DNA of 64,000 bases from Terriglobia bacterium. GTDB taxonomy: Bacteria > Acidobacteriota > Terriglobia > Acidiferrales > UBA7541. The stretch is taken from positions 1 to 64,000 of the forward strand of contig JAIQGG010000006.1 in assembly GCA_020072785.1 (NCBI GenBank). Reading direction: 5' to 3'. The first letter of the stretch is position 1; every line of letters begins with the position of its first letter. Of the stretch, positions 1 through 64,000 are shown piece after piece. The notes below the pieces were generated by a model. The model had not been told where the DNA came from. It saw nothing but the letters and a program-made list of their open reading frames with translations, and made no database searches. Both the position numbers and the translations under genes were made by a program.

Positions 1-175
1 TATATTCCAGCGTGTAGAACTGGCAACAATGGCGGCACAGCCAGAAGTGGATCACCCCGTGGGTGTGCTCGGCCGTGTCGGCATCGGGATGATCGTGAGC
101 AAAGCGAAAGAATTCTCCGCCCAAGTGGTAGTCAAACGGGAGAGCGCATTTCGGATTCGCGCAATAGGAAAACAT
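1..175 (-). CDS. Small Cys/His-rich zinc-ribbon-like protein (3' end outside window)
   Basis: Open frame from an ATG at 175 running off the left edge; 58 residues are visible. Cys5, Cys10, Cys47, Cys50 and Cys51 plus several His residues (motifs CANPKC and CRHCC) give a four-Cys zinc-ribbon-like arrangement. An AAGGGG element a few bases upstream of the ATG is a good ribosome binding site, and the start lies about 31 bp after the stop of the upstream gene on the same strand, so the two probably form an operon. I do not recognise a named family. Both genes lie downstream of a CRP-type box, so a link to hydrogenase or redox regulation is possible but inferred only from position. Confidence 0.6.
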   Translation of the reverse strand, partial: MFSYCANPKCALPFDYHLGGEFFRFAHDHPDADTAEHTHGVIHFWLCRHCCQFYTLEY

Positions 176-206
176 ACTGGCCCCTTGCACCCACGGCGCA
201 TGCCCC

Positions 207-620
207 TCAGATACGCCCGGAAGCTGCTTGTTTGCTGTTTTCCGGGGGAGGGAATTCCCCGGCCGTCCGCTTGGCTTCCAGATTCTGAATCGTGGCACGC
301 AACCACTTGCCGACGGCTTCCTCGAGTTCCTGCGGCGTTGCATAGCGGTAAAACGAATCCACTGTTTCATCCTTGTCGTTGAGCGGGATAAAACGGCAGG
401 GAAATTGCATCTGCTGCCGGTCGAGCGGCACCAACTGCATCAGCGCGCAGTCCTTGCACGGTTTCGAACGCGTGGGATCCCCGTAATTGAGACACGTCGG
501 AGAATCTTCAAAGATAAATTGAGGTCTCCAGCGGCTGCGCGGTGTGCGGTAGCCGCCTCGTTCGAGGAAGTCCTGTTCTGCGCGCAGAACCTGCAGCAGG
601 TCTTGAGTGTTCCCGGTCAT
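207..620 (-). CDS. Hypothetical protein with four conserved-looking cysteines
   Basis: 137 residues from the ATG at 620; a TTG two codons upstream is an alternative start. Four cysteines (Cys43, Cys55, Cys58, Cys75, with a CKDC pair in the middle) could bind zinc or an iron-sulfur cluster. No signal peptide or membrane segment is visible, so it is probably cytoplasmic. It is the first gene of a minus-strand pair with the Cys-rich gene at the left edge. Its promoter region holds a -10-like TAGAAT (653-648, minus strand) and a TGTGA-N6-TCACA box centred about 42 bp upstream of the implied transcription start, the class II CRP activator position. Function unknown. Confidence 0.6.
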   Translation of the reverse strand: MTGNTQDLLQVLRAEQDFLERGGYRTPRSRWRPQFIFEDSPTCLNYGDPTRSKPCKDCALMQLVPLDRQQMQFPCRFIPLNDKDETVDSFYRYATPQELEEAVGKWLRATIQNLEAKRTAGEFPPPENSKQAASGRI

Positions 621-675
621 AAACAACGCGCCGTTTTCAGCACAGTTATTCTATAGCGCAAGAATCACGTTGCGC

Positions 676-691
676 TGTGACCGCCATCACA
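676..691. promoter_or_regulatory. CRP-type operator TGTGA-N6-TCACA
   Basis: The sequence reads TGTGA, six bases, TCACA: a perfect match to the E. coli CRP half-site consensus and spacing. It lies in the divergent region between the Cys-rich genes (-) and the transhydrogenase genes (+). For the minus-strand gene it is centred about 42 bp upstream of the inferred start site, which fits class II activation. A second near-identical box lies at 12004-12019 next to a CRP/FNR-family gene. Confidence 0.65.
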
Positions 692-837
692 TCACTGCCT
701 GTTGGTGCTTCCTGCACAATGCACATTCCCTCCCGCGGGAACTCTTGACCGGTGCGCGGCTGGATTTTCCTGGGATTGTAGTTAAAATGGAGGGCGTCTG
801 GGAGCCCATCCGGGAGAGTGGCATCCTTGTATTGTGC

Positions 838-852
838 GACCGCAAAGCGGTC
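838..852. repeat. Dispersed palindrome copy 1 (GACCGC-aaa-GCGGTC variant)
   Basis: 6-bp arms GACCGC/GCGGTC with loop AAA instead of the usual TTC. Same family as the copies at 7694, 12926, 27338, 27365, 59876 and 62359. It lies in the pntAA leader. Confidence 0.7.
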
Positions 853-1058
853 GACATTCAGAACACTGGAGTTGATGCCTCTCGAGGCTTGGGAACACCG
901 GTAGATTCCGCCGTTACAGCTGTCGTTGCATTTGAGGCAGGCGGTCGCGCTCTGCCGTGGCAAGACCCAGGAAGTGCTTTGCCGGCGGGAGTTTCCGTGC
1001 CGGTGGCCGGTTTCAGAGCCGTGGCGCCGCCAGCACAGGCAGAAAGGAAGATAATCGA

Positions 1059-2237
1059 GTGATTGTCGGGGTTCCAAGAGAGAGTTATCCCGGGGAACGG
1101 CGCGTGGCGCTGGTTCCCATGGTGATCCCCGGCCTGGTCAAGGCGGGCTTTGAAGTCCTCATCGAGATGGGTGCGGGCGTGGAAGCGGGTTATCCGGACG
1201 CCCATTATGTGGAAAAGGGCGCGAAGATTGCCCCCGACCGCGCGGCTGTCTTTTCTGGAGCCGGCATTATTGTGCAGGTCCTCTGCTACGGCTCCAACGA
1301 CGTCACCGGCAAGGCCGATCTGCCTCTGTTGCGCCGCGAGCACATTCTCGTCGGATTCCTGCGGCCCCTCGGCTCGCTGGACATCGTCCAGCAGATTGCC
1401 GCTACCCGCGTCACCTCTTTCTCCGTGGAGCTGATGCCACGCACCACGCGCGCGCAGAGCATGGACGCGCTCTCCTCCATGGCCACGATTTGCGGCTACA
1501 AGGCGGTGCTCCTCGCCGCCGACACTCTGCCCCGCATCTTCCCCATGCTGACCACCGCCGCGGGCACCATCACCCCCGCCCGCGTTCTGGTCATCGGCGC
1601 CGGCGTTGCCGGATTGCAGGCCATCGCCACCGCTCGCCGTCTCGGCGCCGTGGCCTCCGCCTACGATCTGCGCCCCGCCGCCAAAGAGCAGGTGCAGAGC
1701 CTCGGCGGGCGCTTCGTCGAGCTGCCCATCGAAGCCAAGGACGCCCAGGACGCGCGCGGCTATGCGCGCGCTCAGGACGAAAGCTTTTACAACCGCCAGC
1801 GCGAGCTGCTCGGCCGCGTGGTTAGCGAGAGCGACGTGGTCATCACCGCGGCGGTCATCCCCGGCAAGAAATCTCCGGTGCTGGTGACCGAAGCGATGGT
1901 CAAGGGCATGGCTCCCGGCTCGGTGATTCTCGATCTGGCCGCGGAACGCGGCGGCAACTGCGAGCTGACCGTGCCCGGCGAAATCGCCGTGCGCTACGGC
2001 GTCACTATCATTGGCCGGATCAACATGGCCAGTGGCGTCCCCTACCATGCCAGCCAGATGTACGCGCGCAACGTCAGCGCCTTCCTGCTGCACCTGGTCA
2101 AGGACGGCAAGCTGCAGCTCAACCTGCAAGACGAGATCGTCCGCGAAACGCTGCTGACTCGCGGCGGGGAAGTGGTCAACGCGCGCGTGCGCGAATCCTA
2201 TGCCCTGCCCGCGCTGGCTCCGCAGGGAGCCGTGTAG
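1059..2237 (+). CDS. pntAA: NAD(P) transhydrogenase subunit alpha, part 1 (PntAA)
   Basis: 392 residues; soluble NAD(H)-binding domain I of the proton-translocating transhydrogenase, which moves hydride between NADH and NADP+ coupled to proton flow. The protein begins VIVGVPRES and carries the alanine-dehydrogenase/PntA signature and a Rossmann loop (VIGAGVAGLQ, near residue 175). I chose the GTG at 1059 because AGGAAG lies just upstream and family proteins begin here; the frame stays open further upstream without homology. Followed 53 bp later by pntAB and then pntB, giving the three-polypeptide form seen in many bacteria. Probably supplies or balances NADPH, possibly together with the hydrogenase encoded next to it. 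Confidence 0.93.
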   Translation: MIVGVPRESYPGERRVALVPMVIPGLVKAGFEVLIEMGAGVEAGYPDAHYVEKGAKIAPDRAAVFSGAGIIVQVLCYGSNDVTGKADLPLLRREHILVGFLRPLGSLDIVQQIAATRVTSFSVELMPRTTRAQSMDALSSMATICGYKAVLLAADTLPRIFPMLTTAAGTITPARVLVIGAGVAGLQAIATARRLGAVASAYDLRPAAKEQVQSLGGRFVELPIEAKDAQDARGYARAQDESFYNRQRELLGRVVSESDVVITAAVIPGKKSPVLVTEAMVKGMAPGSVILDLAAERGGNCELTVPGEIAVRYGVTIIGRINMASGVPYHASQMYARNVSAFLLHLVKDGKLQLNLQDEIVRETLLTRGGEVVNARVRESYALPALAPQGAV

Positions 2238-2264
2238 CGCGGCCAGGCCCCGGGAATCGAAGTG

Positions 2265-2280
2265 GCGGAGCGTGCTCCGC
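2265..2280. other. Short perfect hairpin in the pntAA-pntAB gap
   Basis: GCGGAGC-gt-GCTCCGC, a 7-bp inverted repeat directly before the pntAB ribosome binding site (AGGAGG). It could modulate translation of pntAB or be a degenerate dispersed palindrome. No U-run follows, so it is not an intrinsic terminator. Confidence 0.4.
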
Positions 2281-2290
2281 AGGAGGATGG

Positions 2291-2587
2291 ATGTCGTCGA
2301 ATCTCATTGACGGGCTTTTCGTGTTCATGCTGGCGGGTTTCATCGGATTCGAAATTATCCGGCGCATCTCCCCGCTGCTGCACACCCCACTGATGTCGCT
2401 CACCAACGCCCTGGACGCCATCGCCGTCGTCGGCGCCATCGTCCTCGTCGGCGAGCACAAATCCACCTTTTCCACCGTGCTCGGCACCATCGCCATCGTC
2501 GCCGCCACCAGCAACATCGTCGGCGGCTTCCTGATTACCGACCGCATGCTGCGCATGTTCAAGACCAGCCGCCCGGACAAGCCCTGA
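2291..2587 (+). CDS. pntAB: NAD(P) transhydrogenase subunit alpha, part 2 (PntAB)
   Basis: 98 residues with three hydrophobic segments (about 7-26, 38-56 and 60-82), the membrane part of domain II normally contributed by the alpha chain. A strong AGGAGG precedes the ATG, and pntB starts 7 bp after its stop, so all three subunits are almost certainly cotranscribed. Length and sequence are typical of the split-alpha family. It acts in the inner membrane as part of the proton channel together with PntB. Confidence 0.92.
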   Translation: MSSNLIDGLFVFMLAGFIGFEIIRRISPLLHTPLMSLTNALDAIAVVGAIVLVGEHKSTFSTVLGTIAIVAATSNIVGGFLITDRMLRMFKTSRPDKP

Positions 2588-2594
2588 ACCGACC

Positions 2595-3995
2595 ATGATC
2601 AACCTTCCCGCAACCACGCACATCATCGAAGCCATCTACCTTATCGCCAGCATCCTTTTCATCCTCTCTCTCAAGTGGATGATTTCGCCGGCCACCGCTC
2701 GCCGCGGCATCCGCGCCGGCGAAATCGGCATGCTCCTGGCCATCGGCGGCACGCTCCTGCACCACGGCATCGTGGACTACAAGTGGATCGCCATCGCTCT
2801 CGTGCTTGGCACGATCATCGGCATCCCCCTCGGCAAGGTGCACATGACCGCCGTGCCGCAGCGAACCGCCCTCAGCCACGCCTTCGGTGCCCTTTGCGTC
2901 ACCTTGGTCGGAACGGCGGAGTTCTATCTTCGCTCGCCCGAAGTCCCGCGCTTCATGATGTCCGTGCTCTCCCTGGAAGTGATTCTCGGCGCGCTCACCT
3001 TCACGGGCAGCCTGATGGCCGCTGGCAAGCTGCAGGAGCTCCTGCCGCAGCGACCCATCACCTACAAGGGACAGAATCTCGTCAACCTTTCCTTTCTCGC
3101 CGTCTCCATCGGCCTTGCCGCCTATCTCGTGCTGCACCCCGGCGCGAAGCAGTTCTTCCCGTTCATGGTCGGCATTCCCCTGGTCTTCGGCGTGCTCATG
3201 ATCATCCCCATCGGCGGCGCGGACATGCCCACGGTCATCTCGCTCTTGAACTCCTACGCCGGACTTTCCGCCGCGGCTATGGGCTTCGTCCTGAACAGCA
3301 AGCTGCTGATCATCGCCGGCGCGCTGGACGGCTCTTCCGGATTCATCCTCTCGGTCATCATGTCCAAGGCTATGAACCGCTCCTTCACCAACGTGCTTTT
3401 CGGAGCCTTCGGGCAGGTGCAGCCGGCCGCCGCGGTCGGGGCGGAAGAGAAGACCGTGCGCAGCGCCACCGCCGAGGAAGCAGCGCAGATTCTGGCCGCC
3501 GCCAACAAGGTCGTGATCGTGCCGGGCTACGGCATGGCCGTGGCCCAGGCGCAGCACAAAGTTCGCGAGCTTTACGACGCCCTCACCAAGCGCGGCGTGG
3601 ACGTAAAGTTCGCCATCCACCCCGTGGCCGGCCGCATGCCCGGACACATGAACGTCCTGCTCGCCGAAGCGGACATCCCCTACGACAAGCTGCTGGATAT
3701 GGACGAGATCAACTCCGATTTTCCGCAGACCGACGTGGCCCTGGTGATTGGCGCTAACGACGTCACCAATCCCGCGGCGCGCACCGACGCCTCCAGCCCC
3801 ATCTTCGGCATGCCCATCCTGGACGTGGACAAGGCCCGCACCGTGATGGTCATCAAGCGGAGCATGAGCCCGGGCTTCGCCGGCATTGACAACCCGCTCT
3901 ACTATCTCGACCGCACTCTGATGCTCTTCGGCGACGCCAAAGCCTTCGTCGGCAGCATCGTCCGCGAACTCGCCGGTGGCAGCTCCCACGGCTAG
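2595..3995 (+). CDS. pntB: NAD(P) transhydrogenase subunit beta (PntB)
   Basis: 466 residues, the usual size. About the first 275 residues are a run of membrane helices (domain II). The C-terminal ~180 residues are the NADP(H)-binding domain III, with VIVPGYGMAVAQAQ, HPVAGRMPGHMNVLLAEA and GANDVTNPAA motifs. Together with PntAA and PntAB it forms the proton-pumping transhydrogenase of the inner membrane. The gene ends before a strong terminator-like hairpin (4030-4073) that separates it from the convergent hydrogenase operon. Confidence 0.95.
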   Translation: MINLPATTHIIEAIYLIASILFILSLKWMISPATARRGIRAGEIGMLLAIGGTLLHHGIVDYKWIAIALVLGTIIGIPLGKVHMTAVPQRTALSHAFGALCVTLVGTAEFYLRSPEVPRFMMSVLSLEVILGALTFTGSLMAAGKLQELLPQRPITYKGQNLVNLSFLAVSIGLAAYLVLHPGAKQFFPFMVGIPLVFGVLMIIPIGGADMPTVISLLNSYAGLSAAAMGFVLNSKLLIIAGALDGSSGFILSVIMSKAMNRSFTNVLFGAFGQVQPAAAVGAEEKTVRSATAEEAAQILAAANKVVIVPGYGMAVAQAQHKVRELYDALTKRGVDVKFAIHPVAGRMPGHMNVLLAEADIPYDKLLDMDEINSDFPQTDVALVIGANDVTNPAARTDASSPIFGMPILDVDKARTVMVIKRSMSPGFAGIDNPLYYLDRTLMLFGDAKAFVGSIVRELAGGSSHG

Positions 3996-4029
3996 CGGAA
4001 AAACTCTTTTTTCTATCGATTTTGTAGGT

Positions 4030-4073
4030 GCCGGGCGGAATTCATCCCGACCTGGTCGGGAGCCCGGCTTTTT
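4030..4073 (+). terminator. Intrinsic terminator after pntB
   Basis: GCCGGGC (4030-4036) pairs with GCCCGGC (4062-4068), with an inner TCCCGA/TCGGGA stem, followed directly by TTTTT (4069-4073). It lies 35 bp past the pntB stop and before the convergent hypB stop. Confidence 0.75.
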
Positions 4074-4164
4074 GTCTTCGATGCTTTGCCCGCCTGCGGG
4101 CAGCCGCTTCACCTGTTTTTAAGCCCTTTTTCCACAGCCTCAGCCGGCGGGCAAGAGCAGCTTC

Positions 4165-4839
4165 TCAGGGTGCGGCGAGGCTGCGCCGCAGCGCCGCGCG
4201 CCGCGCCTGCAGCCAGTCGCGCCAGCGCGGCAGCCCCTCCCCGGTCAGCGAGGAAACTTCCAGGATCTCCATCCCCGGATGCACGCGCTGCGCGTTCGCT
4301 CGCGCCTGGTGCAGGTCGAAGGGCACGTGGGGCAGTAGATCCACTTTGTTCAGGATCAGCAACTCCGAGCGGAAGAACATCGCCGGATACTTCAGCGGCT
4401 TGTCTTCGCCCTCGGCCACGCTCAGCACTACCACCTTGGCCGCTTCGCCCAGGTCGTAATTCGACGGACACACCAGGTTACCCACGTTTTCGATCAGCAG
4501 CAGGTCGAGATCCTCGAGATTCCACGCCGCCAGCGCCTTTTCGATCATCCGCGCATCGAGATGGCAGGTGCCGCCGGTGGTGATCTGCTGCACCGGAAAT
4601 CCTGCGCGCGCCAGGCGCACCGCGTCGTTGTCTGTCTGGATATCGCCGGTCAGCACCGCCACCCGCTCGCCCGGCGCAAACGATTCCAGCGTGCGCTCCA
4701 GCAGGCTGGTCTTGCCTGCCCCCGGCGAGCTCACCAGGTTCAGGCACAGAATTCCATGCTCCTGGAAGCGCGCGCGCAGCTCCGCGGCGATGCGATCGTT
4801 CTCCTTGAGGATTTTCCCTTCCATGGGCACGAGGTTCAT
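4165..4839 (-). CDS. hypB: Hydrogenase nickel incorporation GTPase HypB
   Basis: 224 residues; SIMIBI GTPase that delivers nickel to the [NiFe] active site. P-loop SSPGAGKTS (37-45), the switch region TGDIQTDND, and the nickel-binding Cys92-His93 and Cys124 of the G domain (motifs GGTCHLD and NLVCPS) are present. The N terminus lacks both the CxxCGC nickel motif of E. coli and the His-rich stretch of nickel-storing homologues. The start at 4839 overlaps the hypA stop as ATGA with GGAGG upstream, so translation is coupled. Last gene of the hydrogenase operon. Confidence 0.95.
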   Translation of the reverse strand: MNLVPMEGKILKENDRIAAELRARFQEHGILCLNLVSSPGAGKTSLLERTLESFAPGERVAVLTGDIQTDNDAVRLARAGFPVQQITTGGTCHLDARMIEKALAAWNLEDLDLLLIENVGNLVCPSNYDLGEAAKVVVLSVAEGEDKPLKYPAMFFRSELLILNKVDLLPHVPFDLHQARANAQRVHPGMEILEVSSLTGEGLPRWRDWLQARRAALRRSLAAP

Positions 4840-5183
4840 GCGTCCTCCATCTCCAGGTAGGCCAGCTCCAGCTCGTCGCCGCCGGCGAAGCGTGTCTCCA
4901 CGGAGCCACAAGCCGGACAGGTGATTTCGAAATCGGCCACCGTGAAATTGTGCCGGCAGCGCGGGCACTCGTTGCGCTGCGGGACGCGCTCGATTTCCAG
5001 GGCGCAGCGCTCCAGGTCGGTCTCCTTCACCAGCGCTTCGTAGCAGAAGGCGAGCGAGTCGGCGTCCACCCCGGCCAGATCCCCGATGCGCACCACGATC
5101 TTGGCCAGGCGCATTCCCGGACGCTTTTCCGCCTCCGTGCGCGCGGCTTCCAGGACCGAGCTGGCAATCGCGAGTTCGTGCAT
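4836..5183 (-). CDS. hypA: Hydrogenase nickel chaperone HypA
   Basis: 115 residues. It begins MHE with the nickel-binding His2 and has a zinc site from two CxxC pairs (Cys73/76 and Cys89/92). It works with HypB to insert nickel into the large-subunit precursor. It starts 4 bp after the hypE stop and overlaps hypB by an ATGA, so expression of the three is tightly linked. Confidence 0.95.
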   Translation of the reverse strand: MHELAIASSVLEAARTEAEKRPGMRLAKIVVRIGDLAGVDADSLAFCYEALVKETDLERCALEIERVPQRNECPRCRHNFTVADFEITCPACGSVETRFAGGDELELAYLEMEDA

Positions 5184-5187
5184 GGCT

Positions 5188-6249
5188 TCAACAGATGCGC
5201 GGCAGTTGATCTCCCGCGAGCATATCCACGATGCGCGTGGTGCCCAGCCGCGAGCGCAGCAGCACCCGCCCGGGCGGCCCGTCCGTCACCGTGCCGATGA
5301 TTTGCGCCTCGCGCCCCAGCGCGTGCCCGCGCATCGCCTCCAGAATGTTCTCCGCCGCCGCCGCGTCCACGACGGCCACCAGCTTGCCTTCGTTCGCCAC
5401 GTACAGCGGGTCCAGCCCCAGCATCTCGCAGGCTCCGCGCACCGCGTCGCGCACCGCGATCGTCCGCTCCTCCAGCAGCATCCCCGCGCGCGACTGCGCC
5501 GCGATCTCGTTGCACGTGCTGGAAAGCCCGCCGCGCGTCGGGTCGCGCAGGCAGCGGATCGCCGGCGCATACGCCAGCATCGCCGCCACCAGTTTGTGCA
5601 GCGGCGCGCTGTCGCTCTCCAGCGCGCCCTCGAACTCGATCCCCTCGCGCTGCGCCAGAATGGCGATGCCGTGGTCTCCGATCGGCCCGCTCAAGATCAC
5701 CCGGTCGCCCGGCCGCGCCTGGTCCGCGGAAAGCTTCACGCCCTCCGGCACCACTCCGATCCCCGAGGTGTTTACGAACATCCCGTCGCAGCTCCCTTTT
5801 TCCACCACTTTCGTGTCGCCCGTCACGATCTCCACGCCCGCGGCCCGCGCCGCTTCCCGGCAGGACCACACCACCCGCCGCAGCGTCTCCAGCGGCAGCC
5901 CTTCCTCCAGAATGAAGGCCATGCTCAGGCACAGCGGCTGCGCGCCGCCCATCGCCAGATCGTTCACCGTACCGTTCACCGCCAGCGAGCCGATGTCCCC
6001 GCCCGGGAAAAACAGCGGCTTCACCACAAACGAATCGGTGGTGAAGGCCAGGCGCGAGCCGTTCACCCGCACCACCGCCTGATCGTCCATGCGCAGCAAG
6101 GTTTCATTTCCAAAGGCGGGCAGAATCAGCTGGCGCAGCAAATCCGCGCTGAGTTTTCCGCCGCTGCCATGGCCCAGCAGGATGCGCTCGCCCGCCGGCA
6201 GTGGCAGGGGACAGGAGAATCCGTTCGCCGTGGGACTTTTCTCGGCCAT
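5188..6249 (-). CDS. hypE: Hydrogenase maturation factor HypE (carbamoyl dehydratase)
   Basis: 353 residues, ending in the diagnostic PRIC. The C-terminal Cys353 accepts the carbamoyl group from HypF and is dehydrated to thiocyanate, the source of the cyanide ligands of the Fe(CN)2CO centre. The N terminus has ILLGHGSGGK and the PurM/AIR-synthase fold ATP-binding features. The HypF partner needed to load the cysteine is not encoded in this window. It starts 9 bp after hypD. Confidence 0.95.
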   Translation of the reverse strand: MAEKSPTANGFSCPLPLPAGERILLGHGSGGKLSADLLRQLILPAFGNETLLRMDDQAVVRVNGSRLAFTTDSFVVKPLFFPGGDIGSLAVNGTVNDLAMGGAQPLCLSMAFILEEGLPLETLRRVVWSCREAARAAGVEIVTGDTKVVEKGSCDGMFVNTSGIGVVPEGVKLSADQARPGDRVILSGPIGDHGIAILAQREGIEFEGALESDSAPLHKLVAAMLAYAPAIRCLRDPTRGGLSSTCNEIAAQSRAGMLLEERTIAVRDAVRGACEMLGLDPLYVANEGKLVAVVDAAAAENILEAMRGHALGREAQIIGTVTDGPPGRVLLRSRLGTTRIVDMLAGDQLPRIC

Positions 6250-6258
6250 GAGGTCCGC

Positions 6259-7356
6259 TCAGCTTGCCACCCGGTGCCGCCGGTAATGATAGTAGGCCGC
6301 GCAGGCGCCCTCCGCGGAAACCATCGGCGCGCCCAGCGGCTTTTCCGGCGTGCAACGCGTGCCAAATGCCGGGCAGTCGGTCGGCTTGCGGATGCCTTGC
6401 AACACCAGCGCGCTGATGCATTCCGCCGGCTCTTCCACGTGCACGTCGGAGATGCCAAAGCGCTTGTCCGCATCGTGCGCCGCAAACTCTGCGCGCAGCC
6501 GCAGCCCGCTCTGCGGGATAATGCCGATGCCGCGCCACTTCTGGTCGCCCACCTCGAAGACCCGCTCGACCATCTCCTGCGCCGGCACGTTCCCCGCGCG
6601 CGTGACCGACCGCGCGTACTGATTTTCGACCCGGGCCTCGCCCTGCTCCAGTTGCGTCACCAGCAGCAGCGTGGCCTCCAGCAGGTCCACCGGCTCGAAC
6701 CCGCCCACCACGATGGGTACGCGGAAGTCCCGCGCCAGTTCCTCATACTGCCGGTAGCCCATCACCGTGCACACGTGCCCCGGCGCGATGAAGCCCTGCA
6801 CGCGGTTACCCGGCGAATTCAGCAGCAAGCGCACCGCCGGCGGCACTAGCACGTGCGACACCAGCATGGAAAAATTCTCCAGCCCTTCGCGCTGCGCCTG
6901 CCACACCGTCATAGCGTTGGGCGGCGCCGTCGTCTCGAAACCGATCGCCAGGAACACCACCTGGCGTTCGGGGTTGCCCCGCGCGATCTTCAGCGCCTCC
7001 AGCGGTGAATAGACGATGCGCACGTCGCCGCCGGCAGCCTTCACCTGGAACAGGTCGGTCTGCGATCCCGGCACGCGCAGCATGTCTCCGTAAGACACCA
7101 GCGTCACCCCGGGCCGCGACGCCAGATCGATGGCCTTGTCGATTGTCTCCAGCGGCGTCACGCACACCGGGCAGCCCGGCCCGTGCACGTACTCCACGCC
7201 CTGCGGCAGCAGATCGTCGATGCCGTACTTCATGATCGTGTGCGTCTGCCCGCCGCAGATCTCCATCAGCACCCAGGGCTGCGTCACACGCTCGCGGATG
7301 CGCTCCGCCAGGCCCAGCGCGATGCGCTCGTCGCGGTATTCGTCGAGATATTTCAT
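6259..7356 (-). CDS. hypD: Hydrogenase maturation scaffold HypD
   Basis: 365 residues; iron-sulfur scaffold on which Fe(CN)2CO is assembled with HypC and HypE. Cys34 lies in [10 protein letters not shown], and Cys62/Cys65 lie in GPGCPVC. The Cys-rich C terminus (residues ~315-350) provides the [4Fe-4S] ligands. The start codon overlaps the hypC stop as ATGA, so HypC and HypD, which form a complex, are translationally coupled. Confidence 0.95.
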
Positions 7357-7622
7357 GACGCCCCGCCCGGCGATTCTTCCGGCGGCAGTTCACCTGCGAG
7401 CAGGCCCATCTCGTTCAATAGCGCGTAGGTGCGCTCGGCCTCTTCGCGGTCCACCTGGCTGATGGCGAAGCCCACGTGCACCATGACGTAATCCCCGGAC
7501 TGCGCTTCGGGGACGTAGTCCAGGCACACCGCGCGCACGATGCCGCCAAATTCCACGCGGCCCGCGCGCACACCATTGTCTTCGGAAATAGCGAGGATTT
7601 TGCCAGGTATAGCGAGACACAT
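7353..7622 (-). CDS. hypC: Hydrogenase assembly chaperone HypC/HupF
   Basis: 89 residues beginning MCLAIPGK; Cys2 is the conserved ligand that binds the iron during transfer from HypD to the large-subunit precursor. The beta-barrel core ([31 protein letters not shown]) is typical. It follows the maturation protease gene by 59 bp and overlaps hypD by four bases. Confidence 0.95.
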
Positions 7623-7681
7623 AAGAGCGTGCCCCCTGCCCGGATTCTACACCGCAGACCGGGCCGTGGGGCAGGGAAGTC

Positions 7682-8266
7682 TTAAGTTATGTCGACCGCT
7701 TCGCGGTCGCAGAGTACGTCGTCCGGAGCGAGTACCGATTCGGTACCGGTTCCCCGGGTTATGGGAATCACTGTTGCCCAGCGCGCCAGTTCGTTCCCCG
7801 CCGCTTCCACCAGCAGCGGCAGCGCCCGGGCCACCACCGGGGAGAGCTCCGCGCCCAGCCTGGTCGTGGCTGGCTGGATGCCCAGCAACACCACCTCCGG
7901 CGGCTCCTCTCCCAGCATGCGCAGCGCCATCAGCAGGTCCGGCAGCGCCATCTCATGCGCGCTGCCGTTGCCCGGCAGGCTGCGCAGTTCCTCGCCAGCC
8001 ACGCGGATCACCGCTCCCGCCGTGGCGCCCACATCCACGGCATCGAGCACCAGCAGCCGCCGCACACCCAGAAGATACGGCAGCAGCTCCAGCCCCTTCG
8101 TACCGCCTTCCAGAAACTCCACCTGCGCGCACCCTCCCAGCTTCGCTTCCAGCTGCTGCTGCGCGCAGACGCCTGCGCCGTCATCGGACTGGATCAGGCT
8201 GCCCAGCCCCAGCACCAGCGTGCGGTCGCTGCCTTCTCCTGGAAAACACATCGTCTCGCGCATCAT
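7682..8266 (-). CDS. hupD: Hydrogenase maturation endopeptidase (HupD/HyaD/HybD type)
   Basis: 194 residues; nickel-dependent protease that trims the C-terminal tail of the large subunit after metal insertion. GLGSLIQSDDGAGV (Asp28/Asp29), Asp75 in LLVLDAVD and His104 in SAHEM match the metal ligands of HybD. Its start overlaps the cytochrome b stop by four bases. The last ~20 residues (ending LCDREAVDIT) extend past the usual fold end and are encoded by a copy of the dispersed palindrome at 7694-7708, so the tail is probably repeat-derived. Confidence 0.9.
   Translation of the reverse strand: MMRETMCFPGEGSDRTLVLGLGSLIQSDDGAGVCAQQQLEAKLGGCAQVEFLEGGTKGLELLPYLLGVRRLLVLDAVDVGATAGAVIRVAGEELRSLPGNGSAHEMALPDLLMALRMLGEEPPEVVLLGIQPATTRLGAELSPVVARALPLLVEAAGNELARWATVIPITRGTGTESVLAPDDVLCDREAVDIT
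7694..7708. repeat. Dispersed palindrome copy 2, inside the hupD 3' end
   Basis: GACCGCTTCGCGGTC, perfect 6-bp arms. Read in frame it encodes the DREAV peptide near the C terminus of the maturation protease. Confidence 0.85.
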
Positions 8267-8997
8267 TTCACTTCGTTTTGTCCGAGTTCTTCCAGCTCCG
8301 TCTCGGGCATGAATTTGTAGCCGGTGAAGATGCTCTCGATCAGCCCGTTGCGCTCCTCCCAGGAAACCAGAACGGCGCTGTACACATGGTGGATCACGAA
8401 CGTGAAGAACCCGAACATAACGCAGAAATGCGTGAGGCGCAGGTATTGGATGTCAATCAGCCGCGGTAGCCACCCGATCAGCGCCGTCAGCAGAGGACTG
8501 CTCAGCGTCATGCTGTAGAGCGCCAGCCCGGTCAGAATTTCCACGAACATCAGGAAGAACATGAACATATAGGTGACCGCGGCGAGGGCATTGTGGCCGA
8601 TGACGTGAACCAAGTCCCGGCGCAAGAAGCTGTAGTAGCTCACCATGTGGCCGATACCCTGCCACTGTTTCCTCTTCAGCGGCAGGAACGCGCTCCAGCG
8701 CGACCATTTGTTTCCGTGGAGAAACCAGTACATGCGCAGGAGAAACGCGCCAACGAACACAGAGGCCGTTGTCAGGTGGATGAAGCGCATCGTCCCCATC
8801 AGATACGCGTTTTCCCCCCGGCTGATGATGAACGGATTGTGCATGTAGTAGCCGGTGAAGGAGAGCACGGCTATGCAAAGCACGGCCACCCAGTGCGAGA
8901 TGCGCACCGGCAGTTGCCACACATACAGACGCACCGACTTGCGGGTCGGATCCACCGTCCGGGCCTCGGCCCAGGAATGAACGGGGATGAAACTCAT
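8263..8997 (-). CDS. hyaC: Ni/Fe-hydrogenase b-type cytochrome subunit (HyaC)
   Basis: 244 residues; di-heme membrane cytochrome that accepts electrons from the small subunit and passes them to quinone. The N-terminal region has the WQLPVRISHWVAVLCIAVLS segment, and several His residues in membrane helices (RISHW, RFIHL, VHVIGH, LTHFC) are heme-ligand candidates. At least four hydrophobic helices are visible. It is placed 45 bp after the large-subunit gene and overlaps the protease gene. Its presence indicates respiratory H2 uptake rather than H2 evolution. Confidence 0.93.
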   Translation of the reverse strand: MSFIPVHSWAEARTVDPTRKSVRLYVWQLPVRISHWVAVLCIAVLSFTGYYMHNPFIISRGENAYLMGTMRFIHLTTASVFVGAFLLRMYWFLHGNKWSRWSAFLPLKRKQWQGIGHMVSYYSFLRRDLVHVIGHNALAAVTYMFMFFLMFVEILTGLALYSMTLSSPLLTALIGWLPRLIDIQYLRLTHFCVMFGFFTFVIHHVYSAVLVSWEERNGLIESIFTGYKFMPETELEELGQNEVK

Positions 8998-9042
8998 GGT
9001 CGGCCTCCTTCTTTGCCGGGCCTCTCCGGCCCCCGGCGGGCC

Positions 9043-10755
9043 TCAGCGGGCCAGAACTTCCGCATAGCGCTTCCCGCGCGCGTCGGTGACGTGCACCGCG
9101 CAGGCCAGGCACGGGTCAAAGGAATGGATCGTGCGCAGCAGCTCCACCGGCCGCTCCGGGTCGGCCACCGGCGTCTTCAGCAGCGCCGCCTCGTAGGCTC
9201 CGCGCTGCCCCTTGGCGTCGCGCGGCCCCGCGTTCCACGTGCTCGGCACCACGCACTGGTAGTTCTTGATCTTGCGGTCCTCGATCTCCACCCAGTGGCC
9301 CAGCGCCCCGCGCGGCGCTTCGTGGAAGCCCCAGCCCCGCGCGTTCTTCGGCCATATCGCCGGGTCCCAGCGCTCGCCGTTGTGCACCCGCAGGTTGCCA
9401 TGCATCAGGTTGCGGTCCAGCTCATCGATCCACTTGGGCAGCTCGCGCGTTAGCAGTTGCGTCTCGATGGCCCGCGCCGCGATCCGCCCCAGTGTGGAAA
9501 AGAGCGCCGTGGCCGGCGCGTTCAGCTTGGCCAGCACCCCGTTCACCAGCTCGCGCACTTGTGCGTGCCCCGCCGCATACGCCACCAGCATCCGCGACAA
9601 CGGCCCCACCTCCATCGCCTGGTCCTGGTAGCGCGGCGCCTTCAGCCAGGAATATTTCTCCGCCACGTTTAGCTGCTCATAGGGCGGCTTCGGCCCCGTG
9701 TAGTTCGGCCGGGTCTCGCCCTCGGCGGGATGCTTCGCGGCGTCGTTCCCGCCCGTGTAGTCGTACCAGGAATGCGTCACGTACTCGCTGACGTTCTTGG
9801 GGTCCATCGGATGCACCGTGGACAGGTCGCGGTTCAGGATCACCCCGCGCGGCAGGAAGAAGCTCTGGTCGTCCTTCACCCCGTGCATCGGATATTCCCC
9901 GTACGCCAGGAAATTCCCCAGTCCTTCTCCGTAGTGGAACCAGTCGCGGTAGAAACCCGCCACCGCCAGCACGTCCGGGATGTACACCTGCTCCACAAAC
10001 GCCTGCGCGGCCTTGGCCGCCTCGCGCACGAACTCGATCCGCTCCGGGTTGATCGGCGCGTGCGGCTCGTTGGGATCCATGGCCGTGGACATTCCGCCCA
10101 CCAGGTAGGTCTGCAGGTGCGGGTTCTTCCCGCCCAGCACCGCATGAATGCGGATGAACTCCCGCTGGAACTCCAGCGCCTCGATGTAGTGCGCCACCGC
10201 CAGCAGGTTCGCTTCCGGCGGCAGCTTGTAGGCCGGATGGCCCCAGTAGCCGCTCGAAAACAGGCTCAGCTGTTTGCTGGCCACCAGCGCCTTCACCCGG
10301 TCCTGGATCATCTTGAAGTACACCCGGCTGGATTTTGGCCATGCCGAGATCGATTCCGCAAGCTGCGACGTCTTTCCCGGGTCGGCCTTCAGCGCCAGCG
10401 TCACGTCCACCCAGTCCAGCGCGTGCAGGTGGTAGAAGTGGATGACGTGGTCCTGGATGGTCTGCGTCGAGCCGATGATGTTGCGGATCAGCCGCGCATT
10501 GTCCGGCACCTCGATCCCCAGCGCGTCCTCCACCGCGCGCACGCTGGTCAGCGCGTGCACCGTCGTGCACACTCCGCAGATGCGCTGCGTCCAGATCCAC
10601 GCCTCGCGCGGGTCGCGCCCTTGCAGGATCAGCTCGATCCCGCGGAACATCGTTCCCGAGCTCCAGGCATCCGCCACGGCGCCGCCCTCGACCTGCGCCT
10701 CGATTCGCAGATGCCCCTCGATCCGCGTTACCGGGTCAATTACGATGCGTGCCAT
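9043..10755 (-). CDS. hyaB: [NiFe]-hydrogenase large subunit, group 1 (HyaB)
   Basis: 570 residues; carries the Ni-Fe active site. The four cysteine ligands are Cys60/Cys63 (L1 motif RICGVCTTVH) and Cys549/Cys552 (L2 motif DPCLACAVH). Cleavage after His555 by the neighbouring HupD-type protease would release a 15-residue tail starting VTD. It begins 9 bp after the small subunit gene. The signatures place it in group 1 (membrane-bound uptake) hydrogenases; the exact subgroup needs a phylogeny. Confidence 0.96.
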   Translation of the reverse strand: MARIVIDPVTRIEGHLRIEAQVEGGAVADAWSSGTMFRGIELILQGRDPREAWIWTQRICGVCTTVHALTSVRAVEDALGIEVPDNARLIRNIIGSTQTIQDHVIHFYHLHALDWVDVTLALKADPGKTSQLAESISAWPKSSRVYFKMIQDRVKALVASKQLSLFSSGYWGHPAYKLPPEANLLAVAHYIEALEFQREFIRIHAVLGGKNPHLQTYLVGGMSTAMDPNEPHAPINPERIEFVREAAKAAQAFVEQVYIPDVLAVAGFYRDWFHYGEGLGNFLAYGEYPMHGVKDDQSFFLPRGVILNRDLSTVHPMDPKNVSEYVTHSWYDYTGGNDAAKHPAEGETRPNYTGPKPPYEQLNVAEKYSWLKAPRYQDQAMEVGPLSRMLVAYAAGHAQVRELVNGVLAKLNAPATALFSTLGRIAARAIETQLLTRELPKWIDELDRNLMHGNLRVHNGERWDPAIWPKNARGWGFHEAPRGALGHWVEIEDRKIKNYQCVVPSTWNAGPRDAKGQRGAYEAALLKTPVADPERPVELLRTIHSFDPCLACAVHVTDARGKRYAEVLAR

Positions 10756-10764
10756 GTACGCCTC

Positions 10765-11892
10765 CTAAGGTTTGCCTGAGGTGGTTTTCTCGCTGGAAGG
10801 TGTTTCCGGCGGCGGAGCCGCGGAGCCCCGTCTGCGGTCGCGCACAGCGCTGGCGATCCCGTGCACGATCGTTGCCCCCGCCACGGCCCCCGTCAGCACC
10901 AGCCCGATCTCCCCGGCGGTGACGTCCACGCCGAATCCCGGCACGCTCGGCAGCCGCTCGTAGAACGGCGACTTGGTGTCCCAGAAGCGCGGCGAAGCGC
11001 ACGCCAGGCAGCCGTGCCCGGCCTTTACCGGCCAGCTGGTCTGGTCGTTCCAGCGCGCGTTCGGGCAATTGAAGGTGCCCACTGGCCCCTTGCAACCCAT
11101 CTTGTACAGGCACCAGCCCTTGCGATGTCCCTCGTCGCCCCACTCTTCCACGTAGCGCCCTGCGTCATAGTGCGCGCGCCGCTCGCACTGGTCGTGGATC
11201 AGGCGCCCATACGCAAACAGCGGCCGGTGATACTGATCCATCGCCGGCAGCTCCCCGAACGTCAGGTAATGCACCAGCACCGCAGCGGTGTTCGCCGGAT
11301 TCTGCGGGCACCCCGGCATGTTGATCTGCGTCAGCCCCGGCACCGCCTCATGCAGCCCTACTGCGCCCGTCGGATTCGGATGCGCCGCCACTAGCCCGCC
11401 GTCCCACGCGCAGGCCCCCACGGCGATCGTCGCCGCTGCGCTCCGGCATACCTCCGTCGCGATGTCCAGCGCCGTGCGCCCGCCCACGCAGCAGTACACC
11501 CCGCCGTCGCCCTTGGGGATCGCTCCCTCCACCACCACCAGATATTTGCCCTTCTCTTCCTTCACCACGCGCTGCAACGCCGCTTCGGCCTGCTTGCCCG
11601 CTCCGGCCATGATGATTTCGTGATATTCCCAGGAGAGCAGGTCCAGCACTATTTCCAGCACCGTCGGCGCGCCCGACCGCAGGATGGACTCCGAGTTTCC
11701 CGCGCAATCCTGGAACTGCAGCCACACCAGCACCGGCTTGCGCGCCTTGCCCAGCGCATCCGCCACCTGCGCCACGTAGCGCGGCGGCAGCGCCAGCGTC
11801 GCTACCATCGCGCCGCAGAATTCCAGAAACTTCCGGCGCGACACTCCGCGCTGTTTCAGTTGCTTGGCCAGCGTTTGTCCGCTCGGCAACAT
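10765..11892 (-). CDS. hyaA: [NiFe]-hydrogenase small subunit, Tat-exported (HyaA)
   Basis: 375 residues. A twin-arginine signal (SRRKFLEFCG, 18-27) sends the dimer to the periplasmic side; a C-terminal hydrophobic helix (about 325-348) anchors it. Distal cluster ligands are His233, Cys236, Cys261 and Cys267, and medial ligands are Cys276, Cys295 and Cys298. For the proximal cluster Cys63, Cys161 and Cys195 are present, but the second residue of the usual CxxC is Asn66 (CAGN). The extra cysteines of O2-tolerant enzymes are glycines here. An unusual Cys134-Cys135 pair (YCCVGG) is also present. First gene of the operon. Confidence 0.95.
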   Translation of the reverse strand: MLPSGQTLAKQLKQRGVSRRKFLEFCGAMVATLALPPRYVAQVADALGKARKPVLVWLQFQDCAGNSESILRSGAPTVLEIVLDLLSWEYHEIIMAGAGKQAEAALQRVVKEEKGKYLVVVEGAIPKGDGGVYCCVGGRTALDIATEVCRSAAATIAVGACAWDGGLVAAHPNPTGAVGLHEAVPGLTQINMPGCPQNPANTAAVLVHYLTFGELPAMDQYHRPLFAYGRLIHDQCERRAHYDAGRYVEEWGDEGHRKGWCLYKMGCKGPVGTFNCPNARWNDQTSWPVKAGHGCLACASPRFWDTKSPFYERLPSVPGFGVDVTAGEIGLVLTGAVAGATIVHGIASAVRDRRRGSAAPPPETPSSEKTTSGKP

Positions 11893-12110
11893 AGGTCACC
11901 TCTGCAGGCTGGATCTCTTGCGGGGCCCGGTGCGGAGTGGCCGAATCGTACCCGCACTTTCCCGGGAATGGGGGAGGCATAACAGGAAGCCATTAGAAGA
12001 TACTGTGACGGCTGTCACTCAGGGTGTAGAATCCTGACAGTATCTCGGGTGGGCCGCCCCCCGTACTGTAACCTTCAGCGGCCGGCGTTCAGTCGGAGGG
12101 AGTTGTTCCG
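11893..12110. promoter_or_regulatory. Divergent promoter region, hydrogenase operon / CRP-family gene
   Basis: 218 bp between hyaA (-) and the regulator (+). An 8-bp perfect inverted repeat, GATACTGT (11999-12006) and ACAGTATC (12037-12044), brackets a CRP-type box. If that box works as a class II site for hyaA, the start would fall near 11970, where only a poor -10 (TATGCC/TTATGC) is visible. GGAGGG at 12095-12100 is the regulator's ribosome binding site. Confidence 0.55.
12004..12019. promoter_or_regulatory. CRP-type operator TGTGA-N6-TCACT
   Basis: TGTGA, six bases, TCACT: one mismatch from the CRP consensus. It lies between the hydrogenase operon and a divergently transcribed CRP/FNR-family gene, and matches the perfect box at 676-691. 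It probably allows control of hydrogenase expression and autoregulation. Confidence 0.65.
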
Positions 12111-12821
12111 GTGCCCATCCGTACCTTATCTACCGAGCATTGTGGGGCGTGCCAGCTAAAGTCCAACGCCTTCTTCTGTGACCTGCCCAAAGCCACCATG
12201 GACGATTTCGAGTCCATCAAGCGCTCCGCGGCCTATCCCGCCCATTCGCTGCTCTTCATGGAGGGTGAAGCGCCCCGCGGCATCTTCCTCCTCTGCCAGG
12301 GCCGCGCCAAGCTGTACATGACCTCCTCGCAGGGCAAGATGCTCCTGCTGCGCTTCGCCGACGGCGGCGAAGTCCTCGGCCTGCACGCTGCGCTCTCCAA
12401 CCGCCCCTACGATGCCACGGCGGAAGTCCTGGAGCCCGCCCAGGTGGCCTTCGTCCCCCAGGCCGAATTCCTCCGCTTCCTCGAGCGCCACGCCGATGCC
12501 TGCCTGAAAGCCGCCCGCCAGTTGAGCGACCGCTGCCAGGACGCCTTCGACCAGATGCGCTCCATCGGCCTGGCCCATACCGCCGCGGAAAAGCTCGCCC
12601 GCCTGCTCCTGGAATGGTCCAGCGAGGGCCACGAGACCCCCCAGGGCATCCGCGTAGAAATCCACATCACCCAGGAAGAGATCGCCCAGCTCATCGGCTC
12701 CTCCCGGGAAACCGTCAATCGCCTCTTCAGCAAATTCGGCAGCGAAAGCCTCATCACCCTCCACGGTTCCACGCTGCTGGTGCACAATCCCACGGCCCTG
12801 GCCAGCCTCGTCAACACCTAG
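12111..12821 (+). CDS. CRP/FNR-family transcriptional regulator
   Basis: 236 residues; cyclic-nucleotide-binding-like sensor fold (about 30-150) and C-terminal winged helix (HTH about 187-210). The recognition helix SSRETVNR keeps the Arg, Glu and Arg positions that CRP uses to read TGTGA. The cAMP-pocket signature (GEL...RSA) is not recognisable, so cAMP is an unlikely ligand. The N terminus has Cys11-x2-Cys14-x8-Cys23, reminiscent of FNR-type cluster ligands but with different spacing; Cys62, Cys131 and Cys142 are fourth-ligand candidates. The GTG start has GGAGGG upstream. Divergent from hyaA, with a matching operator between them: the likely regulator of the hydrogenase. Confidence 0.88.
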   Translation: MPIRTLSTEHCGACQLKSNAFFCDLPKATMDDFESIKRSAAYPAHSLLFMEGEAPRGIFLLCQGRAKLYMTSSQGKMLLLRFADGGEVLGLHAALSNRPYDATAEVLEPAQVAFVPQAEFLRFLERHADACLKAARQLSDRCQDAFDQMRSIGLAHTAAEKLARLLLEWSSEGHETPQGIRVEIHITQEEIAQLIGSSRETVNRLFSKFGSESLITLHGSTLLVHNPTALASLVNT

Positions 12822-13066
12822 CTGGATTGCCGGTGGCGCGTAAGATCGCTCCTATTTGAAGGCCTCGCCATTGCTCCGTGCCCGAACGGTAGGAAACCTT
12901 ACGCCTTTGTCTGGTGGTGGATGTTGACCGCTTCGCGGTCACGGAAGCAATTGATTTCAAAGAACCTCCGCCGGCCTACAGGAGAATCACGGCGATCGCC
13001 ACCCTACCTCGAAATCGGCGTTGCATGGATGTGTTAAATACCTTGTAGTCCTGCATCAGGCGTGTC
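12822..13066. other. Convergent intergenic region with one dispersed palindrome
   Basis: 245 bp between the CRP-family gene (+) and the first phosphorylase gene (-). It holds a perfect copy of the GACCGC-TTC-GCGGTC palindrome at 12926-12940. No gene and no clear intrinsic terminator seen. Confidence 0.5.
12926..12940. repeat. Dispersed palindrome copy 3
   Basis: GACCGCTTCGCGGTC flanked by TT and A, identical to the copies at 27338 and 59876. Confidence 0.85.
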
Positions 13067-14812
13067 CTAGCTTGCCTTCTGGCCCGCAGAGTCCATTCTG
13101 TAGCCGCTCTGCTCCTTCTCCCGGAAGTAGGCATTCGCTACATATTGAGAAAGCATTCGCTGGGAGTTAAAGAAGGAGCCATTCAGCGCAATGGTTGAAC
13201 GCATGATTTCTGCAAAATGTGAAGGACGCCCATAGAACGTCGGCAAGATCGTCTGCTCGAGTTTGTCGTAGAGCGAGGCGGCTTCCGCAGAAGAATCTTC
13301 GTAGAGCTCATCGTCCGTGCCTATCGCCCATCCCGTGGCTCCTTCTGCATGTCCCTCGATCCACCAACCGTCCAATACACTCAAGCTGGGCACGCCGTTT
13401 AGGGCGGCTTTCATGCCGCTTGTGCCGGAAGCTTCCTGTGGTTTACGAGGGGTGTTCAGCCAGAGGTCCACACCGCTCGTGATGAGCTGCGCCCATCGCA
13501 TGTCGTAGTCTTGGACGTAGACAAAGCGGATGGCGTCTTTCAGATATCCGGCCATCTCCATTACATGCCGGATCATTTCTTTGCTGCTTGCATCCTGAGG
13601 ATGGGCTTTCCCGCCGAACACGATCTGCAAAGGGCCATACTCCTTGGACATGCGCCGCAAACGAGCCCCATTGGCGAGCAATAGTTCCGGGCGCTTATAT
13701 ATTGCCGCGCGCCGGGCAAAACCGATGGTGAATGCCTTCTCCTCCATCTCGACATGCGTCTTGCTCTGTATCTCTTGCAGCAAAGCACGTTTGGCGGAAG
13801 CATGCGCCTGGCGGATTTCATCGAGAGAGATTCCCCGAACGTAGCGGAGGTACAAATTGTCCCGCCGCCACTCGGGGATGTGCCGGTCGTAGAGCTCGCG
13901 GAATGCCGGCGCCGTCCAGGTGACCGCGTGCACTCCATTGGTAATGGCGCGGATGGGATACAGGGGGAACATCTCCTGGGATATCTCCCCGTGATGCATG
14001 GCCACGCCGTTGATGTAACGCGAAAACTTGAGAGCCAGATTGGTCATGTTCAACGTGCCCTCGGGACAGCACCGCGTTACTTCCAGAACCCGCATTCTCT
14101 GCGCTCCCAAGACCTGCTGCATCAGCGCTCGCGGGAATTCGTCATGGCCCGCGGGTACGGGCGTGTGCGTGGTGAAGATGCACTGGGAGCGAATGGCTTC
14201 GAGATCCTCTTCAGTGGCCGAGCCCAGTTCGGATTTACCGAGTCGCTGCTCCAGGAGACCCAGGGCGAGCAGGGCGGCATGCCCCTCATTCATGTGGTAG
14301 CTGCCGATTTGCGTGTAACCGAGTTCGCGCAGGATTCTCACACCGCCGATGCCGAGCAATGCTTCCTGGCAGAACCGGTAATGAACATCACCGCCATAGA
14401 GGTGATCGGTAAGAGTTCTGTCCCACGGCGTGTTTTCTGCCAGGTCGGAGTCGAGCAGATAGACTGGAACCTCGTGCCCTAAAATTCCCCGAATCGAGTA
14501 TTTCCACCCCCGGAGATGAACCTCTCTCCCTTCGATTTCCACCGAAGCTCGTGCGCTGCTTTCCTCGAGCACCTCCTCCGGCTGCCACTGGGCATCCTCT
14601 TCGAATTGATTGCCCCGCGCATCGAGCCGCTGGCGGAAGTAGCCCCTGCGGTGTACCAGGGTTACTCCGACCATCGGCACTCCGAGGTCGGCAGCGGAGC
14701 GCAGAGTGTCCCCGGCCAAAACGCCCAAACCTCCGCTGTAGGTCGGGATCGCAGGCTCCAGCGCGATCTCCATCGAGAAATAGGCGACTTTGGACTGATT
14801 CGTTTCCGGCAT
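13067..14812 (-). CDS. glgP: Alpha-glucan (glycogen/maltodextrin) phosphorylase, short type
   Basis: 581 residues; GT35 phosphorylase releasing glucose-1-phosphate from alpha-1,4-glucans. Starts [19 protein letters not shown] and contains [33 protein letters not shown] and the PLP-binding motif [14 protein letters not shown] with Lys468. It is shorter than the ~800-residue classical enzyme and belongs to the compact family. I chose the ATG at 14812 for its GGAGGG; an ATG nine codons earlier is possible. Last gene of the copper-efflux operon on this strand and a paralogue of the divergent gene at 22691. Confidence 0.92.
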   Translation of the reverse strand: MPETNQSKVAYFSMEIALEPAIPTYSGGLGVLAGDTLRSAADLGVPMVGVTLVHRRGYFRQRLDARGNQFEEDAQWQPEEVLEESSARASVEIEGREVHLRGWKYSIRGILGHEVPVYLLDSDLAENTPWDRTLTDHLYGGDVHYRFCQEALLGIGGVRILRELGYTQIGSYHMNEGHAALLALGLLEQRLGKSELGSATEEDLEAIRSQCIFTTHTPVPAGHDEFPRALMQQVLGAQRMRVLEVTRCCPEGTLNMTNLALKFSRYINGVAMHHGEISQEMFPLYPIRAITNGVHAVTWTAPAFRELYDRHIPEWRRDNLYLRYVRGISLDEIRQAHASAKRALLQEIQSKTHVEMEEKAFTIGFARRAAIYKRPELLLANGARLRRMSKEYGPLQIVFGGKAHPQDASSKEMIRHVMEMAGYLKDAIRFVYVQDYDMRWAQLITSGVDLWLNTPRKPQEASGTSGMKAALNGVPSLSVLDGWWIEGHAEGATGWAIGTDDELYEDSSAEAASLYDKLEQTILPTFYGRPSHFAEIMRSTIALNGSFFNSQRMLSQYVANAYFREKEQSGYRMDSAGQKAS

Positions 14813-14855
14813 GCTTCCCTCCAGGTTCGCCACTCCCACAGGTCCGCCAATCGAT

Positions 14856-15380
14856 CTACCACTTCTTTTCTCGGGCTCCGAGTTCCTTCAGACGTTGTTT
14901 CATCTCGTTTAGGCACCGCACCTCGCACGCGTCCACTGGACGATCAAACCCCGACCGATGTTGTATCCGAATCCGCAGCGAGACGTCCGGGCGGAACTTC
15001 CGCACCGCTTCGTATTGAATGGACTGATCGTAAGGAACGATGTCGTAGCCGGAGTCCCGCCTCTCTTTGGGAATGATCCAGTCCGCGATTGCCTGCAAGG
15101 CCATTCGGACCTTGTGGCAATGCGGGCAGCCTGGCAGTGGATGTTCGACCCCAGACTCGTGGGTGCCCGCCAGCTCGAGTGTGAATCCGATTTGGCGCTT
15201 CTCTTTTTTTACGTAATAGTAGTCCGGTAGAGCCTCCCAGCAGACGCGGAAGCGCTCGACAAATTCCCGGAGAGCCTCGGGCACTCCTTCGGACGGTCCC
15301 GTGGCGATCGTCCCGTTCTCTTGCTTGCCCTTGGCCCCTCTGCCGGGGGATTCTCCTTCCGACTCAGACTTGGAATTCAT
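14856..15380 (-). CDS. Hypothetical protein with CxxC motif
   Basis: 174 residues, soluble and charged. The low-complexity N terminus (about 1-35; Ser/Glu/Gly/Lys) is followed by a globular part with a CPHC pair near residue 85 and a second CEVRC pair in the C-terminal third. GGAGA lies upstream of the chosen ATG. It starts 15 bp after the cusA stop and precedes the phosphorylase by 43 bp, so it is probably part of the copper operon. The Cys pairs and context would fit a metal- or redox-related role, but I do not recognise the family. Confidence 0.65.
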   Translation of the reverse strand: MNSKSESEGESPGRGAKGKQENGTIATGPSEGVPEALREFVERFRVCWEALPDYYYVKKEKRQIGFTLELAGTHESGVEHPLPGCPHCHKVRMALQAIADWIIPKERRDSGYDIVPYDQSIQYEAVRKFRPDVSLRIRIQHRSGFDRPVDACEVRCLNEMKQRLKELGAREKKW

Positions 15381-15395
15381 AAGTTCTCCTTCCAC

Positions 15396-18300
15396 CTACA
15401 ATTGGCCGGTTCTTTGCAGTTCGGGCTTCACCTCCCCGTTCCATTTCCAGATCGCGAAGATAGGCGGATAGACCACCAGCTCCAGGATGAAGGACGTGAA
15501 GATGCCGCCGATCATCGGCGCGGCGATGCGCTTCATGACGTCCGCTCCCGCCCCGGTGGACCACAGGATGGGCACCAGCCCGAAGAACATGCAGGCCACG
15601 GTCATCACCTTCGGCCGCAGCCGTCTCACCGCGCCATGGACGATGGATTCCCGCAAGTCGTCCCAACTGCGCATCCGTCCGTTGCGCTTTGCCTCGTGGT
15701 ACGCCAGATCGAGATACAACATCATGAACACCGCCGTTTCCGCGTCCACTCCCATCAGCGCGATGAGCCCGACCCACACCGCGATGCTCATGTTGTAACC
15801 GAGCAGATAGAGGAACCACACCGCTCCCACGGCGGAGAAGGGAACCGCCAGCAGAATGATGAGGGTCTTCGCCGTCGAGCGCGTGTTGAAGTACAGCAAT
15901 AGGAAGACAATGAAGAGCGTGACCGGCACAACCAGCTTCAGACGCTCTTTCGCGCGCTCCATGTACTCGTACTGCCCGCTCCACACCAGCTGATACCCCG
16001 GCGGAACTTGCACTTTGTCCAAGACCGCTTTTTTTGCATCCTCCACGTAGCCGCCTATGTCCCTTCCGGTGACGTCCACGTACACGTAGCCGCTGAGCCG
16101 CCCGTTCTCGTCGCGGATCATTCCCGGCCCGGTCCGCAATCGGATGTCGGCAAGCTCCGCCATCGGTACCTGGGCTCCCGTCGGAGTCCGCACGAGCACG
16201 CGATTGAGAGCGCCGATATCGCTCCGGTAATCGCGCAGGTAGCGGACGTTGACCGGGTAGCGCTCGCGTCCTTCCACGGTGGTGGTCACGTTCTCGCCGC
16301 CCACCGAGGAGGTCAGGACCATCTCCACTTCCTCGATCGTCAAGCCATAGCGCGCGAGCGCCTCGCGCTTGATATCGAAGTCCAGGAAATATCCTCCAGT
16401 CGTCCGCTCGGCGAACACGCTCGTGGTCCCGGGAATACCCTTGATGGCCAGTTCGATCTTCTCGCCAATCTCCTGAATCTTTCCCAGGTCGGAGCCCAGG
16501 ATTTTGATCCCCAGCGGCGTGCGCACTCCGGTGGTGAGCATGTCAATGCGCGCCTTGATGGGCATGGTCCACGCATTGGCGAATCCCGGGAGCTGCAGCG
16601 CTTCATTCATGCCCCCCGGGCCGTAAATCAGCTCCTGCGTCGAGATCCGGTCCGGCCAGGCGCGCCGCAAAATGCGCTGCAGCCATTCGGGCGCCCGCTC
16701 CGAATACCAGCGCGGCTTCTTGGGCCATTGCTCGCGCGGTTTGAGGACCACCACCGTTTCGGCCATGGACAAGGGAGCGGAATCGGTGGCCGTCTCGGCG
16801 CGCCCGGCTTTGCCGAAGACGCTCTCCACCTCCGGGAAGCTTCGCAGGATCTTGTCCTGGACCTGCAGGATTTTCCCGGCCTCGGTCACGGAAATTCCCG
16901 GAAGCGTCGTGGGCATGTACAGCAGGGAGCCTTCGTCGAGCGGCGGCATGAACTCCGACCCCAGCCGGAAAAAAACGGGAACCGTCAGGGCCACCACAAG
17001 AACCGCCGCGCTCACGATGGCCCATTTGTTTTCCAGCGCGAACTCCACCACCGGAAGGTAAAGACGCATCAGCGGCCGGCTGATAGGGTGCTTCTCCTCG
17101 CTGTGAATTTTGCCCACCGCGAATGTGTTGACCAGCCAGGCCAGCCAGCGCGGCCGAAACTCGAACTTCTTCTGCCGGATGACCAGCATCGAGATGGCCG
17201 GGCCCAGGGTGATGGCCAGGATGGCCGCGATGGCCATCACGAAGTTCTTGGTGAACGCCAGGGGCTTGAACAACCGGCCTTCCTGCGCTTCCAGCGTAAA
17301 AACGGGCAGAAAGGAGACGGCGATCACCAGCAGGGCGAAGAAGCTCGGGCCGCCTACTTCCTTGATCGCCATGATGATGACGCTGCGATAGTCCGTCGGC
17401 CGCCCTTCCGCTTCCCAGTGCTCCAGTTTCTTGTGGATTTGCTCGACGGAGACGACCGCCGCGTCCACCATCGCTCCGATCGCCACCGCGATCCCCCCGA
17501 GGGACATGATGTTCGCCGTGAGCCCCAGCGATTGCATGGGGATGAAGGAGAGAAGAATCGCGATGGGAATGGTCGCGATGGGAATCAGCGCGCTCGGAAT
17601 GTGCCAGAGGAAAATGATGATCACGATGCTGACGATGATCAGTTCTTCCTTGAGCGTGCCCTTGAGGTTCTCAATGGACCGGTCGATCAAGTCCGACCGG
17701 TCATAGGTCGCCACGATCTTCACGCCGGGCGGAAGCGTCGGTTCCAACTCCGTTATTTTGTCGCGGACTCGCCCGATCACTTTCTCCGCGTTTTCTCCGA
17801 AACGCATGATGACCACGCCGCCCACGACCTCGCCCCGGCCGTTGTATTCGGCGATGCCCCGGCGCAGGTCCGGTCCCAGCGTGGCCGTCCCGAGATCACG
17901 AACTAGAATCGGCGTTCCCGTGGCCGGATTGCTGCCCACGACGATCTGTTCGAGGTCCGCCAGCGAGTGCACGTACCCGCGCCCGCGGACCATGTATTCG
18001 CGGCCGGAAAATTCCACCAGCCGTCCTCCCACGTCGTTGTTCCCCTTGCGCACCGCCTCCACCACGCTATCTACGGGAATCTTGTAGGCCAGCAGCTTCG
18101 TGGGATCGATGTTGATCTGGTATTGCCGGACAAAGCCCCCGATCGGCGCTACCTCCGCCACTCCCGGGACGGACTGCAGCGCATAGCGCAGATACCAGTC
18201 CTGGTAGGTCTTCATCTGGTCCAGGCTGTAGCGGCCCGTCGTATCCACCAGGGCGTACTCGTAGACCCAGCCGACCGCCGTCGCGTCTTTCGCCAGTTCC

Positions 18301-18677
18301 GTCTGCACTCCCTGCGGCAGCCGTGGAAGAATGCTGCTGAGGTATTCCAGCGTGCGCGAGCGCGCCCAGTAAATGTCCGTGCCCTCTTCGAACACCACGT
18401 ACACATAGGAATAGCCGAAATCGGAAAATCCCCGGATGTCCTTGACCTTGGGCATGCCCAGCAGGGAGGTGATGATCGGATAGGTGACCTGATCCTCGAT
18501 GATGTCCGGGCTGCGGTCCCAGCGGCTGTAAATAATCACCTGCGTGTCTGACAGATCCGGGATGGCGTCCACCTTCGTGTTCTGGAGCGCGTACCAGCCC
18601 AGCAGGACCGCGACCGCGGTGAAGAGAAAAATCAGGAATCGGTTGTTCGCGGAGAACTCGATGATCCGGTTGATCAT
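15396..18677 (-). CDS. cusA: Cu(I)/Ag(I) RND efflux pump, inner-membrane subunit (CusA/CzcA family)
   Basis: 1093 residues; heavy-metal RND transporter with twelve expected helices and two large periplasmic loops. The proton-relay motif GAMVDAAVVSVEQ in TM4 is present. The three methionines that bind Cu(I)/Ag(I) in E. coli CusA are matched by Met588 (LYMPTTLPG), Met638 (LSMAETVV) and Met713 (RIDML), supporting monovalent metal specificity over Zn/Co. There is a ~25-residue insertion between the second and third Met relative to E. coli. Its start overlaps the NosL-like gene's stop (ATGA). Confidence 0.95.
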   Translation of the reverse strand: MINRIIEFSANNRFLIFLFTAVAVLLGWYALQNTKVDAIPDLSDTQVIIYSRWDRSPDIIEDQVTYPIITSLLGMPKVKDIRGFSDFGYSYVYVVFEEGTDIYWARSRTLEYLSSILPRLPQGVQTELAKDATAVGWVYEYALVDTTGRYSLDQMKTYQDWYLRYALQSVPGVAEVAPIGGFVRQYQINIDPTKLLAYKIPVDSVVEAVRKGNNDVGGRLVEFSGREYMVRGRGYVHSLADLEQIVVGSNPATGTPILVRDLGTATLGPDLRRGIAEYNGRGEVVGGVVIMRFGENAEKVIGRVRDKITELEPTLPPGVKIVATYDRSDLIDRSIENLKGTLKEELIIVSIVIIIFLWHIPSALIPIATIPIAILLSFIPMQSLGLTANIMSLGGIAVAIGAMVDAAVVSVEQIHKKLEHWEAEGRPTDYRSVIIMAIKEVGGPSFFALLVIAVSFLPVFTLEAQEGRLFKPLAFTKNFVMAIAAILAITLGPAISMLVIRQKKFEFRPRWLAWLVNTFAVGKIHSEEKHPISRPLMRLYLPVVEFALENKWAIVSAAVLVVALTVPVFFRLGSEFMPPLDEGSLLYMPTTLPGISVTEAGKILQVQDKILRSFPEVESVFGKAGRAETATDSAPLSMAETVVVLKPREQWPKKPRWYSERAPEWLQRILRRAWPDRISTQELIYGPGGMNEALQLPGFANAWTMPIKARIDMLTTGVRTPLGIKILGSDLGKIQEIGEKIELAIKGIPGTTSVFAERTTGGYFLDFDIKREALARYGLTIEEVEMVLTSSVGGENVTTTVEGRERYPVNVRYLRDYRSDIGALNRVLVRTPTGAQVPMAELADIRLRTGPGMIRDENGRLSGYVYVDVTGRDIGGYVEDAKKAVLDKVQVPPGYQLVWSGQYEYMERAKERLKLVVPVTLFIVFLLLYFNTRSTAKTLIILLAVPFSAVGAVWFLYLLGYNMSIAVWVGLIALMGVDAETAVFMMLYLDLAYHEAKRNGRMRSWDDLRESIVHGAVRRLRPKVMTVACMFFGLVPILWSTGAGADVMKRIAAPMIGGIFTSFILELVVYPPIFAIWKWNGEVKPELQRTGQL

Positions 18678-19177
18678 GGCTTAAGCACGGCTTCCTTCCT
18701 CAGTTCTTCCCAGGTCAGCAGCTTTCCGCCGTTTTTCCGCACGAACGCCTGCGCATCATCGCGTTTCGCGAACGCGTAGGTGCTCGGCTCGCAGCGGTCG
18801 AAAACCAGGCTGAAGGGGCGTTTCGTCTGGTCCATCATCGTTCCCTCATGCGCATCGCAGAGGGAAACCCGGCTCCCCTCGACGTAGACCGCGGCCTCGG
18901 GCTTCATGGGCTTATCGGAAAGGTACTCTGTGACTTCCACCAGTTCTCCTGGCTTGCCAACTTGCACGTTATGCGTGATTCCGCAGCGCACGCAGCACAC
19001 CGCCACGCGCTCCTTCCCCAGCAGCAGTACGGCCCGTGAATGCTCGTGAATGTGCCGCTGGCAAATTACGCAGATCTGCGGCTTGGTTTCCTGCAGCAGC
19101 CAGTAGCCTCCCGCCGCGATTGCGGCAAGAATGAGGCTGCTCAGAATCAGCGTCGCGGTCTTGGCTTTCTTGCTCAT
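18674..19177 (-). CDS. NosL-like copper-binding membrane-anchored protein
   Basis: 167 residues. One N-terminal hydrophobic segment (about 8-28) would place the rest outside the inner membrane. Potential copper ligands are Cys36/Cys39, His42/44/46, a CCxxC cluster (Cys61, 62, 65), Met114/Met115 and Cys129. The C-terminal pattern (YAFAKRDDAQAFVRKNGGKLL) resembles NosL, a copper chaperone of nitrous oxide reductase. It sits between cusB and cusA with an ATGA overlap into cusA, so it probably feeds or senses copper for the Cus complex. GGAGGAC precedes the chosen start. Confidence 0.75.
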   Translation of the reverse strand: MSKKAKTATLILSSLILAAIAAGGYWLLQETKPQICVICQRHIHEHSRAVLLLGKERVAVCCVRCGITHNVQVGKPGELVEVTEYLSDKPMKPEAAVYVEGSRVSLCDAHEGTMMDQTKRPFSLVFDRCEPSTYAFAKRDDAQAFVRKNGGKLLTWEELRKEAVLKP

Positions 19178-19193
19178 GGCGTCCTCCGCGGAC

Positions 19194-20636
19194 TCAGTGC
19201 TGCATGCCGCCCATGGCGCTCTTGAGACGGCTTTCGGAATCAATCAGGAAGTTGCCGGAGGTCACGATCGTCTCTCCCGGTTTGAGTCCCGACAAAATGA
19301 CGATCTGGTCCCCCAGGCGCGGGCCGATCCTCACCTTCCGTGGCTCGAAATATCCGTCAGCCATGGCCACGAACACCACCTGCTCCGTGCCTGAATCCAG
19401 CACTGCCTCCTGCGGCACGACCGTCTGGGTTCCGTACGCCAGGTTGAGCTGCACCTCGGCGAACATCTCCGGCTTCAATTCAAAATTGCGGTTGGGAAAT
19501 GCCATGCGCACTTTCACCGTGCGCGTCACGGGGTCGACGGTCGGGTAGATGTAAACAATTTTTCCCGCATATGTTTTCCCGGGAAAATAGCTCAGCTGCA
19601 TGGTGGCCGGCTGGCCCAGCTTCACATACGGCACTTCATACTCATAGATTTCCGCGTTGACCCACACCGTCGAAAAATTCGCGATCTCATAGAGCTCCGT
19701 TTCCGGCGTCACGTACGTCCGTTCATAGACTTCGCGCTTGAGCACGAAGCCGCTGGCCGGCGAGTAGATCGTCATCGTGCGCGTCACCTGCCCGCTCTCC
19801 TCCAGTCTCTTGATCTGTTCTTCGCTGATGTCCCACAGGCGCAGCCGCTCGCGCGCCGCCTGCAGCAGAGTCTCCGAGCCCTTGGAGACCTCGGTGAACG
19901 GAGAGGAACTCAGGTCTTTTTCGGCCCCGCGCGCAATCAGGTATTCCTGCTGTGTCGCCACCAGATCCGGGCTGTAGAGACTGAAGAGCGGCTCCCCTTT
20001 CCGGACCAGTTTCCCGAGGAAGTCCGCGTTGACGTGTTCCACCCAACCCGCGGTTTTCACGTGAATCCTGGCGATTTTCGTCTCATCCACCTGCACTTGC
20101 GCCACCGCGCGAATCGTGCGCGTCAGCGGCTGGCGCTGCACCACGCCCGTCCGCACGCCGGTGAGCTGTTGTTTTGTGGCCGTAATCTTCACCGTCCCGG
20201 CAGGCATGTTTTCCATCGCTTCGCCGCTGTCGGTATACATCGGAACCAGGTCCATGCCATCGGGCGCCTTCCCGGGGTGGTCGGAATGCATCGCCGGGTT
20301 CATGGCGTCGTACCAGTAAAGGATCTTCTTTTCCTGGGGTTTGCTTTGCTCTTCGGCATACATCGGAACCAGCTCCATGCCGTCCGGCGCGGTACCCGGT
20401 TTGTCCGAGCGATGAGCGGGATTCATCGAATCATACCAGTAGAGAACCTTCCGCTCGCCAGGTTTGGCGGCGGCCTCCTGGCCATGGCCGGCATGGGAGC
20501 TATGGGTTTGTGCACTCCGTTCGCCGGAGCTCGCTGCGAACCACGCGGCGAAAGTGCTGCGATACCCGTAGGCGCCGGCGGCCAGGAACGTCACGGCCGT
20601 GACGGCCATCGTGATCTTTACGAGTTGTGGTTTCAT
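19194..20636 (-). CDS. cusB: Efflux periplasmic adaptor CusB with two tandem heavy-metal-binding modules
   Basis: 480 residues; membrane-fusion protein linking CusA to the outer-membrane channel. After an N-terminal signal/anchor come a His-rich linker (THSSHAGHGQ) and two tandem heavy-metal-binding domains (about 66-93 and 107-134). Each has the YWYDxMNPxxxSDxPGxAPDGM pattern; the second ends MDLVPMY. The usual lipoyl-like, hairpin and barrel regions follow (AGWVEHVNADFLGKLVRKGE, SPASGFVLKR). The adjacent ATG at 20639 is an alternative start. Methionine-rich modules fit Cu(I)/Ag(I) capture, which may substitute for a separate CusF, absent here. Confidence 0.93.
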   Translation of the reverse strand: MKPQLVKITMAVTAVTFLAAGAYGYRSTFAAWFAASSGERSAQTHSSHAGHGQEAAAKPGERKVLYWYDSMNPAHRSDKPGTAPDGMELVPMYAEEQSKPQEKKILYWYDAMNPAMHSDHPGKAPDGMDLVPMYTDSGEAMENMPAGTVKITATKQQLTGVRTGVVQRQPLTRTIRAVAQVQVDETKIARIHVKTAGWVEHVNADFLGKLVRKGEPLFSLYSPDLVATQQEYLIARGAEKDLSSSPFTEVSKGSETLLQAARERLRLWDISEEQIKRLEESGQVTRTMTIYSPASGFVLKREVYERTYVTPETELYEIANFSTVWVNAEIYEYEVPYVKLGQPATMQLSYFPGKTYAGKIVYIYPTVDPVTRTVKVRMAFPNRNFELKPEMFAEVQLNLAYGTQTVVPQEAVLDSGTEQVVFVAMADGYFEPRKVRIGPRLGDQIVILSGLKPGETIVTSGNFLIDSESRLKSAMGGMQH

Positions 20637-20646
20637 CATTCCCCTC

Positions 20647-22032
20647 TTACTTTGCGAGATCCAATCCGGTAATTTGTTCCAGGTTCACGAGCGCCTTTTC
20701 GTAGCTGGCCAGCTCTTCGTAATAACTGACTTCGTATTCGAGCACGGATGTGAAATTGTTGATGAGGCTCTCAAAATCGAGAGCGCCGGTCTGGTAGGCC
20801 GCCAGTGAGGACTCCAAAGCCAGCGCCGATTGGGGTACGAGCCCCCTGGTGTACAAGGTCAGCAACTCGTCGGACGCCTTTGCCTGCAGGTATTGTTCCT
20901 TCACCTGGAAGAGCAGGGCCGTGCGGATGGACTCCCGGCTTTGCTTGGAGCTTTCCAGCGCAAAGCCTGCTTCGCGAACCCCTTCCCGCTGTTTTTTTCT
21001 GTAGAAGATGGGAATGTTGATGCCCACATTGAAGCCTTGCATGTCCGGCATGCCGGGCCGCTGTTGGTAGTCGTAGCCGGCGCGGAAATCAGGGTAGTAA
21101 GCCTTTTGTGCCAGGTTCACGGCGTACTGGTCTTGTTCGATCAGCTGTTCCTGGCGGCGCATCTCGGGAGAGTTTGCGACACCCTTCTCAATCAATTCGT
21201 CCAGCGAATAGGTGAGCGCGGACTTTTCGACCGGTGCGAGCTGTCCCACCGGAGTCTCAGGAGAACGCAACAGCAGGGTGTTGAGTTGCGCGGCCAGAGT
21301 GCGGCGCCGTTGATTTAGAAGAGTGAGCGTGCGGAGAATCCGGCTCACTTCCAGTTGCGCGCGAATCACGTCCTGCTGCAGCCCCTTGCCGACCTTGTAT
21401 TTTTCCACCGCGACGCGGGCCAGCTTGTCCAACAGGTCCTTGTTCTTCTGCGTGATCGCCAGCGCTTGATCGACCGCCCAAAGTTCGTAATAGGCGGACT
21501 TCACTTCCGCGCGAATTTGGCGGCGCGTCGCCTCCAGATTCCAGCGCTCCGCCTCGACGTCCTTTTCAGCGATTTGTCCCCGCAGCTGGAGCTTCCCGGG
21601 ATAGGGGAATTCCTGCATCGCGCTGATCCCGCGGTAACTCGAAGGATCCATGCGCTGCACGCTGAACGGGCGGATGTTTCCCATCCAGCCGACACTCACC
21701 GTCGGATCGGGCAGAGATTTGACCTGCGGAACACGCGCGCGTTTCGCTTCGATCGTCTGCTCTTCCGCTTTGATGGCGGGATGCACACGCTCGGCCTCGT
21801 TGATGAGGTCCGCGAGTTGAATGGGATCGGCAGTGGCGAGTGTCGCCGCTGCGGCGTTTCGTTCCTCCCGGGCTTCCGGCGGAGCCGTCTTCGCGCCTTC
21901 CCCGGGGGGCGCCTGGGCCGCCTGGGGCGCGGCCCGCAACCCGCCGGGCGCCACCGCCAAGAACAACAGCCACACCCCCGGCCACATTTTTTTCCGCCAG
22001 GCCTCCGGCCGGTACCTCAATCGAGAATTCAT
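20647..22032 (-). CDS. cusC: Outer-membrane efflux channel (TolC/CusC family)
   Basis: 461 residues; two OEP repeats of long helices and barrel strands forming the exit duct of the tripartite pump. A hydrophobic signal (WPGVWLLFLAVAPGGLRA) is followed by an Ala/Pro-rich linker and motifs such as FPYPGKLQLRGQIAEKD. I chose the ATG at 22032, preceded by GGAGGA; an in-frame ATG ten codons upstream is less likely. It is 10 bp upstream of cusB on the same strand. Confidence 0.92.
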   Translation of the reverse strand: MNSRLRYRPEAWRKKMWPGVWLLFLAVAPGGLRAAPQAAQAPPGEGAKTAPPEAREERNAAAATLATADPIQLADLINEAERVHPAIKAEEQTIEAKRARVPQVKSLPDPTVSVGWMGNIRPFSVQRMDPSSYRGISAMQEFPYPGKLQLRGQIAEKDVEAERWNLEATRRQIRAEVKSAYYELWAVDQALAITQKNKDLLDKLARVAVEKYKVGKGLQQDVIRAQLEVSRILRTLTLLNQRRRTLAAQLNTLLLRSPETPVGQLAPVEKSALTYSLDELIEKGVANSPEMRRQEQLIEQDQYAVNLAQKAYYPDFRAGYDYQQRPGMPDMQGFNVGINIPIFYRKKQREGVREAGFALESSKQSRESIRTALLFQVKEQYLQAKASDELLTLYTRGLVPQSALALESSLAAYQTGALDFESLINNFTSVLEYEVSYYEELASYEKALVNLEQITGLDLAK

Positions 22033-22104
22033 GCGCACTCCTCCGTTTCCATGAAAGTTCATGCGCGCACACCTGTGCGCACGCGGAAAAACGGGGGAGC
22101 CGAA

Positions 22105-22473
22105 TCAGATTCTTAGAACGGAGATGCTTCCCGGAGGACTACTTCGAGGTAAGAACAGTTCGGCACGCTGCGCCATCACCGCCGCGCCTGCCGCATGGAA
22201 ATCGGCTGCCACCGGCACTGCCGCCGGGCTCGTTTGCTCGGGCTCCGTCTGCGTTTTCGCGTTGTCCGCTAAATAAGGATGCTCGTCCGCGGAGACCGTG
22301 CAGCAGGATGCAGAGAAAAACGATACCGCCGGCCCGCTGTTGTCCTCCATCTCCTGCATGCAGGACTTCTTCGCTTCCGCAGGGGATGGCTGCGCCAGGC
22401 AGCAGGAGAGCAGCGGCCCTGTTACCAGGGCCAGCAGGATGACCAACGCCGTAAATCGCGCGCTACTTCTCAT
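22105..22473 (-). CDS. Small secreted Cys-rich protein heading the copper operon
   Basis: 122 residues with a clear signal peptide (RFTALVILLALVTGPLLSCCLA). The mature part has cysteines at 24-25, 38 and 57-58 and a His-containing stretch, which could bind copper. It is the first gene before cusC (72 bp apart). No recognised domain. The ribosome binding site is weak (AGGAG about 14 bases upstream). Confidence 0.6.
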   Translation of the reverse strand: MRSSARFTALVILLALVTGPLLSCCLAQPSPAEAKKSCMQEMEDNSGPAVSFFSASCCTVSADEHPYLADNAKTQTEPEQTSPAAVPVAADFHAAGAAVMAQRAELFLPRSSPPGSISVLRI

Positions 22474-22690
22474 CTGCGTTCAGCCTACTCCTCTCTCCCA
22501 TGGGACGCAAGGGAGTGTGACTTGTCGCGCTACACCGCCGGCCGCTGGGCCCACCCTGCGGCCGCGGAATGCCGGCCCCAAGATAGTCCCTTGCTACTCT
22601 GCGAGTATTCTTCCAAAATAAAGAATTATAGTTCGCGTTTTCGATGCGTCGCGCAATCGCCGCTCCACTCGGGGGGAACTGCACGGAACG
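22474..22690. other. Divergent promoter region between copper operon and second phosphorylase
   Basis: 217 bp. The half near the phosphorylase is AT-rich (22605-22640). A TTGCTA at 22591-22596 could be a -35, with an AT-rich but non-consensus -10 about 17-18 bp later. I see no metal-regulator operator with confidence. Confidence 0.35.
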
Positions 22691-24472
22691 ATGAAAGATC
22701 TGACCGAAATCGAAACCTCTTTGCGCTCCATCGCTTACTTCTCCATGGAGATCGCCCTGGAGAACTCCATGCCCAGCTACAGCGGCGGCCTGGGCGTTCT
22801 CGCCGGCGACACTATCCGCGCTGCCGCGGACATGAAAGTCCCCATGGTCGCGGTCTCTCTCCTCTATCGCAAAGGCTATTTCGCCCAGCGCCTGGAAGCC
22901 GACGGGACCCAGGTGGAAGAGCCCGTGGAGTGGCGCGTCGAGGACTTTTTGCACGAGCAAGGGGCCCGCACCAAGGTCATCATCGAAGGCCGGCCCGTCC
23001 ACCTCCGCTCCTGGCGTTATCCCGTCTGCGGCGTCACCGGTTACGAGATCCCCGTCTATTTCCTCGACGCCGATCTCCCCGAAAACGACCCCTCCGACCG
23101 CATGCTCACCGGTTCGCTCTACGGCGGCGACCGCTACTACCGCCTGTGCCAGGAGGTCCTCCTGGGCATCGGCGGCGTGCGCATGCTCCACGCACTCGGC
23201 TATACCGGCCTCACCCGCTACCACATGAACGAAGGCCACGCCGCACTGCTTTCCATCCAGCTCCTTAACGAGGAGGCCCGCAAAGCCGGCCGCCGTACCA
23301 TCCGCGGCGAGGATATCGCCAAGGTCCGCCGCAAGTGTCTCTTCACCACCCACACTCCGGTTCCCGCCGGCCACGACAGATTCCCCATGGAGATGGTCAG
23401 CCGCGTCTTCGGCCACCGCCTCGATCTCCTGGACCTCCAGGACGTCTTCTGTGCGGAGCTCCTCAACAACGTCCTCCAGGAAGAGCGCAAATTCTCCAAC
23501 ATGGACCAGGCCGTCCTCGCCGGCACCTCTCTCAACATGACCTATTTGGCCCTGCACCTCAGCGCCTACGTCAACGGCGTCGCCAAGCTCCACGGCGAAA
23601 CCTCCCGCAAGATGTTCTCCGACCTGCGCATTGAAGCCATCACCAACGGCATCCACGCCGCCACCTGGGCTGCTCCTTCCTTCCAGCGCCTCTTCGACCA
23701 GCACATCCCCGGCTGGCGCGAGGACAATTTCAACCTCCGCGCCGCTCTCGGCCTCCCGCCCGCGGAAGTCTGGCTTGCCCACCTCGCCGCTAAGCAGCGC
23801 CTCTTCAAGGTGGTCCACCAGCGCTCCGGTTTGACCCTCGATCCCGAGATCTTCACCATCGGTTTTGCCCGCCGCGCCACGGGCTACAAGCGTGCCGACC
23901 TGATCCTCTCCGACCTCGAGCGCCTCAAGGACATTGCCGTCAAGGCTGGCCCCTTTCAGCTCGTCTTCGCCGGCAAGGCCCATCCCCACGACGCTGGCGG
24001 CAAGGAGATCATCCGCCGCATCTTCCGCGCCAAAAAGGCTCTGGGCCGTCAAGTGCGCACCGTCTATCTCGACGAATACAACATGGACCTCGGCGGCAAG
24101 ATCACTTCCGGCGTCGACCTCTGGCTCAACACCCCGCAGTATCCCCTCGAGGCTTCCGGCACCTCCGGCATGAAGGCCGCGCTGAACGGCGTGCCCAGCC
24201 TCAGCGTTCTGGACGGCTGGTGGGTCGAAGGGCACATCGAGGGCGTGACCGGCTGGTCCGTCGGTGACGCTTCCTACACCGGGGCGAAGTCCGAGCGCAA
24301 GTGTGAAGCCGAATCCATCTATCAGAAATTGGAGCAGGGAATCCTTCCGCTCTACTATCTCCAGCGGGACCGCTATCTCTCCATCATGCAGCACGCCATC
24401 GCCCTCAACGGTTCCTTCTTTCACACCCAGCGCATGCTCCAGCAGTACGTCACCCACGGCTATTTCCGCTGA
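22691..24472 (+). CDS. glgP: Alpha-glucan phosphorylase, short type (second copy)
   Basis: 593 residues; close paralogue of the phosphorylase at 13067-14812, with the same blocks ([32 protein letters not shown]) and the PLP lysine Lys495 in [16 protein letters not shown]35 enzyme producing glucose-1-phosphate from glycogen or maltodextrins. Transcribed alone, divergently from the copper operon. The identical catalytic blocks suggest both copies are active; the variable region after [11 protein letters not shown] differs (extra ~20 residues here, including [19 protein letters not shown]). Confidence 0.93.
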
Positions 24473-24605
24473 GATGCTGCACCCAGGGGTGACGATCGGA
24501 GCTTCCGGCCCTGCCGGAAAGGATCTCAACTGTTGGTGTCTGTAATACCTAGCGGGGAGGCTCCCACGCCACGGAATGCAACGTTCGGCTTTTGCGGCAT
24601 TCCGC

Positions 24606-25553
24606 TCAGGGAGCGTCCGCCGGCTGCGGGATCTTCTTTTCCCCGCGTAATTCCGCTTCCATGTCCACGATGTTGCTCTTCGCGAAGTCCTCGAAATATC
24701 CCCACGCCCCGTAGCGCTCTTTCAGCTGCGGAAGGACCGCATCCACGACGGCCGCGCCTTTCTTTTCCTGCCGCAGCTCGGCAGCCACCATCTGCCGCAG
24801 CCCTTCGATGTATTGCGCGAAGCCCGCCACATCTCCCGCGTTGCCCACGTCCCCGTGGCCCGGCACAAACGTCGCCGAAGGGTGGGCGCTGCCCAGCTTC
24901 GCCAGCGTCTCCAGCCACTTGCCGGCCGATGCGTCGATCAGGTTCGGCAGCATCTTGCGCCAGAAGAGATCTCCGCAGAAGACCACCTGCGCGTCCGGAA
25001 TTTCCACCACCGAATCGCCGCCCGTGTGCCCCGGGTAATAGCGCACGACAATCCGCCGCGCCCCGAGATACAGTTCCACGCTGCCGCCGTCGTACACCGC
25101 CTCCGGCGCTGTCAGCCCTTCCACCAGCGCCTTCTGCTCGGGCTTGATCTCCTTGCCGAAAAACTTCCGGTTCTCCGTGTGGATCCACGTGCGCACGTTG
25201 CGCTGCGCGAAGATCACCGCCCCGGCCTCCGCGAAGACGCCGTTCCCCGCCACGTGATCCAGATGGTAGTGCGTATTGATGACGAACTTGACCGGCAGCT
25301 TCGTCAGCTTGCGGATTTCTGCGAGCATCTGCCGCGCTGCTGCTGCGTTCTCGAACGTGTCGATCACCGCCACGCCGTCGTCGCCGATCACGAATCCGGC
25401 GTTGGCTCCCGCATCGCCTTTGGCGTCATCAATCGCTGCCCACACGTTTTGCCCCAGCGGTTTCAGGAGGAAGGGAGAGCCGGTGGGTGCCTGGGCGCGC
25501 GCGCCGCAAGCCAGCAGGAAGAACGCGATGGTTGCAAGTTTGAGGATGCGCAT
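24606..25553 (-). CDS. Secreted metallo-beta-lactamase-fold hydrolase
   Basis: 315 residues. The signal peptide MRILKLATIAFFLLACGARA ends near residue 20; the preceding Cys could also form a weak lipobox. The zinc motif HYHLDH (His95, His97, Asp99, His100) is followed by PGHTGGD, VVFCGD and FVPGHGDV, which supply the remaining metal ligands. The architecture fits the broad MBL superfamily (class B beta-lactamase-like, quinoprotein-relay MBL), but substrate cannot be assigned. Longer in-frame starts upstream lack a signal peptide and were rejected. Confidence 0.85.
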   Translation of the reverse strand: MRILKLATIAFFLLACGARAQAPTGSPFLLKPLGQNVWAAIDDAKGDAGANAGFVIGDDGVAVIDTFENAAAARQMLAEIRKLTKLPVKFVINTHYHLDHVAGNGVFAEAGAVIFAQRNVRTWIHTENRKFFGKEIKPEQKALVEGLTAPEAVYDGGSVELYLGARRIVVRYYPGHTGGDSVVEIPDAQVVFCGDLFWRKMLPNLIDASAGKWLETLAKLGSAHPSATFVPGHGDVGNAGDVAGFAQYIEGLRQMVAAELRQEKKGAAVVDAVLPQLKERYGAWGYFEDFAKSNIVDMEAELRGEKKIPQPADAP

Positions 25554-25621
25554 GGCCGCACATGCTACTACGGCCACGCCGCCCGCGCCACTGTCACCCC
25601 GCGCGCCTCGTTTGCCCGCCG

Positions 25622-26398
25622 CTACACGAAGAAACCCTGCGTCCGGCACTGCCGCACGATGCCCATGCGGCCGTCCGCGCCCGATTTCTGTTTCATCCGG
25701 TAAAGATGATTTTTCACCGTCTGTTCGGAGAGGCAAAATTGGCTGGCGATCTCCTTATTCGATAGCCCCTGCGCCAGCAGCGCGATGATCTGCTGCTCGC
25801 GCCGCGTGAATCCCAGCCGCTCGTGGATGCTCGCCGAGGGCAGCGTCACCGCCTCGCGCTCGAAGTAGCGGAACAGCAGCAGGCACAACTCGTGCGAACA
25901 GGCCGCGCCCCCGTCCCGTACCCTGCGCAGACCCTCCAGCACTTCCTCGGACGAGGCATCCCGGGGCAGATACCCGTTCACTCCCGCGCGCACGCACTGC
26001 AGAAACTCCATGTCTCCTCCGCGCATGCCGATCAGCAGGATGCGCACCTCGGGAGCCCGCACCCGGATCGCGCGAATCAGCGTCAGGTCCGCCGTCAGAT
26101 CCCCCCGCGAGCTCAGCACCAGAATTTCCGCCCGGGCTGCCAGCAGTTCTCCCGCCAAGTCCGCGTTCCCCGCTCCCAGTCCCACGATTTCGAATTCTTT
26201 GCGGTTGGCCAGCTTGCGCGCCAGCACTTCGCGCATCAGGCGGTTCTCCGCGGCCAGAAACAGCCGCGCGGCTTGCAGCGCTCGTAGTGTCGCAATCACC
26301 CTTCGCGCCGGGGCTTCGCGCGAGACCTTGCCTCCAAGCCGCTGTTCCTCCCGCGGAGAAGCGGATGGGATCAGCCCCGGTCGTGCGCCTGTACTCAT
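25622..26398 (-). CDS. LuxR/NarL-type regulator with degenerate receiver domain
   Basis: 258 residues; receiver-like domain (about 42-165) and C-terminal LuxR helix-turn-helix (about 197-245; RREQQIIALLAQGLSNKEIA, TVKNHLYRMK). In the receiver the phospho-acceptor Asp at the end of beta-3 is replaced (EILVLSSRGD, Ser96/Ser97), the acidic pair after beta-1 is AAEN, and the beta-5 Lys region reads GYLPRDAS. Phosphorylation is therefore unlikely. I chose the ATG at 26398 for its GGAGG; the frame is open to 26554. No partner kinase is nearby. Confidence 0.85.
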   Translation of the reverse strand: MSTGARPGLIPSASPREEQRLGGKVSREAPARRVIATLRALQAARLFLAAENRLMREVLARKLANRKEFEIVGLGAGNADLAGELLAARAEILVLSSRGDLTADLTLIRAIRVRAPEVRILLIGMRGGDMEFLQCVRAGVNGYLPRDASSEEVLEGLRRVRDGGAACSHELCLLLFRYFEREAVTLPSASIHERLGFTRREQQIIALLAQGLSNKEIASQFCLSEQTVKNHLYRMKQKSGADGRMGIVRQCRTQGFFV

Positions 26399-26782
26399 TC
26401 GCGATAACCTCCCCTCACTGGGCCTTTCCGCCAATCGCTCCCTGCGCCCAGGGCCAAAAATTAGACCCCCAGTGCAATCTCGAACCTGCAAGTCGCGCGC
26501 CGTCTCGTCACTCGTTTCTCGCTCCAGCAGCCCTGCTAACTCGTTGAAACGCAATGCTTCATGGCTGCCCTTCTACCTGGACCCCTGGCCATAAGTCCCG
26601 ATTCGGTACCCATCCCGCGCTTCTCTGTCGCTTTGGTACTGCTCACCCCGAATTAGGACTTGGCATTTGGAACTCCCTGCGCCGGCTAAACTCCGGGTAG
26701 AAACAAAAAGGGCGGATGGCTTTTGACCATCCGCCCTTCCTGTGTTTGGGGGGTTGGAGGAGATCGTTGGGCTTCCGCCCGT
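26399..26782. other. Intergenic region with terminator, between LuxR-type and TPR genes
   Basis: 384 bp. It contains the terminator of the minus-strand TPR gene (26708-26738) and the upstream region of the LuxR-type gene. No gene is evident. The N-terminal extension of the LuxR-type frame up to 26554 has no family similarity that I can see. Confidence 0.45.
26708..26738 (-). terminator. Intrinsic terminator after TPR gene
   Basis: Perfect 12-bp stem AAGGGCGGATGG / CCATCCGCCCTT with a 7-base loop. On the minus strand it is followed by a T-rich run (TTTGTTT), giving a strong terminator 45 bp past the TPR gene stop. Confidence 0.85.
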
Positions 26783-27244
26783 TTACGACTGGCCGAAGAT
26801 CCGCAGCGTCCGGTGCCGCAGGATGCCCAGTTGCCGGTTAATCGGATGCTTCCGGTTCAGGAACGTCAGGACCGGCGGGCGCCTTTCCGCCAGCCGGGTC
26901 AGGGCCATGTTCAGCCGCACGTCCCGCTGCGCGTACTTCAAGCCCGACTGCAGCGTTTCCACGGCGTCTTCGCGGCGCCCGGCGTTGGCGTACACCTCCG
27001 CCAGGTTCAGATACAGCTGCGCCTGATTCCGCTTCAGGCGCACCGCCGAATCGCACAGCTCTTCGGCCTCGGCCCATTTTTCTTCCGAGCGCGCCAGGAT
27101 CACTCCCAGATAGGACATGTAATAAGGATTGTTCTTTTCCAGTTCCAGCGCTCGCTGCATGTGCGGCAGTGCCTTCACCGGATAGTTGTCGCGCAGTAAC
27201 GTCAGACCCTGCTTGAATTCACGGAAGGCTTCCGTGTCCATCAT
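26783..27244 (-). CDS. Small tetratricopeptide-repeat protein
   Basis: 153 residues with about three TPR units between residues 8 and 115 (YPVKALPHMQRALELEKNNP, WAEAEELCDSAVRLKRNQ, REDAVETLQSGLKYAQRD). The basic C terminus (FLNRKHPINRQLGILRHRT) is unusual. No signal peptide, so a cytoplasmic scaffold is likely. The second Met (27241) is an alternative start. Stands alone, ending at a strong terminator. Confidence 0.75.
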   Translation of the reverse strand: MMDTEAFREFKQGLTLLRDNYPVKALPHMQRALELEKNNPYYMSYLGVILARSEEKWAEAEELCDSAVRLKRNQAQLYLNLAEVYANAGRREDAVETLQSGLKYAQRDVRLNMALTRLAERRPPVLTFLNRKHPINRQLGILRHRTLRIFGQS

Positions 27245-27337
27245 CCATGCACCTCAAGGAGTTCGCAATTTTGTGGAAACCCGCTGTCCGCCGCAACTCG
27301 GGGACGCGTTGCCGCCGCTAATTTCCAGCGAACTGTT

Positions 27338-27352
27338 GACCGCTTCGCGGTC
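27338..27352. repeat. Dispersed palindrome copy 4
   Basis: GACCGCTTCGCGGTC flanked by TT and A; first of a tandem pair. Confidence 0.85.
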
Positions 27353-27364
27353 ACCAAAACTGCC

Positions 27365-27379
27365 GACCGCTTCGCGGTC
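27365..27379. repeat. Dispersed palindrome copy 5
   Basis: GACCGCTTCGCGGTC; second of a pair, offset 27 bp from copy 4. Confidence 0.85.
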
Positions 27380-27506
27380 ACGCATACTGCTGTAGTGAAA
27401 TTAAACTCGGAAGCGCCGGAAATCTACTGACCGGACGGACAGTCCTGGGACAGCGGACCTGGCGTACGGGCGGGTAGAAGAGTCGCGGGGCCGCGCGAGT
27501 TGCGGC

Positions 27507-28808
27507 TTAGCCGCGCTGCGCCGCCGCCGCTGGAACACGGCTGGGGTAGATCGGGAAGCGCAGCGCCAGCTCCGCCACCTGCGCGCGTAGCTTCTTTTCG
27601 ATCTCCGCGTCGCCCAGATGCGAGAGCAGCTCGGTGATCCATGCGCCGATCGTCTCCATCTCCGGGGCGCGCATCCCCCGCGTGGTCACCGACGGGCTGC
27701 CCAGGCGGATGCCCCCCGCCTTCATCGGTGGCAGCGGATCGAAGGGAATCGAATTCTTGTTCACGGTGATCCCGGCGCGGTCCAGCGCCTTTTCGGCGTC
27801 CGTGCCGGTAATCCCCCGCGGGTGCAGTTCCACCAGGAAAAGATGATTGTCCGTGCCCCCGGTGACGATGCGGAAGCCGCCGCGCGCCACCGACTCCGCC
27901 AGCGCCTTGGCATTGACCACCACCTGCTTCTGGTACTCCACGAACGCCGGCTCCCTCGCCTCTTTCAGGCACACCGCTTTGGCCGCGATGGTGTGCACCA
28001 GCGGCCCGCCCTGGGTGCCGGGGAAGGTGAGCTTGTCCAGCTCCTTGGCGAACGCCGCTTTGCACAGCACCAGCCCGCCGCGCGGCCCGCGCAGCGTCTT
28101 GTGCGTCGTCGTCGAAACGAAGTCCGCGTGCGGCACCGGACTCGGATGCACTCCGGCGGCCACCAGCCCCGCGATGTGCGCCATGTCCACGAAGAACAGC
28201 GCCCCCACGGCCTTGGCGATCTTGCTCATGCGCTCGAACTCGATGATTCGCGAATAGGCGCTGGCCCCCGCGACGATCATCTTTGGCTTGTGCTCCTGCG
28301 CCAGCCGCTCCACTTCATCGTAATCGATCGTTTCCGTGTCCTGCTTCACTCCGTAGGCGATGAACTTGTACATCTTTCCCGAAAAATTCAGCGGGTGCCC
28401 GTGCGTCAGGTGCCCCCCGTGCGCCAGGTTCATCCCCAACACCGTGTCCCCCGGCTGCAGCACCGACATGTACACGGAAATGTTGGCCTGCGTCCCGGAG
28501 TGCGCCTGCACGTTGGCGTGCTCCGCGCCGAAAAGCTCTTTCGCGCGGTCGATCGCCAGTTGCTCCACCTTGTCCGCGTATTCGCAGCCCCCGTAGTAGC
28601 GCTTCCCGGGATAGCCCTCGGCGTACTTGTTGGTGAAGATCGAGCCCATGGCCTCCAGCACCGCTTCGGACACCAGGTTTTCCGAGGGGATCAGCTCCAG
28701 CCCCGTGGCCTGCCGCTTGGCCTCATCCCGCAGCAGCTCCGCAATCTCCGGGTCCACCGTGTTCAGCGGCCGCTGCATCCGTTCATTCGCTGCTGTCGTC
28801 TGGCTCAT
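27507..28808 (-). CDS. glyA: Serine hydroxymethyltransferase
   Basis: 433 residues; PLP enzyme interconverting serine and glycine with transfer of a one-carbon unit to tetrahydrofolate. The PLP lysine is Lys237 in [13 protein letters not shown]. Other signatures are [30 protein letters not shown] and [11 protein letters not shown]. The ATG at 28808 gives the family N terminus; ten further codons upstream are open but unlikely. It provides one-carbon units for the SAM cycle enzymes encoded later in the window. Confidence 0.96.
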
Positions 28809-28828
28809 GTCCCGTTGGCTCCTGGGTG

Positions 28829-28850
28829 GGACAGGCATTCTTGCCTGTCC
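28829..28850. repeat. Hairpin upstream of glyA
   Basis: GGACAGGCA-ttct-TGCCTGTCC, a perfect 9-bp stem 20 bp upstream of the glyA start, in the transcribed leader. A related GGCAGGAATGCC element lies at about 32577-32588. Confidence 0.55.
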
Positions 28851-28926
28851 TTCTTACTTAGCCCGCATTTCTCGCAACAATCACGCTGTAGGGGCGGGGC
28901 CCCGACTGCTGTCCGGGGCAAGCAAG

Positions 28927-28969
28927 CCCCGCCCGCCGAAGCATGAGCACGCTTGCCTGTTCCGGCGCT
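28927..28969. repeat. 43-bp direct repeat, copy A
   Basis: Shares 42 of 43 bases with 29037-29079; the core reads GCATGAGCACGCTTGCCTG. Offset 110 bp between copies. Confidence 0.75.
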
Positions 28970-29036
28970 CCCGGCGCTATGCCCTCTTCTATTCTTCCCT
29001 CTGCGTTCTCTGCGTCTCTGCGTTATCTTTCTCTTC

Positions 29037-29079
29037 CCCCGCCCGCCGCAGCATGAGCACGCTTGCCTGTTCCGGCGCT
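29037..29079. repeat. 43-bp direct repeat, copy B
   Basis: Second copy of the 43-bp repeat, one mismatch (A to C in CCGAAGC / CCGCAGC). Confidence 0.75.
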
Positions 29080-29173
29080 ATCCCGGTTTACAACCCACCG
29101 GAAAAAATCTCTCCAACCCCTCTCCGTAACGGGCATGGCAACATCTTGCGTCCGTCCTCGTGAGAAATCCGGG

Positions 29174-29644
29174 TTAGCCGCGCTCGTTCTTTTCAATCAG
29201 CGTAATCTCATCAATGCGCCGCTGGTGCCGCCCGCCCGCATACGCCGTGCTCAGGAACACCTGCACCATCTCCAGCGCCAGATCCTCCGTGATGATCCGC
29301 CCACCCAGCGCCAGCACGTTGGCGTCGTTGTGTTCCCGCGAAAGCCGCGCCGTGAGCACGTCGTGCGCCACCGCCGCGCGGATCCCCGTCACCTTGTTCG
29401 CCGCGATGGACATCCCGATCCCCGTGCCGCACACCAGGATCCCCATGTCGCTCGTCCGCGCCATTACCCGCTCGCCCACCGCCAGCGCATAATCCGGATA
29501 GTCCACCGACTCCTCGGACCACGTCCCGGTGTCGTCCACGAAATAACCGCTCTCCTCCAGAAATTTGCGAATGAACTCTTTGACTGGATACCCGGCGTGG
29601 TCCGCGCCCAGCGCAATCCGCGGCTTCGATGTAGGCTCTGCCAT
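29174..29644 (-). CDS. rpiB: Ribose-5-phosphate isomerase B
   Basis: 156 residues; RpiB/LacAB sugar isomerase interconverting ribose-5-phosphate and ribulose-5-phosphate in the pentose phosphate pathway. GADHAGYPVKE, the catalytic Cys72 in VCGTGIGMSIAANK, and HNDANVLALGGR are all present. The ATG at 29644 gives the normal N terminus. Same strand as glyA downstream, but separated by the repeat region. Confidence 0.94.
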   Translation of the reverse strand: MAEPTSKPRIALGADHAGYPVKEFIRKFLEESGYFVDDTGTWSEESVDYPDYALAVGERVMARTSDMGILVCGTGIGMSIAANKVTGIRAAVAHDVLTARLSREHNDANVLALGGRIITEDLALEMVQVFLSTAYAGGRHQRRIDEITLIEKNERG

Positions 29645-29783
29645 GGGGTGGCTCACTGCGAATTCTATCGGACTGCGCCGGGACGCGCAATCCACCCCTC
29701 GGCTCTCCCGCTGCGCTTCAAGACTGATATCATCGTCGGCCCGCTCCTATATGATTGTCGGCGGCGGAAAGAAAGGCGGTTGG

Positions 29784-30701
29784 ATGGGGTTGCGCATTCT
29801 CGATGGCGGGCTGGGGACGGAGCTGGCCAGCCGCGGTTGCGACATCAGCGACTCGTTGTGGTCGGCGCGGGTGCTCTTGGAACAACCGGAAGTGATCGAG
29901 GGCGTGCACTTCGACTATCTGCGCGCGGGGGCGGAGTGCATCACAACCGCCAGCTACCAGGTTTCGTTCCAGGGCTTTGCCAGGGCAGGCCTCGGCCGGG
30001 AGGAGACGATTCGGGCCTTGCGGGAGTCGGTTGCTGTGGCGCGGAGGGCTCGCGGCAGGTTTCAGGCGGCGCAGCCGCACGGGCGCGTGCCGCTGATCGC
30101 CGCATCCGTGGGGCCGTATGGAGCCTCGCTGGGCGACGGCTCGGAGTACCACGGAAATTACAACTGCAGCGCGGCGGAATTGCTGGCGTTTCATGAAGAG
30201 CGCCTGAACGTGCTCATCGAAACGCGGCCGGATATCCTGGCCTGCGAAACGATTCCGTCTTGGGAAGAAGCCGAAGTGATCCTCCGCGTCCTGCGGCGGC
30301 ATCCCGGCGTCCCGGCGTGGTTTTCGTTCACCTGCCGCGACGCGCTGCACACCGCGCATGGCGAACCCTTGCGCGAGTGCGCGCAACGCCTCGATCCGGA
30401 GAGCGTGGTCGCGGCCATCGGCGTCAATTGCATCGCCCCGCACCTGGCGGCGCCGCTCATCTCCGAAATTCGCGCCGTATCGGCAAAGCCCGTTGTCGTC
30501 TATCCCAACTCCGGCCAGAAATGGGACGCGGTCCAGCGTTGCTGGCGGGGCGATAAAGCGCAAACCGGCATCGCCGCGCTGGCCTCGCAGTGGTACGCCG
30601 CCGGCGCGCGCTGGATCGGCGGCTGCTGCGGAACCCGCCCCGAGGATATCGCCGGCATCCGCGCCGCTCTCCCGCGCAAACTCCCCCAGCAAGCTTCCTA
30701 G
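29784..30701 (+). CDS. mmuM: Homocysteine S-methyltransferase
   Basis: 305 residues; zinc-dependent enzyme transferring a methyl group from S-methylmethionine or SAM to homocysteine. It starts MGLRILDGGLGTEL; the zinc cysteines are Cys216 (GVNC) and Cys281/Cys282 (GGCCGTRP). AAAGGCGG upstream supports the ATG at 29784; an in-frame ATG at 29751 is possible. Functionally it fits with metK and ahcY further along. Donor specificity is inferred from the MmuM-like family only. Confidence 0.9.
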   Translation: MGLRILDGGLGTELASRGCDISDSLWSARVLLEQPEVIEGVHFDYLRAGAECITTASYQVSFQGFARAGLGREETIRALRESVAVARRARGRFQAAQPHGRVPLIAASVGPYGASLGDGSEYHGNYNCSAAELLAFHEERLNVLIETRPDILACETIPSWEEAEVILRVLRRHPGVPAWFSFTCRDALHTAHGEPLRECAQRLDPESVVAAIGVNCIAPHLAAPLISEIRAVSAKPVVVYPNSGQKWDAVQRCWRGDKAQTGIAALASQWYAAGARWIGGCCGTRPEDIAGIRAALPRKLPQQAS

Positions 30702-32561
<1,860 letters not shown>

Positions 32562-32684
32562 GATCCGCCGGGGCGGGCAGGAATGCCTCTCCCGCTTTTG
32601 CGCGACGCCCCGTTCCTTTCAGGAAACAGCGCCCGCGCTGCGGCTCGACGTCATCCCGCGCGCGGTGGTAGCTTGAAGAGGAAC

Positions 32685-33104
32685 ATGCTAAACCTTCTTC
32701 CCATCTTCGGCGGCAAGCCCGGACGCGCCACGGCGCGCAAATCCTCCTCCCAGCGCGGCGATGGCCGCCTCAAGGCCATCGTCGTGACCGTGCTTCTGGT
32801 TGCGGGGGCCTACACCTGCTTCAAAGTCATCCCCATCTACATGAATGAATACCAGCTCCAGGACAAGATGCAGGAAGTGGCGCGCTTCGCCACGGTGAGC
32901 CACAGGACCGACGACGAGCTGCGCGATACCATCTGGCAGGAGATTCAGGACCTGGGCATCCCCGCGCGCAAGGAAGACATCAAAATCGAGAACACCGGGC
33001 GCTACGCCAAGATTACCGTGGATTACTCGGTGCCGCTGGATCTGATTTTCTACCACGGCGAATTGCATTTCTCTCCTTCCAGCGATAATAAATCGCTGAC
33101 CTGA
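32685..33104 (+). CDS. Small membrane protein, DUF4845-like
   Basis: 139 residues. A basic N terminus is followed by one membrane helix (about 30-48) and an alpha/beta extramembrane part (YQLQDKMQEVARFA, IENTGRYAKITVDYSVPLDL). Size and layout resemble DUF4845/pseudopilin-like single-pass proteins; this is a resemblance, not a firm assignment. AGAGGAAC precedes the ATG at 32685. It lies between proS and the PBP gene on the same strand. Confidence 0.7.
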   Translation: MLNLLPIFGGKPGRATARKSSSQRGDGRLKAIVVTVLLVAGAYTCFKVIPIYMNEYQLQDKMQEVARFATVSHRTDDELRDTIWQEIQDLGIPARKEDIKIENTGRYAKITVDYSVPLDLIFYHGELHFSPSSDNKSLT

Positions 33105-33199
33105 GGCGGCCTGGCGGGGGCCATCCTCAGCAGGCAGCTTGTCTTTCCTAGAGCGTTCACTTGCGAGACAATAAAGATTCTGTCTCCGGGAGATAGGCG

Positions 33200-35827
33200 T
33201 TGCGCATCCGCTTGCAGAAAAGTTTCTGGACCTCCGCGTTCGGCCTGACCTTTCTGGGCCTGTTCTTCGCTGCATTTCTTACCGGCGCGGGCGTCTTTAC
33301 CTACTACTCGATCAGGTATTCCCGGATGATCGACGAACGCCTCGCCGGCGGCGTGCTGCAGAACACCACGCAGATCTTTTCCTCCCCGGTGCGCCTCGCC
33401 CCGGGCCAGCAGATAGGTCCCGACGAGCTGGCCACCTACCTGCAACGCGTGGGCTACCGAAGCGTAGCGAGCGATGGTTCTCTCGGCCAGTACACCGTGC
33501 AGGGCGCCTCCATCGACATCCGCCCCTCGCGGCTTTCCTACTTCGGCGCGGGAAATGCCCTGCGGGTCACCTTTGTGGGCAACACCATCCGCTCGATCCG
33601 GCCGCTGGCGGGGGGCGGGGAGCTGCCCAGCGCGGAGATCGAGCCCGAGCTGATCACCAATCTGTTTGACAGCGCGCGCGAGAAACGCCGCATGGTGCGC
33701 TACGACGATCTGCCCCCGGTGCTGGTGAACGCCATCCTTTCCGCGGAGGACAAGCGCTTCTTCGAGCACCCCGGCTTCGATCCGGTGCGCATCATGGGCG
33801 CGGCTTGGGCCGACCTGCGCCACAAATCGCACCTGCAGGGCGCGAGCACGCTGACCATGCAGGTGGCGCGCAGTTTTTTCTTCACCACCGAGCGCACCTG
33901 GCGGCGCAAGCTCGCCGAGACGATGGTGGCGCTCAAGCTCGAACAGCGCTTTTCCAAGAAGGAAATCTTCGAGCTGTACACCAACGAGGTCTATCTCGGC
34001 AATCGTGGCAGCTTCGCCATCCATGGCTTCGGCGAGGCCAGCCTGGCCTATTTCGGCAAGGATATCCGCCAGCTTACTGCCGGCGAAGCCGCCTATCTCG
34101 CGGGCATCATCCGCGCCCCGAACTATTATTCCTCCGCCGACCGCCGCCCGGAGCGCGGGGTGCAGGCGCGCGACCGCGTGCTTACGCAGATGGCGGAGAA
34201 CAATTACCTGAGCGCAGAAGAAATGCAGGCGGCGCGGCAGGCGCCGCTGAAGATCCTGCGCGGGGCGGCCACGGGGAGCGAGGCCGCGTATTTCGTGGAC
34301 ATGGTGAAGGACCACTTGCTCGAGAAATTCTCCGAGACCGAACTGCTTGCGCAGAATTTCCGCGTCTATACCACGCTGGATCCGGCGCTGCAGCGCGCCG
34401 CGGGCGCCGCCGTGGATGCGGGCATGAAAAACGTGGATGAACTGCTGGCCAAGCGCTATGCGGCCTGGAAGAAGGAGCAGAAGAAGAAGGGCAGCCACGA
34501 ACCGGTGCCGCAGGCGCAAGTGGCGCTAGTGGCGCTGGACCCGCGCACCGGGGAGATCAAGGCGCTCATCGGAGGGCGCGACTACGGGCAGAGCCAGCTG
34601 AACCACGCGCTGGCGCACCGCCAGCCGGGCTCGGCGTTCAAACCCTTTGTCTACGCGGCGGCGTTCGACAACGCGGTGGACGGGGTGAGCCCCATCGTTA
34701 CCCCGGCGACGACCATCGTGGACGAGCCGACGACGTTTGAATTCGACGGGAAAGAGTACACTCCCAACAATTTCGGGGAGAAATTCATGGGCACGGTCAC
34801 GGTGCGCGACGCGCTGACCAATTCGCTGAACGTGGCCACCATCAAGGTAGCCGAACTGATCGGCTACGGGCGGGTGGTGCAGGTGGCGCGGCAGATGGGC
34901 CTGGGCACGAACATCCAGGCGACCCCCGCGGTGGCCCTCGGCGCTTACGAGATGACGCCTATCGATGTCGCGGCCGGTTACACGGCGTTCGCCACCGGGG
35001 GCGTGCGCGCGGAGCCGGAATTTCTGCGCAGCGTGGTACGGGCCGATGGCGCGATGGTCGAGAAATTCACGCCGCAGACGCACGCCGTGCTGGACCCGCG
35101 CGTCGCCTATCTCGTCACCAGCGTCCTGCAGGACGTGCTGAACAAAGGCACGGGCGCCGGTGTGCGCGCCCGCGGATTTACGCTGCCTGCGGCGGGGAAG
35201 ACCGGGACGTCGCGCGACGGCTGGTTCGCCGGCTTCACTTCCAACCTCCTGTGCATCGTGTGGATCGGCTTCGACGACAACCGCGACCTGGGGCTTCCCG
35301 GCGGCAACACCGCCGCGCCCATCTGGGCGGACTTCATGATTCGCGCCACGGCCATGCCCGCGTATCGCGATGTCAAGGAATTCACCCCGCCCGAGGGGGT
35401 CGCCAGCGTGGCCATCGACCCGGACACGCTGCAGATGGCCACCCCGCAGTGCCCGGTGACGCGTACCGAAGTCTATCTCGCGGGCACTGCGCCCACCGAG
35501 TTCTGCGAGCGCCACGGCGGCGCGCATCTCTTCAACACGCTGCCCCCGGCCTCTTCGCTCTCGCATGTGTTTGGCGGCGCGCCTGACACGCAACAGAATC
35601 CGGCGGGGGCTGCGCCGCCCGTTGCCGCCGTGCCCCACGCGCCAGGCAGCACTGGGGGAGCCCTGCCGCCCGCAGCCGCCGTGCCGGTTACTTCGCATCC
35701 CGCGAGCACCGACCCGGCCGCGAAGGACGAGAAGAAAAAAGGGCCACTGCAGAAGCTTTTTGGTATCTTTGGGGGTGGGAAGAAGTCTCCCGATAAGCCC
35801 AAGCGGGAGAAAGGAGATTCGCCATGA
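33200..35827 (+). CDS. mrcB: Class A penicillin-binding protein (PBP1b-like)
   Basis: 875 residues; bifunctional peptidoglycan synthase. One N-terminal membrane anchor (about 12-38); a UB2H-like region; GT51 glycosyltransferase with ILSAEDKRFFEHPG (about 179-192) and GASTLTMQVAR; transpeptidase with SxxK in PGSAFKPF (Ser near 476), SLN, and KTGTS (near 666). The C-terminal tail is Pro/Ala-rich and then Lys-rich. TTG start with GGGAG upstream. The stop overlaps the next gene's ATG. Confidence 0.93.
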   Translation: MRIRLQKSFWTSAFGLTFLGLFFAAFLTGAGVFTYYSIRYSRMIDERLAGGVLQNTTQIFSSPVRLAPGQQIGPDELATYLQRVGYRSVASDGSLGQYTVQGASIDIRPSRLSYFGAGNALRVTFVGNTIRSIRPLAGGGELPSAEIEPELITNLFDSAREKRRMVRYDDLPPVLVNAILSAEDKRFFEHPGFDPVRIMGAAWADLRHKSHLQGASTLTMQVARSFFFTTERTWRRKLAETMVALKLEQRFSKKEIFELYTNEVYLGNRGSFAIHGFGEASLAYFGKDIRQLTAGEAAYLAGIIRAPNYYSSADRRPERGVQARDRVLTQMAENNYLSAEEMQAARQAPLKILRGAATGSEAAYFVDMVKDHLLEKFSETELLAQNFRVYTTLDPALQRAAGAAVDAGMKNVDELLAKRYAAWKKEQKKKGSHEPVPQAQVALVALDPRTGEIKALIGGRDYGQSQLNHALAHRQPGSAFKPFVYAAAFDNAVDGVSPIVTPATTIVDEPTTFEFDGKEYTPNNFGEKFMGTVTVRDALTNSLNVATIKVAELIGYGRVVQVARQMGLGTNIQATPAVALGAYEMTPIDVAAGYTAFATGGVRAEPEFLRSVVRADGAMVEKFTPQTHAVLDPRVAYLVTSVLQDVLNKGTGAGVRARGFTLPAAGKTGTSRDGWFAGFTSNLLCIVWIGFDDNRDLGLPGGNTAAPIWADFMIRATAMPAYRDVKEFTPPEGVASVAIDPDTLQMATPQCPVTRTEVYLAGTAPTEFCERHGGAHLFNTLPPASSLSHVFGGAPDTQQNPAGAAPPVAAVPHAPGSTGGALPPAAAVPVTSHPASTDPAAKDEKKKGPLQKLFGIFGGGKKSPDKPKREKGDSP

Positions 35828-36630
35828 TTCACCGCACGCTGGCGATTCCGCTGCCTGCGGTCATCCTGGTCCTCGGTCTTTGCCAGGCAGGGCAAGCGCA
35901 GACCGCTCCGCAAGAAACGCCCACACCTCCTTCCGCAGCGCAAACTACCCTCGCGCCAGCCCTTTCTGCAGAACAGCTTGCCGATCTCCACATGGCCCGC
36001 AAGGAATTCCGGGAAGCGGCCGCGGCCTTCCAGCAGCTCGTGGACCAATCTCCGCACAACGCCGTGTATCTGAACAAGCTGGGGATCGCCTATCACCAGA
36101 TGGGGCAGGTGGGCCTGGCCCTGAAGTGCTATAAGAGTGCGGTGAAGGCCAACCCTTCCTATGCCGATGCGCACAACAACATCGGCACCGTCTGGTATCA
36201 GCGCAAGAAATATGGCAAAGCCATCAAGGCTTACCAGAAGGCCATCGCGGTGCGCCCGGAGATGGCCGTGCTGCACAGCAATCTTGGGTACGCCTATTTC
36301 TCGGAAAAGAAATACGAAGAGGCGATCCGGGCGTTCCGCGACGCGCTGGCCCTGGATCCGCAGTTCTTCGAGCAAATGTCCTCGCGCAACGCCTCGGTCC
36401 TGCAGGACCGTTCGGTAGAGGATCGCGGGCGTTTTTATTTCCTGCTGGCGAAGTCGTTTGCGCAGAGCGGCAACGTGGAACGCTGCCTGCACTACCTGCG
36501 CAAAGCGCGTGACGAGGGTTACACCTCGTTCGCGACCGTGAAGACGGACCCGGCCTTTGCGGCGGTCCGCGCCACTCCCGAGGTGCAGGATCTGCTCGCG
36601 CCGCGACCGCCGGAAACCGCGCAACCCTAA
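35824..36630 (+). CDS. Secreted TPR protein coupled to the PBP gene
   Basis: 268 residues. The signal peptide IPLPAVILVLGLCQAGQAQ is followed by a Pro/Thr-rich linker and about four TPR units (roughly 50-190: NAVYLNKLGIAYHQMGQVGL, SYADAHNNIGTVWYQRKKY). Periplasmic location likely. The ATGA overlap with the PBP gene suggests fixed co-production. It may act as a partner or scaffold of the peptidoglycan synthase (analogous to LpoB or YbgF/CpoB-type helpers), which is inference from context. Confidence 0.78.
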   Translation: MIHRTLAIPLPAVILVLGLCQAGQAQTAPQETPTPPSAAQTTLAPALSAEQLADLHMARKEFREAAAAFQQLVDQSPHNAVYLNKLGIAYHQMGQVGLALKCYKSAVKANPSYADAHNNIGTVWYQRKKYGKAIKAYQKAIAVRPEMAVLHSNLGYAYFSEKKYEEAIRAFRDALALDPQFFEQMSSRNASVLQDRSVEDRGRFYFLLAKSFAQSGNVERCLHYLRKARDEGYTSFATVKTDPAFAAVRATPEVQDLLAPRPPETAQP

Positions 36631-36697
36631 GTGTTCCAGGGACAGCTCGGCCCGCGTATCCGTTTCCTTTGCGGCATCTGTTACAATCCGAGGCAAC

Positions 36698-38422
36698 ATG
36701 CTGCGAAGAGTACGCGCAAGCCATTTGGTTCGCGCCGCGGGGGCCGCTCTGGCAATTACCTTGCTCCCTGTTCTGTGCTGCGCGCAGGCCGCCCCGGAGC
36801 ACCGGCGCGCCGCGGCAGAGGCCGGGCCGCGCGGAGTCTTTCTCGTTTTTCCGTTTGAAAATGCGGGTGCGGATGCGCGCCTGGACTGGCTGAGCGAAGG
36901 GCTGGAGGAACTGACCATCCAACGGCTGTCCGCGGCGGGCCAGCAGGTGTTTACGCACGAGGTGCGCGCGGCGGAGCTGGAGCGCTATGGACTGCCGTCT
37001 TCGGCGCGGCTGAGCCGGGCCAGCATGCTGCGGCTGGCGGAAGACCTGGATGCCGATTACATTTTCTTCGGGAGTTTCGCCGTGGAGGGAAAAAATCTGA
37101 CCGTGGAGGGCCGGCTGCTGCGCGTCAGTCCGGCGGCGCTTTTCCCGGCGGTGCGCGAATCCGGCACACTGGATTCGCTGATGGAGCTGCACACGCGCGC
37201 GGTGTGGCGGCTGCTCTCCTCCAGCGATCCGGATTTTCCGCTCCAGTTCGAAGAGTTTTCGCGGCTGCAGCGGCCCCTGCGACTGGACGCCTTTGAGCAC
37301 TACATCCGCGGGCGCCTGGCCGCCGAGGACGAGGGGCGCGTGCGCGAACTGCGCGAGGCCGTGCGCCTGGAGCCCGACTGGCCCGACCCGGCCTTCGCGC
37401 TCGGCCAGGCGTCGTTCGCGCGGCGCGATTGCACCACGGCCATCAGCTGGTTCAGCCGGGTGCCGAAGACGCATGACCGGTACCTCGAAGCGGTTTTTTC
37501 CTCCGGGGTGTGCCAGCTGTGGCTCAATCAGCCGGAGCGCGCCGAAGGGCAGTTCCTTTTGTTGCAAGATCTGCTGAAGAATAGCGCGAGCGGCGAGCTG
37601 CCGGAGATTCTGAACAATCTCGCCGTGGCCCGCCTGCGCAGCGGGAAAGCGGATGCGGCGCAGGCCGATCTGGTGCGCGCGGCGGAGCTCGATCCTGACG
37701 ACGACGATTACCCCTACAATCTCGGATTGCTGGCGTTGCGCGCGAATGATTTTCCGGGCGCGGCGGAGCGTTTCCGCGAGGCGGCGGGACGCGAACCCGA
37801 CGACGACGAAGCGCGGGCGCTCCTGATCTACGCGCTGGAACGCGGCGGACAGAAGGCCGAGGCCGACGTGGAGCGCGCCGCCAGCCTTTCCGGCGGGGAG
37901 CCCCTGCCGGCGGTGCGCCCCGAATTGCTGCCGCGGCTCGACCGCGTCAAGACGGAACTGGACACCACGGAGCTGCGCCAGGAGATTGAGACGGCGGAAG
38001 CCGCCGCTCCGGCGGCGCCTGCGTCCGTGCCTGCAGCGGGGCCAGGGAAGGCCAGCGGGCCAGCGGGGCGCCTCCGCGCCGGGCGCCAGCAGCTTGCCGC
38101 CGGGCGTCTGCCGGAGGCCGAGGGGGAATTTCGCGCGGCGCTGGCCGCGGATCCGCACGATGCGGGGGCGCACCGCGGCCTCGCGGAGATCGCCCGCCGG
38201 CAGGGACGGCTGGAAGATGCCGCGGAGGAGTACCGGGCCGCGCTGAAGTCCCGCGATTCGGCGACCGTGCGCACGGCGCTGGCGCGGATCTATCTGGAAC
38301 AGAAGAAGACGGAACAGGCCCGCCAGGAGCTGGAGAAGGCGCTGAAGCTCGCGCCGAATTACACCGAAGCCAAGCAACTGCTGCAGCGGCTGGATGCGGG
38401 CAAGCCGGGAGCCGGACGATGA
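36698..38422 (+). CDS. Periplasmic protein with FlgO/TolB-like N domain and TPR repeats
   Basis: 574 residues. Signal sequence (AGAALAITLLPVLCCAQA), then a ~130-residue domain (GVFLVFPFENAG ... DYIFFGSFAVEGKNLTVEGR) resembling the FlgO/CsgG/TolB N-terminal type found with TPRs. About seven TPR-like units follow, interrupted by an Ala/Pro linker around residue 440. GAGG precedes the ATG. Overlaps nfeD by ATGA. Exact function unknown; probably an envelope scaffold. Confidence 0.72.
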   Translation: MLRRVRASHLVRAAGAALAITLLPVLCCAQAAPEHRRAAAEAGPRGVFLVFPFENAGADARLDWLSEGLEELTIQRLSAAGQQVFTHEVRAAELERYGLPSSARLSRASMLRLAEDLDADYIFFGSFAVEGKNLTVEGRLLRVSPAALFPAVRESGTLDSLMELHTRAVWRLLSSSDPDFPLQFEEFSRLQRPLRLDAFEHYIRGRLAAEDEGRVRELREAVRLEPDWPDPAFALGQASFARRDCTTAISWFSRVPKTHDRYLEAVFSSGVCQLWLNQPERAEGQFLLLQDLLKNSASGELPEILNNLAVARLRSGKADAAQADLVRAAELDPDDDDYPYNLGLLALRANDFPGAAERFREAAGREPDDDEARALLIYALERGGQKAEADVERAASLSGGEPLPAVRPELLPRLDRVKTELDTTELRQEIETAEAAAPAAPASVPAAGPGKASGPAGRLRAGRQQLAAGRLPEAEGEFRAALAADPHDAGAHRGLAEIARRQGRLEDAAEEYRAALKSRDSATVRTALARIYLEQKKTEQARQELEKALKLAPNYTEAKQLLQRLDAGKPGAGR

Positions 38423-39819
38423 GAAAATTTCTGCAAAGAAGCAGCGCACGGGCGTGCGGCAGTTTTTGCGCCGCGGCGCTGGCGGTTTTCGTTCTCGCGC
38501 TGGCGCTGCTGCCGGCCGCGCCGGGGATAAATCCGCTGCGCGCGCAAGCCGCGCCGGGCGGGGCCACGGTGCTGGAGATGCAGATCGACCGCGAGATCGA
38601 GCCGGTTCTGGCGACGTATGTGAAGGAAGGGTTGCAGGACGCGGCGCAGCGGCACGCGGCGCTGGTGCTGATCACCATGGATACGCCGGGAGGGCTGAGC
38701 GACGCGATGCGCGAGATCAATACGCAGATTTTTTCTTCGCCGGTGCCGGTGGCGGTGTATGTCTCCCCGGCGGGCGCGCGCGGAGCCTCCGCCGGGTTCT
38801 TCGTTCTGCTCGCGGCGGACGTCGCGGCCATGGCGCCGGGCACGCATGCGGGTTCCGCGTCGCCGCTGCTGGCCATCGGGGCGCTTCCGGTGCAGATCGA
38901 CGATACGCTCAAGCGCAAAATCATGAGCGACGCCACGGCGTATTTGCGCAGCTACGCCGGGCAGCGCGGGCGCAACACCGTGCTGGCCGAGACGGCCATT
39001 ACCGAGGCCAAAGCGTTCACCGAGAAAGAGGCGCTGGAGGGCAAGCTGATCGATCTAATCGCCAGCTCGCCCGAGGATCTGCTGCGCCAGCTGAACGGGC
39101 GGGAGATCACGCGCTTCGATGGGACGAAGGTCCGGCTGGAGCTGGCGCAGCCGGTGATCACGCGCTTCGAGCTTTCGGCGCGGCAGCGCTTTCTGGCGCG
39201 CATCGTCGAACCGGACGTGTTCTTTATCCTGCTGATCTTCGGCGTGCTCGGGCTGTATGCGGAGTTTACGCACCCGGGGCTGATTGCGCCGGGGGTGATC
39301 GGGGGGATCTGCCTGGTGCTGGCGCTGTACGCCATGCACCTTCTGCCGGTGAACGCCGCGGGAGTATTTCTGATTCTGCTGGCGCTGGCGCTGTTCATTC
39401 TGGAAGCGAAATTCACGAGCCACGGGATTCTGGCGGCGGGCGGCATCGTGGCTATGCTGCTGGGCGCCGTTTTTCTGATCCGCTCGCCGCTCACCGGCGG
39501 CGGGGTGAGCCTGGCGATCGCGCTGGCGGTGACCCTGCCATTCGCGGTACTGACGATCGTGCTGATGCGGCTGGTGCTGCGCTCGCGGGGGTGGAAGCAA
39601 TCGGTCGGCCGGGAAGAAATGATCGGGCTCACCGGAAGCGTGGTGACGGCCATCCCCGGGGGCGGTGCAGGAGCCGCGCGCGAGGGCATGGTGCGGGTGC
39701 ACGGCGAGCTGTGGCGCGCGGCAGCGCCGCAGGCGGTGGCCAAGGGCGCAAGCGTGCGCATCGTAAGCGTGGACGGGTTGACCGTGCATGTTGAGCCGGC
39801 AGAAACCAAACCGGCGTAG
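38419..39819 (+). CDS. nfeD: Membrane-bound serine protease NfeD (ClpP-class)
   Basis: 466 residues, the long NfeD form. Signal peptide, then a ClpP-like protease domain with the nucleophile Ser124 in GARGASAGFF and general base Lys165 or Lys167 (DDTLKRKI). Next comes a block of four to five membrane helices (about 225-380) and the C-terminal NfeD OB-fold (LTGSVVTAIPGGG). Homologues cleave stomatins, and the next gene encodes an SPFH/stomatin-like protein, the conserved NfeD-SlipIn pairing. Confidence 0.92.
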   Translation: MRKFLQRSSARACGSFCAAALAVFVLALALLPAAPGINPLRAQAAPGGATVLEMQIDREIEPVLATYVKEGLQDAAQRHAALVLITMDTPGGLSDAMREINTQIFSSPVPVAVYVSPAGARGASAGFFVLLAADVAAMAPGTHAGSASPLLAIGALPVQIDDTLKRKIMSDATAYLRSYAGQRGRNTVLAETAITEAKAFTEKEALEGKLIDLIASSPEDLLRQLNGREITRFDGTKVRLELAQPVITRFELSARQRFLARIVEPDVFFILLIFGVLGLYAEFTHPGLIAPGVIGGICLVLALYAMHLLPVNAAGVFLILLALALFILEAKFTSHGILAAGGIVAMLLGAVFLIRSPLTGGGVSLAIALAVTLPFAVLTIVLMRLVLRSRGWKQSVGREEMIGLTGSVVTAIPGGGAGAAREGMVRVHGELWRAAAPQAVAKGASVRIVSVDGLTVHVEPAETKPA

Positions 39820-39996
39820 TTGCGGCGTTTCCTCGCGGGAGATGGTGGATTTGTCGTAAGCTGTGGCGGAGCAGGCGCGGAACGATCCTGAGCCAGCAGG
39901 AAAAAGAGTTTAGCGGGGCAAGCATTGGCAGTGGAAATCCTGAGGCTCCGACAAAATCACCGGGGCCTCAGGGTGACGAGCCGTCAGGAGGAGCGC

Positions 39997-40761
39997 ATGG
40001 AAATCGGATTTCTCTTCACCGTGGTGATCGTGGTGTTCGTGCTGGCGTGGTTCTGGAACTCGATCTATATCATCAAGGAGTGGGAACGCGGCGCGGTTCT
40101 GCGCCTCGGGCGCATGATCCCGGAGGCGAAGGGCGCGGGCCTGCGCATCGTCTTCTGGCCGATCGAGACGCTCTACCGCATTCCCCTGCGCGTGGTAACC
40201 CTGGACGTGCCGCCGCAGGACATCATCACGCGCGACAACGTGTCCGTGAAGGTCAACGCGGTTTGCTACTTCCGCGTGGTGGACGCGAATCTTGCGCTCT
40301 CGCAGGTCGAGAGCTATCAATATGCGACTTCGCAGCTGGCGCAGACGACGCTGCGCAGCGTGGTCGGCCAGTTCGAGCTGGATGAGATTCTTTCGCAGCG
40401 CGAAAAAGTGAATGCGAAACTCCAGGTGATTCTGGACCAGGACACCGAGGCTTGGGGCATCAAGGTCAGCAAGGTCGAGGTGAAGCAGGTGGATATCCCG
40501 GAGAGCATGCAGCGGGCCATCGCGCGGCAGGCGGAAGCCGAGCGCGAGCGCCGCGCCAAGATCATCCACGCCGAGGGCGAATTCGAAGCCTCGCAAAAGC
40601 TCGCCGACGCGGCACGCGTTCTGGAAACACAGGCCACGGCGATCCAGTTGCGGTATCTGCAGACGCTGACGGAGATTGGTGTCGAAAAGAACACAACGAT
40701 TGTATTTCCGCTGCCCATCGATATTATTAACAAGTGGGTACAGACTTTAGGGGGGAAGTAA
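39997..40761 (+). CDS. SPFH/stomatin-like membrane scaffold protein
   Basis: 254 residues; one N-terminal membrane hairpin or helix (EIGFLFTVVIVVFVLAWFW) followed by the SPFH domain (RGAVLRLGRM ... VTLDVPPQDIITRDNVSVKV) and a coiled coil (ARQAEAERERRAKIIHAEGE). AGGAGG supports the ATG at 39997. Partner and probable substrate of the upstream NfeD protease; forms membrane microdomain oligomers in known relatives. Confidence 0.92.
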   Translation: MEIGFLFTVVIVVFVLAWFWNSIYIIKEWERGAVLRLGRMIPEAKGAGLRIVFWPIETLYRIPLRVVTLDVPPQDIITRDNVSVKVNAVCYFRVVDANLALSQVESYQYATSQLAQTTLRSVVGQFELDEILSQREKVNAKLQVILDQDTEAWGIKVSKVEVKQVDIPESMQRAIARQAEAERERRAKIIHAEGEFEASQKLADAARVLETQATAIQLRYLQTLTEIGVEKNTTIVFPLPIDIINKWVQTLGGK

Positions 40762-40770
40762 CCGCAGGGC

Positions 40771-41436
40771 ATGGCATCCGGGGGGAAACGGCGGAGCGGG
40801 GGAGAACGCGTGCTGGAAGGGCGGCACGTCATCGGGCTGTTTGTGCTGATGCTGCTGTTCTCCGGTGTGTTCTTCACGCTGGGTTACGTCATGGGGCGCA
40901 ACCAGTACGACGGGCAGGTGCGCGCCGCGGCAAACCCTCACGGCTCGGCAGAAGCCGCCGTGGAAGGCAAGGGTGATGCCAAGTCCAAGAACGCCGCGAG
41001 CGGCGAACATTCCTCCGCGCCTCCGGATGCAACCGCGGCGCCCTATCCGGAGTGGGAGTTCTATCACGCGGGGGAAGCCGGAAAGTCCAATGACCGGCTG
41101 AAGCCCGCGGAGAGCGCGCCGAAGAGCATTGCCGCTGCCGCGAAGAACAGCGCGCCCCCGAAGCCGGCGCCCGCGGCGCTGAAGAAGAGTTCGATGAACG
41201 CGCCGCTGATTCCCGGAGGCGCAACCGTGCTGCAGGTGGCGGCGCTGACCAAGGAGTCCGACGCGCTGGAGCTGGCGCAGACTCTGCAGAAAAAGAAGTT
41301 TCCGGCGTTTGTGCTCACGCCCGGCGCCGATAAATTCTATCGCGTGCAAGTCGGCCCGTTTGCCGACCAGAAAGCCGCCGGCGCGGCAAAGAAGGGACTG
41401 GAGAGCGCCGGCTTCAAGGCCATCGTGAAGCGCTGA
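40771..41436 (+). CDS. SPOR-domain membrane protein
   Basis: 221 residues. Short basic cytoplasmic N terminus, one membrane helix (about 19-42), Ala/Pro/Lys-rich periplasmic linker and a C-terminal SPOR domain (about 147-221: GATVLQVAALTKESDALELA, YRVQVGPFADQKAA). SPOR domains bind denuded glycan at division sites, which fits the peptidoglycan gene cluster. The stop overlaps the lnt start (TGATG). Confidence 0.88.
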   Translation: MASGGKRRSGGERVLEGRHVIGLFVLMLLFSGVFFTLGYVMGRNQYDGQVRAAANPHGSAEAAVEGKGDAKSKNAASGEHSSAPPDATAAPYPEWEFYHAGEAGKSNDRLKPAESAPKSIAAAAKNSAPPKPAPAALKKSSMNAPLIPGGATVLQVAALTKESDALELAQTLQKKKFPAFVLTPGADKFYRVQVGPFADQKAAGAAKKGLESAGFKAIVKR

Positions 41437-43019
41437 TGGCGCCGCGGCGCGGGCTCTTCCGGTTTCCTCCCCCAACGAACGAAAAGACGATTGTCTGTCT
41501 GCGGCTTATTGCCGGCGCGGCTTGCGGCGCCCTGTTGTCCCTCTCCTGCACCGGGTGGTATCTCGGCATCTTTGCGTGGATGGCGCTGGCGCTGCTGCTG
41601 CTGACGCTGCGGGGCGCGCGGGGAGGCGTGGCTTTCGCGAGCGGCTTTCTCTACAGCTTCGTGTTCGTAGTGGCTTCGATTCCGTGGATCGCCACGGTGC
41701 TGGTGGCGCATGGCGGGATGTCGCGGGTGGCGGGAATCGGCGTGCTGCTGCTCATCGCCGCGGTGTTCGGCACCCTGACGGGCGGCTTTGCCTGGTGCGT
41801 GCAACGCATAGCGCGGCGGAGTTGGACGCTGGCCTGCGCGGCCGCGCCGTTCCTGTGGGTGGCCATGGAATTCGGGCAGGCGCGCATGCCGGACATCGGC
41901 TTTCCGTGGAATCTGCTCGGTTATGCGGCGGCGGAGAATCTCGCGCTCGCGCAATTGACCACGCTGACGGGGATCTACGGGCTGTCGTTTGTGGTGGCGG
42001 CGTTTAACGCGCTGCTGGCCTGGACCATTGCGGGAGGAGGGCGGAAGCACGCCGGGTATCTGCTGGGCGCGAGTGCGATGATCGTTGTGGTGATGTGGAT
42101 CGGGCCGGGTCTTGTGCCGGAACAACGGCCCGCGCATTATGCGCGCGCGGTGCAGCTCAATTTCCCAGAGCTGGAGCAGTATCCGCAGGACTGGTTCGGA
42201 GCCAACGCCGCGGCACTCGCGGAGATCGAGAGTTTGAGCCTCGCGCCGTCGCCGCATTCGCCGGATCTGCTGATCTGGCCGGAAGCGCCGGCGCCGTTTT
42301 CGTTTCAGGATGCGCAGTTTGCCAGGCGGGCTTCGAGCCTGGCCATCCGCTTCGGGCATCCGTTTCTGGCGGGGGCGATCGAGTGGAAGGCGACGGGCGG
42401 GGAAGCGCGCGGCGGGTTCGCGCCGTACAACAGCGCGATCCTGGTGGACGCGCAGGGCCAGCGGGTTTTTTCCTACGACAAGATGCATCTCGTGCCCTTC
42501 GGGGAATACGAACCGTTTCCGCTGATTCACCAGGTGGTGCGCGCGGTTTCGGAGGAGGTCGGCGGATTCCGTGCCGGCAGGAGGGTGGCGGTGGGGCGGC
42601 TTCCCGGCGGCGAGCGCTTCGGCGTGTTTATCTGCTACGAGGCGATCTTCCCGGGAGAGATCCGGCGCTTCGCGGCGAATGGCGCGCAGCTTTTCGTGAA
42701 TATTTCGAATGACGGCTGGTTCGGGCGCTCCGCAGCGCCGAAACAGCATCTGCGGATGGCGCGGATACGCGCGGTGGAGAACCGCCGCTGGCTGCTACGC
42801 GTGACCAATAACGGCTACACGGTGTCGGTGGATCCCTATGGACGCGTGATCGCCGGGCCGCCGGCGGATGTACGCCAGGCCGCCGATCTGCCGTACGATT
42901 TTCGCACGGGGATGACCGTGTATGCGCGGTTCGGCGACTGGTTCGCCTGGCTCTGCGTGCTCATTTCGGCTATTCTGCTAGCAAAGGTGTTCCGCGCCGG
43001 TAAGGCAGGCTCGGCGTAA
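41436..43019 (+). CDS. lnt: Apolipoprotein N-acyltransferase
   Basis: 527 residues; transfers the third acyl chain to the N-terminal Cys of lipoproteins in the inner membrane. Six or more N-terminal helices, then the nitrilase-type periplasmic domain with catalytic Glu283 (WPEAPAPF), Lys349 (YDKMHLVPFGEYE) and Cys400 (FICYEAIFP), and a final C-terminal helix. It overlaps the SPOR gene. Shows that the organism has an outer membrane and triacylated lipoproteins. Confidence 0.95.
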   Translation: MAPRRGLFRFPPPTNEKTIVCLRLIAGAACGALLSLSCTGWYLGIFAWMALALLLLTLRGARGGVAFASGFLYSFVFVVASIPWIATVLVAHGGMSRVAGIGVLLLIAAVFGTLTGGFAWCVQRIARRSWTLACAAAPFLWVAMEFGQARMPDIGFPWNLLGYAAAENLALAQLTTLTGIYGLSFVVAAFNALLAWTIAGGGRKHAGYLLGASAMIVVVMWIGPGLVPEQRPAHYARAVQLNFPELEQYPQDWFGANAAALAEIESLSLAPSPHSPDLLIWPEAPAPFSFQDAQFARRASSLAIRFGHPFLAGAIEWKATGGEARGGFAPYNSAILVDAQGQRVFSYDKMHLVPFGEYEPFPLIHQVVRAVSEEVGGFRAGRRVAVGRLPGGERFGVFICYEAIFPGEIRRFAANGAQLFVNISNDGWFGRSAAPKQHLRMARIRAVENRRWLLRVTNNGYTVSVDPYGRVIAGPPADVRQAADLPYDFRTGMTVYARFGDWFAWLCVLISAILLAKVFRAGKAGSA

Positions 43020-43027
43020 AGAGAAGG

Positions 43028-43130
43028 ATGAAATTCGAAATGCGAAATTCGAAACCCGGCAGCAAAGATAAAGCGAGGGCAGCTGTCGAATTTCCATTTT
43101 CGGATTTCGAGTTTCGAATATCGTATCTTG
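43028..43130. repeat. TTCGAAA-type low-complexity repeat before prfB
   Basis: A stretch rich in GAAATTCGAAA and its complement (arms near 43028-43055 and 43090-43125), able to form an imperfect hairpin. Related stretches occur at 55437-55527 and inside the dnaE2-like gene at 60533-60590. Confidence 0.6.
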
Positions 43131-43138
43131 GATAATAG

Positions 43139-44297
43139 ATGATTCTGGAAGACCTCGAATACCGATTTGGACCTCTGCAGGAGCGCATCCAGCTCGTCCG
43201 GAGCTATCTTTGACCCCGCGCAGCATCGCGAGCGCCTGAAGACGCTGGAAGCGCGCATGAGCAAACCGGACTTCTGGGACGATCAGGAAGCGGCGCAAGG
43301 CGTGCTGCGCGAGCGCAAGCGCTCGGAAGACCAGGTCGCGGCGGATGAAAAGCTGACGCGATTCACCGGCGACGTCGAAACGTATATCCATCTGGCCAAA
43401 GAGGAGATGAATGCGGCGCAGCGCGAGGAGCTGCTGAAAGAGCTGGCGCGCGAGCTAGACGCCGCGGAGAGCTACGTGGCCGAACTGGAAACGCGCACGC
43501 TGCTCTCCGGGGAGAACGACCACCTCAACGCCATTATGACCATCAAACCCGGCGCGGGCGGCACGGAATCACAGGACTGGGCGGAAATCCTGCTGCGCAT
43601 GTATCTGCGCTGGACGGAGCGCAAGGGCTTCCGCGCCGCCGTTCTCGACGAGTCACCGGGCGAAGAAGCGGGGATCAAATCGGCCACGGTGCGCATCGAA
43701 GGGGAAAACGCCTACGGACTGCTGATCGGGGAGAGCGGGGTGCACCGGTTGGTGCGCATTTCGCCGTTCGACCAGGCGGCGCGGCGGCATACCTCGTTTG
43801 CCTCGGTCTTCGTGATCCCGGAGATTGACGACCGCATCGAAGTGAACATCCGCCCCGAGGATCTGCGCGTGGACACCTATCGCGCCGGGGGCAAGGGCGG
43901 GCAGAACGTGAACAAGGTGGAGACGGCCATCCGCATCACGCATCTGCCGACCAACGTGGTGGTGCAGTGCCAGGCGGAGCGCAGCCAGCACAAGAACCGT
44001 GAACTGGCGATGAAGATGCTGCGCTCGCGGCTCTACGAACTGGAGCTGGAAAAGCGCCAGGCGGCGACCGACAAGCTGGACGAGACGAAGCTGGAGATCA
44101 GCTTCGGCAGCCAGATCCGCTCTTACGTCCTGCAGCCCTACCGCCTGATCAAGGACAATCGCACGAAGTTCGAAATGGGCGACGTGGACCGCGTGCTGGA
44201 TGGCGACCTGGATCCCTTCATCCGCAGCTACCTGCTGGCCAAGAAGAAGAAGGGCAAGCTGGAGGTTCAGGTCGAAGACGACAGTGACGCGGCGTGA
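43139..44297 (+). CDS. prfB: Peptide chain release factor 2, with programmed +1 frameshift
   Basis: Product about 385 residues: 24 codons from the ATG at 43139 to an in-frame TGA at 43211, then a +1 shift to read GAC at 43212 onward (join 43139-43210 with 43212-44297). The slippery site TATCTTTGAC is the classical prfB element, autoregulated by RF2 itself since TGA is its own codon. The GGQ motif (about residues 253-255) and SPF anticodon-mimic (about 208-210) are intact. N terminus ILEDLEYRFGPLQERI is normal for RF2. Confidence 0.95.
43196..43214 (+). promoter_or_regulatory. prfB programmed frameshift site
   Basis: The sequence CGGAGC precedes TATCTTTGAC. CTT-TGA is the shift codon plus stop, and GGAG three bases upstream is the internal Shine-Dalgarno-like stimulator (often AGGGGG elsewhere). 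Confidence 0.9.
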
Positions 44298-44383
44298 GCG
44301 GGCCCTTTCAACCTACATTTTTTGCCGTTCGACCCCGCCAGGCCGCCGTTCGCTGATTTTCTAACACATGTGAATTCAACGCG

Positions 44384-44412
44384 TTGACAGCGGTAAGAGC
44401 GGGTGCTAGCCT
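44384..44412 (+). promoter_or_regulatory. Sigma-70-type promoter candidate for metK
   Basis: Perfect -35 TTGACA (44384-44389), 17-bp spacer, -10 TAGCCT (44407-44412), which matches TATAAT at three positions. About 80 bp upstream of the metK start. Confidence 0.5.
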
Positions 44413-44437
44413 GCATAAGTTATTAAGAAGAGGAAAT

Positions 44438-44460
44438 TTGCGTCTGGCGCAAGGTTTTTT
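44438..44460 (+). terminator. Terminator-like hairpin in the metK leader
   Basis: TTGCG-tctgg-CGCAA followed by GG and six T residues. A small stem of only 5 bp, but the layout is that of an attenuator between promoter and ribosome binding site. Confidence 0.35.
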
Positions 44461-44491
44461 GGCTCCTCCATTATCCTAAGGAGAGATCAGT

Positions 44492-45670
44492 TTGAGTCAG
44501 CAAGGGAAAAATTTTCTGTTTACCTCGGAGTCCGTGACGGAAGGTCACCCGGACAAGATCGCCGATCAGATTTCGGACGCCGTTCTCGACGAAGTGATGA
44601 AGCAGGATCCGCGGGGCCGCGTGGCCTGCGAGACTCTGGTCACCACAGGCCTGGCCGTGGTGGCCGGCGAAATCACCACCAGCGCGCACATCGATTACGA
44701 CACGCTGGTCCGCGAAGTAATCCGCGGGGTGGGCTACGATCGCGCCAAATACGGCTACGACGCCGACACCTGCGCGGTCATGTGCACAGTCAAGCGCCAG
44801 TCGCCCGACATCGCCATGGGCGTGGACACCGGCGGAGCAGGGGACCAGGGCCTGATGTTCGGCTTTGCCTGCGACGAAACGGATGAGCTGATGCCCATGC
44901 CCATCCAGCTGGCGCACCGCCTCACGCAGCGTCTCGCGGAAGTGCGCAAGTCGCATGTGGTGGATTTCCTGCGGCCGGACGGCAAGTCCCAGGTCACCAT
45001 CGAGTACCGCAACGGGCGGCCGGCGCGCGTGGATTGCGTGGTCATCTCGACGCAGCACAGCGAGAAGGTTTCGAACATCGATCTGCGCGAAGCGGTCCTG
45101 GAGTTCGTGATTCGCCCGATCGTACCCGCGGCGATGCTGGACAGCGGGACCAAGTATCACATCAACCCCACGGGGCGCTTCGTCATCGGCGGGCCGATGG
45201 GCGACGCCGGGCTCACCGGGCGCAAGATCATCGTGGATACCTACGGAGGCTACAGCCGGCACGGGGGCGGGGCGTTCTCCGGGAAGGATCCCTCGAAGGT
45301 GGACCGCTCGGCCTGCTACATGGCGCGGTACATCGCGAAGAACATCGTGGCCGCGGGCCTGGCGCGCAAGGTGGAAGTGCAACTGGCCTACGCCATCGGG
45401 GTGGCCGAGCCTGTTTCCGTAATGGTGGAATCGTTCGGCACGGCGGTCATTCCCGAGGAGCGCATCACCGAGCTGGTGCGCGAGAACTTTTCGCTCACGC
45501 CGAAGGGCATCATCGAGGCGCTGAACCTGCGCCGGCCCATCTACCGGGCCACCGCCGCCTACGGCCATTTCGGCCGCAGCGGCCCGGGCTTTACCTGGGA
45601 ACGCAGCGACCGCGCCGATGCGCTGCGCAAGGCCGCGGGTCTGCCCGCGGCAGCGGGCGCGAGCCGCTGA
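44492..45670 (+). CDS. metK: S-adenosylmethionine synthetase
   Basis: 392 residues; makes SAM from methionine and ATP. Signatures [20 protein letters not shown] at the N terminus, [12 protein letters not shown], and [22 protein letters not shown] start at 44492 with AAGGAG eight bases upstream; the sequence after it matches the family N terminus. Upstream of ahcY on the same strand with a 51-bp gap, so the two SAM-cycle enzymes are probably cotranscribed. Confidence 0.96.
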
Positions 45671-45703
45671 CGCGCAGCATCCGGGAACAGAACGAAATTC
45701 TGA

Positions 45704-46996
<1,293 letters not shown>

Positions 46997-47039
46997 TTCG
47001 AGCCGTCCAAGCCAGGCTGAAAATCGTGGTATCTTCCCA

Positions 47040-47061
47040 GGGGCACGGTATAGCGTGCCCC
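47040..47061 (+). terminator. Possible terminator after ahcY
   Basis: GGGGCACG-gtatag-CGTGCCCC, a perfect 8-bp stem followed by TGCTTTC, so only a weak T-run. Lies 43 bp past ahcY and 43 bp before tldD. Confidence 0.5.
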
Positions 47062-47103
47062 TGCTTTCGTTAGGGCCGGGTTTTCTCCGTACACAAAACT
47101 GTT

Positions 47104-48564
47104 ATGTGGGACCTCGCCACTCACGCTCTCGACACAGCCCGCCTGCGCGGGGCAACCTACGCCGACGTGCGCACCATGCATCTGCGGCAGCGCGACCTGA
47201 CCACCAAGAACGGGCAAGTGGGGACGCTGGCGCAGTCGGAATCGATCGGCATGGGAGTGCGCGTGATCGCCAACGGCGCGTGGGGGTTTGCGTCCACGGA
47301 CAAGCTGACGCGCGAGGGCGTGGCGGCGTGCGCGGCGCAGGCCGTGGCGATTGGGAAGGCTTCGGCGCTGGCCAAGCGCGGCGAGCTTGTGCTCGTGCCG
47401 GAAGACGCGTACGTGGACAGCTGGCAGAGCCCGTTCCGCAAGGACCCGTTCGAGATTCCTCTGGAAACGCAGATTGCGCTGCTCCTGGCTGCGGACGCGG
47501 AGATGCGCCGGGTGAAGGGCGTGACGCTGACCGAGACGGGCATGCAGTTCCGCAAGATCGATTCCTGGTTCGCCTCCAGCATCGGTTCGCGCATCCACCA
47601 GCGGAAAGTGCAAACCGGCTGCGGCATTGCCGCCACGTCGTTTCAGGGCGAGGAGATCCAGAAGCGTTCCTATCCCAGCAGCTTTGGCGGGCAGCATGCC
47701 CTGGAAGGCTACGAACTGGTCGAAGCGCTGGAGCTGCTGAAGCATGCGCCGCGCGTGGCGGAAGAGTGCGTGGCGCTGCACTCCGCAGCGCAGTGTCCGG
47801 AAAAGACCGGCACGCTGATTCTCGAGGGCAGCCAGCTCGGACTGCAGATTCACGAGTCGGTCGGGCATCCCATCGAGCTGGACCGCGTGCTCGGCCAGGA
47901 AGCCAACTTTGCCGGGACGAGCTTCCTGACGCTGGACCAGCTCAATCAACTCAAATACGCCTCGGGGATCGTGAACGTGGTCGCCGACGCGCGCCTGGAG
48001 CACGGTCCCGGGCTGGGCACGTTCGCCTACGACGACGAAGGGGTTCCCGCGCAGTGCACGGAGATCATCAAGGACGGATGGTTCCGCGGCTATCTCTCGA
48101 ACCGGGAGACGGCGCATCTTATCGGGCTGCAGCGCTCCTCGGGCACCATGCGCACGGAAAGCTGGAACCGCCTGCCGATCATCCGCATGACCAACATCAG
48201 CCTGTTGCCCGGCGCGTGGCCCTACCGCGATCTCCTCGCCGACACCGACGACGCCATCCTCATGGAGACCAACCGCTCCTGGTCCATTGACGACCGCCGC
48301 TACCAGTTTCAGTTTTCCACGGAGATCGGCTGGGAGATCAAGGGCGGGAAGAAGGGCCGGATGCTGAAGAATCCGAGCTACAGCGGGATCACCACGGAAT
48401 TCTGGAACGGCTGCGACGCCATCTGTACGCGCGAGCACTGGACGCTGTGGGGCACGCCCAACTGCGGCAAGGGCCAGCCCATGCAGACCATGGGCACGGG
48501 CCACGGCGCCGCGCCGGCGCGCTTCCGCAATGTGCGCATCGGCTCGGCCTTCGCAAAGATATGA
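47104..48564 (+). CDS. tldD: Metalloprotease TldD
   Basis: 486 residues; catalytic subunit of the TldD/TldE heterodimer, which degrades unfolded peptides and matures some ribosomal peptides. The zinc motif HESVGH (HExxxH, His250-His255) and the distal Cys region (WGTPNCGKGQPMQTMGTGHG) are present. The gene overlaps tldE by ATGA, so the two subunits are made together. Confidence 0.94.
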   Translation: MWDLATHALDTARLRGATYADVRTMHLRQRDLTTKNGQVGTLAQSESIGMGVRVIANGAWGFASTDKLTREGVAACAAQAVAIGKASALAKRGELVLVPEDAYVDSWQSPFRKDPFEIPLETQIALLLAADAEMRRVKGVTLTETGMQFRKIDSWFASSIGSRIHQRKVQTGCGIAATSFQGEEIQKRSYPSSFGGQHALEGYELVEALELLKHAPRVAEECVALHSAAQCPEKTGTLILEGSQLGLQIHESVGHPIELDRVLGQEANFAGTSFLTLDQLNQLKYASGIVNVVADARLEHGPGLGTFAYDDEGVPAQCTEIIKDGWFRGYLSNRETAHLIGLQRSSGTMRTESWNRLPIIRMTNISLLPGAWPYRDLLADTDDAILMETNRSWSIDDRRYQFQFSTEIGWEIKGGKKGRMLKNPSYSGITTEFWNGCDAICTREHWTLWGTPNCGKGQPMQTMGTGHGAAPARFRNVRIGSAFAKI

Positions 48565-49958
48565 GCGCTGCACGCAAAACACGAGACCAGGCGGGGAAGG
48601 GCGCCGCGCCGCAACTGCGCTCCGCGCGCGAACTTCGGGGCATCGCCGAAAGCGTCCTGCGCCTGGCCAAAGCCGCGGGCGCACCGGAAGCGGAAGTGCA
48701 GCTCGACGAAGTGTCCGACGCGCTGACGCGCTTCGCCAACAATGCCATCCATCAGAACGTCGCGGAACACGGCCTGACCGTCTCCATCCGCACCGTCGTG
48801 GACGGGCGCACGGCGCGGGCCACCACCAACCGCGTAGACGAAGACGCGCTGCGCGCCGCGATCGAGGCTTCCCTGTCACTGGCGCACAGCCAGCCGAAAG
48901 ACCCGCGTCTGCTGCCACTCCTCAGGCGGCAGCGCTACGCGCGCGTAAACCGCTTTGTGCCGGCCACGGCCGCGCTGCGCCCGGAAGAACGCGCCCGGGC
49001 TGTGCGCGGCGTCTGCGACCTGGCGGTGAAGCGGGGGCAGAACGCCGCCGGAATCTTTTCCAGCGGGCAGATGCAGATGGCCATCGCCAATTCCCGGGGG
49101 CTTTTCGCCACCTACCGCCAGACACGCGCCGAATTTTCCGTCACCATGCAGGAGGCGCCGGCGGCGAGCTGGGCCAAGGCCAACTCGCCGCGGGTTGCGG
49201 ATATTCATCCGCCGGAGCTGGCGCAGCGCGCCAGCGACAAAGCGCACCGCGGGGTGGACGCGCGCGAGCTGCCTCCCGGGCGGTACACCGTGATTCTGGA
49301 ACCCGCGGCGGTACTCGACCTCGTCGGGTTCCTTTTCTACGACTTCGCGGCCACGGCGCTGGAGGACAAACGCTCCTGCCTGAACGAGCGCATGGGCACG
49401 CAGCTTTTTGGCAAAAACATCACCATCGCCGACGACGTCTGCCACCCTTTGCAGATGGGGGCCCCGTTCGACGGCGAGGGTTTGCCGCGGCAGCGCATGC
49501 TGCTGGTGGACCGCGGAGTGCCCAAGAACCTGGTCTATTCGCGGTATGCGGCAAAGCAGGCGCGGAAGCAGCCGACCGGGCACGGATTTGCGCTGCCCAA
49601 CGAGTATGGGGAAGCGCCGATGAATCTGGTGTTTACCGGGGGCCAGTCCTCGCTCGAGGAGATGGTCGCGGGGACGGAACGCGGGCTGCTGGCCACGCGG
49701 CTGTGGTACATCCGCGAGGTGGATCCCTACGAAAAAGTGCTCACGGGGATGACCCGCGACGGTCTATTCCTGGTGGAAAAGGGCCGGGTCACCACCGCAG
49801 TGCGCAATTTTCGCTTCAATCAATCGGTCCTGGAGATGCTGCGCAACGTGGAGCTGCTGGGCCCTGCCGTGCGCGCCACAGGTGAAGAAGCGTTCGAAAT
49901 GGTCGTTCCGGCCATGAAAGTGCGGGACTTCCACTTCAGCGAAGTCACCAAGTTTTAG
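48561..49958 (+). CDS. tldE: TldE/PmbA-family protease subunit
   Basis: 465 residues; non-catalytic partner of TldD in the known complex. It lacks the HExxxH motif and shows the TldD/PmbA fold features (DALTRFANNAIHQNVAEHG, ending FEMVVPAMKVRDFHFSEVTK). The ATG at 48561 overlaps the tldD stop. Confidence 0.92.
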   Translation: MSAARKTRDQAGKGAAPQLRSARELRGIAESVLRLAKAAGAPEAEVQLDEVSDALTRFANNAIHQNVAEHGLTVSIRTVVDGRTARATTNRVDEDALRAAIEASLSLAHSQPKDPRLLPLLRRQRYARVNRFVPATAALRPEERARAVRGVCDLAVKRGQNAAGIFSSGQMQMAIANSRGLFATYRQTRAEFSVTMQEAPAASWAKANSPRVADIHPPELAQRASDKAHRGVDARELPPGRYTVILEPAAVLDLVGFLFYDFAATALEDKRSCLNERMGTQLFGKNITIADDVCHPLQMGAPFDGEGLPRQRMLLVDRGVPKNLVYSRYAAKQARKQPTGHGFALPNEYGEAPMNLVFTGGQSSLEEMVAGTERGLLATRLWYIREVDPYEKVLTGMTRDGLFLVEKGRVTTAVRNFRFNQSVLEMLRNVELLGPAVRATGEEAFEMVVPAMKVRDFHFSEVTKF

Positions 49959-50075
49959 CCTTTCCCGCGGGTCCAAGAACCCCCGGGAGGACTCCCCGGG
50001 CCCCCCACAAATTCCGATTTAGCGAATCGAAATTCTGCGTTGTACATTCCGGCGCCACCCCGGTAAAAAACTAGT

Positions 50076-53000
50076 ATGTATCGTCAGCCACACTGGGGCC
50101 ATCCGGATCATGACGCTTGCGGAACGGGCTTTGTCGCCCGGCTCGGCGGCCCGCCCACGCACGAAATTGTGGAACTGGCGCTGCAAGCGCTCGAGCGGCT
50201 CTCGCACCGCGGCGGGGTGGATGCCGACGGGGCGAGCGGAGACGGCGCCGGATTGCTGACGGCCATCCCCGATGAGTTTTTTCGGGCGCGTGCCGCGGAA
50301 GAGGGTGTTGTTCTGCCGGCGCAGTACGGTCTGGGTGTGCTCTTTGTGCCGCCGGCACGCGAGAAATGGGCGCGGGAATCGGTGGAGATGGCCGCGGCCG
50401 AGGAGCGGCTGCGCTTTCTGGGCTGGCGGGTGGTACCCACGCAGGGAGACGCGGTCGGCAGCAAAGCGCTGGCCACGATGCCGCGCATTCTGCAGTTTTT
50501 CATCGGCGCGCCGGAGGGGGCCGCGGGGACGCGGCCGTTTGAGTCGCGCCTCGCTGTGCTGCGCAAACGCGCGGAGACGCTGGTGCCGGAAGGCGCCTAC
50601 TTCTGCTCGCTCTCTTCGCGGAGCGTAGTGTACAAGGGCTTGCTCACGCCGGGGCAGTTCCCGCGGTTCTACAGCGATCTGCGCGATACCTCGTTTGAGA
50701 CGACGTTCGCGATTTTCCACCAGCGCTACTCGACGAATACGCAGCCGTCGTGGCACTTGGCACAGCCCTTCCGGCACATCGCGCACAACGGGGAGATCAA
50801 TACCATCGTGGCCAACCGGCGCTGGCTGCGCGCCCAGGAGCCGGACATCCGGGCGCAGTTGGGCGTGGAGAGCTGGTTCCGCGTGCTGGAGCCGAACGTC
50901 AGCGATTCGGCCAGCCTGGACAACGGGTTCGAACTGGAGCTGCTGCTGGGGCAGTCGCCGGAAAAGGCGCTGCTGCGCATGGTGCCGCCAGCCTTTGCGA
51001 ACGATCCGGAGCTCCCTGCGGCGGAGCGTGCCGCGCTGGAATCGCTGTGCGAAGCGGAAGCGCCGTGGGACGGTCCGGCCGCGCTGATCTTCAGCGACGG
51101 CGAGTATGTGGGCGCGAAGCTGGACCGCAACGGGCTGCGCCCGCTGCGCTACCTGCGCACGCGCGACGGCCTGGTGATTGCGGGCTCGGAGGCGGGGCTT
51201 CTGGACGTGCCGGAAGCGCGCATCGCCGAGCGCGGGCGGCTGGGCCCGGGCGAAATGCTGCTGGTGCAGCCGGTGGCGGGCGAAATCTTCCGCTGGGCGG
51301 AGGTGCTCGAGCGCGTGGCCGCATCCGTGCCGGAAAGCAACGCCGCGCCGCTGCGACGTCTGCAGTCCGCGGATGCCGCGGTGGAGGCGCCGGAAGAGCC
51401 GCAACGTCTGGCTGCCGCGCTGGGCTGGACCGAAGATCAATTCCGGATTCTGTTTTCCGCGCTGCCCAAGGGCAAGGAAGCCGACTGGAGCATGGGCGAC
51501 GACGCGCCGCCGGCGTTTCTCTCTGCGCTGCCGCGGCCGCTGTGGGACTACTGCAAGCAGCGCTTTGCGCAGGTGACCAATCCTCCCATCGATCCGTTGC
51601 GCGAAGCGCACGTTATGTCGCTGGACCTCAACTTGGGGGGCAAAGTGGTGCTGCCTTCGCCGCTGCTCGGCTCCAGCCAGATGGCGGAGCTCGCGGCCCT
51701 CCTGGGGCCGGTACAGCGCATCGATTTTACTTTTCCTGTAGTAGACGGTGTCTCTGGTGCGCGCCGCGCCCTTCTTACCCTCGCCGCTACCCCGGCCGGG
51801 GCCGGTGCGCGCCCGGGGCTCATCCTGCTGTCGGATCGCGGCGCGAGCCGGGAGCGCGGGGCGTTGCCGGCGTTGCTGGCCACCGCGGCGGTGTGGAAGG
51901 CGATGGTCGCGGCGGAACTGTGGGATGTGCCTCTGGTGGTGGAAACCGGGCAGGCGTTCGACACGCATCACGTGGCGCTGCTGGTGGCTGGGGGGGCGTG
52001 CGCGGTGCATCCGTATCTGGCGCTGCACTTCGCGGAATCGGCCGTACCGGGCGGCGTGACCGCGATGCGCCGGGCCGTGGATGCGGGCTTGCGCAAGGTC
52101 CTCTCGCGCATGGGGATTTCCACGCTGGCCAGCTACCGCAACAGCCATCTCTTTGAAATCATCGGCCTGGAAGAGGCGGCCTGCGCGGAATACTTCGAAG
52201 ATGCGGCCTCCTATCTCGGCCGCAAGCGACTCGACGACGTGCTGGGCGACTACCTGCGGATGCATTCCGCGGCGTACACCGGGGAAACCGCCGGGCTGCC
52301 CGACGCCGGCTTGTACCGCTTCCGCAAAGTGGGCGAACGCCACGCCACGTCTCCGGACGTTGTGCGCCGGATGCATGCCTTCATCAATTCCCCGGACGCC
52401 GCGAATTACGAAGCCTATGAAAAGCTGGGCATTCGCGCCGAGCCGGTGTCGGTGCGCGACATGCTCGGCCTGGTACCGGGGCAGGCGGTGCCGCTCGAAG
52501 AGGTGGAGTCCGAACATTCCATCCTGCGGCGTTTCAGCACCCAGGCGATGTCGCTCGGCTCGCTCAGCCCGGAAGCGCACCGCACCCTGGCGCTGGCCAT
52601 GAATCAGCTCGGCGCGCGCAGCAATACGGGCGAGGGCGGGGAAGATCCCGCGCTCTACAGCCGCGAGCCGGCGGCCACGAACAAGATCAAGCAGGTGGCT
52701 TCGGGACGTTTTGGGGTGACGGCGGAGTATCTGGTGAACGCCGAAGAGCTGGAAATCAAGATGGCGCAGGGCTCCAAGCCCGGCGAGGGCGGGCAGCTGC
52801 CGGCGCACAAAGTGACCGCGTACATCGCGCGCATCCGCCACGCGGTGCCGGGCACGCCGCTGATTTCGCCGCCGCCGCACCACGATATTTACAGCATCGA
52901 AGACCTGGCGCAGCTGATCTACGACTTGCGGGCCATCAATCCGCGGGCGCGGATTGGAGTGAAGCTGGTGTCGGGCACGGGCGTGGGGATCATCGCCGCG

Positions 53001-54410
53001 GGCGTGGCCAAGGCGGGCGCCAACGTGGTCACCATCAGCGGGCACGATGGCGGCACGGGCTCTTCGCCGCTCACCTCGATCAAGAACACCGGGCTGCCGT
53101 GGGAACTGGGCCTGCGCAACGCCCACGAGGCGCTGACGCGGACCGGGCTGCGCTCGCGCGTAACCCTGCGCGTGGACGGCGGGCTGAAATTCGCGCGCGA
53201 CGTGGTGCTCGCGGCCATTCTCGGCGCGGACGAGTTCGGCTTCGGCACCGCCGCGCTGCTGGCCGTCGGCTGCGTGATGGCCCGGCAGTGCCACCTGAAT
53301 ACGTGTCCGGTGGGCATCGCCACGCAGGACGAAACGCTGCGCGCGCGCTTTGAAGGCAAGCCGGAGATGATCGTCTCCTACTTCCAGGCCCTGGCGCACG
53401 AGGTGCGCGAATGGCTGGCGCGGCTCGGCGTGCGCTCGCTCAACGACCTGGTGGGCGACGAAACCAAGCTCCGCGCCCGGGTCGCCGAGGACGCCGCCTG
53501 GCTCAAGCCCTTCCTGACGGCGCCGCCACGCTCCACGAGCGGCCGCGTGGAATGCGCGCCGCGGATGGTACCCGACGGTTACGACATCGTCTGGCATCCC
53601 GGCACGGCGGCCAGCGGGCGCAACAGCGTGCTCACGCTGCGCAACGCGCACCGCACCATCGGCGCGCGCTGGACCGGCGAGTTCGTGAAGCGGCACAGCG
53701 CGGGGCAGGCTGCGGACGAGAAGCACGAAGCGGCGTTTCGCGGCACGGCCGGACAGAGTTTCGGCGCGTTCCTGGTTTCCGGCATCACGCTGCGGCTGAC
53801 CGGGGAAGCCAACGACTACGTGGGCAAGGGGCTGTGCGGCGGCACCATCGCGGTGACCGCGGGGACCCGCGCATCGCGGCGCGGCGACGTGCTGATCGGC
53901 AATACCGTGCTCTACGGCGCGACCTCCGGACGGCTCTTCGTCGCCGGGCGCGCCGGGGAGCGCTTTGCGGTGCGCAACAGCGGCGCGCTGGCCGTGGTCG
54001 AAGGCACGGGACAGCACGCGTGCGAATATATGACCGCGGGCGTCGCCGTGATCCTGGGTTCCACGGGCTTCAATTTCGGCGCGGGCATGACCGGAGGGCT
54101 GGCGTATCTGGCGTCGGAAGCGGAGCACGGATTGAACCGCGAGTTTGTCTCCATTGTGCCGCCCAGCAGCGAGGAAGAGGAGTGGCTGCGCCTGGTGCTG
54201 CAGGAGCACGTGCGGCTGACGGGAAGCCCGCGCGCCGCGAAGCTCCTGGCGCAGAAAGGGCCGCTGCCGCTGTGGCGGGTGCAGCCGGTGCAGCTGCCGT
54301 GCGCGGTGGAGGCCACCTGGAAGCCCATCCTCGCGCAATTGCGCAGCGAGGCGCCAGCGCCAGCGCCGGAAGGCGTTTCCACAATTTCCCAAACAGTGGT
54401 TGGTGCTTGA
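50076..54410 (+). CDS. gltB: Glutamate synthase, large (alpha) subunit
   Basis: 1444 residues. The glutaminase nucleophile is Cys15, exposed after removal of a 14-residue propeptide (DHDACGTGF). The central and FMN domains carry GARSNTGEGGEDP and GHDGGTGSSPL. The [3Fe-4S] ligands are Cys1066, Cys1072 and Cys1077 (C-x5-C-x4-C). A C-terminal GXGXG beta-helix (GGTIAVTAG, GGLAYLASEAEHGLN) follows. No clear ribosome binding site before the ATG. The small subunit gltD is not adjacent. Confidence 0.96.
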   Translation: MYRQPHWGHPDHDACGTGFVARLGGPPTHEIVELALQALERLSHRGGVDADGASGDGAGLLTAIPDEFFRARAAEEGVVLPAQYGLGVLFVPPAREKWARESVEMAAAEERLRFLGWRVVPTQGDAVGSKALATMPRILQFFIGAPEGAAGTRPFESRLAVLRKRAETLVPEGAYFCSLSSRSVVYKGLLTPGQFPRFYSDLRDTSFETTFAIFHQRYSTNTQPSWHLAQPFRHIAHNGEINTIVANRRWLRAQEPDIRAQLGVESWFRVLEPNVSDSASLDNGFELELLLGQSPEKALLRMVPPAFANDPELPAAERAALESLCEAEAPWDGPAALIFSDGEYVGAKLDRNGLRPLRYLRTRDGLVIAGSEAGLLDVPEARIAERGRLGPGEMLLVQPVAGEIFRWAEVLERVAASVPESNAAPLRRLQSADAAVEAPEEPQRLAAALGWTEDQFRILFSALPKGKEADWSMGDDAPPAFLSALPRPLWDYCKQRFAQVTNPPIDPLREAHVMSLDLNLGGKVVLPSPLLGSSQMAELAALLGPVQRIDFTFPVVDGVSGARRALLTLAATPAGAGARPGLILLSDRGASRERGALPALLATAAVWKAMVAAELWDVPLVVETGQAFDTHHVALLVAGGACAVHPYLALHFAESAVPGGVTAMRRAVDAGLRKVLSRMGISTLASYRNSHLFEIIGLEEAACAEYFEDAASYLGRKRLDDVLGDYLRMHSAAYTGETAGLPDAGLYRFRKVGERHATSPDVVRRMHAFINSPDAANYEAYEKLGIRAEPVSVRDMLGLVPGQAVPLEEVESEHSILRRFSTQAMSLGSLSPEAHRTLALAMNQLGARSNTGEGGEDPALYSREPAATNKIKQVASGRFGVTAEYLVNAEELEIKMAQGSKPGEGGQLPAHKVTAYIARIRHAVPGTPLISPPPHHDIYSIEDLAQLIYDLRAINPRARIGVKLVSGTGVGIIAAGVAKAGANVVTISGHDGGTGSSPLTSIKNTGLPWELGLRNAHEALTRTGLRSRVTLRVDGGLKFARDVVLAAILGADEFGFGTAALLAVGCVMARQCHLNTCPVGIATQDETLRARFEGKPEMIVSYFQALAHEVREWLARLGVRSLNDLVGDETKLRARVAEDAAWLKPFLTAPPRSTSGRVECAPRMVPDGYDIVWHPGTAASGRNSVLTLRNAHRTIGARWTGEFVKRHSAGQAADEKHEAAFRGTAGQSFGAFLVSGITLRLTGEANDYVGKGLCGGTIAVTAGTRASRRGDVLIGNTVLYGATSGRLFVAGRAGERFAVRNSGALAVVEGTGQHACEYMTAGVAVILGSTGFNFGAGMTGGLAYLASEAEHGLNREFVSIVPPSSEEEEWLRLVLQEHVRLTGSPRAAKLLAQKGPLPLWRVQPVQLPCAVEATWKPILAQLRSEAPAPAPEGVSTISQTVVGA

Positions 54411-54492
54411 GCGGTGGTACGTGAAAAGCGGTGGCGGAAGGGTGGATCGGCCTGGGGAGCCGTAAAGAACGGTAAAGTCGCGCAAGATCGGC

Positions 54493-54498
54493 TATAAT
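54493..54498 (+). promoter_or_regulatory. -10 box upstream of LysR-type gene
   Basis: Consensus TATAAT 20 bp before the ATG; no clear -35 at 17 bp. A start site just downstream would give a very short leader. Confidence 0.45.
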
Positions 54499-54518
54499 TT
54501 ATTCTTACCGTTCGAATC

Positions 54519-55430
54519 ATGGATTTCGACCAGCTCACCACGTTCGTGCAAGTTTCCAAGCTCGGGAGCTTCTCCCGGGCGGGGCAGAAGGTTTTTCGTT
54601 CGCAGTCCGCGGTAAGCGCGCAGATCCGCCAGCTGGAGCAGAGCTACGGCGCGAAACTCCTCGACCGCACGGCACGCTCCGTGCATCTCACCCCCGCGGG
54701 AGAAGTGCTGCTGGACTACGCCGTGCGCCTGCTGCGCCTGCGCGATGAATCCCTGCAGGCCGTCGCCGACCACAGCGATTCGGTGCAGGGCCCGGTGGTC
54801 TTCGGGGCCAACGAGGCCACCTGCCTGTATCTTCTGCCGGACATCTTCGCGGAGTACCAGAAGCGCTACCCGCTGGTGCAGATCAGCATCTACCGCAATT
54901 TCAGCCACAAGATCCTGCAGCGGCTGGAGGAAGGCGCGATTGACGTGGGCATCGTCACCCTGCCGGTGCGCTCGCCGAATTTGAAAGTCCATCCGGTCTT
55001 TCGCGACCGCCTGATGCTGATGGTCAGCCCGCGCAATCCGCTGGCGCACCATAACAAGGTCACGCTGGAGGAAGTCGCCCAGCAGCCTTTGATCTTTCCC
55101 AAAACCGGCTACACGCGACAGGTGCTGGACAAGCTCTTGCGGCCATACCGCTCGCGCTTGCATGTGGCCATGGAGCTGCCGAGCATCGGCATGATCAAGA
55201 AGTTCGTGGCCGCCAATGCCGGCGTTTCCTTCATCAGCGAAAGCTTTGCGCGCGACCAGGTCAAGACCGGCGAGGTGAAACTGCTCTCGCTGGAGGGCGT
55301 GGAGCTCTGGCGCGAGCTGGGGCTGGTGTACCGGCGCGACCGCAGCATCCCGCGCGCCGCGCAGGCCCTCATCGCCCTCATCCGCGAGCACCGCAAGACC
55401 CACGGCGCCACCGAAGCCGCCTCCCGCTGA
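54519..55430 (+). CDS. LysR-family transcriptional regulator
   Basis: 303 residues; N-terminal winged HTH (LTTFVQVSKLGSFSRAGQKV, FRSQSAVSAQIRQLEQ) and C-terminal periplasmic-binding-like effector domain (about 90-295). It lies directly after gltB on the same strand with its own -10 box. It could control gltB, by loose analogy with LysR-type regulators of nitrogen metabolism such as GltC, but nothing in the sequence proves this and the ligand is unknown. Confidence 0.9.
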   Translation: MDFDQLTTFVQVSKLGSFSRAGQKVFRSQSAVSAQIRQLEQSYGAKLLDRTARSVHLTPAGEVLLDYAVRLLRLRDESLQAVADHSDSVQGPVVFGANEATCLYLLPDIFAEYQKRYPLVQISIYRNFSHKILQRLEEGAIDVGIVTLPVRSPNLKVHPVFRDRLMLMVSPRNPLAHHNKVTLEEVAQQPLIFPKTGYTRQVLDKLLRPYRSRLHVAMELPSIGMIKKFVAANAGVSFISESFARDQVKTGEVKLLSLEGVELWRELGLVYRRDRSIPRAAQALIALIREHRKTHGATEAASR

Positions 55431-55436
55431 GTTCCT

Positions 55437-55527
55437 CGAAACTCGAAACGCGAAACTCGAAACGCGTGTTCCCCTTGGCAGACGATCTTTGACGAATTTC
55501 GGTTTTCGTATTTCGTCTTTCGAATCA
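55437..55527. repeat. TTCGAAA-type repeat, LysR / secreted protein boundary
   Basis: Arms rich in CGAAACTCGAAACGCGAA (55437-55466) and the complementary TTTCG-rich stretch (55494-55525) form an imperfect inverted repeat between convergent genes, possibly acting as a bidirectional terminator. Confidence 0.55.
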
Positions 55528-56487
55528 GTGTGCGGTGAAATCCAGGCTGGCGATGGCTCGGGAGATGACGTTTTCCTGGATCTGGATGAGATCGCTGTCC
55601 GCGTAAGTCATTCCCAGGATGGTGAAGTAGTCCTTGCCGCGCGCGATCACCACCAGCCGGCCCGACCAGTCGTGCTCGCCTTCCGTGCCGCGATAGCGGT
55701 ATTCCACCGCCGGTAAGCCGCCCACCTGGGTCTTTTTCTGCTCCAAGCGGCGGAAGTTGGTGTAGGCGTCCTGCAGGCGGCGCTCGATGGAGGCCGCGGC
55801 GGCGTCCAGGGGGGCATTCGATTTCTCGATGCCGATGACCATCAGCGTGGATTCGTTGGAAGTGCCCAGGGCGGCGATGGCGTTGGGCAGGGCGCGGCGC
55901 GCTTCTTCCTGCAGGTTCCAGCTTGGCGCTTTGAACATCCGGAAGCCATAGGTGTAGTTGATGTAGGTGTTGCCCTGGACCTCTTCCCGGTTCGGCGGCG
56001 GCGCAGACTCCTGGGGAGGCGCTGCGGGCGGTTCGGCAGGTTTCGCTGCGGGCGGTGTCGCGACGGCGGTTGTCGACGCGACGGGCTTTTCCGCCGCTGT
56101 ATCGCTCTTGGCGGGAGGCGGTGGTGTCTTCGCCGGAGATGCGGTCTTGCTGGCGGTCTTTTCCGGTTGCGGCGCGGGCTTTGGTGGTTCCGGAACCTCT
56201 TCTTTCTTGGCCGCTGGCTTTTCGGCGGGTTTGGGCGGCGCGGGGGTCGAAGGAATGATCGCGGAAATCTTATTTTTTTCGACGAGGACAAATCCAAAGT
56301 CGGTCTTGACCTTGAACATGTTGTCTTCGTAGGCGACGATCACCCCGTAGAGTTTTTTGCCGTCCTTGAGGCGGATCTCATCGGCCGCGGCAGGCAGGGC
56401 CAGCGCGCAAGCCACGAAGAGCAAGAGGCCGCGCGTTACGCGCAGCGGGCCCATCGGAGGCCTGGGGTGCTTCGGAGGGACAGCCAT
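55525..56487 (-). CDS. Secreted protein with Pro/Ala/Lys-rich linker
   Basis: 320 residues. Signal peptide (VTRGLLLFVACALALPAAA), a small SH3-like unit (EIRLKDGKKLYGVIVAYEDN), a ~100-residue linker rich in Pro, Ala and Lys, then a C-terminal ~150-residue alpha/beta domain (YGFRMFKAPSWNLQEEAR, KDYFTILGMTYADS) resembling PsbP/DUF1795-like folds. The ATG at 56454 is an alternative start just before the signal. Role unknown; envelope location likely. Confidence 0.75.
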   Translation of the reverse strand: MAVPPKHPRPPMGPLRVTRGLLLFVACALALPAAADEIRLKDGKKLYGVIVAYEDNMFKVKTDFGFVLVEKNKISAIIPSTPAPPKPAEKPAAKKEEVPEPPKPAPQPEKTASKTASPAKTPPPPAKSDTAAEKPVASTTAVATPPAAKPAEPPAAPPQESAPPPNREEVQGNTYINYTYGFRMFKAPSWNLQEEARRALPNAIAALGTSNESTLMVIGIEKSNAPLDAAAASIERRLQDAYTNFRRLEQKKTQVGGLPAVEYRYRGTEGEHDWSGRLVVIARGKDYFTILGMTYADSDLIQIQENVISRAIASLDFTAH

Positions 56488-56525
56488 GCAAAAAGTATGG
56501 TCCTGCGCTTTTCGCGCGGCAAGGC

Positions 56526-56834
56526 TTACGCGCGCGGGGGTGTCCGGCGCGCCACCTCCGCCAGCAGCGCGCCGACGCGCGCCGCCACGCGCTCCAGTTC
56601 TTCCACTGCCGTGCTCAGCCGCACGCGCAGCGGTTCCGGCAACTGCCCGTGCGTCTGCTGCAGGGCCAGCGCTTCCGCCAGCAGGCGCAGTTGCTTGCGG
56701 TTCCGCGGGTTGAGGCGCTCCCAGAGGCGGCGGCCGGTGCTGCGGTTGCGCCCCAGCCACTCCTCGGCGGTAGTTTCTGGCTGCCCCGCCTCCGGTTCTG
56801 GCAGTTGCGGCCCTTGGACTCTTGTCTTAATCAT
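56526..56834 (-). CDS. Small helical hypothetical protein
   Basis: 102 residues, Arg/Glu/Leu-rich and predicted mostly helical (NRKQLRLLAEALALQQTHGQ, AVEELERVAARVGALLAEVA), with no cysteine or signal. Weak ribosome binding site. It starts 20 bp after the stop of the zinc-ribbon gene and may be cotranscribed with it. Could be a real orphan or a spurious frame in GC-rich DNA. Confidence 0.45.
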   Translation of the reverse strand: MIKTRVQGPQLPEPEAGQPETTAEEWLGRNRSTGRRLWERLNPRNRKQLRLLAEALALQQTHGQLPEPLRVRLSTAVEELERVAARVGALLAEVARRTPPRA

Positions 56835-56854
56835 GATGGATAGAACATTTGCTT

Positions 56855-57076
56855 CTAGCTGTGGCAGCCCGTCAGTTTCCGAAGCCGGTCACGAAGTTCT
56901 CGTTGCGCTGTGTATGTCCTTCGACTGTCGCTACGATGACATTCCCTACAGTGGCAATGCCGGAAACCTTGGGATGCCTTCTTCGTACGGTCAGGTGGGA
57001 ATTCCGCGAGTGGTTTCCATTTGCCGCAACCTGGGCACAATTTGCCTTCGATGTCATTTCTGACGATTATTGCCAT
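56855..57076 (-). CDS. Small zinc-ribbon protein
   Basis: 73 residues with Cys14-x2-Cys17 (LCPGCGKWKPLAEF) and a second knuckle CHCRECH around residues 41-47. The CxxCgxxKpxxeF pattern followed by a CxxC is common in phage or HNH-associated zinc ribbons. A perfect GGAGGT eight bases before the ATG supports expression. Basic C terminus (RRTYTAQRELRDRLRKL) suggests nucleic acid binding. Base composition is lower in G+C than the neighbours. Confidence 0.65.
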   Translation of the reverse strand: MAIIVRNDIEGKLCPGCGKWKPLAEFPPDRTKKASQGFRHCHCRECHRSDSRRTYTAQRELRDRLRKLTGCHS

Positions 57077-57082
57077 CGAGAG

Positions 57083-57460
57083 TTACCTCCCTTCACTTGC
57101 CTGTCTTGCCGTCTTCCTCAGCAATCCCAGTTTTCGTTCTTTGCCATCTTCATCAATGAGAAACGCCGTATTGTTCTTCTCAATCGCAAACTTAACGGGG
57201 CCATTCACGGTGAGATTTATCGGTTTGGCTGATTTCCAGTGGAGCTCATAGATCGTAGTTTCTGTTTCGATCGTATAGAGCCATGATTTGATTCTTCCGG
57301 CGACAATCGCCCCATTAATAGGCATGGCAACCGCGCCTCCCTCTTTTTCCTCTGCGAATACGAGCTTTCCTGTTTGCCACGCGCGCTGTTTTTCTTTGGC
57401 AAGTAGTGGCGTAAGGATAAGGAAGATACAGACCATAGTTAACGGGATTCTTTTTTGCAT
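57083..57460 (-). CDS. Small secreted hypothetical protein in low-GC patch
   Basis: 125 residues. Signal peptide (RIPLTMVCIFLILTPLLA), then a beta-rich mature part (RAWQTGKLVFAEEKEGG ... KSWLYTIETETTIYELHWKS). GAGG lies nine bases before the chosen ATG. G+C is visibly below the window average, suggesting acquisition by transfer. No recognised family. Confidence 0.6.
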   Translation of the reverse strand: MQKRIPLTMVCIFLILTPLLAKEKQRAWQTGKLVFAEEKEGGAVAMPINGAIVAGRIKSWLYTIETETTIYELHWKSAKPINLTVNGPVKFAIEKNNTAFLIDEDGKERKLGLLRKTARQASEGR

Positions 57461-57526
57461 TTTGGTGAGCCTCACAATTCTCTGGGCAATTGGTAGAACA
57501 ATGGGCATTCGTAAGAAAGATACTCC

Positions 57527-60500
57527 TCATTTATTCAGCGGGGCTAGGGTCTCGCAGTGAATCTGCCCGGCGGGCTCGACGCGCCCGGTGACGCGCAGCG
57601 CGCGCGTCTCATAGACCAGGCCGGCGAAGCGCTCGTAGACGCCGGGGAAGAGCACCGCTTCGAACAGGCCGCGCTGGTCTTCCAGGGTAATGAACATCAT
57701 GTTCCGATGGTTCTTGGTGCCCACATGCCGGAATGTCACCACCCAGCCGCACAACGCCACGCGTTTCCCGTGCAGTTCCTCCAGGGCGTCGCTCCAGATT
57801 TCGCCGTTGCGCGGCAGAAAGTCCAGCGGGTGCCCGCTGACGCAGACCTCCAGGATCTCCCGCTCGTAGCGCAGCTTCTGCTGCGGCGTGTACTCCGGTG
57901 CAGGCATCGCCTGCAGCGCCACACCCAGTCCGTCTTCGGACACGGCCTGCGAAAACAGGAGTTCTGACGTCCCGCAGGGCTCCGAGCCGCTGGGGGTTCG
58001 GAGCCGGGGGGCCGCTCCGGGTCTTTTTACCTGCAGCAAGTTCCACTGCCAGAGCAGCTCCGGGCGCGTCCTGGCGCAGACCTCCTCGAACGCGCCGCAT
58101 TTAATCAGCGCCTCGATCTCGTCGCGCTCGAGCGGCACGCGGCGCAGAAAATCCGGGAGGCCGCGAAAGATGCCGCCGGTTTCGCGGGCGCGCAGGATGG
58201 CGGTGATGGTTTCGAGGCGCAGGCCTTTCACCTGCAGCAGGCCGATGCGCAGGGCTTTCTTCCCGCCGGTCAAGATCTCTGCGGTGTACTCCATCCGCGA
58301 ATGATTCACCGACGGCGGGCGCACCGCGATCCCCCAGCGCTTGGCCTCCTCCACGTACGCCGAAACGTGATAGAAGCCCGCGCCGGCGCTGCACATCGCC
58401 GCCAGAAACTCCGCCGGGTGGTGCGCCTTCAGATAGGCCATGCGGTAGGAGAGGTCCGCGTAGGTTGCGGCGTGTGCCTTACAGAAGCCGAAACCCGCGA
58501 ATTTCTCAACCATCTGCCAGGTCTCTTCGCGCGCGCTGCCGGCCAGTCCCATCTGCGCGGCGGCTTTCAGGAATTTGGCGCGCAGGCGCTCGCGTTCACG
58601 CTGCCCGGAGAATTTCGCGGCCGAGCGGCGCACGATGTCGGCTTCCGCCAGGGACATACTGCCCACGGCCTGCGCGATCTGCATCACCTGCTCCTGGTAG
58701 ATGCACACGCCCAGGGTGCCGCCGAGGATCTTCTCGAGCGCCGGGTGCGCGTAGGTAATCCGTTCTTTTCCGCGCAGGCGCTGCAGGAACAGCTCTTTCG
58801 AGCCGTACTCCGACGCGCCCGGGCGGATCAGCGCCAGCGCCGCGGCGATCTCCTCGAGCGTGCGCGCGCGCATGGCCCGCAGCAGCCCGCGCATGCCCGG
58901 CGATTCGATCTGAAAAACGCCCATGGTGCGGCCTTCGGAGAGCATTGCGCAGGCGGCCGGGTCGTTCTCGGGAATGGCGTCGAGGTCGATCTGACGGGGG
59001 CGCGGGCGCGGCGTCGCGCCGTCCGGAGCAACCTGGACCTCCCGCGCAACGGCGCGTTCGCTCGCGCGTTCGATGTCGCGCGCGATGTCGCGCTCGCTAG
59101 CGCACTCGATATTGTCCAGCGCCAGGGACATGGTGGTCAGGCCGCGCTGGCCGAGCAGGTCCATCTTGATCAGGCCCAGGGCCTCCACGGCGTTCATGTC
59201 GTACTGCGTGACGACGATGCCTTTCGTGGCGCGTTCGAGCGGCGCCAGTTGCGTCAGCGGCCGCGCGGAAATCACCGTGCCGCAGGGATGAATTCCCAGG
59301 TGGCGCGGCGCGTCGTCCAGGCGCTCGGCGACGTGCAGAATCGTTGGCCACGGTTCGTGGTTTACCGGCAGGTCGCGGCATTGCGGCAGCGCAGCGATGG
59401 CCGCGCGGATCTCGCGCACCGGGCGGTGCGGCAGCCGTTTGGTGAAGTGGTTGACCTCGCCGGGCGGCACGCCGAAGACTTTGGCGACCTCGCGGATGGC
59501 CAGGCGGGCATGCATGGTGATGAAGCTGCCGATCATGGCCACATGCTCCGCTCCCCAGCGCGCGTAGACGTAATCGAGCAGTTCATCACGGCGCGCGCCG
59601 CAGATGTCGATATCGATGTCCGGACAATCGCCGCGCTGCTCGTTGAGGAAGCGCTCGAAGTACAGCCCCCAGCGCAGCGGGCAGACGCAGGAAATGCCCA
59701 GGCAGTAGGTCACGATGGAGCTGGCCGCCGAGCCACGCGCCACCGCGGGAATCCCGCGGCGCCGCGCCTCCTCCACGATGTCCCACACCAGCAGGAAATA
59801 AGGAGCCAGGTGCAGCTTCTCGATCACTTGCAGTTCGTGCGTGAGCCGCGCCAGCACCTCCGGGCGCAGAGGGTTGACCGCTTCGCGGTCAGACTTGAAG
59901 TCGTAGCGCCGCCGCGCGCCCTCGAAGCTCAGCTTCCAGAGATAGGAGAAGGGCGTTTCGCCCGCGGGCACGGGAAATTCCGGGAAGAGCAGCTTGCCCA
60001 GCTCGAGCTGCAAGTTGCAGCGCTCGGCGATCTCCAGCGTCGCCCGCAGCGCGTCCGCCCGCCCGTGCTGCTCGGCAAAGAGCCGCTGCATCTCCGCGGC
60101 GGGTTTGAACCAGGCTTCGCCGCTGGTGATCTCCGGCGGCGCGACGGTGGTCAGCAGCCCGCCGGTGCGGATAGCGTTCACCGCGCGGTGGTGCAGGTGC
60201 TCTTCGGGGCGCAGGAAGTGCACGTTGTTGGTGGCCGCGAGCGGCACGCCCAGCGCGCGGCCTAGTTGTTGCGCTTCGCGCAGCGCGCGCCCATCGCCCG
60301 GAAAGAGCAGCTGCACCTCCAGATACAGCGCGTCGCCGAAGATCTCCTTCAGCCGCGCGTAGTGACTGGTGACGGGTGACTCGTGGTTCGTGACTAGTGC
60401 GATCACGCCCATGCTGTGCTCCGCCAGGGTATCGAGCGGAACGGGCACTTCTGCAAGCTGCCTTTGGGTTACAAGCCGGCACATGTTGCTATAGCCTTGT

Positions 60501-60796
60501 GCATCCGCCGCCAGCAGCACCAGCGGCAGGCTCGCCGAATTTCGAATTTCGTTTTTCGAATTTCGAAACTCGAAACTCGAAACTGGAAAAACGGTGTCCA
60601 GCACCGTGCCCACAATCGGCTTCACCCCCGCCTTCTGCGCCGCCTGATAAAACGGCACGGCCGCGTACATCCCGCCCGTGTCCGTGAGCGCCACGGCGGG
60701 CATCTGCTGCGCGGCCGCCGCGGCCACCAGCTCCTCGGGCGATCCCACGCCGCGCAGGAACGAGTAGTGACTGTGGCAATGGAGATGGATGAACAT
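57527..60796 (-). CDS. dnaE2: Error-prone C-family DNA polymerase (DnaE2/ImuC-like) with in-frame repeats
   Basis: 1089 residues. PHP domain starts FIHLHCHSHYSFLRGV; polymerase palm keeps PDIDID and IKMDLLGQRGL; tandem HhH (EKFAGFGFCKAHAATYADLS); it ends at the OB-fold (TFRHVGTKNHRNMMFITLED) without the tau-binding tail, as in ImuC. It lies beside a DinB-type polymerase on the same strand. Segments at residues ~75-89, ~135-148, the SDREAV loop (59876-59890), an Arg/Glu-rich stretch (about 58985-59110) and a GAAPRLRTPSGSEPCG stretch (57965-58015) are encoded by dispersed repeats. ImuA and ImuB are not in the window. Confidence 0.85.
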   Translation of the reverse strand: MFIHLHCHSHYSFLRGVGSPEELVAAAAAQQMPAVALTDTGGMYAAVPFYQAAQKAGVKPIVGTVLDTVFPVSSFEFRNSKNEIRNSASLPLVLLAADAQGYSNMCRLVTQRQLAEVPVPLDTLAEHSMGVIALVTNHESPVTSHYARLKEIFGDALYLEVQLLFPGDGRALREAQQLGRALGVPLAATNNVHFLRPEEHLHHRAVNAIRTGGLLTTVAPPEITSGEAWFKPAAEMQRLFAEQHGRADALRATLEIAERCNLQLELGKLLFPEFPVPAGETPFSYLWKLSFEGARRRYDFKSDREAVNPLRPEVLARLTHELQVIEKLHLAPYFLLVWDIVEEARRRGIPAVARGSAASSIVTYCLGISCVCPLRWGLYFERFLNEQRGDCPDIDIDICGARRDELLDYVYARWGAEHVAMIGSFITMHARLAIREVAKVFGVPPGEVNHFTKRLPHRPVREIRAAIAALPQCRDLPVNHEPWPTILHVAERLDDAPRHLGIHPCGTVISARPLTQLAPLERATKGIVVTQYDMNAVEALGLIKMDLLGQRGLTTMSLALDNIECASERDIARDIERASERAVAREVQVAPDGATPRPRPRQIDLDAIPENDPAACAMLSEGRTMGVFQIESPGMRGLLRAMRARTLEEIAAALALIRPGASEYGSKELFLQRLRGKERITYAHPALEKILGGTLGVCIYQEQVMQIAQAVGSMSLAEADIVRRSAAKFSGQRERERLRAKFLKAAAQMGLAGSAREETWQMVEKFAGFGFCKAHAATYADLSYRMAYLKAHHPAEFLAAMCSAGAGFYHVSAYVEEAKRWGIAVRPPSVNHSRMEYTAEILTGGKKALRIGLLQVKGLRLETITAILRARETGGIFRGLPDFLRRVPLERDEIEALIKCGAFEEVCARTRPELLWQWNLLQVKRPGAAPRLRTPSGSEPCGTSELLFSQAVSEDGLGVALQAMPAPEYTPQQKLRYEREILEVCVSGHPLDFLPRNGEIWSDALEELHGKRVALCGWVVTFRHVGTKNHRNMMFITLEDQRGLFEAVLFPGVYERFAGLVYETRALRVTGRVEPAGQIHCETLAPLNK
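57978..58005. repeat. Hairpin repeat inside dnaE2 (GGCTCCGA...TCGGAGCC)
   Basis: 8-bp inverted arms (57978-57985 and 57998-58005) in frame, encoding part of a Pro/Gly/Ser-rich loop between the HhH region and the OB-fold. Confidence 0.6.
59030..59105. repeat. Internal tandem-like repeat in dnaE2 (SER-Arg-rich)
   Basis: Alternating GCGCGTTCG / GATGTCGCG units encode repeated ASER and IARD peptides after the palm helix. This resembles a degenerate inverted/tandem repeat expanded in frame. Confidence 0.55.
59876..59890. repeat. Dispersed palindrome copy 6, inside dnaE2
   Basis: GACCGCTTCGCGGTC flanked by TT and A, identical to intergenic copies, encoding the SDREAVNP loop. Confidence 0.9.
60353..60397. 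repeat. GTGAC-type repeat inside dnaE2 PHP domain
   Basis: Reiterated GTGAC/GGTGAC units encode VTNHESPVTSHY (residues ~135-146). Related units occur in the dnaE2 upstream region at 60801-60895. Confidence 0.7.
60533..60590. repeat. TTCGAAA-type repeat inside dnaE2 PHP domain
   Basis: TTTCGAATTTCG units encode FEFRNSKNEIRNS (residues ~75-87), matching the intergenic stretches at 43028-43130 and 55437-55527. Confidence 0.7.
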
Positions 60797-60800
60797 GGTG

Positions 60801-60895
60801 GTTCGTGACCCGTGACGCGTGCCTGTAACCCGGGCGGAGACACTCGCGCAATGCGAGGTCTTCCACGAGTCACGGGTCACCAGTCACGAGTCACT
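60801..60895. repeat. GTGAC-type inverted repeat upstream of dnaE2
   Basis: GGTTCGTGACCCGTGACGCG (from about 60800) faces CACGAGTCACGGGTCACCAG (from about 60865), forming an inverted repeat in the 163-bp dnaE2-dinB gap; same family as the in-frame copy at 60353-60397. Confidence 0.65.
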
Positions 60896-60959
60896 ACACG
60901 TGCGGGCGCACGCCTTTCTGTTGGTTCAACTCAAGGTAGGGAAGGGATGTAAAAACCGG

Positions 60960-62339
60960 CTACCGCGACAGGCACGGCGTCGAAAGCACCAGCCCGTCCG
61001 GCTTGGTGGCGTAGTGCTCGCGCAAGGCGAGCCCCTTGCCGTAAAAGACGGCGTTCCAGCCGTAGCGCCCGCGCACCGTGTCCACGCCGTGATTCAGTTC
61101 CCGGCGGCGGTTGGCGGCGGTATCGAAGAGCTCGTTCTGGCGGCGGTCGGGCTCAAGGTTGGTCACGCTGACGCCCACCAGACGCACGGCCACGCGCCGG
61201 GTGAAGAGTTCGCCAAAGAGTTGCCGGGCCGCGGCCAGCAGTTCGCGCTCGTCGTTGGTCGGGCGCACGAGCCGCTCGGTGCGCTGCGCGGAGAAAGAGT
61301 CGGCGTAGCGCAGGCGCAGGCCGATGGTGCGCGCCTGGCGGCCGTAGTCGCGCAGCGTCGCGCCGATGCGCTCGGAGAGATACTCGAGGAGCCCGCCAAG
61401 AAATTCCGTGTCGATGGTGCCGCCCTCGATGGTCGTCTCGCGGGAGACCGATTTCGGCGTTCCCGGGGCCAGCACTTCGCGCCCGTCGAGGCCCCGCGCG
61501 CGTTCCCAGATCTGCCGGCCGACGGCTTCACCGAACGCCGCCGCCAGCGCCGGCTGGGGAATCCGCCGCAACTCGCCGATGGTTTGCACGCCGCGCTCGG
61601 CCAGCTGCGCCGCGTGCACGTGGCCGATGCCGTGCAGTTTTTCGACCGGCAGCGGCGCGAGGAATTCCTCTTCATCGCCGGGGGAAACGATGTGGAAGCC
61701 GCGCGGCCGCTGGAGCCGCGAGGCGATTCCCGCCACTACCTTGCTCGTTGCCGCGCCCACGGAAACGCTCAGGCCCGTGCGCCCCAGGATCTCCGCCTGC
61801 AGCCGGCGCAGCGCCGCCGGGAAGTCCGGATAGAGCCGCTCGGTGCCGCGGAAATCGAGATAGAAGTCGTCCAGCGCCGCGGTCTCCACCGCCGGGGTGT
61901 AGGTTTCCAGGATGCGCCGCACGCGCTCGGCAAAGTCCGCGTAGTGCTCGTACTGCCCGGGGACGACCACCGCCTTGGGGCAGATGCGCAGCGCCTCGCG
62001 GAAGCTCATGGCCGTGCGCACCCCGCGGAACTTGGCCTCGTAGCTGGCCGAAGCCACCACGCCGCGTCCCACCAGCACCGGCTTGCCGCGCAGCTTGGGG
62101 TTGAGCACCTGCTCCACCGAGGCGAAGAACGCGTCCACGTCCACGTGCACGATGTGGGGATGCTTTGCGCTGCGGAGTTTGCCCAGTCCGAGCCACCGCG
62201 CGGGTGACCAGGAGGTTTTTTCCGCCGCGCTTTCCGGGGTTTCGGAAAAAGCCGCAGGGCTGGCGCCCTGCGCTACAGCTTCGTGCGGAATCGCATTGCT
62301 GGGTGGGGCAGGGAATGTGCTTTCGACGCAGGTTTGCAT
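60960..62339 (-). CDS. dinB: Y-family DNA polymerase (DinB/Pol IV-like)
   Basis: 459 residues; translesion polymerase. After a ~60-residue disordered N terminus come VHVDVDAFFASVEQ (first metal Asp), SASYEAKFRGVRTAMS and the second catalytic motif, which reads AALDDFYLDF rather than the usual SIDEAYLD; the catalytic Glu is therefore Asp. Helix-hairpin-helix (KLHGIGHVHAAQLAERGV) and little-finger domain follow. AGGAG five bases before the ATG at 62339. Same strand and 163 bp upstream of dnaE2, a mutasome-like pair. Confidence 0.9.
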   Translation of the reverse strand: MQTCVESTFPAPPSNAIPHEAVAQGASPAAFSETPESAAEKTSWSPARWLGLGKLRSAKHPHIVHVDVDAFFASVEQVLNPKLRGKPVLVGRGVVASASYEAKFRGVRTAMSFREALRICPKAVVVPGQYEHYADFAERVRRILETYTPAVETAALDDFYLDFRGTERLYPDFPAALRRLQAEILGRTGLSVSVGAATSKVVAGIASRLQRPRGFHIVSPGDEEEFLAPLPVEKLHGIGHVHAAQLAERGVQTIGELRRIPQPALAAAFGEAVGRQIWERARGLDGREVLAPGTPKSVSRETTIEGGTIDTEFLGGLLEYLSERIGATLRDYGRQARTIGLRLRYADSFSAQRTERLVRPTNDERELLAAARQLFGELFTRRVAVRLVGVSVTNLEPDRRQNELFDTAANRRRELNHGVDTVRGRYGWNAVFYGKGLALREHYATKPDGLVLSTPCLSR

Positions 62340-62570
62340 GGCAGCTCCTGTTAAGTGTGACCGCAGAGCGGTCAACGCAGGGAAACGAGCGGTTTTTCTG
62401 GACGTTCGCCCGCGGGATTTAACGGGTGGCGACCGGCTCCTGCGAGTCGCCAGGACCCTGGAGCCGGAACGCCACCCGCTTCCCGTTTCCTCTACCAGGG
62501 GGGACTATAGGCGAACAAAAAGCGAAAGTCAAGAAAACTCTGCGCACTCTTGCCGGGACTAGGGTCTTTC
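62340..62570. other. Intergenic region upstream of dinB
   Basis: 231 bp between the patatin-barrel gene and dinB (both -). It contains a variant dispersed palindrome at 62359-62373. I see no LexA-type box with confidence. Confidence 0.45.
62359..62373. repeat. Dispersed palindrome copy 7 (GACCGC-aga-GCGGTC variant)
   Basis: Perfect 6-bp arms with loop AGA, 20 bp upstream of the dinB ATG in its leader. Confidence 0.75.
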
Positions 62571-64000
62571 TCAGAACACGCGGCCGAGGCGGAAGAACCA
62601 CTTCTGGTGGCTGCTGTCGCCGACGCTGCCGCCCAGGAAGATGGGCCCGAAGGCCGTCTGCACCAGGATGCCGCCGGAGAAATCGTTGGGGAGGCGCGCG
62701 GCCGTGGAGCCGGGATTGGCCGCGCCGTACATCTTTCCGAGCTCGTACTGGGCCGTGAAGTAGATCTTCTTGCCGAAAAACGGCGGCAGGTCCATGAGGT
62801 TGCGCAGGTAGCCGCCCTGGAAGAGGAAATACTGGTTGCCGCGCAACTCGTTCATGCCGTAGGCGGCGAGGCGCTCCGGCCCGCCGAGGGCGAACTGCGG
62901 CAAGCCGGTCTGTTGCAAGCCGAAGGTCGTGCCACCCGAGGAGAGCAGGAAGAAGGAATTGGCGCGGGAGAGCGGCTGGAAATAGCCGGTGCGCAGCTCC
63001 AGGACGGGGAAGGACTCGCCGGCGCCGGGGCTCTTGACGTACCAGTGGAAATTGGATTCGATGCGCAGGCCGCGGCGGGGGATCTCCGGGTCGTCGGTCC
63101 AGTCGGTGCGGTAGCGCAGGCGCGCGGCGCTCCAGGCGCCGTTCAGAGCGGGGAGCAGCGGCGCGCCGATGCGCAGTTTGTTGCTGTAGTAGCCGGCTTC
63201 GTAGCCCACGCGCAGCTCGCTGAAGCGGTCGAAAGCGTAGCCCAGATCCGCACCCGTCGCCGCGCGGTTCACGCGGTATTCGGCGAGCGGGTCGTTCTTC
63301 TCGTAGATTTTGTACGCGGAGTTGCCCACGCCGATCTCCGGCGCAAGAAACCATTTGCTGGCTGCGGTGAAGGGGTGGAAATATTCGGTGTGCACGCTGT
63401 ACTGCGAGCCGAAGAGGAAATCGGTGCGCCATTCCGAGCGGTAGCCGCCCACGTCGAGAAACGTCAGCCGCGCCCCCAGCGTGAAGTTGGCCTCCCCGGT
63501 TTCCGAGCCCTCCAGTTCGAAGCCGGGCTGCAGCGTGCGCGAGGTGAAGCCTTTCTGGTGCACGTCGATGAGCAAGCCGTCGCGGCCCTCGCTGGCGGTC
63601 ATGCGGTAGCCGGCCTGGTCGAAGCGGCCCATGCCGGTCAGTTGGGTCAGATCGGCCTCCAGCTTCCGGGTGTCCAGCGGACGGCCCTGATATCGGGCGA
63701 GCAGGCTCTCGATATTTTTCTTGGTGTCCGCATCGGCGCCGTGCACTTCCACGAACTGCGGCACGGGCACGGTGTGCCTCTCCCGGGCCGCGCGCTCGCG
63801 GAGGTATTCGGCCCAGGCCGCGTCGTCCAGCGCATAGGGCGCCAGCAGGCGCGACTTCTCCTGCGCCGCCGCCAGCCCCTTGGCGATAATGGCTTCGTGG
63901 CGCTTGTATTCCGTGGAGCTGTAGCCGGCAAGGTCCACGCTGATGACCAGGTCCGCGTTGGCCAGCCCGCGCAGCTCGTTTTCATTCAGCACCGCGTCAA
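62571..64000 (-). CDS. Patatin-like phospholipase with POTRA and outer-membrane barrel (5' end outside window)
   Basis: 476 residues visible; the frame stays open to the right edge, so the N-terminal patatin domain with the Ser-Asp dyad is mostly missing. The visible start (ANADLVISVDLAGYS) matches the end of a patatin domain. A POTRA-like segment follows (about 85-150: VPQFVEVHGADADTKKNIES), then a 16-strand-type barrel resembling Omp85/TamA, as in Pseudomonas PlpD. It ends QKWFFRLGRVF, with the terminal aromatic residue expected for BAM substrates. Probably a self-secreting surface phospholipase. Confidence 0.85.
   Translation of the reverse strand, partial: DAVLNENELRGLANADLVISVDLAGYSSTEYKRHEAIIAKGLAAAQEKSRLLAPYALDDAAWAEYLRERAARERHTVPVPQFVEVHGADADTKKNIESLLARYQGRPLDTRKLEADLTQLTGMGRFDQAGYRMTASEGRDGLLIDVHQKGFTSRTLQPGFELEGSETGEANFTLGARLTFLDVGGYRSEWRTDFLFGSQYSVHTEYFHPFTAASKWFLAPEIGVGNSAYKIYEKNDPLAEYRVNRAATGADLGYAFDRFSELRVGYEAGYYSNKLRIGAPLLPALNGAWSAARLRYRTDWTDDPEIPRRGLRIESNFHWYVKSPGAGESFPVLELRTGYFQPLSRANSFFLLSSGGTTFGLQQTGLPQFALGGPERLAAYGMNELRGNQYFLFQGGYLRNLMDLPPFFGKKIYFTAQYELGKMYGAANPGSTAARLPNDFSGGILVQTAFGPIFLGGSVGDSSHQKWFFRLGRVF

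Follow-up and report, generated by a model that had tools for sequence, protein, structure and literature searches.

A DnaE-type DNA polymerase gene of an Acidobacterium carries several unrelated families of short repeats in frame. We put the odds at roughly two in three that the flexible linkers of this accessory DnaE act as a sink for short dispersed repeats, with tolerance of added residues as the main cause. The gene lies in the window, the whole 64,000-nucleotide stretch of DNA that was analysed, which belongs to a genome of 3.73 Mb on 11 contigs whose nearest named relatives are MAGs of Acidobacteria gp2 and Candidatus Acidiferrum. In about 26 related species four loops of the protein (A, B, D and E) are filled by differing repeat families. 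The comparisons demonstrate the positions of these loops and their parallel reuse, quick turnover of the families, a conserved core, dispersal of the families and a filter on orientation (Table 1).

Table 1. Features of the polymerase locus, in window coordinates; pLDDT values refer to residues of the AlphaFold2 model
Feature	Position	Strand	Support or model confidence
DnaE-type (C-family) DNA polymerase, 1089 aa, PHP/palm/fingers/HhH/OB	57527..60796	-	ORF, Pfam, alignment, tree
Insert A, array of TTCGAAA/CTCGAAA heptads translated as SSFEFRNSKNEIRNS, PHP-domain hairpin loop	60536..60589	-	pLDDT < 50 at 77-79, 82-85
Insert B, array of GTGAC heptads translated from the stop-free (GTCAC) orientation as VTNHESPVTSHY, PHP domain	60362..60395	-	
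Insert C, DFKSDREAVN with GACCGC palindrome (59876-59890)	59870..59899	-	pLDDT < 50 at 302-305
Loop D, local tandem of a 12-bp unit, rich in Arg/Ser/Glu, plus the linker after it	59000..59101	-	pLDDT < 50 at 578-600
Loop E, HhH-OB linker with hairpin GGCTCCGA...TCGGAGCC (57978-58005)	57947..58021	-	pLDDT < 50 at 925-953
Inverted pair of GTGAC arrays, between polymerase start and dinB	60804..60894	.	
Y-family (DinB/Pol IV-like) polymerase, conserved neighbour of the polymerase gene	60960..62375	-	

A separate DnaE lineage beside a Y-family polymerase

The polymerase ORF has no internal stop, its conserved start is the ATG at 60796, and its product bears the full DnaE-type domain set, ending with the OB fold (Pfam and an AlphaFold2 model with a mean pLDDT of 85, whose closest PDB matches are Pol III alpha). 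These domains, together with three catalytic aspartates (393, 395 and 546, invariant across 42 homologs, as is K544), place it in the C family. A Y-family gene adjoins it in 26 of 27 genome-contig loci; this DinB-like neighbour has ALDDFYLD at the usual Pol IV DE position. The reading that we favour treats the polymerase as a working accessory DnaE, presumably active, that is paired with the DinB-like polymerase.

The gene had been labelled dnaE2-like in the preliminary description, a label that does not survive classification. Against NCBIfam PRK05672, the error-prone model (cut-off 939 bits), the polymerase scores 660 bits, an outgroup ortholog 675 and the DnaE2 of Manganitrophus 1244; the probable DnaE2B of Kitasatospora (545) is also under the cut-off, so the model does not capture every DnaE2. 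The tree comprised 25 taxa, with DnaE1, DnaE2A, DnaE2X and probable DnaE2B, the reference group names being assigned from gene context. In it the split of {E2A, E2X, E2B} from the rest has bootstrap support of 100, as does the clade of the polymerase and its orthologs, which sits on a long stem. One DnaE2 trait is present, a substituted PHP active site (FLRG for FLDG, TDT for TDH, ATNN for ATND). By tree and by cut-off, the polymerase thus appears to belong to a separate DnaE lineage, here called DnaE-X, and not to DnaE2.

Within our searches DnaE-X (57527-62375; loci L035-L061) turned up only in Acidiferrales-like Acidobacteria, with a DinB-like gene as its partner, and the accessible portions of C-family polymerase surveys mention no such Acidobacterial group. 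A canonical DnaE2A also occurs in some genus members (L255-L260, with an ImuB-like ORF in L255), so that up to three DnaE types stand side by side. DnaE2B-PolY-RecA and related mutasomes (PMC12926913) likewise combine a second DnaE of altered PHP with an adjacent Y-family polymerase; the tree, however, sets DnaE-X outside DnaE2A, DnaE2X and DnaE2B.

Repeat families in this gene copy

We read an 864 kb sample (23% of the genome) in full and ran pattern searches over the whole genome. Of the five repeat types proposed, three proved to be dispersed families (TTCGAAA heptads, GTGAC heptads, GACCGC palindrome) and two to be purely local (the GGCTCCGA hairpin, the Arg/Ser/Glu stretch). Genome-wide, the heptad patterns TCGAANNTCGAA and GTGACNNGTGAC match 58 and 23 times (controls, 6 and 2), mainly in intergenic DNA. 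The GACCGCTTCGCGGTC segment of insert C is a member of the GACCGC palindrome family, which has 253 places in the present genome (control, 5), 237 in G007, 100 in G005 and at most 26 in other genomes. Sister genome G009 has insert C in common with this gene despite having only 3 such places; the site is empty in the remaining genus members. As with palindromic elements of the Rickettsia type, six GACCGC copies in the 864 kb sample have coding signal on both sides and read DR(F/E/S)AV. The GGCTCCGA octamer, in contrast, is not enriched in the sample (43 occurrences vs 62 in a shuffle) and was rejected as a dispersed family, and the Arg/Ser/Glu stretch consists of 2.7 local tandem copies of a 12-bp unit (59065-59096).

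In the window the GACCGCNNNGCGGTC palindrome lies at 838, 7694, 12926, 27338, 27365, 59876 and 62359. It is often tandem with 27-bp spacing, is expanded only in this genome, G007 and G005, and reads DR(F/E/S/K)AV where genic. No link of the GACCGC palindrome to a Y1 transposase was seen within about 1 kb at the four loci checked. GTGAC arrays occur as inverted pairs some 60-200 bp apart (60805/60869 in the window; C1:83651/83850 and C4:122193/122372 elsewhere in this genome), resembling the ends of a small element.

Near-perfect intergenic CTCGAAA arrays, a sign of recent slippage, were found at C4:78886-78995 (about 16 units) and C7:105885-105973 (about 13 units; L294, L295). Heptad-array slippage could conceivably turn the polymerase on and off as a phase-variable switch, given that gain or loss of seven-base units preserves the frame only in multiples of three and that near-perfect arrays of up to 16 units exist elsewhere in the genome. 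The in-gene arrays, however, are short and degenerate, and no off-state ortholog is present among the matches listed; we regard a switch as barely credible.

The same loops hold other repeats in related species

Ortholog loops that are shorter or differently filled, the AlphaFold2 model and dN/dS all lend good support to the proposal that the repeats entered exposed loops between catalytic motifs without loss of frame. In the ortholog alignment, length varies mainly in loops A (residues 66-91), B (134-150), D (564-606) and E (922-958), with site C at 299-310. Every segment of at least three residues with pLDDT < 50 in the model falls in A, C, D or E; site B has a pLDDT of about 80 and may be structured.

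Across 26 genus loci the gene holds a mean of 2.5 recognised families. In relatives, GATTCNTCG..ATGAC occurs in all four loops and AAGGANNTAAAGGA in every one but B (L026 has it in both orientations); GTAGGGGC stem-loops (GTAG-type REPs) were seen in B and D, and ACAGGCATTCCTG in D and E. Two of these families were confirmed as dispersed by genus-wide counts in which control patterns gave zero; the GTAGGGGC and ACAGGCATTCCTG types were identified by sequence, outside those counts. The loops make up 13% of the gene, and matches in loops vs the rest number 20:0 for GTCAC heptads, 18:0 for GTAGGGGC REPs and 19:1 for GATTCNTCG..ATGAC, using regular expressions derived from these very inserts. Between the sister species G034 and G035 (core dS 0.22) the family at site A has been swapped, and the distant orthologs L054, L055, L057, L058 and L061 have short A and D loops. 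Independent MAGs behave alike at the loops, which rules out an assembly artefact. Y1_Tnp genes are present in 29 of 36 genomes, with no repeat beside the four loci checked; the GTAGGGGC stem-loops found in loops B and D of relatives are missing from this gene copy.

Selection on core and loops

Relaxed selection, suggested earlier for the gene, applies to the loops alone. Most close pairs have a core dN/dS of 0.06-0.12 (G016/G014 reaches 0.23), DnaE1 shows 0.03-0.07 in most of the same pairs, and mean dN is 1.08 times that of the replicative DnaE1. Loop dN/dS, which rests on uncertain alignment, is 0.26-0.82 in the 14 closest pairs, with no value above 1. With selection this strong on the core and weaker on the loops, gene-wide relaxation fails. 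A decaying gene might have been expected, since this second DnaE is probably non-essential and several of its PHP metal ligands are gone. Yet the core dN/dS, the mean dN, the invariant catalytic residues and the lack of internal stops in the listed ortholog matches refute decay in the main, leaving it very improbable.

The loops could instead be variable because selection favours linkers that alter how the polymerase behaves or binds its partners. The PHP domain, which holds loops A and B, is where DnaE2A mutasome models put the main ImuB contact (PMC12926913), and REP insertions recur in published repair genes, DnaE2 among them (PMC3733652). Against this stand the loop dN/dS values, none of which exceeds 1, and the interchangeability of families and peptide sequences, and we think selection for the loops themselves rather unlikely.

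Orientation and frame of the repeats are also constrained. Read in the GTGAC direction, the GTGAC heptads contain TGA in every frame; their complement is stop-free in all frames, and on the coding strand the arrays in 11 genes are oriented 11:0 in favour of the TGA-free form. Internal GACCGC copies are in one frame in 6 of 6 cases (864 kb sample). Such one-sided orientation and single frame would be expected if harmful insertions had been purged.

Repeat load compared with other genes

In the 17 genomes with both polymerases, DnaE-X has 6.25 indels of at least 4 aa per pair vs 0.00 for DnaE1, and 80 vs 1.2 gapped residues, at core identities of 0.80 and 0.85. Per 1000 aa, the neighbouring dinB has 0.72 indels vs 6.24 for DnaE-X, the canonical DnaE2A of the genus being intermediate (3.45, five sequences). 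Between this genome and G022, DnaE-X has the most indels (8) of 55 ortholog pairs, and no other of the 568 sampled genes has as many segments that match intergenic repeats (a reversed-sequence control never exceeded 2 per gene).

The preliminary description held that other large genes lack such captures. This is true of the window, where none has an internal copy (the small gene at 7682-8266 has a palindrome towards its C-terminus), but elsewhere in the genome genes do carry inserts. A second repeat-capturing gene encodes a 786-aa protein here and a 907-aa counterpart in G009 (L205 655-3012 and L266 6156-8876), with TTCGAA or GTGAC repeats by a CxxC pair and close to the C-terminus in the two species; the protein looks like a phage portal protein and has no Pfam match. 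At L277 1185-3023 and L282 1191-3020, in-frame inserts were also seen in an FG-GAP/UnbV protein of G011 (KEVKEIKEVKE) and a helicase-like ORF of G014 (AVILSEAKD). Capture is not exclusive to DnaE-X, yet DnaE-X tops every comparison made; the process is therefore general, with DnaE-X its extreme case among the genes examined.

Local insertion bias offers another account, in which the locus attracts repeats, for example through recombination with upstream arrays or single-strand exposure, and tolerance only decides which are retained. Of some 108 three-unit GTGAC arrays, 7 in the genus lie inside the DnaE-X gene and about 12 within or next to it, with about 0.06 expected inside by length (our estimate; totals merged by hand). 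At least five genomes have GTGAC arrays flanking the gene, and repeats cluster just outside it, both here (60804-60894) and in G009, G010, G022 and G032, which hints at such a bias. A hotspot is nevertheless unlikely: many unrelated families are involved, several linkers have been hit, and the core and the adjoining dinB are spared. A locus-wide bias should strike dinB too unless every such strike is lethal.

How repeats may accumulate in the linkers

Under the tolerance reading, tiny repeat families (heptad tandem arrays and REP-like palindromes) would multiply, probably by slippage, template switching or a transposase, and land at many sites in the genome. Selection would clear most landings within genes. 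Four linkers (A, B, D and E) and the lineage-specific site C would accept added residues, so that stop-free, frame-keeping copies survive there; these copies would then decay and give way to other families. Tolerance alone leaves the ranking of genes unexplained, as other dispensable genes must tolerate insertions too, yet few are so loaded. In a more elaborate scheme, this undescribed DnaE lineage and its DinB-like partner would preferentially gain or keep repeats because changed loops tune the enzyme, repeats and mutagenic polymerase feeding each other; we consider it improbable.

Relation to known repeats and significance

The heptanucleotide STRR repeats of heterocystous cyanobacteria are dispersed degenerate tandem 7-mers, as are the heptads described here, but sequences and phylum differ. 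A literature search yielded no link between the two, and one on heptad repeats in Acidobacteria found nothing relevant. The palindromic elements of Rickettsia (Ogata 2000, 2002) are dispersed palindromes of about 150 bp found in frame in many protein genes (PMC10969869). Dispersed in-frame palindromes are common to both systems; here several shorter families pile into one gene.

The nearest precedent is a 2013 survey of GTAG/CGTC REPs, which reported intragenic copies in genes for DNA synthesis and repair, among them DnaE2, UvrA and RecB, and whose authors suggested flexible linkers or loops as their sites (PMC3733652). In two Xanthomonas species the recB REP lies at about one shared site, and Di Nocera and colleagues speculated that REP-tagged repair enzymes gain from changed loops; the survey recorded no GTAG repeats in Acidobacteria (PMC3733652). 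Both cases involve short palindromes within replication or repair genes. Unlike the earlier one, ours comprises at least six families, including heptad arrays, in loops shared by some 26 species, in a polymerase that appears not to be DnaE2 and with selection measured on core and loops. Intragenic REPs in repair genes including DnaE2, and the linker idea, are thus already published. New are the accumulation of several unrelated families, genus-wide reuse of the same loops, their fast turnover, the contrast with DnaE1 and dinB, and the DnaE lineage itself. The kind of event, seen here in a group of soil Acidobacteria, was known before, though not at such intensity.

The gene provides a natural map of where a DNA polymerase tolerates insertions, repeated across some 26 species, with DnaE1 and dinB as built-in controls. 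It also makes testable the old question of why REPs sit in repair enzymes including DnaE2, be it through target bias, tolerance or selection, and it illustrates one route from non-coding repeats to protein sequence.
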